A stretch of DNA of 35,887 nucleotides, from positions 1 to 35,887 of the forward strand of contig JAEMQF010000105.1 in NCBI GenBank assembly GCA_022758925.1, read 5' to 3'. A program made the position numbers and the translations under genes. The DNA comes from Burkholderiales bacterium. GTDB taxonomy: Bacteria; Pseudomonadota; Gammaproteobacteria; Burkholderiales; Burkholderiaceae_C. Under the pieces are notes generated by a model that saw only the letters and a program-made list of their open reading frames with translations, was not told the DNA's origin and did not search any database. Shown one piece after another: positions 1-35,887 of the stretch (its first letter is position 1; every line of letters begins with the position of its first letter).

Positions 1-1
1 G

Positions 2-760
2 GCGATCTACCAGTTCGTGTGGGATGAGTACTGCGACTGGTATGTGGAGATTGCCAAGGTCCAGTTGCAGGAGGGCGCGCCCGCGCAACAGCGCGCGACG
101 CGCCGCACCTTGATCCGCGTTCTGGAGACAGTGCTGCGCTTGCTGCATCCGCTCACACCGTTCATCACCGCCGAATTGTGGGAAGAGGTTGCGCCCGTGG
201 CTGGCCGCAAGCCCGCCGCAGACGTGCTTGGAATCGTCGTCGCGCCCTACCCCAGGGCGCAGCTCGAAAAGGTCGACGCACAGGCCGACAGCTGGATGGT
301 CAAACTCAAGGCAATCGTCGGCTCATGCCGTGCCTTGCGCAGCGAAATGAGCCTGCCACCCGGCGCGCGTGTGCCGTTGCTCACGTACGGCGACGATGCG
401 TTCATCGAGCAAGCCCAGGCCTTGCTCAAGGCCTTGGGCAAGCTGTCGCAGGTGCAGCGCTGCGCGAGCGAGTCAGAATTCAACCAAGCCACCCGCGACG
501 CGCCCGTCGTGATGCAAGGCCAGACGCGCCTGGCATTGAAGGTGGAGATTGACCCGGCTGCGCAGAGAGAGCGACTCGGCAAGGAAATTGCGCGCCTTGG
601 CGTCGAAATCGCCAAAGCCTCAGCCAATCTGACAAATCAGGGGTTTGTGGCGCGCGCGCCTGCGGCCGTCGTGGAGCAGGAACGACAACGAATTCTCGCC
701 TTCACTGCAACGCAGGCGAGCCTACAAGATCAGCTGGCACGCTTGTCCCGGTCGAACTGA
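2..760 (+). CDS. valS: Valine--tRNA ligase, C-terminal part (5' end outside window)
   Basis: This is the last ~252 residues of valyl-tRNA synthetase, which charges tRNA-Val in the cytoplasm. The frame is open from the first base of the window, so the gene is cut by the window edge and its catalytic Rossmann domain is not visible. What is visible is the anticodon-binding helical domain with the family-typical stretch 'LHPLTPFITAELWEE', then the ValRS C-terminal coiled-coil arm (heptads such as 'RERLGKEIARL' and 'FVARAPAAVVEQER'), which clamps the tRNA. The stop is TGA at 758-760. The last 59 bases overlap the 3' end of the opposite-strand gene at 702-1679. Identity is very secure; nothing suggests a truncation other than the window boundary. 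Confidence 0.97.
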   Translation, partial: AIYQFVWDEYCDWYVEIAKVQLQEGAPAQQRATRRTLIRVLETVLRLLHPLTPFITAELWEEVAPVAGRKPAADVLGIVVAPYPRAQLEKVDAQADSWMVKLKAIVGSCRALRSEMSLPPGARVPLLTYGDDAFIEQAQALLKALGKLSQVQRCASESEFNQATRDAPVVMQGQTRLALKVEIDPAAQRERLGKEIARLGVEIAKASANLTNQGFVARAPAAVVEQERQRILAFTATQASLQDQLARLSRSN

Positions 761-1679
761 GCTCGCGCGGCGCCGCCGGCGAGTGAGACAGCAGTTCATT
801 GATGCGCTTGACCACAGTCCACGAACTGCGCAGGCGTGACTCGCGCGTCGTGCCCGACAGGCGCGGCGTGACCTGCAGATTCTGCATGCCATAAAGAGGC
901 CGGCCCTCGTCGAGCATTCCGGGCTCGACACTGTCGAGCCAAACACCGGCGATGCGGCCACTGGCCAGCGCGCCCGCCAACGCGGCCTCGTCGAACAAGC
1001 CCGCATGAGCGATGCTGACGATGACCTGGCTGGGCTTGCATGACCGCAGGAAGCGTTCTCCGAGCAGGCCGTGGTAGCGGCTGAAATAGGCCAGTTGCAC
1101 GCACACTGCGTCGCATTCTTCGAGCAGCTCGTGCAACCCCACGGGGCGGACGCGCCAGCGCTCCCACACCGCGTCGCTGGAGTGAAGCGACGGGTCATAG
1201 CCGAGCACGTGCGATCCAAAGGCCGCGAGCAGCTGCGAGAGCGGGCGTGCCGCCGGCGCCATGCCCAGCAGCCCGACCGTGGCGGCGCCGAGCTCACGGC
1301 CGACGAAGCTGCCGTCGGCACCCATCACCGGCACCCGGCGCAACAGCGACAGCAATGCGCCGACGATGAATTCGGCCTCTGCCTGGGCGCAGGCGGTGCG
1401 GCTGCGCACGACCTCGACACCGGCGCGGCGGCAGGCGTCGGCGTCGATGCTGTCCGGCCCGGCACTGACGCGCCCCACCGCACGCAACGCCGGTGCATGG
1501 CGCAGCGCCTCCGTGTCCAACGCAACGCTGGCGGGCACGACGGCAGCGCGCACGTCGTACAGTGCCTGTCGAAATGCGCGCGGATCGAGTGCCAACTCCG
1601 GAGCGAAGCGCACGCTGTGGTGCGCCTCGAGCCATTGCATCATTTCATTCTCGAGCGCTTCAACTATCAGCAGGTCCAT
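702..1679 (-). CDS. Degenerate D-2-hydroxyacid dehydrogenase-like protein
   Basis: A 325-residue protein with the overall order of the D-isomer-specific 2-hydroxyacid dehydrogenase family: split substrate domain and central NAD domain. The key sites have drifted. The dinucleotide motif, normally GxGxxG, reads 'GLLGMAPAARPL'. The loop that normally carries the catalytic Arg (A-R-G-G) reads 'SIAHAGLFDEAAL', so Arg is His. The Glu is kept ('DSVEPG'). The loop normally ending T-P-H reads 'VTPRLSG', so His is Arg. Function is therefore unknown; it may be a different reductase, a binding protein or inactive. I chose the ATG at 1679 ('MDLLIVEAL'), because the frame extending to 1805 runs into galU. 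It is divergent from galU and convergent with valS, overlapping it by 59 bases. The fold assignment is secure, the activity is not. Confidence 0.8.
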   Translation of the reverse strand: MDLLIVEALENEMMQWLEAHHSVRFAPELALDPRAFRQALYDVRAAVVPASVALDTEALRHAPALRAVGRVSAGPDSIDADACRRAGVEVVRSRTACAQAEAEFIVGALLSLLRRVPVMGADGSFVGRELGAATVGLLGMAPAARPLSQLLAAFGSHVLGYDPSLHSSDAVWERWRVRPVGLHELLEECDAVCVQLAYFSRYHGLLGERFLRSCKPSQVIVSIAHAGLFDEAALAGALASGRIAGVWLDSVEPGMLDEGRPLYGMQNLQVTPRLSGTTRESRLRSSWTVVKRINELLSHSPAAPRELSSTGTSVPADLVGSPALQ

Positions 1680-1759
1680 AAGGTGCGAGGTTTTAACATA
1701 TCGGAGTCGACAAAGGATCGTGCCAGAATCCGGCCGGTCTGAACCGGGGTGCCTGAAAC

Positions 1760-2626
1760 ATGAAAGTGACCAAAGCGATATTTCCCGTGGCGGGATTGGG
1801 AACACGATTCCTGCCCGTGACGAAGGCCCAGCCCAAGGAGATGCTTCCGGTTGTTGACAAACCCCTGATTCAGTATGCCGTTGAAGAGGCCTACGCCGCC
1901 GGAGTGCGCCAGATGATATTCGTGACCGGGCGCCACAAGCGGCCGATCGAAGACCATTTCGACATGACGTTCGAACTCGAAGTCGCGCTCGAGAAATCCG
2001 GCCAGCGCGAACTGCTCGAGGTGGTGCGCAATGTCAAACCCGACGACATGGAATGCATTTATGTGCGCCAGGCCCAGGCACTGGGACTCGGTCACGCCGT
2101 AATGTGCGGGCAGCGCCTGGTCGGCAACGACCCGTTTGCCGTATTGCTCGCCGATGATCTGATGGTCGGCACCAAGCCGGTGCTGGCGCAGATGGTCGAG
2201 CTATTCAGTGAATGGCGTGTTTCAATTCTCGCCGTGCAGGAAGTGCCCGCCGAGCACACGTGCCGCTACGGCATCGTCGCCGGTACACCCATCAGCGACC
2301 AGTTGCTTGACGTGAACCGGATCGTCGAAAAACCGGCGCCCGAAGTCGCGCCGTCGCGTCTTGGCGTGGCCGGGCGCTACATTCTCACCCCCGGCATATT
2401 CAACGAAATCGCAAGCCAGCCTCGCGGCGTGGGCGGCGAAATCCAACTCACCGACGGCATTGCCGGCCTGCTGCGGCGCGAGAAAGTACTTGCCTATCGG
2501 TATCAAGGCAGACGCTACGACTGTGGCAGCAAGGAAGGGTTCTTGCAGGCCAACGTGGAACTGGCGTTGGCGCACCCGCAAATAGGGCCGGGCTTTCGCG
2601 ACTACCTGCGCACACTCGACATTTAG
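1760..2626 (+). CDS. galU: UTP--glucose-1-phosphate uridylyltransferase
   Basis: GalU makes UDP-glucose from UTP and glucose-1-phosphate, feeding lipopolysaccharide, exopolysaccharide and Leloir sugar pathways in the cytoplasm. The 288-residue length is normal for bacterial GalU. The N-terminus carries the nucleotidyltransferase signature 'FPVAGLGTRFLPVTKAQPKE' (residues ~7-26) followed by 'MLPVVDKPLIQY', and downstream motifs 'LADDLMVG' (metal/nucleotide site), 'VEKPAPE' and 'YDCGSKEGFLQAN' are all as expected for the family. ATG at 1760 is the only sensible start; the ribosome-binding site is weak. It is transcribed away from the degenerate dehydrogenase gene, with ~80 bases between the two starts that must hold both promoters; I could not assign clean -35/-10 boxes there. 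Confidence 0.96.
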   Translation: MKVTKAIFPVAGLGTRFLPVTKAQPKEMLPVVDKPLIQYAVEEAYAAGVRQMIFVTGRHKRPIEDHFDMTFELEVALEKSGQRELLEVVRNVKPDDMECIYVRQAQALGLGHAVMCGQRLVGNDPFAVLLADDLMVGTKPVLAQMVELFSEWRVSILAVQEVPAEHTCRYGIVAGTPISDQLLDVNRIVEKPAPEVAPSRLGVAGRYILTPGIFNEIASQPRGVGGEIQLTDGIAGLLRREKVLAYRYQGRRYDCGSKEGFLQANVELALAHPQIGPGFRDYLRTLDI

Positions 2627-2655
2627 GCGGGTTTTGAAGCCTGCGGCAACCTGGA

Positions 2656-2883
2656 TCAGCGGCGCCGCAAGAAATGAATGAATTCGTCGCCCGAGGTAGA
2701 TTGCTCGACAAGCTCATTGCCAGTCTGGCGCGCGAAGGCCTGAAAGTCGCGCACAGAACCGGGGTCGGTGGCCACGACTTTCAAAACCTGCCCGCTTGTC
2801 AAATCGGCCAGCGCCTTCTTCGCCTTGAGAATCGGCAAAGGGCAATTCAAGCCGCGCGTATCGAGTTCCTTCTGCGCGTCCAT
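2656..2883 (-). CDS. tusA: TusA/SirA-family sulfurtransferase protein
   Basis: A 75-residue protein of the TusA/SirA/YedF family, small cytoplasmic sulfur carriers. It begins 'MDAQKELDTRGLNCPLPILKAKKAL', containing the family signature C-P-x-P with the conserved sulfur-carrying Cys at residue 14. The length matches a stand-alone TusA-like protein. The start at 2883 is supported by a good ribosome-binding site (GGAAG just upstream). It lies 44 bases downstream of cysM on the same strand, so the two probably form a sulfur-metabolism unit. Whether it acts in tRNA 2-thiouridine synthesis (true TusA) or in another sulfur-transfer route cannot be told, since no tusBCDE or mnmA is visible; the symbol is by family resemblance. 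Confidence 0.85.
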   Translation of the reverse strand: MDAQKELDTRGLNCPLPILKAKKALADLTSGQVLKVVATDPGSVRDFQAFARQTGNELVEQSTSGDEFIHFLRRR

Positions 2884-2927
2884 CTCACTTCCTTTAGCGG
2901 GCGGGATTCTAGGTCGACTACTGCGGT

Positions 2928-3833
2928 TCAGGATGGAAAAACCCCGGTCGATAGGTAGCGATCGCCGCGGTCGCAAACGACGAAAACAATCGTGGCATTT
3001 TCCGCGCTCTGCGCCACTTGCAGCGCGACCCAACATGCGCCGGCGGCGGAGATGCCGGCGAACAACCCTTCCTCGCGCGCCAGGCGGCGTGCCATTTCCT
3101 CGGCATCGGCCTGGCTCACACCGATCGTCTCGTCGACCCAGGTCGCATCGTAAATCTTGGGCAGGTAGGCCTGCGGCCACTTGCGAATTCCTGGAATTCT
3201 CGAACCTTCGAGCGGCTGGGCACCGATCACCTGGATCGCCGCGTTTTGCTCCTTCAGGTAGCGCGACGCACCGGTGATCGTGCCCGTGGTTCCCATCGCG
3301 CTGACGAAATGAGTGACGCGCCCGGCCGTGTCACGCCAGATTTCCGGCCCGGTGGTTTCATAGTGAATACGTGGGTTGTCGGTATTCGCAAACTGGTCCA
3401 GCACGACGCCTTTGCCATCTTTCTGCATCTGTCCGGCCAGGTCACGAGCGTATTCCATGCCACCCGAGCGCGGCGTCAGGATGAGTTCGGCGCCGAAGGC
3501 CTTCATCGTCCGCGCGCGTTCGATGCTCAAGTCCTCCGGCATGATGAGCAACATTCGGTAGCCGCGGATCGCAGCGGCCATCGCGAGCGCAATTCCGGTG
3601 TTGCCCGAGGTCGCCTCGATCAGGGTGTCACCCGGCTTGATGTCACCGCGTTCTTCGGCGCGGCGGATCATGCTGATCGCCGGCCGGTCCTTCACCGATC
3701 CCGCTGGGTTGTTGCCTTCGAGTTTCCCGAGGAGCACGTTGCCGCGCGCGTCGAAAGCGCGGCCGGGCACGCGCACCAGCCGTACCAATGGCGTGTTGCC
3801 AATGACGTCTTCGACAGTGTTATAGCGGTTCAT
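2928..3833 (-). CDS. cysM: Cysteine synthase B (O-acetylserine/thiosulfate sulfhydrylase)
   Basis: CysM is a PLP enzyme that makes cysteine from O-acetylserine with sulfide or S-sulfocysteine from thiosulfate. The 301-residue chain has 'YNTVEDVIGNTPLVRL' at the N-terminus, the PLP-lysine motif 'GNNPAGSVKDRPA' (CysM-type wording) and the substrate loop 'EATSGNTGIALA'. The C-terminal glycine-rich segment 'FAGISAAGACWVALQVA' fits the family. The ATG at 3833 gives the usual CysM N-terminus; the open frame continues upstream across tRNA-Leu, which rules out the longer version. Followed on the same strand by the TusA-like gene, consistent with a sulfur-assimilation pair. Function is well supported by sequence. 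Confidence 0.95.
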   Translation of the reverse strand: MNRYNTVEDVIGNTPLVRLVRVPGRAFDARGNVLLGKLEGNNPAGSVKDRPAISMIRRAEERGDIKPGDTLIEATSGNTGIALAMAAAIRGYRMLLIMPEDLSIERARTMKAFGAELILTPRSGGMEYARDLAGQMQKDGKGVVLDQFANTDNPRIHYETTGPEIWRDTAGRVTHFVSAMGTTGTITGASRYLKEQNAAIQVIGAQPLEGSRIPGIRKWPQAYLPKIYDATWVDETIGVSQADAEEMARRLAREEGLFAGISAAGACWVALQVAQSAENATIVFVVCDRGDRYLSTGVFPS

Positions 3834-3945
3834 TCCTCGGCGCTGTGGAGCTCGGTCGCGCATTGTGGCAGGGCAGAAATTTCGGCGCTGCGCTGCATGC
3901 CATAATCCGCACCCTTCGCAGGCGCGGACCCAGCGCGCCCACTCG

Positions 3946-4032
3946 GCCGGAGTGGCGAAATTGGTAGACGCAGCAGACTCAAAATCTGCCGGTGGAAACA
4001 CCATGCCGGTTCGATTCCGGCCTCCGGCACCA
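3946..4032 (+). tRNA. tRNA-Leu (anticodon CAA)
   Basis: A complete 87-base class II tRNA with encoded CCA. The acceptor stem is GCCGGAG (3946-3952) paired with CTCCGGC (4022-4028), discriminator A, then CCA. The anticodon arm is GCAGA-CTCAAAA-TCTGC, giving anticodon CAA, which reads the leucine codon UUG. A long variable arm lies between the anticodon and T arms, and the T loop is TTCGATT. The sequence CATAAT at 3901-3906 could be its -10 box, about 40 bases upstream, but no convincing -35 is present. Confidence 0.97.
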
Positions 4033-4111
4033 TGAATGCCCTGCTCGGCTGCGGCGCGAGCCCGATCTGGGCACTGCGCTGCTCGGCACAGAGGAAGTAC
4101 AACTCTGCGCA

Positions 4112-4140
4112 CCTCGGTCCGCTCGCAACCGCGACCGAGG
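4112..4140 (+). terminator. Hairpin downstream of tRNA-Leu, possible terminator
   Basis: A perfect 8-base inverted repeat, CCTCGGTC (4112-4119) and GACCGAGG (4133-4140), with a 13-base loop. It is 80 bases beyond tRNA-Leu and about 105 bases before the rhomboid gene. There is no run of T after it, so termination is only a guess; it could instead be a processing or regulatory stem in the leader of the next gene. Confidence 0.3.
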
Positions 4141-4246
4141 CATTTGTGCCCCTCGGTGACAACTCGCGGCGAAGCCCCCGGGTTTCCGAGCGTCGCGCCG
4201 AATCACAGCACGTAAACTGCGCACCTTCGCCCCACCGGACCTGCGC

Positions 4247-4837
4247 ATGCCTGCCCTGCCCCCCATTACCCAAGCGCTGCTTCTCGTCAACACCGCGGCG
4301 TTTTGCATTGATATCTTTCTTGGGCAATGGTTTACGCAGGCGTTTGCGCTATGGCCCCTGGGCTCGGGTTTTCTGCCTTGGCAGGTACTGTCCTACTCCT
4401 TCTTGCACGGCAGTTTCGGCCACCTGTTCTTCAACATGCTGGGCATCTGGATGTTCGGCGCCGAACTCGAGCGCGTCTGGGGTCCAAAACGGTTCACGCA
4501 TTTCTACTTTGCGAGCGTGCTCGCCGCGGCGGTGACGCAACTGCTGGTCAGTGCCTTGCTTGGCTCGCACAACCCCACCGTCGGCGCCTCGGGTGGCTTG
4601 TTCGGCCTGCTGTTGGCTTTTGGCATGATGTTTCCAAACCGCACCGTGATGCTCTTGATTCCGCCAATTCCGATGAAGGCGAAGGTTCTGGTGTTCGCCT
4701 ATGGTGCCATCGAACTGGTGCTCGGGGTAATGGATCCGCAGGGTGGCGTGGCTCACTTCGCGCACCTTGGCGGCATGCTCGGCGGCTTGTTGATGCTGCG
4801 CTACTGGCGTGGCCAGCCGCCTTTCGGGCGCCGTTGA
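4247..4837 (+). CDS. Rhomboid-family intramembrane serine protease
   Basis: A 196-residue polytopic inner-membrane protein of the rhomboid family, which cleaves membrane substrates within the bilayer. Visible landmarks in order: the TM2 motif 'HGSFGHLFFNML' (H-x4-N type, residues ~61-72), the catalytic serine motif G-x-S-G as 'GASGGLFGLL' at ~118-127, and the catalytic histidine helix 'HFAHLGGMLGG' near the C-terminus. Hydrophobic segments fit a six-helix core. All catalytic residues are present, so it should be active. ATG 4247 is the natural start; the following HtrA-like gene begins 111 bases later on the same strand. Its substrate cannot be inferred. Confidence 0.92.
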   Translation: MPALPPITQALLLVNTAAFCIDIFLGQWFTQAFALWPLGSGFLPWQVLSYSFLHGSFGHLFFNMLGIWMFGAELERVWGPKRFTHFYFASVLAAAVTQLLVSALLGSHNPTVGASGGLFGLLLAFGMMFPNRTVMLLIPPIPMKAKVLVFAYGAIELVLGVMDPQGGVAHFAHLGGMLGGLLMLRYWRGQPPFGRR

Positions 4838-4948
4838 AAAAAGGCCGTTCGAGTTGGCAATTTTCGCGTCGGGCGTGCCGCAGCCCCTTTTCATTTCCCT
4901 GGACTTGCAGCATGCTTGCGGCGAGGCAACACGCAGCCGGAGGCGAAG

Positions 4949-6028
4949 ATGGGCGGAAAATCAAATCGGTCCGTTGCAATGAACCCGACACGCCGTGTGA
5001 ATTGGCAGCCGGTCGGCGTCGCGCTCGCATTCATCCTGTGTTGCGCTGCGGCACCGGCCGAATCGGCTGCGCCGCCTTCCGACACTGAAGCGGCCGAACT
5101 CCAGACACGCTTACGCTCCTTGCGCGAAGCGAATGCGGCCGTGGTCGGCGTCAGGACTATTGCCGTCGAAGACGCACGCTCGATTGAAACGCTGGGCCGC
5201 AAGCGCCTGGGTTCGGGCGTCGTGATAAGTGCCGACGGCCTGGTCTTGACGATCGGCTACTTGATCCTCGAAGCCGAGCAGGTTGACCTCGTGCTCGAGG
5301 GCGAGCGCACGGTTCCGGCGCGCGTCGTCGCCTACGATCTCGCTTCTGGCTTCGGCCTGCTGCAGGCGTTGGCACCGGTGAAAGTAGGCCAGGCCCGGTT
5401 CGGTGTGTCGGCCGACGTATCGAGCACGGAACCGCTGATGATCAGCAGCGGTGGCGAAGACGGCGGGCGCAGCCTGGCGCAAATGGTGTCCAGGCGCGCG
5501 TTCTCAGGCTACTGGGAATATCACATCGAGGGCGCATTGTTCACCGCACCAGCGCGCACCGACCACAGCGGAGCGGGCCTGTTCAACGCCAACGGTGAAC
5601 TGCTGGGCATCGGCTCGCTCGTGGTGGCCAACGCCCTCGGCGACGACCATCCACGCATGCCGGGCAACATGTTCGTCCCGATCGACCTGCTCAAACCCAT
5701 CCTCGCCGAAATGCGCCGCAACGGCGCTTCAAGCGGCAGTTCGCGCGCCTGGCTGGGGGTGAATTGCGTAGAGGACGATGGCGCGGTTCGCGTCGCCCGT
5801 GTGAGCAGCGACAGCCCGGCTGAAGAAGCCGGAGTGCTGCCCGGCGATCGCATCGTCAGCATCGATGGCACTGCAGTCACGCAACTCGAAACGCTGTACA
5901 AGACGCTGTGGCGCAGTGCCGTGCAGCGCGACGTGGTTCTGGAGATTCGGCGTGCCGGGCAGTCGCAGATCCTGCACGTTCAAAGCGTCGACCGCAGGCA
6001 GACTTTGAGCAAGCCCAAGGGGATCTGA
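4949..6028 (+). CDS. HtrA-like PDZ protein with degenerate catalytic triad
   Basis: A 359-residue protein with an N-terminal hydrophobic segment (~19-38, probably a signal peptide or anchor), a trypsin-like domain and a C-terminal PDZ domain (~262-350, 'RAWLGVNCV', 'SPAEEAGVLPGDRIVSIDG'). It follows the DegP/HtrA pattern, but the position of the catalytic His is Tyr104 ('GLVLTIGYLI' where the family has T-N-N-H-V). The catalytic Asp region reads 'YDLASGFGLLQ', with Gly in place of Asp. The Ser region 'RTDHSGAGLF' keeps a Ser (207). It is thus probably a pseudo-protease acting as a sensor or chaperone in the envelope. Start ATG 4949 is chosen for its strong GGAGG (4939-4943) upstream. It sits directly behind the rhomboid gene. 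Fold is secure; loss of activity is inferred from the alignment by eye. Confidence 0.88.
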   Translation: MGGKSNRSVAMNPTRRVNWQPVGVALAFILCCAAAPAESAAPPSDTEAAELQTRLRSLREANAAVVGVRTIAVEDARSIETLGRKRLGSGVVISADGLVLTIGYLILEAEQVDLVLEGERTVPARVVAYDLASGFGLLQALAPVKVGQARFGVSADVSSTEPLMISSGGEDGGRSLAQMVSRRAFSGYWEYHIEGALFTAPARTDHSGAGLFNANGELLGIGSLVVANALGDDHPRMPGNMFVPIDLLKPILAEMRRNGASSGSSRAWLGVNCVEDDGAVRVARVSSDSPAEEAGVLPGDRIVSIDGTAVTQLETLYKTLWRSAVQRDVVLEIRRAGQSQILHVQSVDRRQTLSKPKGI

Positions 6029-6047
6029 ACCCGATCGGCTTGGCGTT

Positions 6048-6950
6048 TCAGGCCAGCAGACCCTGCTCTACGGTCGGGTAGCGCAGGCGAAAGCTCAGCT
6101 CGGTCTTCAGGCGTCGGTTGTCAAGTCGCCTTGACTCGCTCATGAAACTCAGCGCCATGTGACCGAGCGTAGCCCAAGCTTGTTCGCGCGTGACGCGTGG
6201 CGGGCGCGGCAAGCCGCACAGGTCGGCGGCCAGATCGAAGTAGTCGCCCATCATCAGCTTCGTGTCGTCGCTCGCGTTCACCACGCGCTGCGGCCGCCCG
6301 TGGTGCAGTGCAGCGACGCAGATGCGTGCCAGGTCGTCGGCGTGGATGTGGTTGGTATAGACGTCGTCCTGCGTGCGCAACACTGGCGTGGCGCGCAGCA
6401 GGCGCTCGCGTGGATGCCCGCCTGGCCTGTCGCCCGCGTAGATGCCGGGAATGCGCAGCAAGCTCACGCGCACCGCAAACGCGCGGCCGAACCAGCGCAA
6501 CCGGGCCTCGGCGTCGACACGACGTTTTGCACGTTCCGTGGCCGGAGCAACCCGGCGCGTCTCGTCGATCAGCGCCCCGCCGCAATCGCCGTACACGCCG
6601 CTCGTGCTGGCATAGACAAGGCATCTCAGCCGGCCGCGGCGCGACAACGCACCGAGCAGATTGCGTGTGCGCGAATCGAGGCTGCCGCTGGCGGACGGTG
6701 GCGCAAGATGCAAGACCGCATCGGCCAGGCCGGCCAAACGCCCCAGAGTCGAGGCATCGTCCAGATCGCCGACGATCGGCCGCAGTCCGGCCTGGCGCAG
6801 CGCGCCCACGCGCCCCGGGTCAGAGGTGAGAGCGACCAGGCGCCAGCGACCGCGCAGAAGCGCCGCGACTCGCATGCCGATGTCTCCGCAGCCCACGATC
6901 AGAAGCGTCGGTCGTTTGAATCGAGTGGGTCTGGCGTAATCCAGGGGCAT
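6048..6950 (-). CDS. NAD-dependent epimerase/dehydratase family protein (YeeZ-like)
   Basis: A 300-residue extended-SDR protein. The N-terminal Rossmann motif is 'LLIVGCGDIGMRVAALL' (G-x-G-x-x-G), followed by 'LVALTSDPGRV' and the family-typical 'VYASTSGVYGD' strand with 'ETRRVAP'. Such YeeZ-like proteins are annotated as SDR-family NAD(P)-binding proteins of unknown substrate. The usual catalytic Y-x3-K helix is not obvious: the corresponding stretch is 'TERAKRRVDAE', so classical epimerase chemistry is doubtful. ATG 6950 was preferred over the frame extending to 7007, because that would overlap the divergent reductase start and add an unlikely N-terminus. It converges with the HtrA-like gene, stops 19 bases apart. 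Confidence 0.82.
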   Translation of the reverse strand: MPLDYARPTRFKRPTLLIVGCGDIGMRVAALLRGRWRLVALTSDPGRVGALRQAGLRPIVGDLDDASTLGRLAGLADAVLHLAPPSASGSLDSRTRNLLGALSRRGRLRCLVYASTSGVYGDCGGALIDETRRVAPATERAKRRVDAEARLRWFGRAFAVRVSLLRIPGIYAGDRPGGHPRERLLRATPVLRTQDDVYTNHIHADDLARICVAALHHGRPQRVVNASDDTKLMMGDYFDLAADLCGLPRPPRVTREQAWATLGHMALSFMSESRRLDNRRLKTELSFRLRYPTVEQGLLA

Positions 6951-7006
6951 GGGGCAGCGGGCACAATCGCGCCTCACTTTACCTTTACCGCACTTTCCGT
7001 CCAGCA

Positions 7007-8047
7007 ATGACGTTCACGATCACGGTACAGCCGAGCGGCCGCACATTTCAGACCGAACCCGATGAGACCGTGCTCGGCGCAGCCATCCGTCAAGGCATTG
7101 GCCTGCCGTATGGCTGCCGCGACGGCGCCTGCGGCTCCTGCAAGTGCCGCTTGCTCGAAGGCAAAATCCGCCATCGCCCGCACCAGTCCAAGGCCCTCAG
7201 CGCTGCTGAAGAAAGTGCGGGATTGATGCTGACCTGCTGCGCATTGCCGCAGACCGACATCGTGCTCGAGGCGCGGATGGTGCCCGGCGCGGGCGAATTC
7301 CCGGTGCGCAAGATGCCGTGCCGCGTGATTGCTGTCACCAAGCCCGCCGCCGATGTGGCATTGCTGACGTTGCAGTTGCCGGCGAACGACACGCTGCGCT
7401 ACCACGCGGGCCAGTACATCGAGTTCATCTTGCGCGACGGCGCCCGCCGCAGCTATTCGATGGCCAATGCGCCGCACTCACAGACCGACAAACCGGCGAT
7501 CGAACTACACGTGCGGCACATGCCTGGAGGCAAGTTCACCGACCATGTGTTCGGCGCGATGAAGGAAAAGGACATTCTGCGCATCGAAGGGCCGTTCGGC
7601 AGTTTCTTCCTGCGGGAAACTTCGGACAAGCCGATCGTTCTGCTGGCCTCGGGAACCGGCTTCGCGCCGATCAAGGCGATCATTGAACAGATCGAATTCA
7701 AAGGCATCATCCGACCCACGCAGCTCTATTGGGGCTGTCGCAGTCGCGCTGACCTCTATCTGCACGAATGGGCGGAGCAAGCGGCATTGCGCATGCCGAA
7801 TCTGCGCTACGTCCCAGTGCTGTCGGAGGCGAAGCCCGAGGATGGCTGGACTGGCCGCATCGGCCTGGTGCATCAGGCGGTGCTTCAAGACTGGCCCGAC
7901 CTTAGCGAGCATCAGGTCTATGCCTGTGGCGTGCCGGCGATGGTCGATGCTGCACAGCGCGACTTCGTGCAGCTTTGCGCTCTGCCTGCCGAAGAGTTCT
8001 ACGCCGACTCGTTCACGTCCGAGGCCGACAAGCACGGCCTCACTTGA
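7007..8047 (+). CDS. CDP-6-deoxy-delta-3,4-glucoseen reductase-like ferredoxin reductase
   Basis: A 346-residue single-component electron-transfer flavoprotein. Residues ~1-90 are a plant-type [2Fe-2S] ferredoxin domain with ligands C37, C42, C45 ('GCRDGACGSCKC') and C77. Next comes an FAD-binding domain with 'RRSYSMAN' (R-x-Y-S) and then an NAD(P)-binding domain with 'GTGFAPIKAI' and the C-terminal 'YACGVPAMVDAA'. Homologues in betaproteobacteria are usually labelled CDP-6-deoxy-delta-3,4-glucoseen reductase (AscD/DdhD). No dideoxysugar genes are near, so it more likely delivers NAD(P)H electrons to some other oxygenase or reductase. ATG 7007 is 56 bases from the divergent epimerase-like gene. 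Domain assignment is firm; the physiological partner is unknown. Confidence 0.88.
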   Translation: MTFTITVQPSGRTFQTEPDETVLGAAIRQGIGLPYGCRDGACGSCKCRLLEGKIRHRPHQSKALSAAEESAGLMLTCCALPQTDIVLEARMVPGAGEFPVRKMPCRVIAVTKPAADVALLTLQLPANDTLRYHAGQYIEFILRDGARRSYSMANAPHSQTDKPAIELHVRHMPGGKFTDHVFGAMKEKDILRIEGPFGSFFLRETSDKPIVLLASGTGFAPIKAIIEQIEFKGIIRPTQLYWGCRSRADLYLHEWAEQAALRMPNLRYVPVLSEAKPEDGWTGRIGLVHQAVLQDWPDLSEHQVYACGVPAMVDAAQRDFVQLCALPAEEFYADSFTSEADKHGLT

Positions 8048-8266
8048 ACAGCAGGGTCACGAGGCCGAGCGTCAACGGCGGGAAGAACATGAGTACGAGT
8101 ACGCGCAGTGCGTCGCTGGCAAGACTTCGGCTGCGGCGACTTGGGCTGCCATCGCAATGGCGGCGAAAACATATCGGGTTGGCGATTTCACGTTGGCCCC
8201 CAGAGTGTTGTCGAGAATGGATTCTTGCGGGAATGCTGACCCCATGCCTGGCGGGCATCGGTGCGC

Positions 8267-9808
8267 TCAAGCAAACCGGCCTTGCAAAAACCAGCCCTGC
8301 GCCCCCGCAGACAGCGGTAAACGTGTCCGATAAATCCAGAGCAAGGCACCGTCCAGCGCTTGCGCGATGAAGTAATCGCGCTCGGCAAGGCCGGCGTCCC
8401 ACCAGCCGGCCTCGATGCGCTCAGGGCCGCTCAGCAACTGCAGCGCCCGGCCTTCGAACCAGGGACGCGATTGGCGTTCGGGCAATGGCTCGGGCTCGGG
8501 CAACAGCCACACCGGGCGCGGTGCGATGTGTGGGCTCGAACGCGACGCAAGCCCTTTATGACCGAGTCTTTGACCGAGCTTGACCGACAGCGCCGTATCG
8601 GCATGTACAGCCTGCGCCGGGCTGCCCCGCTCGGGCCGGTGGTCATGCACCAACACCAAACGCTGCACCTGCTCGTTGCCCAGGCGCGCCTGCAGCCGTT
8701 CGATCAAGCGGGTCAAGCCCTCGGCTTCACTGCCAGGCGTGGGGAACAACTCGCTGTTCGGCGGCGCGCGGTGCACGATTTCATCGGCACACAGGTGCAA
8801 TTCGAATGTGGGCGCGCTCAATGGCAACCGCGCCAGGCGTTCGCGCAGCAACACCAGCAAATGGGCCGGGTCGCGTGAAGGCTCGGCCAGAGCAATGTTC
8901 AACGATGTTGGCGTTGCTGTATCGCTGTGACGCCGTGCTTCATGCTGCATCGCCAGCGTGAAGCGGCGCACCTGGGCGTGTTGCGCGGCCAACCATGCAA
9001 CCAGGCGTGCCAGCAGCACCGTCGCCCCTTGCAAGACCTGCTCGGTGGTGTCGGCGCGAGCAAACAACTCGGCGCGGCTTTCGAACCGATCCGGCAAGAC
9101 GATCACTTCGCGCGGATCGGGCTGATCCCCGCGCGCGCGGTCGAGTTCGCTGAGCAAGGCCTCGCCGAAACGGCGGGCGATGCCGGCACGCGGCAGGCGC
9201 CGCAGGTCGGCCAGCGTGCGCAGCCCCATGCCTTGCAAAGCCTCCCAATGTTCGCGCCCCGGGCCGAGCAGCCACACCGGGGCAGCATCCAGCGCTGCAT
9301 GCAATGCAGCGAGATCGGGGCACCGCAGCTGCTGATGCAAGCGCGCCAGCAAGGCTGCGCCCATCGCGGTGGGGGCGTGGACGCAATGGATGCGATGGCC
9401 CAAACCGGCCAAGGCTTCATGCAGACGCGCCACCAAAGCGTCAAGGCCTCCGAAGTAACGCAGGCTGCGTTGCACATCGAGTAAAACTGTTTGTGGCGCC
9501 GCTGCGTGCTCCTGCGCCGGCTGGAGCGAAACGCTCGGCGTGAACGCCAAGGCGATATGCGCGACCGCCGCCAGCGCCTGTGCGTCGCGCTGCGGGTCAG
9601 CCTGGCCGAGGACAAGGTGCGGCGCGAGCGCTAGTGCCGTGGCGCGCTTCAAGCCGGGTTTGACGCCCAACGCCTGCGCTACTGGGTTGGCGTGGGCAAT
9701 GTGCTGAGCGTCGAGCAGAGCCATGGGCACGGCGTCGGCTGCACCGCAGTACGTGGCGGCGAACGATTCGAGAGAGAGCAGCGGCAGATGCAAAGCGATC
9801 CAGAGCAC
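8267..9808 (-). CDS. imuB: Y-family DNA polymerase homologue ImuB
   Basis: A 513-residue member of the DNA polymerase Y family, ImuB type. In other bacteria ImuB lacks polymerase activity and serves as a hub linking ImuA, the beta clamp and DnaE2 for SOS mutagenesis. Here the N-terminal segment 'MLWIALHLPLLSLESFAA' replaces the metal-binding acidic motif found in active Y-polymerases, in line with a dead palm domain. 'LLDVQRSLRYFGG' and the helix-hairpin-helix region 'LQGMGLRTLADLRRLPRAGIARRFG' are typical. Start is GTG at 9808, 41 bases after imuA. Probably expressed from the LexA-controlled imuA promoter. The expected third gene, dnaE2, does not follow. Confidence 0.9.
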   Translation of the reverse strand: MLWIALHLPLLSLESFAATYCGAADAVPMALLDAQHIAHANPVAQALGVKPGLKRATALALAPHLVLGQADPQRDAQALAAVAHIALAFTPSVSLQPAQEHAAAPQTVLLDVQRSLRYFGGLDALVARLHEALAGLGHRIHCVHAPTAMGAALLARLHQQLRCPDLAALHAALDAAPVWLLGPGREHWEALQGMGLRTLADLRRLPRAGIARRFGEALLSELDRARGDQPDPREVIVLPDRFESRAELFARADTTEQVLQGATVLLARLVAWLAAQHAQVRRFTLAMQHEARRHSDTATPTSLNIALAEPSRDPAHLLVLLRERLARLPLSAPTFELHLCADEIVHRAPPNSELFPTPGSEAEGLTRLIERLQARLGNEQVQRLVLVHDHRPERGSPAQAVHADTALSVKLGQRLGHKGLASRSSPHIAPRPVWLLPEPEPLPERQSRPWFEGRALQLLSGPERIEAGWWDAGLAERDYFIAQALDGALLWIYRTRLPLSAGAQGWFLQGRFA

Positions 9809-9849
9809 GGAAAAGACTCGATGAAGAAACGGTGTTGCTCACGGATCGG

Positions 9850-10686
9850 TCAGGCCAGATTGACGAAGGTCGCGGCGTGCAACATGGGCATCTGCGCCGC
9901 GCCAGCGTGTACCCGCTGGCGCGCACTGCGGCATAACACAGGTGGCAGTGCCAGTTGCAGCGAAGCTTCCAGCGGCGGACCGCGGCGCTTGAGCACACGC
10001 AGCGCCAGCACATCGGCCCCGCCCGGGCGCAACGCCAGGCGCAGGGGTGCAGCACTGGGGTGCTGCGCAGCAGCCATTTCACGCAATACGAACGCCACCC
10101 CGTCGTGCGCATGGGCCGCGAGTTGCAGGCGGCGCAGACACTCGGTACGCAGGCGTGGCGGCAACCACGCCAATACCGCCCCTACATGCCCGCTTTTGAG
10201 GGCCTGCTCCAAGGCCCACAGGCGAGCCCTCGTCCGCGTTTCGTCAGTCTCCCGTGCAGCAACACGCATTTCCTCAATCTGAGCGGGCCCGGCCCGGGTG
10301 ACCACGATCAGCAATTGCTCCACCTCCAGCCCGAGCTGTGCCAGGGCCCAACCGGAAAGCGCAGCGGGTGGATCGAACAGCATCACCGGCCGGCCACTGC
10401 GCTGCGTGGCGCGCAGGCAATGGCTCAGGAAACGAATCTCGCCAATCCCAGGGTGCGGCAGCAGCAATTCGGTGAGCGAGCGGCGCGGCCAGCCGCCACC
10501 GGGCAGTTGCGCATCGAGCGCCGCGAAACCGCTTGGCAAGCCATGCTCGGCGTGGCGCCCGAATTGGTGGCCGCGCCACAGGTCGGGGTGCAAGGTCTCA
10601 GGAGAAAACGCATGACGCATCACAGGGCTGCCGCCCCGCACTGGCGCAGAACTCAATACAGCAGCAGCGGCGGATAGGGTGTCCAT
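9850..10686 (-). CDS. imuA: Translesion synthesis-associated protein ImuA
   Basis: A RecA/SulA-like ImuA protein, up to 278 residues, part of the SOS-inducible mutasome together with ImuB. Visible features: 'LHPDLWRGHQFG' followed by 'LPSGFAALDAQLPGGGWPRRSLTELLL' in two adjoining stretches, which is the RecA-like start of the domain, and later 'VEQLLIVV' and 'LWALEQALKSGHVGAVLAWL'. The Walker A motif of RecA is not preserved, as usual in ImuA. The ATG at 10686 is only 7 bases from the LexA box, leaving little room for a leader or ribosome-binding site. The internal ATG at 10620 ('MRHAFSPETLHP', 256 residues) is an equally good or better start. imuB follows after 41 bases. Confidence 0.88.
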   Translation of the reverse strand: MDTLSAAAAVLSSAPVRGGSPVMRHAFSPETLHPDLWRGHQFGRHAEHGLPSGFAALDAQLPGGGWPRRSLTELLLPHPGIGEIRFLSHCLRATQRSGRPVMLFDPPAALSGWALAQLGLEVEQLLIVVTRAGPAQIEEMRVAARETDETRTRARLWALEQALKSGHVGAVLAWLPPRLRTECLRRLQLAAHAHDGVAFVLREMAAAQHPSAAPLRLALRPGGADVLALRVLKRRGPPLEASLQLALPPVLCRSARQRVHAGAAQMPMLHAATFVNLA

Positions 10687-10693
10687 CTGATAA

Positions 10694-10709
10694 CTGTACG
10701 TTTATACAG
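10694..10709 (-). promoter_or_regulatory. LexA binding site (SOS box) of imuA-imuB
   Basis: The 16-base core CTGT-N8-ACAG (spacer ACGTTTAT on the plus strand) matches the E. coli-type LexA operator exactly in both half-sites and spacing. On the minus strand the box overlaps a TATAAA-like -10 element (complement of 10701-10706), which is where a LexA repressor would block transcription of imuA. Seen directly; LexA control is inferred from established SOS-box consensus. Confidence 0.92.
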
Positions 10710-10710
10710 T

Positions 10711-11128
10711 ATTGAATGCAAGCCCATACAACCCCCAACAACCCCATATTTCACGAAATCCGTTTCCCTTCCGCCCCGCCGATGAGCATCGATCAAAATC
10801 CTCATCCGAGGCCTCTGTACCGGCCTATCGCTTGCACGCGAGCGTGTGCGCAATGCTCACCCGATTCACCACTCGCCCTGCGCGAGCCCGCCCCGCTTGC
10901 CATCACCAGCCGCAGGCCGCTGAGCGATAGCGCGAGCCCGTGGCGGTAGATCAGAACAATCGGTCCGCGGCAGGCCGCTGCTCAGTGTCTCGAGGCTGCG
11001 CCTGTCATGGCTCCTGCGGTTCACGACGAGCACACCGTCGTTGGATAGGAGCGTCTGGTCGGCAAGGGCCGGAACGAACCTTGCCGTATCGCCATACTCT
11101 GGACGCACGACCGGCGTGAGGCCGACGT
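10711..11128. other. Gap between LexA box and DUF3501 gene: no supported gene
   Basis: About 420 bases with no convincing gene. Short open frames exist on both strands (plus 10712-10949, minus 10866-11108), but they lack ribosome-binding sites and recognisable motifs. The minus-strand frame lies in the direction of the DUF3501 operon and could be a decayed gene; composition there is similar to the neighbours. No strong terminator was found after the DUF3501 stop. Confidence 0.5.
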
Positions 11129-11707
11129 CTAGCGCAGATCGCCCGCCAGGCTCGCCAGCGTTTCCGCGGCAATCGTCACATGCGCCGGATAGTTGACGTG
11201 GTCGCAGCCGAGCTTGACGCCGGCACCGGCACGAACCGCTTCGCGCATTGCCTTGGAGAATTCGAAGCGCAGGAAATGCACGGCGGAGGTCTTCTCGTCG
11301 GTTTCGCGGTCCAGATCCTCATCGGCGATTGCATAGGCACGGCCATGCCCCTCGACTTCGACGAACATCCGGTCTTCGACGCCGATCAATCGAGCCAGCT
11401 CGCGCCTGCGCTCCGCAACGTCGGGGTACTCGATGAGCATCGTTGCTTTCCAATTGCTTCCGTCCGGCACCAAGGCGGCGTAAGCGTCGATCTCGTCTTG
11501 AATGCCCTGCTCTTCGAAGATCTTTTCGATGTGCAGCATTTCCTGGATTTGGCGGCGGATTGTGCGTTCATCTTCGAATTGAACGCTCACATGTTCGCCC
11601 AGATGAACGGTCCGCAGCCTGCGATGCGCGATCATTTCCGCGCTCGAGGACTTGCGAATCTTGGCGTACGCCTCCAGGCCGATGAGGCTGTCGCGGGTGA
11701 TGGTCAT
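11129..11707 (-). CDS. DUF3501 family protein
   Basis: A 192-residue soluble protein recognisable as DUF3501: 'MTITRDSLIGLEAYAKIRKSSSAEMIAHRRLRTVHLGEHV' (in parts), 'FEDERTIRRQIQEMLHIEKI', and the C-terminal half 'VHFLRFEFSKAMREAVRAG' and 'HVNYPAHVTI'. The biochemical role of the family is not established. The start at 11707 falls 5 bases after the stop of the Fe-S gene, so the two are translationally linked. Genes of this family are commonly found next to CCG-domain Fe-S proteins and rubrerythrins, as here, which hints at a role in peroxide or oxidative stress defence or in Fe-S redox chemistry. It contains only one obvious Cys ('LGCDHVNYP'), so it is unlikely to bind a cluster by itself. 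Confidence 0.88.
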   Translation of the reverse strand: MTITRDSLIGLEAYAKIRKSSSAEMIAHRRLRTVHLGEHVSVQFEDERTIRRQIQEMLHIEKIFEEQGIQDEIDAYAALVPDGSNWKATMLIEYPDVAERRRELARLIGVEDRMFVEVEGHGRAYAIADEDLDRETDEKTSAVHFLRFEFSKAMREAVRAGAGVKLGCDHVNYPAHVTIAAETLASLAGDLR

Positions 11708-11712
11708 CGCGC

Positions 11713-13065
11713 TCACTCCAATCCATAGGCAATTCGAAGCAGGCTCAGCGGGTGCTCGAGCCTGGCGGCAGGAGAGCCCGCGTTTAGCATGCCCTGCGCG
11801 ATGTGGTGCCCGGCGAGCGCGCAGTCGGAACTGATGTAGTCCGGTTCGTCTTTGGCCATCGCTTGGAACACAGGCTTTCCGATCCTCATGGCTGACTCGT
11901 GATAGTCCTTCTTCACGCCGTAGGTGCCAGCGTGACCAGAACACCGCTCCACCGTAGTCAGTTGCACCGGCACCGACTTTCCGATCAGTTGCAAGAGCTC
12001 CTGCGTCTTCTTGCCAATGTTTTGCACCCGGCCGTGACAGGGGATGTGATAGCTGACCTTGCCCAAAGGCTGTTTGAAGTCAGTTTTCAGCATCCCGTCC
12101 TTGTGGCGCGCGACGAAGTATTCAAAGGGGTCGAACATCGCCTGCTGCACCAGGCGCACCTCCGGATCTTCGGGGAACAGCAGCGGCAGCTCTTGCTTGA
12201 ACATCAAGGTGCAGGTCGGAATCGCCGACACGATGGCGTAACCCTCGCGCGCGTACTTCGCGAGCATGGGAATGTTCACGCTCTTGTGGCGCTCTACGCC
12301 TTCGAGATCGCCCAGCTCCAACTTGGGCATGCCACAGCAGCTCTCTTTCTCGACGATCACATACGGAATCGCGTTGTGCTCGAGCGATTTCAGCAGGTCG
12401 TGGCCGATACCGGGCTCGTTGTAGTTGACGTAGCAAGTGGCAAAAATCGCGACCTTGCCCGGGCTGCGCTCACCGTCGACAACCGTCGTCGCTTTGCCCG
12501 CCTTGGCCGCACTCCAGCGAAAGCGTTGCGTGGCGAGTTCGGGCATCCATGCGTCGCGGTGCACGCCGAGCGCCTTTTCCATCAGTTTGCGCGCGGGCTT
12601 TGTCTTGTTGATCGCATTCACCGCCTGCACCACGATCGGAATGCCGGCAAACTGGCCGTGCGCGTCGGTCGAGGCCAGAAACCTTTCGCCGGCGCTGACC
12701 TTGCCCGCCTTGTGCTTGATCGCCTTGGCGCGCAACATCAGGTGTGGGAAATCCAGATTCCACGGGTGCGGCGGAACATATGGGCACTTTGTCATGTAGC
12801 ACAGGTCGCACAGATAACACTGGTCCACGACGTTCCAGTACGCCTTCTTCGCCACGCCGTGCACCTCACCGTCTTGCGTCGCATCGACCAGATCGAACAG
12901 AGTCGGGAAAGCGCGGCACAGGCTGACGCAACGCCGGCAGCCATGGCACACGTCGAACACGCGCTCCATTTCCTTGAACGCGGCGGCTTCGTCGTAGAAG
13001 GCCGGATTCTTCCAGTCGACCGGGTGCCGTGTCGGCGCGTCGAGGTTGCCTTCTCGATTGCTCAT
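11713..13065 (-). CDS. Fe-S oxidoreductase with CCG domains (GlpC/HdrB-like)
   Basis: A 450-residue iron-sulfur protein. Two ferredoxin-type cluster motifs are present: C40-x2-C43-x2-C46-x3-C50 ('CHGCRRCVSLC') and C83-x2-C86-x2-C89-x4-C94 ('CYLCDLCYMTKCP'). They are followed by two cysteine-rich CCG-type domains of the HdrB/GlpC family: 'FATCYVNYNEPG' with 'ESCCGMP', and 'IPCHGRVQNIG' with 'VERCSGHAG' (the second CCG is changed to C-S-G). Such proteins pass electrons between flavoproteins or quinones and thiol/disulfide chemistry. No membrane anchor is visible, so it is probably cytoplasmic. The ATG at 13065 is chosen; a TTG at 13083 would add six residues. It is in an operon between rubrerythrin (115 bases upstream) and DUF3501. 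Confidence 0.9.
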   Translation of the reverse strand: MSNREGNLDAPTRHPVDWKNPAFYDEAAAFKEMERVFDVCHGCRRCVSLCRAFPTLFDLVDATQDGEVHGVAKKAYWNVVDQCYLCDLCYMTKCPYVPPHPWNLDFPHLMLRAKAIKHKAGKVSAGERFLASTDAHGQFAGIPIVVQAVNAINKTKPARKLMEKALGVHRDAWMPELATQRFRWSAAKAGKATTVVDGERSPGKVAIFATCYVNYNEPGIGHDLLKSLEHNAIPYVIVEKESCCGMPKLELGDLEGVERHKSVNIPMLAKYAREGYAIVSAIPTCTLMFKQELPLLFPEDPEVRLVQQAMFDPFEYFVARHKDGMLKTDFKQPLGKVSYHIPCHGRVQNIGKKTQELLQLIGKSVPVQLTTVERCSGHAGTYGVKKDYHESAMRIGKPVFQAMAKDEPDYISSDCALAGHHIAQGMLNAGSPAARLEHPLSLLRIAYGLE

Positions 13066-13086
13066 GGTGTGCGGTTGTTCCAATGA

Positions 13087-13109
13087 ACAAGGGGCGCGAG
13101 GCCCCTTGT
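13087..13109 (-). other. Inverted repeat between rubrerythrin and Fe-S genes
   Basis: A perfect 9-base stem, ACAAGGGGC (13087-13095) and GCCCCTTGT (13101-13109), with loop GCGAG. In the minus-strand transcript it lies just before the Fe-S start codon and is followed by TTCATT, so it could act as a partial terminator, an mRNA-stabilising stem or a translation switch. Two further stems lie at 13153-13168 (AGGCCC/GGGCCT) and 13173-13195 (GCGCTGGCT/AGCCAGCGC, overlapping the rubrerythrin stop). Confidence 0.6.
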
Positions 13110-13180
13110 CGGTTAGCGTTGTACTGCTTCAGGCGGGCCAGGCCAGCCACGCAGGCCCTTGCGGGCCTTGGTGCGCTGGC

Positions 13181-13600
13181 TCAGTCAGCCAGCGCGTCAA
13201 GTGCCTTCTGGTAGCGGTTGGCGTGTGAGCGCTCCGCCTTGGCCAGGGTTTCGAACCAATCGGCGATTTCGCCGAAGCCTTCGCTGCGCGCCTGCTTGGC
13301 CATGCCAGGGTACATGTCGGTGTACTCGTGGGTCTCGCCGGCCACGGCGGCTTTCAGGTTCTGCCGTGTCGAGCCGATCGGCAACCCGGTCGCGGGGTCA
13401 CCCGTCGCCTCGAGGAACTCAAGGTGTCCGTGCGCATGTCCGGTTTCACCTTCGGCGGTGGAACGAAACAGCGCCGAAACATCGTTCTGGCCTTCGATGT
13501 CGGCCTTGTTTGCGAAGTACAGATAGCGGCGATTCGCCTGCGATTCGCCGGCGAAAGCGTCTTTCAGGTTCTGCTCGGTTTTCGACCCTTTCAAGCCCAT
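13181..13600 (-). CDS. Rubrerythrin family diiron protein
   Basis: A 139-residue ferritin-like protein of the rubrerythrin family, which usually reduces hydrogen peroxide at a non-haem diiron site. The four-helix pattern with iron ligands is clear: '[11 protein letters not shown]' (Glu), '[15 protein letters not shown]' (Glu and His), '[12 protein letters not shown]' (two Glu) and '[16 protein letters not shown]' (Glu and His). It lacks the C-terminal rubredoxin domain of classical rubrerythrin, so its electrons must come from a separate donor. The Fe-S protein encoded next is the obvious candidate. Start: of two ATGs (13606, 13600) the second is chosen, because the AGGAG box is at correct distance from it and abuts the first. 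Confidence 0.93.
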
Positions 13601-13774
13601 GTTCATCTCCTGCTGTTGAAACACTCTGGAATCGCCCGCTTGACAGGCGCTGTGCGCTGCCCCGCAGACCCGTCGCGCAGACTACTGCACCGCGCAGCAT
13701 CGCGCCAATTCAAATCGACAATTCGCACCATCGGCAAAAGCAATGGGACAGCTCAGCGTGCTGCCGCCCGGCGC

Positions 13775-14641
13775 TCAGCCTTGCGCCGGCCCCGCAATCC
13801 CGAGCAACTGCAGCGCCAGCTCGTGCAGCCGACCTTTAGAGTCGGCAAAATCGTGGAGTATCGTCAAGTGGTTCGTCGCGGGGATGCGCTCACACACCGG
13901 GACGGTCTGCGCACCCCAACGGTTGCGGATCAAGTCGTTCTGACGCAGAAATTCGGTGCTTTCGTCGGCGCCAACCGCAGCATGCAGCACGCCTGCGGGC
14001 CGGGGAAAGTTCGCCGGACTGAGCCTCCACGCAGATTCGCGGGTCAAGCGCAAGTCGTTCATCAGGAACGGCGTGTGCCGCAAGGGCTCGAGGTCGAACA
14101 GGCCGGAAATCGACATTGCAGACGACACCAGGCCGGCGGGCAAGTCGCCTGCCACCTCGGGCCACAAACAGCTCAACATCATCGCCGCGAGGTGCCCACC
14201 TGCCGAATGACCAGCGACGACGATCCGGTTCCGGTCGGCACCGTACGACCCAGCATTGCGGTACACCCACTGCATCGCCTGCACCATCTGCAGCACGATT
14301 TGATCAATCGTCACAGCCGGGCACAGCGCGTAGTTCGGGACCACGACCATGGCCCCGTCTTGAACGAAGGACGGAGCGACGAATGAGACATCGCGCTTGT
14401 CGAGCGAGCGCCAGTAGCCGCCGTGGATGAACACGAGCACGGGTGCGTTTTGCAGGCGCGGCACAAAGACGTCGAGCGTGTCGTTGGGCCCTCTTGCATA
14501 GCGAAGATCGATTTGGCAGACGGATTTTTCACGCGCCAGCGCCGAAGCGCGAGACCAGCGATCGAAAATTTCCGGATGCTCGGGAATGAGGGCGCGATTG
14601 TTGTATTGACGGTCAAGCCAATCGGGGTCGAGTGAGGTCAT
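13775..14641 (-). CDS. Alpha/beta hydrolase (kynurenine formamidase/esterase-like)
   Basis: A 288-residue alpha/beta-hydrolase fold enzyme. The oxyanion motif 'VFIHGGYWRSLDK' (H-G-G type) and the nucleophile elbow 'VVAGHSAGGHLAAMM' (G-x-S-x-G) are the signature of the HSL/kynurenine formamidase-like esterase group, and the late 'ATNHLTILHDFAD' supplies the catalytic His. The N-terminus 'DPDWLDRQYNNRALIPEHPE' is typical of proteins annotated as alpha/beta hydrolase or arylformamidase in Burkholderiales. No kynureninase or tryptophan dioxygenase gene is in view, so the substrate is left open. ATG 14641; no operon partner on the same strand nearby except rubrerythrin downstream, separated by 174 bases. 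Confidence 0.88.
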   Translation of the reverse strand: MTSLDPDWLDRQYNNRALIPEHPEIFDRWSRASALAREKSVCQIDLRYARGPNDTLDVFVPRLQNAPVLVFIHGGYWRSLDKRDVSFVAPSFVQDGAMVVVPNYALCPAVTIDQIVLQMVQAMQWVYRNAGSYGADRNRIVVAGHSAGGHLAAMMLSCLWPEVAGDLPAGLVSSAMSISGLFDLEPLRHTPFLMNDLRLTRESAWRLSPANFPRPAGVLHAAVGADESTEFLRQNDLIRNRWGAQTVPVCERIPATNHLTILHDFADSKGRLHELALQLLGIAGPAQG

Positions 14642-14761
14642 GGTGTTTCCGCCTCGTGGAGCCGAGAACGTGGTTTGTGTCCGGCCTGATTGTCAATCAT
14701 TGCCGGCGCGCCTTGGGGCCGACGCAACTGCAGACCGATTTGCTAGACTCGCGGTTCGCGT

Positions 14762-14837
<76 letters not shown>

Positions 14838-14900
14838 CCGAAATCAAAACGCCGCGCGCCCATTCGTGCGTGGCGTTTATCGACGGATGTGCCGGCCCGC

Positions 14901-15521
14901 ATGGAATTTCCAGGCAACTTGTTTGTCGTGGCCGCGCCCAGCGGAGCTGGAAAGTCCAGCCTCGTCAAATCGCTGCTCGAAATCGACCACCTTCTTGTGC
15001 TGTCGGTGTCGCACACGACGCGTGCACCACGCGGCCAGGAACAGCAGGGCCGGGAGTACCACTTCGTTGACGAGGCCACGTTCCGCGCCAAGATTGCGCG
15101 TGACGAGTTCTTCGAGTGGGCGCAGGTGCACGGTTGCTTGTACGGTACCTCGCGCGCCGCGATCGAACAAGACCTGCATCGCGGCCAGGATGTGATGCTC
15201 GAAATCGACTGGCAAGGCGCGCTTCAGATCAAACGCCTCTTCCCCCATGCCGTACTGATTTTCGTATTGCCCCCGAGCTGGGACGAGTTGCAACAGCGCT
15301 TGCAGCGGCGCGGCGAAGACCCGCCCGAAGTGATTCAGCGGCGCATGGCGAATGCACGCGTGGAAGTTGCGCAGGCGCGGCACTTCGACTTCGTTATAAT
15401 CAACGCCCTGTTCGAGGCGGCCGTTTTCGACCTGAAAACGATTGTTCATTCGCAGCGCCTCAAATACAGCGCGCAGCGCCGAACCAAGCCCGCCGTGTTC
15501 TCCGCCCTGGACCTGGATTGA
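14901..15521 (+). CDS. gmk: Guanylate kinase
   Basis: Gmk phosphorylates GMP to GDP with ATP, supplying guanine nucleotides and, indirectly, (p)ppGpp precursors. The 206-residue protein starts '[21 protein letters not shown]', containing the P-loop A-P-S-G-A-G-K-S-S at ~12-20. It continues with the GMP-binding '[13 protein letters not shown]' and 'GREYHFV', then '[16 protein letters not shown]' and '[13 protein letters not shown]'. These are textbook Gmk motifs. The open frame extends back into tRNA-Ala, so the ATG at 14901 is the right start. It is 63 bases after the tRNA and 39 bases before rpoZ, and probably shares the transcript with rpoZ and spoT as in E. coli. Confidence 0.97.
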
Positions 15522-15560
15522 CGTACTCAGGCGCGTTTCTGCTTCACCCTGGAATTGCCA

Positions 15561-15764
15561 ATGGCCCGCATCACCGTCGAAGACTGCCTTGTGAAGATTC
15601 CAAACCGTTTCCAGCTCGTGCTGGCAGCGACCTACCGGGCACGTATGCTCAGTCAGGGTCACGCCCCGAAGATTGAATCGAAGAACAAGCCCGGCGTGAC
15701 CGCGCTGCGCGAAATCGCCGCGGGAGAGATCGGCATCGAGATGCTGCGCAAAGTGCCAATCTAA
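15561..15764 (+). CDS. rpoZ: RNA polymerase omega subunit
   Basis: The 67-residue omega subunit, which assists assembly of RNA polymerase and helps form a ppGpp site. The sequence begins '[20 protein letters not shown]' and continues '[10 protein letters not shown]', '[17 protein letters not shown]', all diagnostic of proteobacterial omega. The ATG at 15561 is chosen over a TTG two codons upstream, since the mature family N-terminus is M-A-R. The position between gmk and spoT is the conserved arrangement. An imperfect stem (CCCGC 15785-15789, GCGGG 15798-15802) lies in the 118-base gap before spoT. Confidence 0.97.
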
Positions 15765-15882
15765 GCCAATCGCGCGAAGCCCAGCCCGCAAGGGTTCGCG
15801 GGTTCGCAGCTCAGTGCGTTTGGCCGGCACAATTTCTGCCTCGTGCCATGCAGGTGCTGTCGATCCGCGCTAAATTCGCGGC

Positions 15883-18159
15883 ATGGGCACCCGCTCTACC
15901 TCCGCCATACAAGAGCCGCCCTTCCGGCCGGACAAGCGCAAGCGCGCGCCAGCCGCACCACCGGGCACTGGCGACGCCGCCTCGGCGTCATTCGCGGCCC
16001 TGACAGCCAAGCTCGATTACCTCAGTGCCGCCGACATCAAGCGTATTCGCGACGCCTACCGCTTCGCCGATGAAGCACACCTCGGTCAATTCCGCGCCGG
16101 AGGCGAGCCTTACATCACGCACCCTATCGCTGTCGCGGGCCTGTGTGCCGACTGGAAACTTGACGTGCAGGCCATCATGGCGGCGCTCATGCACGATGCG
16201 ATCGAAGATTGCGGCGTCAGCAAGTCGGATCTGATCGAAAGGTTCGGCGCGCCCACCGCCGATCTGGTTGACGGGTTGACGAAACTCGACAAGCTGCAAT
16301 TCTCAACCCAGGAAGAATCGCAAGCCGAGTCGTTTCGCAAGATGCTGCTGGCTATGGCGCGCGACGTGCGCGTGATTCTTATCAAGCTCGCCGATCGCCT
16401 GCACAACATGCGCACGATCGACGTGATTGCCGCGCCAAAGCGAGCCCGCATCGCGGCCGAAACACTGGAAATTTATGCGCCGATCGCACACCGACTCGGG
16501 CTGAACCAGACCTACCGCGAACTCCAGGAATTGTCGTTCGAGCACCAGAGACCCTGGCGATTTGGTGCGCTGTCCAAGGCGGTTCAGAAAGCTCGCGGAT
16601 ATCGGCGCGACTTGGTCGAGCGTATCGAGCAAGACGTGGAGCACGCATTTGCTCAAGCCAAGATGCCGGTGCACGTGGCGGGGCGCGAGAAGACGCTGTT
16701 CTCCATCTACAGCAAGATGCGAGAGAAGCGCCTCACGTTCGCCCAGGTCAGCGACATCTTCGGCTTTCGCGTGATCGTCGCCACGTTGCCCGAGTGCTAC
16801 ACCGCGCTGGGCATTCTGCACCAGGTGTACAAGCCACTTCCCGGACGCTTCAAGGACTACATCGCGATTCCCAAAGCGAACGGATACCAGTCCCTGCACA
16901 CAACGCTGGTGAGTCCGCTCGGAACGGCGGTTGAATTTCAGATTCGTACCGAGCCCATGAACGCGGTGGCCGAGAAGGGCATTGCCGCGCATTGGATGTA
17001 CAAGAGCCATGCGAGCGGCACGGCGCAAGCGCAGGAGGCACAGCGCCTGGGCACGCTGTGGCTGCAATCGCTGATTGACATACAGGACGAAACACGCGAC
17101 GCGAGCGAATTCCTCGAACACGTCAAGATCGACCTGTTCCCCGACGCGGTTTACGTGTTCACACCAAAGTCGAAGATCCTCGCGTTGCCACGCGGCGCGA
17201 CACCGATCGACTTTGCCTACGCGATTCATTCCGACGTTGGCGACCGTTGCGTGGCAGCCAAGGTCAATGGCGAGCCGGTCGCGCTGCGCACCGAGCTGCG
17301 CAGCGGCGACGTCGTCGAAGTCATCAGCGCGCCGGGCGCACGCCCGAACCCGGCCTGGCTCAACTTCGTTCGCACGGGTCGGGCCCGATCGAAGATTCGC
17401 CACTTCCTGAAGAACATGGAGCAGGAAGAGTCGCAGGAGTTGGGCGAACGCCTCCTGAACCGTGCCCTCATGGCCGAGGGCCTTCAGCTTCCCGACGCCG
17501 GGCCACAGGGTGCACCGGTCTGGCAAACCCTGGTGCGCTGGAGCGGCAATCGATCCCAGGCCGACTTGCTGGTGGATATTGGATTGGGCCGCAAGATTGC
17601 CAGCATCGTCGCCAAGCGCCTGGCGCGTCTGCTCGTCGAAAGCGGCAGCAAACCCGATGCGCTGACACTCACCATGGGTCGCTATGGAGAAGACGAATCG
17701 ACGCCTTCGCAAGGCCTGATCGTGATTGATGGTGCCAACGGCGCACAGGTGCAACTGGCGAGTTGCTGCCGGCCGATCCCGGGTGACGCCATCGTCGGCT
17801 ATCTAGGCCGCGGCGAAGGGCTGCTGGTTCACACCGCCGAGTGCAGCGTCGGCAAACGCTTGTTCGAGCGCGACCCGGAGAGTTGGATGAGCGTGGAATG
17901 GGCCGAGCAACCCGCCCGCTCATTCGAAACCGGCGTCACGGTGCTGCTGCACAACTCCAAGGGCGCGCTGGCTCAGGTTGCGTCCGCTGTCAGCAGCGCC
18001 GAGGCCGACATCACTCACATTGAAATGGGCAATGACGCGGCCACGACCGCAGAATTGAAGCTCGTGCTGAGCGTGCGTGACCGGCTCCAACTCGCCAACG
18101 TGATTCGCACCTTGAAACGCGCCCCTGCTGTGCTGCGCGTCGCGCGCATCAAGCCGTAG
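15883..18159 (+). CDS. spoT: Bifunctional (p)ppGpp synthetase/hydrolase (SpoT/Rel)
   Basis: A 758-residue stringent-response enzyme that both makes and destroys (p)ppGpp. The N-terminal HD hydrolase is intact: H80 ('ITHPIAVA'), H104-D105 ('MHDAIED') and D171 ('LADRLHNMR'). The synthetase domain has 'DIFGFRVIV' (Asp ~291), 'GRFKDYIAIPKANGYQSLHT' (~321-340) and the Glu of 'EFQIRTEP' (~351). R-F-K-D is the RxKD form found in bifunctional enzymes, not the ExDD of RelA. TGS domain ~416-480, zinc-finger/helical linker, and an ACT domain over the last ~75 residues. Both active sites look functional. ATG 15883 is preceded by a divergent, poorly conserved N-terminal extension of ~35 residues. It is the third gene of gmk-rpoZ-spoT and converges with greB (16 bases between stops). 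Confidence 0.96.
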   Translation: MGTRSTSAIQEPPFRPDKRKRAPAAPPGTGDAASASFAALTAKLDYLSAADIKRIRDAYRFADEAHLGQFRAGGEPYITHPIAVAGLCADWKLDVQAIMAALMHDAIEDCGVSKSDLIERFGAPTADLVDGLTKLDKLQFSTQEESQAESFRKMLLAMARDVRVILIKLADRLHNMRTIDVIAAPKRARIAAETLEIYAPIAHRLGLNQTYRELQELSFEHQRPWRFGALSKAVQKARGYRRDLVERIEQDVEHAFAQAKMPVHVAGREKTLFSIYSKMREKRLTFAQVSDIFGFRVIVATLPECYTALGILHQVYKPLPGRFKDYIAIPKANGYQSLHTTLVSPLGTAVEFQIRTEPMNAVAEKGIAAHWMYKSHASGTAQAQEAQRLGTLWLQSLIDIQDETRDASEFLEHVKIDLFPDAVYVFTPKSKILALPRGATPIDFAYAIHSDVGDRCVAAKVNGEPVALRTELRSGDVVEVISAPGARPNPAWLNFVRTGRARSKIRHFLKNMEQEESQELGERLLNRALMAEGLQLPDAGPQGAPVWQTLVRWSGNRSQADLLVDIGLGRKIASIVAKRLARLLVESGSKPDALTLTMGRYGEDESTPSQGLIVIDGANGAQVQLASCCRPIPGDAIVGYLGRGEGLLVHTAECSVGKRLFERDPESWMSVEWAEQPARSFETGVTVLLHNSKGALAQVASAVSSAEADITHIEMGNDAATTAELKLVLSVRDRLQLANVIRTLKRAPAVLRVARIKP

Positions 18160-18175
18160 CGGCCAGGCGGCGCCG

Positions 18176-18739
18176 TCAATTCAAAGGCGAAGGGTACGAC
18201 ACCGCCATCACCTCGATCCGTTCCGGCCCTCCCGGTGTAACCAACTGGATTTCATCGCCGATGCGCGCCTTGAGCAAGGCACGCGCAACGGGCGAGACCC
18301 AGCTCACTTCGCCGGCGAGGTTGTCCGCCTCGTCGATGCCCTTGATCGTGACACAGCGCTGCTCGCCCTTTTGATTGGCATAGGTTACCGTGGCGCCGAA
18401 AAACACTTGGTCTTTGCCGTGGTGCACGCTCGGATCGGCAATCTCGGCGATATCCAGGCGTTTGGTGAGAAAGCGGATCCGGCGGTCGATTTCCCGCAGC
18501 CGCTTTTTGCCGTAGAGGTAGTCGCCATTCTCAGAGCGGTCACCGTTCTTGGCTGCCCAGGAAACAACCTCGACGATCTTCGGGCGTTCAACGTCGAGCA
18601 AAGCCAATAGCTCACCACGCAGCCGCGCATAACCTTGCGGAGTGAGGTAGTTGCGGGCGCCGCTGGGCAAGGCTGGCGCAACCAACTCGTCGTCATCGTC
18701 TTGCGCCGCATCGGCTTCGCGCGTGAAGGCTTTGCTCAT
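18176..18739 (-). CDS. greB: Transcription elongation factor GreB
   Basis: GreB rescues backtracked RNA polymerase by inserting its coiled coil into the secondary channel and stimulating transcript cleavage. The 187-residue chain has an acidic N-terminal extension ('AAQDDDDELV'), then 'NYLTPQGYARLRGEL', the coiled-coil tip with acidic residues 'NGDRSENGDYLYGKKRLREIDRRI', and the C-terminal FKBP-like domain ending 'PGGPERIEVMAVSYP'. The tip wording 'YLYGKKRLREID' is the GreB rather than GreA form. ATG 18739 is 13 bases after the modC stop, so greB may be transcribed with the molybdate genes. Confidence 0.95.
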   Translation of the reverse strand: MSKAFTREADAAQDDDDELVAPALPSGARNYLTPQGYARLRGELLALLDVERPKIVEVVSWAAKNGDRSENGDYLYGKKRLREIDRRIRFLTKRLDIAEIADPSVHHGKDQVFFGATVTYANQKGEQRCVTIKGIDEADNLAGEVSWVSPVARALLKARIGDEIQLVTPGGPERIEVMAVSYPSPLN

Positions 18740-18752
18740 GGCGACAATTTTC

Positions 18753-19829
18753 TCATCCCAGGGCAATGCTCTTCACCAATGCGAACACTGGAGCGCCCTC
18801 AACCAATCCGAGTTCGGCAACTGCGTGCCGGGTGACGCGGGCGCGCAGCCGCGCGCCGCCGATGTCGACCAGCGTTTCGGCGTAGGGCGTCGCCGGGTCG
18901 CTGGCAATCTCGACGAGCCGGCCCGCCAGCACGTTGCGTATGCTCGAACCCTCCGGTCTGCGCAGGGCCAGGGCCACGTCGCGCGAGCGAATTCGCACCC
19001 GCATGTCGCTGCCGACCTCGGCGCTGGCCTGAGGCACGACGATGCACTGGCCGTGAAGATCAAGGTATGTCAGGTGATAGGCGGCATCGTGCCGCAGCAC
19101 GCGGGTGGTCAACAGCACACCTGCCTCAAATCGCCCGGTGACATGCTGCAGGTCAGCGCGCTCGAGAATCTCTTGAATCGGCCCCGCGGCAATGATCCGT
19201 CCCTGTGACAGAAGCATGATCCGGGTCGCAAGCCGGGCGACTTCGTCGATGTCGTGCGTGACATACAGCGCTGGCACACCGAATCTCGCGGGCAAGCGTT
19301 CCAGATAGGGCAGGATCTCCGCTTTGCGCGCAGCGTCGAGCGCCGACATCGGCTCGTCCATCAGCAGCAGACGCGGCCGCGTCAACAGCGCGCGGCCGAT
19401 GGCGACCCGTTGACGCTCGCCACCTGACAGCGAGACCGGCCTGCGCCCCAGCAACCCAGCAAGATCGAGTGCCTGTACCACATCATCGAAGACGATCGGT
19501 CGGGTCGTGACGTGGCTCGAACGCCTGTCGGCGTAACGCAGATTGCCCTGGACCGAAAGGTGCGGAAACAGGCGCGCGTCCTGGAACACGAAGCCGACAC
19601 CGCGTTCATGCGCCGGCACACATCGCTCATTGGGGGAGCCCAACCAAACGTCGTTGTCGAAGCCCAGGCGCCCCGTCACCGCGGGCTCGAGACCTGCGAT
19701 GCAGCGCAGCAGCGTGCTCTTGCCCGAACCGCTGGGGCCGAACAGTGCCGTGATGCCGTCAATCACACCTTCGTGTTGGGCGCGCAACTCGAAGCCTGGA
19801 AAGTTCAATTGCAAGTCGAGAGACAGCAT
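18753..19829 (-). CDS. modC: Molybdate ABC transporter ATP-binding protein
   Basis: The ATPase subunit of the molybdate importer, 358 residues. Walker A 'FGPSGSGKSTLL', Q-loop 'VFQDARLFPHL', signature 'LSGGERQRVAIGRAL', Walker B 'LLLMDEPMSALD' and the H-loop 'YVTHDIDEVA' are all intact. The C-terminal ~65 residues form a MOP/TOBE-like domain ('SIRNVLAGRLVEI', 'LVDIGGARLRARVTRHAVAELGL' in parts), the oxyanion-sensing part found in ModC. The ATG at 19829 ('MLSLDLQLNFPGF') is preferred; a GTG two codons earlier is possible. It begins ~10 bases after the modB stop. Confidence 0.95.
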   Translation of the reverse strand: MLSLDLQLNFPGFELRAQHEGVIDGITALFGPSGSGKSTLLRCIAGLEPAVTGRLGFDNDVWLGSPNERCVPAHERGVGFVFQDARLFPHLSVQGNLRYADRRSSHVTTRPIVFDDVVQALDLAGLLGRRPVSLSGGERQRVAIGRALLTRPRLLLMDEPMSALDAARKAEILPYLERLPARFGVPALYVTHDIDEVARLATRIMLLSQGRIIAAGPIQEILERADLQHVTGRFEAGVLLTTRVLRHDAAYHLTYLDLHGQCIVVPQASAEVGSDMRVRIRSRDVALALRRPEGSSIRNVLAGRLVEIASDPATPYAETLVDIGGARLRARVTRHAVAELGLVEGAPVFALVKSIALG

Positions 19830-19839
19830 GCCCACGGCG

Positions 19840-20514
19840 TCATCCCACCTGCATCGGGTAGCGCCGATTCATCGTGTAGACGAACAGCAGGACAACAAAC
19901 GAGAACAGCATCAAGCCCGCTGCCAATACATGGGCGCTGGCGTATCGCAGGGTTTCGACGTGTTCATAGATTGCAATCGAAATCACCTTGGTCTGCCCGG
20001 GAATGTTGCCGCCGACCATCAACACCACGCCGAATTCGCCGATCGTGTGCGCGAAGGTCAGCACGATGGCGCTGAGGTAGCCGCGCAGCGCCATCGGCGC
20101 AGCCACGCTGAAAAACGCGTCAAGTCCAGAGGCGCGCAGCGTCGCAGCGGCCTCGAGCGGAGCGCGCCCCACGGCTTCGAATGCGAGTTGCAGGGGCTGC
20201 ACCATGAACGGCAGGGAATAGAGCACGGAGGCCACGAGCAGACCTGCGAACGAGAACGCCAATGTCGTATCCGTGACCTGCACCCACCAGCCACCGAAGG
20301 CCGAACGCGGGCTGAACAGCAGCAGCAGGTAGAAGCCAAGCACCGTGGGCGGCAGCACCAGCGGCAAGGCGGTGATCGCCTCGACCGCGGCCTTGATTCG
20401 AGACCTGGTATGGGCCAACCACCACGCCAGCGGCGACCCAAGCGCGAGCAACACCAGCGTCGCGGCTGCGGCGAGTTTCAGTGACAGCCACAGGGGCTCG
20501 AGATCGAGTGGCAC
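19840..20514 (-). CDS. modB: Molybdate ABC transporter permease
   Basis: The inner-membrane channel of the molybdate importer, 224 residues with five to six hydrophobic helices. Characteristic stretches are 'ALPLVLPPTVLGFYLLL' and the EAA loop that docks on ModC, 'APLEAAATLRASGLDAFFSVAAP', followed by 'AHTIGEFGVVLMVGGNIPG', the last being the ModB signature. The start codon is GTG at 20514, 7 bases after the modA stop; no ATG gives a full first helix. It ends just before modC. Membrane topology fits ModB of ordinary length. Confidence 0.95.
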   Translation of the reverse strand: MPLDLEPLWLSLKLAAAATLVLLALGSPLAWWLAHTRSRIKAAVEAITALPLVLPPTVLGFYLLLLFSPRSAFGGWWVQVTDTTLAFSFAGLLVASVLYSLPFMVQPLQLAFEAVGRAPLEAAATLRASGLDAFFSVAAPMALRGYLSAIVLTFAHTIGEFGVVLMVGGNIPGQTKVISIAIYEHVETLRYASAHVLAAGLMLFSFVVLLFVYTMNRRYPMQVG

Positions 20515-20521
20515 CCGACGC

Positions 20522-21298
20522 CTATTCCAGCATGTAGCCGAACGCTTGAATCGTCTTGCGCACCTGGGCAGACTTCAACTCCGCCATGAAAGCATGCGCA
20601 CCAGCATGGTCCCGGCCGCGCTCCAGCAGCACGGCGTCTTGCCGAATCACGGTGTGCAAGGCGGAGGGAACAACCCATGAACTGCCGCCAACCGCGACAC
20701 CTGCGCCCGAGAGTTGCGACAGTGCAATCAATCCCAGCTCCGCGTTTCCACTGGCGACCATCGAATACGCGTGTCCGATGTTTTGCGCATACACGATTTT
20801 CGGCTGGAGTGTTTCCCAGGCGTTCAACGCCCGAAGCGTCTCGCGCGCAGCCGCTCCGAACGGTGCAAGGTCCGGGTTTGCAATCGCAAGGTGACGAAAT
20901 CCGCCGCTGCGCAATGTGACGGCGCCGTCGGCCCCGACCAATCCCGGCGTTGCACTCCACAGCGCCAGCCTGCCCAAGGCGTAGGTGAATCGCGAAGCTG
21001 CAACCGCTTCACCCTGCGCCACCAGGCGCTGCGGAGTCTGGGCGTCTGCGGCCAACAACACCTCAAGAGGCGCACCGTTCCTGATCTGCGCATACAGCTT
21101 GCCGGTAGATCCGGTCGTCAGCGTCAGCCTATGCCCTGTCCTGGCCTCGAATGCCGGCTTGATCTTCTCGACCACCTCGGCAAAGTTCGTCGCGACCGCG
21201 ACCCTCACCTCTGAGGCCCGAGCCGCAGATGCGAACGTCATGACTGCAGCGAGGCCCGCAATACACCGGGCAAGAACAAGGCGGGGCGCGGTAGGCAT
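20522..21298 (-). CDS. modA: Molybdate ABC transporter substrate-binding protein
   Basis: The periplasmic molybdate-binding protein, 258 residues. It has a Sec signal peptide (residues ~1-28, hydrophobic core 'CIAGLAAVMTFASAA', cleavage near A-R-A-S). The mature domain begins 'EVRVAVATNFAEVVEKIKPAFE' with the ligand-binding 'LTTGSTGKLYAQI', 'LLAADAQTPQRLV', 'IANPDLAPFGAAARETL' and 'GNAELGLIALSQL', all typical of ModA. ATG 21298 lies 39 bases from the stop of the large oxidoreductase, so modABC may be partly cotranscribed with it. I saw no ModE operator or molybdenum-cofactor riboswitch in that short gap. Confidence 0.95.
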   Translation of the reverse strand: MPTAPRLVLARCIAGLAAVMTFASAARASEVRVAVATNFAEVVEKIKPAFEARTGHRLTLTTGSTGKLYAQIRNGAPLEVLLAADAQTPQRLVAQGEAVAASRFTYALGRLALWSATPGLVGADGAVTLRSGGFRHLAIANPDLAPFGAAARETLRALNAWETLQPKIVYAQNIGHAYSMVASGNAELGLIALSQLSGAGVAVGGSSWVVPSALHTVIRQDAVLLERGRDHAGAHAFMAELKSAQVRKTIQAFGYMLE

Positions 21299-21337
21299 GG
21301 TCGGGTCAATGTCAACAATGCGAGTGGCTGGGGTGCC

Positions 21338-24300
21338 TCAGGCAGCCGCACGGCAAGCCGCGATCCACTTTGCGGTCAGTTTTTCCTGAACGCTGTTTTG
21401 CCGCAGGCGCGCGCTCAATGCCGGCCAGTCGACCCGATCGAGCTCCTGGTCCTGGTTAAAGCAGGAAAACACATAACGCGTTGACCCATCGGCCATGATG
21501 TGTGGCTGCAGGCATTGGGCACAGATCTCTTTCATCATGCATTGCATCGGTGAATTGATCGAGCCCACCGCGAAATGCCCGGCCTTCAAGTACTTGCGCA
21601 GTACGTCGTTGCGCGCCTGGGCCACTGCCGCCATCATGGCGTCGGAGCCGATGACGATGATGCGGTCGACCTCCGGCATCTGAATCATCGTATGGCCCAG
21701 AGTGCCATCGGCGTACGCCTGCAGGCCTTGCACGATATTGCCGACGAAGCTCTTGTCCCCGGCACGCGTGGCCTCGAAGCCCGGGCTTTCGTCACAGCAC
21801 CAGACAGTCACGTCGGACGCGGCCTCGATTTCTTCGACCTTGTAGCGGTCGATCATCTTCTTGTAGCCGGCGAAATAGAGAACTTTCGAGCCCTGGGCAC
21901 GGAATGCGGAGCCTATCGAGAACAGCACGGCGTTGCCCAGCCCGCCACCCACGAGCAGCACCGTCTCATTGGCCGTGATGTGCGTCGGCGTTCCCGTGGG
22001 CCCCATCAGCACCACGGGTTCACCCGGCCTGAGGTCGGCGCACAGGTCGGCCGAACCCCCCATCTCGAGAACGATGGTGGACAGCAAGCCTCGAACCTTG
22101 TCGGTCGCCGCGCCAGTCAGTGCTAGCCCTTCCATCGTCAGCCGTGTGGCCGGCAGCACGCCGCCGACAAGCCGGCTCCTCGCCTCGAAATTTTGCAGGC
22201 GATAAAACTGCCCAGGCTTGAAGCCCCGCGCCGCGGCTGGCGCCTTGATCACCACTTCAACAATAGTCGGCGTCAAGCGCTGCACGGCATGCACCGTGGC
22301 GCGCCAGTCCCGATTCAGCTTGGCCATGAACGCAGCATCGGTGCCGCCCGACGCGGCTGGCTTGTGCCTCAGGACGCTGCTCACCACAGGAAACCCCTGC
22401 TTCGCCGAACCCAAGGCCTTCACCACGTTGCCGAAGTACGACGGATGCAAGTCACCGAAGAACGAGACAAAACGACCGTCGAGCGACTTCGACATCAGCA
22501 CGTTGGCCTGTTCAGGCTTGCTGCTGCCTGCTTCAGGTATGACGCTTTGCCCGCTCGGATCCACGGCCGAGAAATACTTCCCGTGAAGTTTGAAATGTTG
22601 CGCGTCTTCGCGCGCGAGCACCGTGTTGGGCGAGGTTCCGGCGGCGATGAAGATCGCACGGGCAGGCAGCGTGACCGGTTCGCCGTCATGCCAACGTCCG
22701 TCGTCGTCACGGACTTGCGTGCGCAGGTCGAGCGCTTGCGCTGCGCCAAACGCATCAACTTGCACCGCGCTCGGGTTCAGACATTGCGCGAACACGATGC
22801 CCTCTTGCAACGCCAGCTCAATCTCCTCGTGATTGAGCGTGTAGGCCGGGCTGTCGATCAGGCGTTTGCGGTAAACGATCGTCGAGCCGCCCCATTCGCG
22901 CAGCAGCTCCATCACCCGTGGTGCGCGCTGTGCCGCCGAAGCGGCGGCACGCTCGACTCGCAACGCACGCGCATGGGCGATGAACTCGTCGGCAACTTGG
23001 CGCTCTTCAGGCGACAGGCCCTCGACAGAACCCGACACGCCCAACGCCTCGGCACGGGACAGAAACTTCTCGACCTGGACTGCGTAGTAGGCCAATGCTT
23101 CAGTCGCCGTATCGATGGCCGTCAAGCCGCCGCCAATCACGACGATGGGCAAGCGCACTTGCAAGTTGGCGAGCGATTCGCGCTTGGCCGCGCCAGTGAG
23201 CTGCAAAGCCATCAAGAAATCGCTCGCGGTACGCACACCTCGCGCAAGGCCATTCGGAATGTCGAGCACTGTCGGTTTGCCGGCGCCCATGGCCAACGCC
23301 ACATGGTCGAAGCCGAGTGCCCAGGCGTCTTGCAGCGTCACCGTTCCACCGAAGCGAACGCCGCCGAACAGTGCAAAGTCGGAGCGGCGTTCGAGGAGCA
23401 GACGCACCACCTTCAGGAAATTCTTGTCCCAACGCACCGTGATGCCGTATTCGGCCACACCGCCAAAGCCAGCCAGCACCCTCTCGTCGAGGTCTTCTTG
23501 CAAGGCGGAGTACTGTTCAATCGGCTCGAACCGCGTGCGCGAACCGTCGGCGTCGACACCGCAGACCTGTGGCGGCAGCGGCTCGATCTTCAAGCCGTCA
23601 ATGCCGACCACCGCGTGGCCGTCATTCAAGAGGTTGTGCGCCAGACCAAAACCGGCCGGCCCCATGCCCGCGACCAACACCCGATAGCCGCTGCGCGGCG
23701 CCGGCAGCGGCCGGCGCAGGTTCAGCGGATTCCAGCGCGTGAGCAGCGAGTAGATCTCGAAGCCCCAAGGCAGCTCGAGCACGTCCTTCAACGTTCGCGT
23801 CTCTGCCTGCGGAATGTTTACCGGCTCCTGCTTCTGGTAAATGCACGATTTCATGCAGTCGTTGCAGATGCGGTGCCCAGTGGCAGCGACGAGTGGGTTG
23901 TCCACCGCGATGATGGCCAGCGCACCGATCACGTGGCCGTTGACCTTGGCCATGTGGAACTCGGAAATCTTCTCTTCGAGCGGGCAGCCGGCGAGCTTGA
24001 CGCCCAATGCCGATCGCTTGAACGCGACGCTACCGTCGGCGCCTGGTTTCTCTTTCAAACCTGTCGAGCACGAGTCCTTGCCCTGCCTGTGGCACCAGAT
24101 GCAGTAGTTGGCCTGGTCCAGCGCACCCGCAAGGTCGGTCCCACGGTCGGTGAGTGCGAAGCCGTTGCGACGGCGTATCTGCTCCGGCTTGATCGTGAAT
24201 GTGGTTACCGTCCCCTCGTGGCGGTGCACTGCGTGTTGCAGCAGATTCAGCGCATCGATCTTGGCTGGCATCTTGAACAGCAGCCCCTTGTGGTGGCGCG

Positions 24301-24841
24301 CCCTGCCCGACTCGCTGTGCAGCGCCCAGGCCGCGTATTGAAGGGCAACTTCAAGCTCGGCGAGGTGACCCGACTCGTTGGCCTGCCAGCCTTGGACGCT
24401 GCGCGCGAACGCGAGCTCGAACCCTGCCACATCGCTTGGGGCGACGCCAATCCACGTCGCGAGTTGCTCGCCCAACTCTTCACCTACGAATGCCTGCGCA
24501 CCCGCCGGCGCATACGCCTTGGCGGCGCTGCGCTGCACGAATTGACGTTTGACTTCATACAGGGGAGCCAAACGCTGGTGCTGCCCGGCGAGTTCACGCA
24601 GCTGCGCACGAACTCCGAACAACGAACCCAGAAAGTCGTCGACGTGCGGCGCGAGCTCGATCAGCAGTTGCGACTCCCTTTTGGCGTCGAGTCCACCCGG
24701 ATCCCGCCGCGCTTCGCGCAATCGGGCGTGCAGCGCAGGATCCGCAGCTTCGACCTCGTGCAAGAACGCGAGATCGACCTCTAGCAGGCCATCGCGCTCG
24801 TACAGATCCGCAAATCGAAGATCGAACCCCAGCTTCAGCAT
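21338..24841 (-). CDS. 1167-residue fused flavin/Fe-S oxidoreductase (GltD-like plus PyrK-like)
   Basis: A three-part enzyme. Residues 1-~235 are a helical region I do not recognise. Residues ~240-350 form an Fe-S domain of the Fer4_20 type, with Cys 247, 250, 258 ('CIWCHRQGKDSC'), 286 ('GCPLEEK'), 326, 329 and 333 ('CNDCMKSC'). Residues ~385-830 are a GltD/DPD-like FAD-NAD(P)H module ('VLVAGMGPAGFGLA' and 'IVVIGGGLTAIDTATEA' at ~567). Residues ~835-1130 are a ferredoxin-reductase/PyrK-like module ('GFKPGQFYRL', 'VLLVGGGLGNAVLF') closing with Cys 1101, 1107, 1110 and 1127 for a [2Fe-2S] cluster. This is the content of the two-subunit NADH-dependent ferredoxin:NADP oxidoreductase (Nfn) in one chain. 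The reaction is not known for this protein. ATG 24841; the first gene of the run towards modABC. Confidence 0.85.
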   Translation of the reverse strand: MLKLGFDLRFADLYERDGLLEVDLAFLHEVEAADPALHARLREARRDPGGLDAKRESQLLIELAPHVDDFLGSLFGVRAQLRELAGQHQRLAPLYEVKRQFVQRSAAKAYAPAGAQAFVGEELGEQLATWIGVAPSDVAGFELAFARSVQGWQANESGHLAELEVALQYAAWALHSESGRARHHKGLLFKMPAKIDALNLLQHAVHRHEGTVTTFTIKPEQIRRRNGFALTDRGTDLAGALDQANYCIWCHRQGKDSCSTGLKEKPGADGSVAFKRSALGVKLAGCPLEEKISEFHMAKVNGHVIGALAIIAVDNPLVAATGHRICNDCMKSCIYQKQEPVNIPQAETRTLKDVLELPWGFEIYSLLTRWNPLNLRRPLPAPRSGYRVLVAGMGPAGFGLAHNLLNDGHAVVGIDGLKIEPLPPQVCGVDADGSRTRFEPIEQYSALQEDLDERVLAGFGGVAEYGITVRWDKNFLKVVRLLLERRSDFALFGGVRFGGTVTLQDAWALGFDHVALAMGAGKPTVLDIPNGLARGVRTASDFLMALQLTGAAKRESLANLQVRLPIVVIGGGLTAIDTATEALAYYAVQVEKFLSRAEALGVSGSVEGLSPEERQVADEFIAHARALRVERAAASAAQRAPRVMELLREWGGSTIVYRKRLIDSPAYTLNHEEIELALQEGIVFAQCLNPSAVQVDAFGAAQALDLRTQVRDDDGRWHDGEPVTLPARAIFIAAGTSPNTVLAREDAQHFKLHGKYFSAVDPSGQSVIPEAGSSKPEQANVLMSKSLDGRFVSFFGDLHPSYFGNVVKALGSAKQGFPVVSSVLRHKPAASGGTDAAFMAKLNRDWRATVHAVQRLTPTIVEVVIKAPAAARGFKPGQFYRLQNFEARSRLVGGVLPATRLTMEGLALTGAATDKVRGLLSTIVLEMGGSADLCADLRPGEPVVLMGPTGTPTHITANETVLLVGGGLGNAVLFSIGSAFRAQGSKVLYFAGYKKMIDRYKVEEIEAASDVTVWCCDESPGFEATRAGDKSFVGNIVQGLQAYADGTLGHTMIQMPEVDRIIVIGSDAMMAAVAQARNDVLRKYLKAGHFAVGSINSPMQCMMKEICAQCLQPHIMADGSTRYVFSCFNQDQELDRVDWPALSARLRQNSVQEKLTAKWIAACRAAA

Positions 24842-24867
24842 GCGACGCGGCTCCGAGCTATGCCCAA

Positions 24868-24906
24868 GTGAAAGAGGGTTAGCAGGTTCTCACCGGCTAA
24901 CCCTCT
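24868..24906 (-). terminator. Rho-independent terminator after tRNA-Asn
   Basis: An 11-base perfect stem, AGAGGGTTAGC (24873-24883) and GCTAACCCTCT (24896-24906), with a 12-base loop. In the minus-strand direction it is followed by TTTCACTT. It begins 7 bases after tRNA-Asn and separates the tRNA from the large oxidoreductase gene downstream. The T run is short, so some read-through is possible. Confidence 0.75.
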
Positions 24907-24912
24907 GGTCTC

Positions 24913-24988
24913 TGGCTCCTCGACCTGGGCTCGAACCAGGGACCTACGGATTAACAGTCCGGCGCTCTACCAACTGAGCTATCGAGGA
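24913..24988 (-). tRNA. tRNA-Asn (anticodon GTT)
   Basis: A complete 76-base tRNA with encoded CCA (complement of 24913-24915) and G73. The acceptor stem TCCTCGA pairs with TCGAGGA, the D arm is 'GCTCAGTTGGTAGAGC', and the anticodon loop CTGTTAA gives anticodon GTT for asparagine. The T loop is TTCGAGC. It lies 32 bases beyond the stop of the TonB-dependent receptor, on the same strand. Confidence 0.97.
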
Positions 24989-25020
24989 ACAGCCCGTGAT
25001 TATAGCCAGGGGTGGGCGCC

Positions 25021-27177
25021 TCAGAGCTCGGCTTGAACTGACAGGCGCAGCGTGCGTGGCGCGAGCGGGAACAGGTAGACGTGGTTGAATTGATAGGGAG
25101 ATTCTTTCCAAGCGCGCGCGTTGCCGAAGTTGTCGACTCCGGCGCGCCAGGTCCATGTGGCTGGGCCGATCTTCGCTTCGTGGCGCAATGCAGCGTCCAG
25201 GCGTGTGTAGCCGGGAATCGATGCGCTATTGTCCGGCAGGACCTGTCGGCTGCTCTCGCGCACGAAGCCAGTCTGCAATTCAAGGCCAGGGATTTCCGAC
25301 ACTGCGTAAACCAGTTGGCCCTTCAACGTCAGTGCTGGCACGTTGGTCGGCCAAAGGCCGTTCAGGCCAACTTCCTGGCTCCCTTCGCGACCTGCCCGCA
25401 GCCATTGGGTGCCGCCACGCAACACCCACGGGCCCAGAGAAACGGCACCCGTCAATTCGACGCCGCGGTGGCGAGCATTGCCGTCGATGATGCGCGTACA
25501 CGAGTCGTCGACATCGCAACTGCCGATGTCGCGAAACGCCGGTCGCACGATGTCGAAACCTGCCAAGCTCCATTCGCCCTGCTCGCTAGTCCCCTTCACG
25601 CCGATCTCGAATTGACGGCTCTCAAGCGCGGGAAGCGCCTGCCCTCCATTCCTGTATATCGGGCGATTCGGAACGACCTCCGACTCGAAACCCTTGCCCC
25701 AACTCGCATACAGCATGTGGGCGAGACTTAATTGCGAGCTCGCGGCGAGAAACGGCGCCGTCAGCGTCTGCGCGTAGTCCGTGGCACCGGAAGCATCGGT
25801 GCCAATGCTGCTTCGGTGCAAGCTGGTACGACGCAGTCCCAACCATAACGTCGATCTGTCGTCGAGGCTGAGTGCGTCGCGCAGATGGATTTCGCTTGAC
25901 TGTTCGTCGCGATTCGCGTTCGCGGCCGTAACCCCCGACGACGGTGGCGTTTGCGCCGTCCCCGCGATGTTGCCGGTGCCGGCAATATCAAAAACCTGTT
26001 GCCCAAAGCTTGCGCGAAAGAGCGAACGCAGCAGCCCTGCCTGAACCTGGTGACGCAGCGCGCCGGTGGTGAGTTTGCCCGAAACCGAGACATCGAACGC
26101 GTCGGTGCGGCGCCGTTCGTTGTCGCTGACGAATTCCCAAAGCGTGAAGCTGCCGTCGGATGCGAAACGATCGCACGGGTCGCATGCGAAGGTGAGCGGA
26201 TCGAAAACGCCGAAAGGGAAGGCCACGCGATCGTCACTGCGCAGGCGCTGCGTCGCGCCATGCGCAACCAGTTCCCAATCCGTGTCCAGGCGATGCGTGA
26301 CGCGGATCGACCCGGTGTCCGCATCCAGCACCACCGGCTGCGACCAGGTTTGGTTGTTGAGATTGATCCGCGGGTCAATGCCCCGTGCGTCCGGGACGCC
26401 GTTGCCCAGCATGCTGAACCCCGGCACGCTGGGCTGTGAGCGGTGGCTGGTCTCACCTTCCAACTCGATGCGGGTTGTGGAATTCACCTGCCAATCACCC
26501 GCCAGGGCGATGAGGCGTCGCTCGCCCGTTGCGGCGCGCACCTGCGGATCGAGCTTGGCTCCAGCAACGTTCAGACGAAGACCCAATGAATCGGCGTCGC
26601 CGAAACGGCGGCTGAGATCGAAGGCTGCACTGACGCTGCCGCGCTCGCGCCATTCAATCCCCGCTGCGCTGAACGATGCATCGGCAGGGCGCTTGACCGT
26701 AAGATTGACGATTCCACCAGGGGCACTGGTACCGGCCTGCATGCCACCCAACCCCTTCAGCACTTCGACGCGCGCCTTGTTGTCCAGCGGGATCGAAGTC
26801 TCGGCATTGATCGGCAAGCCGTCGCGCCGGTAGTTGAATCGGTTGTCGATCACGAAGCCACGTATCGTCAGGAAGTCCCAGTACCCTTCGGCGTTGTAGG
26901 CGTCGCCCAGCGCCGCGTCGAAGCCGATCAAGTCGGACAGCCGCTGTGCGCCGGACGCTTTGATCTGCTCGGCGCTGAACACACTCGCCTGCAACGGCAA
27001 TCGCGACAACGGCGTATCGCCCCATCCAGCGACACCCGCTGCCAGTGGCGCCCGGCCGGTCACCAGCACGGGCTCGAGTTGCAACGCCTGCGTTTGCGCC
27101 TGGCCCGTCGCGCAGCAGGTGCAGGTGACGAGAATGATGAGCGCCGCGCGACAGGGAGTCGGGTGAAGTGTTGCCAT
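25021..27177 (-). CDS. TonB-dependent outer-membrane receptor under TPP riboswitch
   Basis: A 718-residue outer-membrane receptor. A signal peptide covers residues ~1-30, followed by a TonB-box-like 'LEPVLVTGRA'. The plug domain holds 'SVFSAEQIKASGAQRLSDLI', 'FLTIRGFVIDNRFNYRRDG', 'ARVEVLKGLGGMQAG' and 'APGGIVNLTVKRP', the wording of siderophore-type receptors. The rest is the 22-strand barrel ending 'TLRLSVQAEL'. Loops with paired Cys ('CDPCDRF', 'SCDVDDSC') suggest external disulfides. The ATG at 27177 is chosen because GGAGAG lies six bases ahead. A TPP riboswitch sits ~70 bases upstream, so the ligand is probably thiamine, a thiamine phosphate or a precursor rather than an iron chelate. 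No thi gene follows within the window. Confidence 0.92.
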   Translation of the reverse strand: MATLHPTPCRAALIILVTCTCCATGQAQTQALQLEPVLVTGRAPLAAGVAGWGDTPLSRLPLQASVFSAEQIKASGAQRLSDLIGFDAALGDAYNAEGYWDFLTIRGFVIDNRFNYRRDGLPINAETSIPLDNKARVEVLKGLGGMQAGTSAPGGIVNLTVKRPADASFSAAGIEWRERGSVSAAFDLSRRFGDADSLGLRLNVAGAKLDPQVRAATGERRLIALAGDWQVNSTTRIELEGETSHRSQPSVPGFSMLGNGVPDARGIDPRINLNNQTWSQPVVLDADTGSIRVTHRLDTDWELVAHGATQRLRSDDRVAFPFGVFDPLTFACDPCDRFASDGSFTLWEFVSDNERRRTDAFDVSVSGKLTTGALRHQVQAGLLRSLFRASFGQQVFDIAGTGNIAGTAQTPPSSGVTAANANRDEQSSEIHLRDALSLDDRSTLWLGLRRTSLHRSSIGTDASGATDYAQTLTAPFLAASSQLSLAHMLYASWGKGFESEVVPNRPIYRNGGQALPALESRQFEIGVKGTSEQGEWSLAGFDIVRPAFRDIGSCDVDDSCTRIIDGNARHRGVELTGAVSLGPWVLRGGTQWLRAGREGSQEVGLNGLWPTNVPALTLKGQLVYAVSEIPGLELQTGFVRESSRQVLPDNSASIPGYTRLDAALRHEAKIGPATWTWRAGVDNFGNARAWKESPYQFNHVYLFPLAPRTLRLSVQAEL

Positions 27178-27243
27178 CGTGCTCTCCACGGGTCGATGGC
27201 AGGTCGGCGAATCGGGGCGGCCGCAGAGTGCGACGAACCGAAC

Positions 27244-27331
27244 AAGCTTCCCTGCGCGAGGATTACCTCAGTCAGGTTCAAAGGGACTTTCTCAGTCGAG
27301 CCGTCTACCGACGGCACAACACCCCTAGCGG
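27244..27331 (-). promoter_or_regulatory. TPP riboswitch (THI element)
   Basis: Read on the minus strand the segment has every conserved block of the thiamine pyrophosphate aptamer in order. They are the 5' GCTAGGGGTG (P1/P2 side), a P3 hairpin GCCGTC-GGTA-GACGGC (27300-27315), CTGAGA (27290-27295), CCCTTTGAACCTGA ending at 27272, a GAGG-TAAT-CCTC stem with GC after it (27256-27269), and AGGGAAGC closing P1 with GCT (27246-27253). This matches the E. coli thiC-type element closely. It ends 67 bases before the receptor start codon. No T-rich terminator lies between, so control of translation is more likely than attenuation, but I did not find the sequestering pairing. Confidence 0.95.
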
Positions 27332-27333
27332 AT

Positions 27334-27352
27334 GCGGCGCGTGAAACGCCGC
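27334..27352 (-). other. GC-rich hairpin after ferredoxin-NADP reductase
   Basis: A six-base stem GCGGCG (27334-27339) and CGCCGC (27347-27352) with a seven-base loop. It lies between the stop of the ferredoxin reductase and the riboswitch on the minus strand. There is no T run behind it, so it may only slow polymerase or protect the 3' end; the receptor must have its own promoter or be read through from upstream. Confidence 0.4.
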
Positions 27353-27360
27353 GCGGGCAA

Positions 27361-28431
27361 TTATGGCAGCGTTGGCGCCTGCACCCCCAACACCCTGTGC
27401 AGCCGGGTGCTCGTGGTCGTGTACTGCAATTGAATGGCCTGGCCCGGAAACACGTAGCCTGCAGCACCGAAGGCGGCAAGCGCTGCCTCGTGAAACCCGC
27501 ACAGGATGAGCTTCTTCTTGCCGGGATAGGTGTTGACGTCTCCGACCGCAAAAATGCCCGGCGTGCTGGTCTCGAACTTCTCGGTATCAACAACGATCTG
27601 CTTTCGTTCCAGCGTCAAGCCCCAATCGGCAATCGGACCGAGTTTCGGGCTGAGGCCCAATTGCACGAGCAGCATGTCCAGCGCAACCTGCTGCGCCGTG
27701 CCGTCGGCCCCAGCCACTGTCACCCCGCTCAAGCGACCGGCAGTTTCTTCGAATGCCTCTACCTGGCCGGCGATAAATCGCATATCGCCACGCGCGCACA
27801 AAGCCTTGACTTGCGCCACGCTCGCCGGTGTGGCCTTGAAACTGTCGCGCCGGTGGACGAGGGCAACGCTTTCACACCGGTTCGGTCCTTCCTGCGCGAA
27901 ATGGATTGCCCAGTCGAGCGCCGAATCACCGCCCCCCACTATCACCAGCTTCTTGCCGGCAAAGGCAGTGGCGTCTGGAACTCCATAGAACAACTGCGTC
28001 TGCTTGTATCGTTCGAGACCATCCACCTTGAGCAAGCGCGGCTGGAAAGAGCCGACACCACCGGCCACGAAGATCGTTTTCGCGAGAAAGCGAGTGCCCT
28101 TCGACGTTTCGACATCGAACCGACCATCGACGCGCTTGGCGACCAGCGTCACTTCCTGGCTCAGATGGATGCTCACCCCGAACGGCTCGATTTGCTTGAG
28201 CAAGTTGTCGGTCAACGCCCGCCCGGTGCAGACCGGCACGCCGGGAATGTCATAGATCGGTTTGTCGGGATAGAGCTCGGCGCATTGCCCGCCGGCAGCT
28301 GCCAGCGAATCGACAATGTGTGCACCGATTTCGAGCAGGCCGAGTTCAAACGCCTGGAACAGGCCCACCGGCCCGGCGCCGACGATGACGGCGTCGGTCT
28401 CGATGGGCTCTACGCTCAGCTTCGCCGACAT
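27361..28431 (-). CDS. Ferredoxin--NADP reductase, thioredoxin-reductase type
   Basis: A 356-residue flavoprotein of the TrxR-like FNR group, which exchanges electrons between ferredoxin and NADP(H). The FAD motif is '[19 protein letters not shown]', followed by '[18 protein letters not shown]', which is diagnostic of this group. The NADP motif is '[15 protein letters not shown]', and the second FAD site is '[19 protein letters not shown]'. The redox-active C-x-x-C of thioredoxin reductases is absent, in line with FNR function. ATG 28431 is 16 bases after fdxA, making an obvious ferredoxin/reductase operon. Well supported; the choice of name over 'NAD(P)/FAD-dependent oxidoreductase' follows from the neighbouring ferredoxin and the motif wording. 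Confidence 0.93.
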
Positions 28432-28447
28432 GGCGAACCTCGCAACG

Positions 28448-28771
28448 TTACTTGATCAACTCGCGCAACTTGCCGGTGCGGTCTTTCCATTCATCGGCGT
28501 CGGGCGGCGGCGTCTTGCGTTTGGTGATGCTGGGCCACTGCTTCGCCAGGTCGAGATTGAGCTTGATCATGTGCTGCTGGTCGCCTGGCACGTCTTCTTC
28601 CGGGACGATTGCGTTCACCGGGCATTCGGGAATGCATACCGCGCAGTCAATGCACTCGTCGGGGTCGATCGTTAGGAAATTCGGACCTTCGCGAAAGCAG
28701 TCGACCGGACAGACATCGACGCAATCGGTGTACTTGCAGCGTATGCAGGATTCGAGAACGACATGGGTCAT
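28448..28771 (-). CDS. fdxA: Ferredoxin FdxA (7Fe-8S type)
   Basis: A 107-residue bacterial ferredoxin carrying a [3Fe-4S] and a [4Fe-4S] cluster. The cysteines are arranged as in FdxA: '[19 protein letters not shown]' with extra spacing in the first half (C9, C12 region replaced as in the 3Fe type) and '[16 protein letters not shown]' for the second cluster. It has the typical C-terminal tail '[16 protein letters not shown]' and '[10 protein letters not shown]'. The start is ATG 28771 with only a weak ribosome-binding site. It is the first secure gene of the pair with ferredoxin-NADP reductase and probably the direct partner of that enzyme, possibly also of the fused oxidoreductase encoded 3 kb away. 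Confidence 0.95.
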
Positions 28772-28856
28772 GGAGAAGGCTCTTCGGTTGGTGGGGCAAT
28801 GCAGCAGTGTCGCGCCCGCTCCAGCGAGGGCGACGGCGCAAGGTCCAGTTTGAATT

Positions 28857-29213
28857 CTAGGGCTTGACCACAGCCGCTCGGCGAGGCACGCAGGCGGGCA
28901 CCTGAGCGCCCGCGGCTGAGCTGGCGTTGTTCAAGGGCACCGGCATCGCGCCAGCACGCACGATGACGACGGCGGGCCGCGCGCCGTGCAACAAGCTCTC
29001 TTGCGCCAGCGCCAACAGCCGAAGGTCAGACCGCAATTCAGCGTGCCAACAGGCACGCGACACCAGGCACAAGGGAGCTTCGACGAGCCAGCCCGCCGTG
29101 ATCAGGCGCCGCGCCAGGCCGACCAGGTACGCGAATTCCGGCCTGCAGTCAGCGAGTTCTGGACTCTGTTCACGATCTTTATTCTCACCAACGACTTCTC
29201 TGTTCTCCGTCAA
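28857..29213 (-). CDS. Hypothetical protein, start uncertain
   Basis: An open frame with strongly GC-biased third positions, as in real genes here, ending 85 bases before fdxA on the same strand. From the TTG at 29213 it would give 118 residues, with a helical middle ('[28 protein letters not shown]' in two parts) and a beta-like '[16 protein letters not shown]'. I do not recognise the family. No ATG or good ribosome-binding site exists at the N-terminus, and the open frame continues to 29426 across the divergent patatin gene, which makes the longer form unlikely. The TTG also resembles the -35 hexamer TTGACG, so this stretch may be partly promoter. Listed as possible only. Confidence 0.38.
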
Positions 29214-29263
29214 CTCTTGTGAGGAGCACGGGATCCGCAGATGGGCTCTTAGAATTTCTCGAC

Positions 29264-30214
29264 ATGGGAACTTTTCACTCAAGCGATCGCGCGCCGCAGC
29301 GCATGCCCTCCCGGCGATATCTCTGCTTGGGCGCCTCGGTCCTGCTTGCGAGCCTTCTTGTCGGGTGCGAGAGCCAGCCCACAGTGCCTGATCAGCAAAC
29401 GCTGCCTGCGTCGGGCGAGGCGGCAAAGCCTGTGCCTCGGGCGCCGAAGATCGGGTTTGCGCTAGGGGGCGGGGCAGCCCGGGGCTTCGCCCACATCGGC
29501 GTGATTCAGGTCCTGGAAGAAAACGGCATCAAACCGGATTTGATCGTCGGCACGTCCGCTGGTAGTTTGGTCGCGGCGCTGTACGCTGCCGGAAAAAGTG
29601 GGCCCGAGTTGGGTGTATTGGCCGACGCCATGGACGAATCAACGCTGACCGACTGGTCCTATCCCGGTCGCGGCCTGATCCGCGGCGCGTCGCTGGCGAA
29701 ATTCGTTCGCGACCATACTGGCGGCCGAACCATCGAACAAATGCGAATCCCATTGGGAATCGTTGCGACCGACCTGGACAGCGGTCAGCCGATCCTGTTC
29801 GAAGTCGGCGACGCCGGGACGGCAGTTCGTGCGTCGAGCGCGGTGCCCGCCGTCTTCCAGCCGGTAAGCATCGGCGGGCGCGAGTATGTCGATGGCGGCC
29901 TCGTCGCTCCGGTACCAGTGCGATTCGCGCGTCAAATGGGCGCCGACCTCGTGATTGCGGTGGACATTTCTTCCGCCCCGGAAGGGAATGCCACGGGAGA
30001 TGCGATGCGAATGTTGCTCCAGACCTTCGCCATCATGGGTCGCAGCATCAACAACTTCGAACTGCGCGATGCAGACATCGTCATCAGGCCACGCCTTCCC
30101 GGTGTCTCCAGCGCTGACTTTTCGACGCGCAAGCGATCGATTCAGGCCGGGCGAGACGCAGCCCGAGCGCAGCTTGCCGAGCTTGCAGCGCGAATCGCCG
30201 CCAAGACCCGCTAA
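29264..30214 (+). CDS. Patatin-like phospholipase, lipoprotein
   Basis: A patatin-fold acyl hydrolase of up to 316 residues. All catalytic elements are present: the oxyanion motif 'FALGGGAARGFAHIG' (G-G-G-x-x-G), nucleophile 'VGTSAGSLVAAL' (G-x-S-x-G) and the catalytic Asp in 'EYVDGGLVAPVPV' (D-G-G). The N-terminus carries a lipoprotein signal ending in lipobox L-V-G-C ('ASLLVGCESQ'), so the enzyme should be anchored to the inner or outer membrane. Starts at ATG 29264 or ATG 29303 are both possible; the latter gives a more ordinary 21-residue signal peptide, and neither has a clear ribosome-binding site. It converges with the phasin gene, 202 bases between stops. Confidence 0.9.
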   Translation: MGTFHSSDRAPQRMPSRRYLCLGASVLLASLLVGCESQPTVPDQQTLPASGEAAKPVPRAPKIGFALGGGAARGFAHIGVIQVLEENGIKPDLIVGTSAGSLVAALYAAGKSGPELGVLADAMDESTLTDWSYPGRGLIRGASLAKFVRDHTGGRTIEQMRIPLGIVATDLDSGQPILFEVGDAGTAVRASSAVPAVFQPVSIGGREYVDGGLVAPVPVRFARQMGADLVIAVDISSAPEGNATGDAMRMLLQTFAIMGRSINNFELRDADIVIRPRLPGVSSADFSTRKRSIQAGRDAARAQLAELAARIAAKTR

Positions 30215-30226
30215 AACCTCGTCGAC

Positions 30227-30259
30227 AAAATAAAACGGCCCGGTTCAACACCGAGCCGT
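30227..30259 (-). terminator. Rho-independent terminator of phasin gene
   Basis: On the minus strand, a stem ACGGCtCGG / CCGgGCCGT (30235-30259, one mismatch, seven-base loop) is followed directly by TTTTATTTT (complement of 30227-30234). This is the best intrinsic terminator in the window. It is 158 bases beyond the phasin stop, leaving a long 3' untranslated region that contains another perfect hairpin (ATCCGCA 30299-30305, TGCGGAT 30315-30321). Confidence 0.85.
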
Positions 30260-30416
30260 AAGGTACCTTGAGGGTACCGAGGAGACAACCTTTCAGGAAT
30301 CCGCAAGCCAAGCCTGCGGATCAACTCAGATTGGTGATCTCATCAGAAGTTCAGCCCTTTCCGAGAATTCTTCGAGCCGGATGGGCGCTGTCCGCAACAT
30401 CCAGTGGAGCAATTCC

Positions 30417-30968
30417 TCAGGTCGGCCGCTTGACCTTGGGCGCCGACTGGGTCGCCCTGGTCGCGTTCGCCGTCATCGCGTGAAAATTCGCTTCGGCAAC
30501 TTCGGCGGCCTGCTTGGCGGCCTTTTGCACGCCGTCAAAGGCGTTGTTGGCGGCGGCCACAGCCGACTTCACGAATGCGACCACGTTCTCGCTACCAGCC
30601 GGCGCATTCTTGGTTGCGCTATCGACTACGGCCACGAACTTCTTCTGCGCTTCGGCGACGCTTGCCTCGGCAGCCTTGCTCACGTCGGCGTTGGTCACCG
30701 TGGCAATCTCGTAAATGTGCCGGCTGTAGGCCGATGCTTTTTCTGCGGCTGGTTGCAGCAGGCTTGCCTGGAACGCCATCAATTCTTGAGCGTCCTTGAT
30801 CGAGAGCACGGCCCGTGCGGTGTCGGCAGCTTCCGTCATCGCGGTCCTGGCCACTTCGAGATTCAGTTCAACCAGTCTTTCAACGCCCTCGAATGCCTTG
30901 CTTGTCAGGCCGAAGAGGATTTCAATATTTGCTCTCTGAGCAGCAAGAGCTTGTTCAGCGGTCATCAT
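30417..30968 (-). CDS. phaP: Phasin family protein (PHB granule-associated)
   Basis: A 183-residue phasin, the amphipathic protein that coats polyhydroxybutyrate granules. The sequence opens '[39 protein letters not shown]' (in parts), the standard PhaP start in Burkholderiales, and continues with long Ala-rich helices and '[25 protein letters not shown]'. There are no Cys. The first of two adjacent ATGs (30968) is preferred; AGGAG lies 8 bases before it. A promoter and a palindrome resembling a PhaR site are upstream, so expression is probably tied to PHB synthesis. No phaC or phaR gene is in view; symbol by family. Confidence 0.93.
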
Positions 30969-31049
30969 GGGAGCGACTCCTGTAGGGTAGATTGATCGTC
31001 CTGCTGCGTGCCAAAAAAAGAAGGAATGGTGCAGCGCAGCATGCGTGCG

Positions 31050-31077
31050 AGTATAGGTCCGTCGGGATCAAATGCAA
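31050..31077 (-). promoter_or_regulatory. Promoter of the phasin gene
   Basis: On the minus strand: -35 TTGCAT (complement of 31072-31077), 16-base spacer, -10 TATACT (complement of 31050-31055). One mismatch to the sigma-70 -10 consensus, two to the -35. It predicts a leader of about 75 bases before the phasin ATG. Confidence 0.7.
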
Positions 31078-31084
31078 GCGCCAA

Positions 31085-31101
31085 TTGCTGCTTTGCAGCA
31101 A
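31085..31101. promoter_or_regulatory. Probable PhaR operator upstream of phasin promoter
   Basis: A perfect palindrome TTGCTGC-TTT-GCAGCAA located 7 bases upstream of the phasin -35 box. It contains CTGC-N3-GCAG, the recognition core reported for the PHB-sensing repressor PhaR of Paracoccus. The match and its place beside a phasin promoter make it a likely regulatory site; binding by PhaR is inferred. Confidence 0.6.
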
Positions 31102-31231
31102 CTTAGGTTGGGCGCTCCAGATCCACTCCTCCTTTCATACCTGGTACGACTTCCTGCAGTCCCACAACCAATGGAACAATTGGCGTGGCCACCTCGAATT
31201 CAAAGCGCACCCATTCGACCCAAGGACAGAC

Positions 31232-31933
31232 TTGATTCCCGCCAAAGAACTAACTGCCGCTGTCGACGCCGCCATCACTTCGCGCCGGTCGGTTCGTGCC
31301 TTCCTTCCCAAGGCTGTGGAACGCGCGATGATCGAAGAAATTCTCGGGGTCGCTTCGCGTGCGCCGTCAGGCACGAACACGCAGCCCTGGCGGGTCTACC
31401 TGTTGACGGGTGGAGCCAAAACGGCGCTCTCGCAAAAAATTGTCGCTGCCTTCGACGATCCGGCGCAACGGCCCCTGCATACCGAGGAGTACGCCTACTA
31501 CCCCACGCAGTGGATGTCTCCATACATCGAACGCCGGCGCAAGGTCGGCTGGGACTTGTACGGGCTGCTGGGAATCGGTAAGGACGACAAGCGCCGCATG
31601 CATGCCCAGCACGCCCGCAACTACCATTTCTTCGGCGCCCCGGTGGGCCTGATTTTCACGATCGACCGAAGCATGCGCCAGGGCAGTTGGCTCGACTACG
31701 GAATGTTTCTGCAGAGCATCATGGTCAGCGCCCGTGGTCACGGCCTGGACAGTTGTCCGCAAGCCGCATTTACGCAGTTCCATCGAATCATCACCGAGCA
31801 CCTGGGCCTGGCAGCCAACGAACAAGTGGTGTGCGGTATGTCGATGGGTTATGCAGACCTCGAGGCCGTCGAGAATCGCCTTCTCACCGAGCGTGCCCCG
31901 ATCGCCAGTTTCGCCAGGTTCGTCGAATCCTGA
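31232..31933 (+). CDS. Nitroreductase family protein
   Basis: An FMN-dependent nitroreductase-fold enzyme, 233 residues from the TTG start. Motifs: 'ITSRRSVRAFLPKAV' (the R-R-S-x-R FMN-phosphate site), 'ASRAPSGTNTQPWRVYLL' (A-P-S-x-x-N-x-Q-P-W), 'GLDSCPQAAFTQF' and the C-terminal 'VVCGMSMGYAD'. Family members reduce nitro groups, quinones or enones with NAD(P)H; the true substrate is unknown. There is no ATG near the domain start. The TTG at 31232 has AAGGA five bases ahead and gives a normal N-terminus, whereas the frame extending to 30992 would cover the phasin promoter and operator. Start is therefore less certain than identity. Confidence 0.87.
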   Translation: MIPAKELTAAVDAAITSRRSVRAFLPKAVERAMIEEILGVASRAPSGTNTQPWRVYLLTGGAKTALSQKIVAAFDDPAQRPLHTEEYAYYPTQWMSPYIERRRKVGWDLYGLLGIGKDDKRRMHAQHARNYHFFGAPVGLIFTIDRSMRQGSWLDYGMFLQSIMVSARGHGLDSCPQAAFTQFHRIITEHLGLAANEQVVCGMSMGYADLEAVENRLLTERAPIASFARFVES

Positions 31934-31989
31934 CTCACGCATCGCCGGGTCCTTAGAATCGCGCTCCAAATCGAACAAGGCGCAACAAC

Positions 31990-33351
31990 ATGATTAAGTT
32001 TCCGCGCGTCGCGCGTGGCGCGGCAGTGAGTGTCTTTGCGCTCGGGTTGTTGTCCATGACTCCCGCTTGGGGCGCACAAGCCGTTCCGTTCGGCGGGTTC
32101 ACGGTCGGATCGATACCGGTCGAGTTCCTGCTGTTTGCTTGCGTCCTTGCGGGTGTGGCAATGTTTCACCAGTGGACGCTGCCAGTGGCACTGACTGGTG
32201 CGGTCGTGATCGCCGCCTACAAGATCTTCGCGTCTCCGTTCAAGGCTGGCATCGGCCTGCCGGGATTTTTGAGCCACCTGACGCATGAATGGGTGATCCT
32301 GGTCAACCTGCTTCTGCTCTTGATGGGCTTCGCACTGCTGGCGAAACATTTTGAGGAAAGCCAGGTCCCCGCGGTATTGCCGCGCTACCTGCCCGACGAC
32401 TGGAAGGGCGGATTTGTCCTGCTTCTGCTGGTGTTTGTGCTCTCAAGCTTTCTCGACAACATCGCCGCGGCAATGATCGGCGGGGCCATCGCCCACACTG
32501 TGTTTCGCGGCAAGGTGCATATCGGCTACCTCGCGGCGATCGTCGCCGCATCGAACGCCGGCGGCGCCGGTAGCGTGGTCGGCGACACGACGACCACGAT
32601 GATGTGGATCGCCGGCATCTCGCCGCTTGAGGTGCTTGAGGCTTACATCGCAGCAACGGTGGCCTTGGTGGTGTGCGGCATTCCGGCCGCGCTGAAGCAA
32701 CAGGCTTTTTCGCCAATTCAACGCGACGCCACTGCGGGGGCGCGTATCGATTGGCCGCGTGTGGCCGTGGTCGCCTTCATCCTGATCGCCGCAGTGTTCG
32801 TGAACGTACTGGTCAATACGCGCTTCAATCACGTGTCCGACGCGTTCCCGTTCCTCGGCGCCGCCGTCTGGGCCGCGTTGCTGTTGTCGACCGGCCTGCG
32901 CAAGCCTGATTGGTCGCTCCTGCCGGGGGCCTTCAAGGGTTCGGTGTTCCTGCTGTCGCTGGTGTTGTGCGCGTCAATGATGCCGGTGGAACATCTGCCA
33001 GCGGCGTCCTGGCAAACGGCGCTGGGTTTGGGCGTTCTGTCGGCTGTCTTCGACAACATTCCCTTGACGGCGCTGGCGATCAATCAGGGTGGCTACGACT
33101 GGGGCTTTCTGGCCTACGCGGTGGGGTTCGGCGGGTCGATGATCTGGTTCGGCTCCTCCGCTGGCGTGGCGCTGGCCAATATGTACCCGCAGGCTCGGTC
33201 CGTTGGGCAGTGGTTGCGCCATGGCTGGTTTGTCGCTGTCGGGTACGTGGCCGGATTTTTCGTGATGCTGGCGCTGATCGGGTTCCACCCCGGCAGCACG
33301 CCACGGGCGGGCTCCGTTTCGGCAGGCCCCGCAGTCACAGTCGGAAAGTGA
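31990..33351 (+). CDS. NhaD/citrate-type ion transporter family membrane protein
   Basis: A 453-residue protein with about a dozen hydrophobic helices. It begins with what looks like a cleavable signal peptide ('ALGLLSMTPAWGAQA', residues ~17-31), uncommon for inner-membrane transporters. The two inverted repeats of the ion-transporter superfamily are marked by 'FLDNIAAAMIGGAIA' and 'VFDNIPLTALAINQGG' (D-N-I motifs), together with 'GGAGSVVGDTTTTMMW' and 'GFGGSMIWFGSSAGVAL'. These fit Na+/H+ antiporters of the NhaD type or citrate-transporter-like proteins. The transported ion cannot be fixed from sequence. ATG 31990 follows AAGG. It stops 10 bases before the GhrB-like gene, an operon pair. 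Confidence 0.86.
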   Translation: MIKFPRVARGAAVSVFALGLLSMTPAWGAQAVPFGGFTVGSIPVEFLLFACVLAGVAMFHQWTLPVALTGAVVIAAYKIFASPFKAGIGLPGFLSHLTHEWVILVNLLLLLMGFALLAKHFEESQVPAVLPRYLPDDWKGGFVLLLLVFVLSSFLDNIAAAMIGGAIAHTVFRGKVHIGYLAAIVAASNAGGAGSVVGDTTTTMMWIAGISPLEVLEAYIAATVALVVCGIPAALKQQAFSPIQRDATAGARIDWPRVAVVAFILIAAVFVNVLVNTRFNHVSDAFPFLGAAVWAALLLSTGLRKPDWSLLPGAFKGSVFLLSLVLCASMMPVEHLPAASWQTALGLGVLSAVFDNIPLTALAINQGGYDWGFLAYAVGFGGSMIWFGSSAGVALANMYPQARSVGQWLRHGWFVAVGYVAGFFVMLALIGFHPGSTPRAGSVSAGPAVTVGK

Positions 33352-33361
33352 GGCGACGAGG

Positions 33362-34357
33362 ATGCGCCCGAAGGTTCTGGTCGCGCGCGCTGTATTCGCC
33401 GACGCGGTGGAACGACTGCGTGAGCACTTCGAGGTTGAATCAAATGACGCCGACGAGATATGGCACCAAGCCGAATTGATTCGCCGCCTGCAGGGGAAGG
33501 CGGGATTGTTCATCACCGGGACACAACTGATTGACGCTGATCTGCTTGCGTCCTGTCCGCTGTTGCGCGCGATCTGCAGCATGGCAGTGGGCTATAACAA
33601 CGTGGACCTGCCCGCATGCACGGCGCGCGGCGTGCTCGTCAGCAATGCGCCAGACGTGCTGACCGAAACCACCGCCGATTTCGGTTTTGCGCTGATGATG
33701 GCCACTGCCCGCAGGATCAGCGAGGGCGAACGTTTCCTGCGCAGCGGGCGATGGGTGAAATGGAGCTACGACCTGTTCGCCGGCGCCGACATACATGGTG
33801 CGACGCTGGGCGTGTTCGGCATGGGCCGAATCGGCCAGGCGATCGCGCGGCGCGGCGCACTCGGGTTTGGTATGCGGGTGCTGTATCACAACCGCTCGCG
33901 TCTCAGCCCGGACATCGAGTCCACACTCGGTGCGACCCATGTGACGAAGCAGCAACTGCTTCGCGACAGTGATCACTTGGTGATCGTCGTTCCGTACAGT
34001 CCGGCTTCGCACCATGCAATCGGCGCGCCCGAATTGGCACTGATGAAACCGACGGCAACCTTGACGAATATCGCCCGCGGCGGTGTCGTCGACGACGCGG
34101 CGCTGGCGCAGGCCCTTCGCGACAAGCGAATTGCAGCGGCGGGTCTCGATGTATTCGAGGGCGAGCCGGCGGTTCATCCGGGTTTGCTGGAAGTTCCAAA
34201 CGTCGTGCTGACCCCGCATATTGCGAGCGCGAGCATTCCGACGCGGCGCGCGATGGCGCACCTCGCGGTAGACAACTTGATCGCCGCGCTGGGTGCTGGC
34301 CCAAGCGCGGGCCGGCCGCCCACAGCATTGAACCCCGAAGTGCTCGCGCAGCGCTGA
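33362..34357 (+). CDS. D-2-hydroxyacid dehydrogenase (glyoxylate/hydroxypyruvate reductase B-like)
   Basis: A 331-residue D-isomer-specific dehydrogenase, most like GhrB/glycerate dehydrogenase, which reduce glyoxylate or hydroxypyruvate with NAD(P)H. The family marks are complete: 'AVGYNNVDLPACTARGVLVSNAP', written in two blocks, the dinucleotide motif 'LGVFGMGRIGQAIARRG' (~148-164), the catalytic Arg in 'NIARGGVVDD', the Glu in 'FEGEPAVHP' and the His in 'LTPHIASAS'. After the glycine motif the strand ends 'LYHNRSR', where the Arg suggests NADP(H). Unlike the related gene at 702-1679, nothing is missing here. It follows the transporter by 10 bases, so uptake and metabolism of a 2-oxo or hydroxy acid may be linked. 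Confidence 0.92.
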   Translation: MRPKVLVARAVFADAVERLREHFEVESNDADEIWHQAELIRRLQGKAGLFITGTQLIDADLLASCPLLRAICSMAVGYNNVDLPACTARGVLVSNAPDVLTETTADFGFALMMATARRISEGERFLRSGRWVKWSYDLFAGADIHGATLGVFGMGRIGQAIARRGALGFGMRVLYHNRSRLSPDIESTLGATHVTKQQLLRDSDHLVIVVPYSPASHHAIGAPELALMKPTATLTNIARGGVVDDAALAQALRDKRIAAAGLDVFEGEPAVHPGLLEVPNVVLTPHIASASIPTRRAMAHLAVDNLIAALGAGPSAGRPPTALNPEVLAQR

Positions 34358-34362
34358 GCAGA

Positions 34363-34554
34363 TCAGGGCGCTGGTCGAGCCTCGATGAATCGGGCACGAA
34401 GCCAGTCATCGAGCAGCCGCTTTTCGTGAACGAGCGGTTCCGACGCGGAGACGCCGGCGATGTGATCCAGGCAGTCCAGGTCGGTGAGCGTGTCGCTGGC
34501 GCCGCGCAGCGTCTGGCCATTCGCCGACACAGATACGACTGCAACAAGCTTCAT
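34363..34554 (-). CDS. Small hypothetical protein, 63 residues
   Basis: A short protein beginning 'MKLVAVVSVSANGQTLRGA' and ending 'LDDWLRARFIEARPAP'. It is supported by a strong ribosome-binding site (GGAGG six bases before the ATG at 34554) and good codon use. The first half is beta-like, the second helical and charged; there are no Cys pairs or membrane segment. I do not recognise a family. It converges with the GhrB-like gene (5 bases between stops) and is 136 bases downstream of the GGDEF-EAL gene on the same strand, so it could be cotranscribed with that gene. Confidence 0.65.
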   Translation of the reverse strand: MKLVAVVSVSANGQTLRGASDTLTDLDCLDHIAGVSASEPLVHEKRLLDDWLRARFIEARPAP

Positions 34555-34690
34555 GGAAACCTCCATGCACGAGCGGCAGCGTGTGGTGCTGATGCCATCG
34601 GTTGAACTCCACAGCGTGGCCATTTGGACATGGAGCACTGCTTTGGTTTCGCGGCCTCGGACTTCAAGCTTGCCTACGCACCGCCGCGAA

Positions 34691-35887
34691 TCAATCGGCA
34701 AGCGCCGTTTGGTCAGGCAGATCGAGGCGGATGAGCTCGACGACCGGTGGGTCGTCTGCCGGCAAACCGTCATGCATGCCGAGCACCTTTGCACCGCGGT
34801 ACTTGCCCAGCCACGCAACCAACTCTTCCGAGGAAAGCGGGCGGCTGAGCAAGTAGCCCTGGATCTCGTCGCAACCGAGCGCACGCAGATAGTCGGCCTG
34901 GTGCAACGTCTCCACGCCCTCGGCGACGACCTTGAGGTGCAGGCTGCGCCCGAGTGCAATAACGGCCGTGGCGATGGCTGTGTCTTCGTTGTCGCTGGTG
35001 ACCTCTCGAACGAATGAACGGTCGATCTTGAGCGTGTCGATGTTGAAACGCTTCAGATAGCTCAGCGATGAATGGCCGGTTCCGAAGTCGTCGATCGCGA
35101 CGCGCACACCGAGTCTGGCAATGTTGGCCAGCATCGCTCGGCTCGTGTCGTTGTCTTCCATCAACTGGCTTTCCGTGAGCTCGAGCTCAAACCGCTGCGG
35201 CGCAATGCGCGCCTGCGCCAGGGTTTCCGCGATCAACTGAAACAGATGCTGATGCCGGAACTGGCGTGCCGAAAGATTGACCGCCAGCGTGAGTGGCGGG
35301 AAGCCCATCTTGTCCCAGGCTGCAAGGTCGGCGCAGGCGGTGCGGATCACCCATGCGCCCACGGGCAGGATCAGCCCGGTCTCCTCCAGGATTGAAATGA
35401 ACTGATCAGGCGGCACCACGCCCACGCCCGGGCGATTCCAGCGGATCAGCGCCTCGACTCCACTGATCTTGCCGGTGCGCAGGTCGGCCTTGGGCTGGTA
35501 GAGCAAGTTGAATTCATTGCGGTCAAGTGCGTGGCGCAGGCAGGTTTCAAGCGACAGGCGTGCCTCGACCTCGGTCTTCATATCAGCGCTGTAGAAGCTG
35601 AAGGTATTGCGTCCCAGCATCTTGGATCGATACATCGCCATGTCGGTATGCCGGATCAACCCGTCCAGATCGGTATTGTCGGGCGGGTACAGCGAGATGC
35701 CGATGCTCGCAGAAATGACGATCTCTTCGCCCTCCACCACAAAGGGCTCGAGCAGCACTTCGCAGATTCTGCGCGCGAGTGCCGCAGCGTCGTCGGCTCC
35801 TTCGATGCCCTCGATCACGATCGTGAACTCGTCTCCGCCCAGGCGCGCGATTGTGACCATGTCTTGCACCGCGTTGCGCGCCACCGA
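34691..35887 (-). CDS. GGDEF-EAL cyclic-di-GMP protein, C-terminal part (5' end outside window)
   Basis: The last ~398 residues of a signalling protein that controls cyclic di-GMP. The end of a GGDEF domain is visible with an intact 'RLGGDEFTIVIEG' signature, then 'SIGISLYPPDN' and 'DMAMYRSKMLGRNTF'. It is followed by a complete EAL domain: 'GVEALIRWNRPG' (E-A-L), 'VNLSARQFRH', 'ELELTESQLM', 'AIDDFGTGHSSLSYLKRF', 'LKIDRSFV', 'VVAEGVET' and 'IQGYLLSRPL'. Metal and catalytic residues are all kept, so phosphodiesterase activity is expected; whether the GGDEF half is active too cannot be judged without its N-terminal part. Sensor domains lie beyond the window edge. The C-terminal ~35 residues are a tail of no known motif. 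Confidence 0.95.
   Translation of the reverse strand, partial: SVARNAVQDMVTIARLGGDEFTIVIEGIEGADDAAALARRICEVLLEPFVVEGEEIVISASIGISLYPPDNTDLDGLIRHTDMAMYRSKMLGRNTFSFYSADMKTEVEARLSLETCLRHALDRNEFNLLYQPKADLRTGKISGVEALIRWNRPGVGVVPPDQFISILEETGLILPVGAWVIRTACADLAAWDKMGFPPLTLAVNLSARQFRHQHLFQLIAETLAQARIAPQRFELELTESQLMEDNDTSRAMLANIARLGVRVAIDDFGTGHSSLSYLKRFNIDTLKIDRSFVREVTSDNEDTAIATAVIALGRSLHLKVVAEGVETLHQADYLRALGCDEIQGYLLSRPLSSEELVAWLGKYRGAKVLGMHDGLPADDPPVVELIRLDLPDQTALAD

Follow-up and report, generated by a model that had tools for sequence, protein, structure and literature searches.

An aerobic-type rubrerythrin module in a Burkholderiales genome, with candidate upstream operators and an altered CCG domain in its Fe–S protein

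Results

A three-gene rubrerythrin locus

The window analysed here is a 35,887-nucleotide stretch of Burkholderiales DNA, from a genome with Piscinibacter and Rhizobacter as its closest named relatives. On its minus strand, three open frames follow one another in the order RBR, RFO and DUF3501 (Table 1). They encode proteins of 139, 450 and 192 amino acids and are separated by 115 bases (RBR–RFO) and 5 bases (RFO–DUF3501). An AGGAG lies just upstream of the likely RBR start codon; an alternative in-frame ATG is present two codons earlier, at 13606. In a comparison of 33 loci, several very long frames that overlap the trio in other reading frames were ignored as GC-rich artefacts. Frame and Pfam analysis confirmed the gene set, order, spacing and domain content given in the initial annotation.

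Table 1. Features of the locus. For the three genes, the ATG (for RBR, the likely one) is at the higher coordinate and the stop codon ends at the lower.
Feature	Position	Strand	Basis
RBR, rubredoxin-less, aerobic-type, sulerythrin-like rubrerythrin	13181..13600	(-)	PF02915; ligand residues; nearest structures
RFO, GlpC/HdrB-like Fe–S protein with CCG domains	11713..13065	(-)	PF02754; residue counts versus GlpC; structure model
DUF3501 protein (PF12007), beta-sandwich plus helices	11129..11707	(-)	PF12007; solved relative 3fjv
OxyR-type tetrad ATTG-N7-CGAT-N7-ATTG-N7-GAAT	13708..13744	(-)	11/16 letters of consensus
Possible promoter TTGGCG - 18 - TAGTCT, immediately downstream of the tetrad	13679..13708	(-)	Conserved blocks, by eye
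RBR–RFO spacer with strong stem-loop ACAAGGGGC/GCCCCUUGU	13066..13180	(-)	Folding versus shuffles

RBR matches PF02915 (1.4e-28, residues 13–135 of 141), with an overlapping weaker match to Ferritin (PF00210) and no Pfam match to a rubredoxin domain. Its predicted metal ligands, Glu-21, Glu-54, His-57, Glu-91, Glu-94, Glu-125 and His-128 (counted from the ATG at 13606), align with those of sulerythrin and are kept in all 115 sequences compared. The closest solved structures are those of Burkholderia pseudomallei rubrerythrin (4di0, 8fuh, 9onm) and of sulerythrin from Sulfolobus tokodaii (1j30 and others). RBR has its length and metal-ligand residues in common with sulerythrin and the B. pseudomallei protein (E values of 7.5e-77 and about 1e-50) and differs from them by sequence divergence only.

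The trio is a known module with a constant gene order

The initial annotation had presented the trio as an undescribed system, which the literature refutes. According to the portions available to us of the 2016 report by Cardenas, Quatrini and Holmes (PMC5114695), genes for a rubredoxin-less RBR, a COG0247 protein with a CCG domain (RFO) and DUF3501 co-localise, all three being present in 185 genomes, and RFO was proposed to make up for the lost rubredoxin domain. Later accounts, likewise available in part, are PMC7050145, PMC7852563 and PMC7760498. The window shows the features by which the published module is recognised: an RBR without rubredoxin but with intact ligand residues, an adjacent COG0247-type CCG protein, an adjacent DUF3501 gene and co-occurrence of the families. 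As far as the available text allows comparison, its make-up is no different from that of the aerobic-type rubrerythrin module; the trio is an ordinary copy of a module already described. Comparison across genomes gave clues to how this module is switched on, and how RFO departs from its relatives, and revealed a two-gene version in some large phages.

The proposal that the three genes act as one functional unit, for which co-occurrence had been set as the test, is supported: of 299 genomes, the 17 that have DUF3501 are also the ones that have RFO and RBR, and the genes keep a single order. RFO scores at least 683 bits in these triad genomes (next best match among the 299, 186) and RBR at least 273 bits (next, 178). 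Order and common strand are constant in all 16 fetched genomes and in the window. Set A1 comprises 17/17 triad genomes and set A2 15/17. Co-occurrence also extends beyond close relatives: DUF3501 is found in 138 of 289 genomes of the class of genome G016, taken for Alphaproteobacteria from its named relatives and the presence of IrrA, and the triad is in order in 20/20 of those 138 that were fetched.

Putative upstream operators link the module to peroxide or Irr-type control

Upstream regions were scored against the 16 letters of the OxyR tetrad consensus ATAG-N7-CTAT-N7-ATAG-N7-CTAT, a score above 11 counting as a pass; 81 of 82 regions were used, L024 being left out because it lies at a contig end. 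Tetrads passed in 45/81 regions versus 6/972 shuffles, and wrong-spacing controls in 0/81 each; outside the 13 loci in which the pattern was first seen, 36/68 regions passed. The background is not perfectly flat, since a letters control passed in 4/81 regions (2/972 shuffles). The tetrad of the window, at 11 letters, is weak alone (57/1640 shuffles reach 11) and stands in register with the stronger sites of relatives, such as that of Inhella proteolytica (L029), which matches 14 of the 16 letters. A strict sigma-70 scan found no promoter. The window's genome encodes an OxyR-like protein whose score of 253.7 bits falls short of the 329 required by the family model; this cut-off is reached in 0/17 triad genomes, 5/17 of which have no match at E 1e-60. 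A short motif search placed an OxyR-family gene beside the triad in only 2/33 loci (L077, L092).

In the class of G016, an Irr-type box was present in 15/20 regions versus 1/1000 shuffles, and a Fur-family gene like IrrA lies upstream of RBR in 17/20 fetched loci; in the 81 regions of the OxyR scan, the Irr-type pattern passed in 6 (3/972 shuffles). Judged by these sequence matches, the putative operators connect the module with peroxide through OxyR in some lineages and with Irr-type control in another. They are an addition to PMC5114695, since its main text never mentions OxyR, PerR, Irr, promoter or regulator as whole words.

Published data from a relative bear on the same question. In B. 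pseudomallei, bpss1837, 1838 and 1839 (annotated as hypothetical, 'ferredoxin' and rubrerythrin) show fold changes, presumably logarithmic, of 3.37, 3.31 and 3.36 after 100 µM H2O2; on the same scale, KatB, AhpC and KatG reach 5.90, 4.54 and 3.64. Expression of all three triad genes is likewise reduced when sigma E is mutated, an effect that the OxyR reading does not explain. Sulerythrin is described, in the partial account available, as reducing H2O2, fast with this substrate and very slowly with O2. Because the three genes of the relative rise under H2O2, sulerythrin reduces H2O2 and operators lie upstream, a peroxide role of the module is well supported, and the peroxide link drawn in the initial annotation is upheld by the co-induction and the operators. 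Co-induction and H2O2 reduction were reported for relatives, and their extension to the window's copy is by analogy; co-occurrence, operators and ligand conservation are what the sequence comparisons of this analysis show.

The ferritin-like fold of RBR and the Irr-type boxes with their IrrA-like neighbours would also fit a module whose main job is iron handling through Fe2+ oxidation, which would explain the Irr-type control in one class. We regard this as improbable, given the OxyR-type operators of other loci, the induction by H2O2 and the preference of sulerythrin for H2O2 over O2; nor is an Fe–S reductase expected for iron storage.

RFO carries an altered second CCG domain

RFO matches PF02754 in two stretches (1.7e-16) and has neither a rubredoxin nor a flavin domain. 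Two predicted [4Fe-4S] motifs, CX2CX2CX3C and CX2CX2CX4CP, are present in all 87 full RFO frames; in the window they comprise Cys-40/43/46/50 and Cys-83/86/89/94, and the cubane cysteines are kept in 108/108 RFO sequences (all RFO residue counts cover this phylum). The first CCG domain (CCG1) contains Cys-211, Cys-243, Cys-244 and Cys-285, with Met rather than Cys at 288 (108/108).

CCG domains of the HdrB type carry the motif CX31-39CCX35-36CXXC for a non-cubane cluster. This motif is absent from RFO, in which CCG1 lacks Cys at 288 and the second CCG domain (CCG2) lacks Cys at 376 and 418 (108/108). The fold is nevertheless that of a CCG domain: residues 203–450 of the RFO model match HdrB (8rvu, 5odc) and LutA with Z scores of 19.0–24.6. 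The individual matches are LutA in the LutA–LutB model 9a6l (Z 24.6, rmsd 2.2, 230 aligned residues), EtfD in 9ojn (Z 21.9, rmsd 3.7, 367) and HdrB in 8rvu (Z 19.4, rmsd 2.9, 237) and 5odc (Z 19.0, rmsd 2.9, 234); sequence identity is 13–20% and the partners of these proteins are other ones.

The top-scoring named families are GlpC (anaerobic glycerol-3-phosphate dehydrogenase subunit C) and LdhH, and RFO falls under both NCBIfam GlpC cut-offs (217.6 versus 278; 150.6 versus 279.9). GlpC and RFO have the cubane and CCG1 cysteines in common, position by position, and differ in CCG2, for which the residues in the window's RFO are Cys-343, His-344, Cys-375, Ser-376, His-378, Cys-415, Ala-418 and His-421. 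Cys at 376 and 418 is lost and His at 378 and 421 gained in 108/108 RFO sequences, while all six GlpC sequences keep the GlpC pattern; these are the seven GlpC-like loci minus L125 (wrong frame), all six confirmed as GlpC. In CCG2, GlpC has all five cysteines of a non-cubane cluster site, and RFO three cysteines and two invariant histidines. The change names the RFO residues to test, and we found no description of it in the accessible parts of the literature on the module.

The GlpC and LdhH scores, and loci that carry RBR and DUF3501 without RFO, could be read to mean that RFO, like GlpC, works for another flavoprotein dehydrogenase and shares no more than its regulation with RBR. This is very improbable in our judgment: among the 299 genomes there is no RFO-level match without DUF3501 and an aerobic-type RBR, the altered CCG2 distinguishes RFO from GlpC, and among the 10 frame clusters recurring in at least 4 of 33 loci, inspection by eye recognised no redox partner gene and (from first residues) no flavoprotein-like cluster.

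A model for peroxide reduction by the module

We consider it likely that the window holds a further copy of the published module in which H2O2 acts through OxyR on rbr-rfo-duf3501 and RFO re-reduces RBR. H2O2 would activate OxyR, which would bind the tetrad upstream of rbr and switch on all three genes. The RBR–RFO stem-loop (z -2.78; 1/200 shuffles folds as well) has counterparts with z below -2 in 63/92 spacers; it was not recognised by a terminator scan, which found 3 terminator-like sites against 3.1 expected. It probably leaves RBR in excess over RFO and DUF3501. Diferrous RBR would reduce H2O2 to water and turn diferric, and RFO would return electrons to it through the two [4Fe-4S] clusters and the rebuilt CCG domain. 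By analogy with the relatives GlpC, EtfD and LutA/B, the electrons would probably be supplied by a flavoprotein or by the quinol pool. That RBR is a diiron peroxidase is an assumption, since the rubrerythrin of B. pseudomallei takes up Mn and Co as well as Fe, and what it does as an enzyme was still to be explored. The available text of PMC5114695 leaves open how aerobic-type rubrerythrins are re-reduced in the form without RFO. For several protists the trio is a predicted mitochondrial system as well (PMC7050145, seen in part); learning how re-reduction works would therefore be informative about early peroxide defence in mitochondria.

DUF3501 accompanies RBR where RFO is absent

DUF3501 matches PF12007 (1e-73) and shares family and fold with the crystal structure 3fjv (E 5.7e-77; Z 26.1, rmsd 2.1 over 189 residues, 59% identity), an entry that names no function. 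Glu-45, Glu-56, Glu-61, Glu-72, Asp-131 and His-170 are invariant. Beyond 3fjv, the fold search returned middling beta-sandwich matches (Z 7.1 and below), the second-ranked being the copper-resistance protein CrdA (Z 7.1, at background level; rmsd 3.2, 95 residues). A viral structure library gave no DUF3501 fold match at E 0.001. Two other candidates were rejected: an RNA-binding protein (a single weak NCBIfam match of 22.8 bits against a cut-off of 140, to which the fold search lent no support) and mitochondrial ribosomal protein L10 (E at best 0.18, chance level).

RBR and DUF3501 occur without an adjacent RFO in the bacterial loci L078 and L096 and in 12/12 viral loci. RFO is thus not always needed, and these pairs suggest that RBR has no closer partner than DUF3501, which is a constant companion of RBR, kept where RFO is absent. 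Most likely DUF3501 would be an adaptor through which RBR docks to its reductant, or would help to load or protect the RBR metal site.

A rival reading, in which DUF3501 acts in metallation or repair of the diiron site, RFO electrons serve that loading and both maintain RBR rather than being turnover partners, is possible though doubtful. The RFO-less pairs, the invariant acidic residues and His of DUF3501, the partial and promiscuous metal occupancy of B. pseudomallei rubrerythrin and the match to CrdA, albeit at background level, would suit it; the like induction of the three genes in the B. pseudomallei H2O2 table and the fold searches, in which no metal chaperone stood out, argue against it. 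Returning to RFO as the reductant of RBR, we offer as a speculative and rather unlikely extension that its CCG2, rebuilt with three Cys and two invariant His in every RFO examined, is a new kind of redox centre, docked via DUF3501, which would give diiron peroxidases a third electron route besides rubredoxin and classical ferredoxin; large phages carrying the rbr-duf3501 core would borrow host reductant during infection.

The pair lies on two large phage records, on which RFO was not found, and the accessible parts of the literature on the module held no description of such phage pairs. The tail-sheath family PF04984 matched 0/10 virus records, in one of which PHROGs recognised a sheath. In an annotated phage collection, DUF3501 had no match and RBR was present in 9 records. 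Four plasmid records carry DUF3501, all of them Burkholderia replicons of 2.4–3.5 Mb.

A conserved triad that belongs to a published module

Three neighbouring genes in the window encode a rubredoxin-less rubrerythrin (RBR), a GlpC/HdrB-like Fe-S protein with CCG domains (RFO) and a DUF3501 protein, with spacers of 115 bases (RBR-RFO) and 5 bases (RFO-DUF3501). Reading frames and Pfam matches agree with this gene set as the initial annotation had described it. That annotation had also proposed a candidate undescribed peroxide or redox system. The available portions of Cardenas et al. 2016 (PMC5114695), however, already present the co-localised trio as the aerobic-type rubrerythrin module, count all three genes in 185 genomes, propose RFO as compensation for the lost rubredoxin domain and record DUF3501-RFO fusions in Nitrosomonas. 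The trio is taken up again in excerpts of papers on the Andalucia mitochondrial proteome (PMC7050145), a hot-spring network (PMC7852563) and Acidihalobacter (PMC7760498). The system is therefore not undescribed, and the window copy is an ordinary member of it. The peroxide-defence reading of the triad is sound. Interest rests on the operator leads, the residue-level leads and the phage rbr-duf3501 pairs.

Coordinates of the triad, its flanking genes and related loci in other records
Feature	Record	Coordinates	Strand	Remark
RBR	window	13600-13181	minus	Pfam Rubrerythrin
RFO	window	13065-11713	minus	Pfam CCG, two stretches
DUF3501	window	11707-11129	minus	Pfam DUF3501
alpha/beta-hydrolase-like gene	window	13778-14641		upstream of RBR
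ImuA and 513-aa frame	window	8267-10686	minus	downstream of triad
RBR-DUF3501	L078	6323-7326		Burkholderiales MAG contig
RBR-DUF3501	L096	6989-8017		Burkholderiales MAG contig
intermediate RBR	genome G247, C4	965227-965625		177.9 bits
putative lipoprotein frame	L079	8585-9184		200 aa, directly after DUF3501
rbr-duf3501 pair	L138	4513-5573		record of 399,796 bases, no RFO found in it
rbr-duf3501 pair	L128	4567-5588		record of 201,732 bases, no RFO found in it
annotated rubrerythrin	L192, phage Mosig EXVC030M	3007-3432		

DUF3501 was detected in 17 of 299 genomes drawn from the phylum of the window (taken for Pseudomonadota). Comparison of the handle lists showed that the identical 17 genomes carry RFO and RBR, which answers the co-occurrence count called for by the initial annotation. 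The RFO profile (A2, 15 rows) scored at least 683 bits in the 17 and at most 186 elsewhere, and the RBR profile (A3, 21 rows) at least 273 bits in the 17, followed by 178 in G247 and at most 116 in the other matches listed. Because most of the profile rows came from these same genomes, the high scores follow by construction; the wide gap beneath them does not. G247, which holds the intermediate RBR, has neither DUF3501 nor an RFO-level match.

The order RBR-RFO-DUF3501 on one strand was found in all 16 fetched neighbourhoods as well as in the window. In a survey of named loci (the best 80 of at least 587, mostly Burkholderiales), 63 of the 80 hold the triad in order on one strand, some ending at a contig edge. 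RBR lies on the opposite strand in three loci (L073, L077 and L092), two have RBR-DUF3501 without RFO (L078 and L096), and RBR was not seen in the last 12, of which ten sit at or close to a contig edge and two do not (L072 and L076). DUF3501 directly follows RBR in L078 and L096, with no RFO in the fetched stretch. DUF3501 also occurs in 138 of the 289 genomes from the class of genome G016, which is taken for Alphaproteobacteria; the triad was in order in all 20 of these carriers that were fetched, representing 19 families.

As for flanking genes, the window's hydrolase-like gene has relatives in three other loci (L018, L025 and L102). On the downstream side ImuA (184.9 bits against a cut-off of 150) is followed by a frame that matches DNA polymerase IV only weakly (18.8 bits); the two may form an imuA-imuB translesion cassette. 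The putative lipoprotein frame of L079 gave no NCBIfam match and recurs in 5 of 33 loci.

Conserved RBR ligands and an altered CCG site in RFO

RBR is much better conserved than RFO and DUF3501. Compared with the window copy, identity is 78-92% for RBR in the other 16 triad genomes, 36-79% for RFO in 14 of these 16 and 35-84% for DUF3501 in all 16. Seven metal-ligand residues are kept in 115/115 RBR sequences. The nearest solved structure is B. pseudomallei rubrerythrin (E 7.5e-77), followed by sulerythrin (E about 1e-50), whose reaction is fast with H2O2 and very slow with O2 according to the available text of PMC12851003.

RFO resembles GlpC yet scores under both GlpC cut-offs. Its AlphaFold model (mean pLDDT 87.3) aligns to LutA with Z 24.6, to M. 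smegmatis EtfD with Z 21.9 (367 residues in the range 7-450) and to HdrB with Z of about 19. When 108 RFO sequences, close relatives included, were compared with six confirmed GlpC, the eight cubane cysteines and those of the first CCG site proved common to both. At the second site (CCG2; window RFO numbering), all six GlpC have Cys-376, Cys-418, Ile-378 and Gln-421, whereas in RFO position 376 is Ser in 103 and Ala in 5 sequences, position 418 is Ala in 80, Gly in 26 and Ser in 2, and His occupies both 378 and 421 in 108/108. The altered CCG2 residues may form one metal site.

RBR-DUF3501 pairs in viral records

The DUF3501 model (mean pLDDT 91.0) adopts the 3fjv fold, a beta-sandwich with helices (Z 26.1, rmsd 2.1, 189 residues, 59% identity); fold searches with it returned no clear relative besides 3fjv. 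RBR adjoins DUF3501 in all 12 virus-collection loci, with its seven ligand residues intact in 12/12, and RFO occurs in none of the 12 within the fetched stretch. An RFO search of 10 of the 12 viral records, which are possibly fragments, also found none, this search having no positive control; an RFO profile does match in the window's own genome. RBR is a more constant partner of DUF3501 than RFO. The RBR-DUF3501 pairs without RFO and the Nitrosomonas DUF3501-RFO fusions together suggest that DUF3501 could be an adaptor linking RBR to its reductant.

Of ten viral records, only those of L138 and L128 yielded a terminase; both also encode a virion structural protein, a single-strand DNA-binding protein and a UvsX-like recombinase, with a tail sheath (782 bits) in the larger. 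The remaining records without terminase may be fragments or non-viral; a bacterial-type porin lies beside the pair in L129's record. PHROGs gave no family match for proteins of the window or the two phages, and DUF3501 had no match among 50,697 phage records. The rubrerythrin of the cultured Pelagibacter phage Mosig EXVC030M is 72% identical to the window RBR and adjoins an ssDNA-binding protein gene; no DUF3501 is annotated less than 3 kb away. The available literature linking rubrerythrin to auxiliary metabolic genes includes a mention of a viral rubrerythrin in silage; no description of the rbr-duf3501 pair was found there or in connection with jumbo phages.

Operator-like elements upstream of RBR

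Aligned upstream regions of 13 loci contain a block with the geometry of the OxyR tetrad, whose consensus is ATAG-N7-CTAT-N7-ATAG-N7-CTAT. A score above 11 of 16 was reached in 45/81 upstream regions versus 6/972 dinucleotide shuffles, and in 36/68 regions outside the 13 discovery loci, counts that are not independent events because the loci are related. Control spacings of 6 or 8 gave 0/81 each and altered letters 4/81. The window scores 11, a value that 57/1640 shuffles attain, and its tetrad therefore leans on register with its relatives. An OxyR-family gene lies just downstream in L077 and L092 (269.8 against a cut-off of 329 for the L077 protein), and in the genome of the window an OxyR-like gene is present on a different contig (253.7 bits, under the cut-off).

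In G016's class, a tetrad score of 12 was reached in 1/20 loci (11/1000 shuffles). An Irr-type palindrome, by contrast, matched at 12 of 14 in 15/20 of these loci versus 1/1000 shuffles, and in 0/20 with altered spacing. Upstream of RBR, 17/20 carry a gene of the Fur family, and one such protein, that of L109, scores 211.6, above the IrrA cut-off of 150.

The window RBR-RFO spacer folds better than its shuffles (z -2.78), and z is below -2 in 63/92 such spacers (40 shuffles each, boundaries from tblastn hits). Through partial termination or an effect on RNA stability, this stem-loop would raise RBR above RFO and DUF3501. In the B. pseudomallei arrays with H2O2, as given in the accessible part of PMC4175613, bpss1837, bpss1838 and bpss1839 show changes of 3.37, 3.31 and 3.36, respectively, and all three are lowered in a sigma E mutant; gene order suggests that bpss1837 is the DUF3501 gene. 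Two loci lacking a good OxyR tetrad, L098 and L104, have a Fur-family-like palindrome, TTTAGATTGATTCTAAA, which matches at 13 of 14 and lies some 70-90 bases upstream of RBR.
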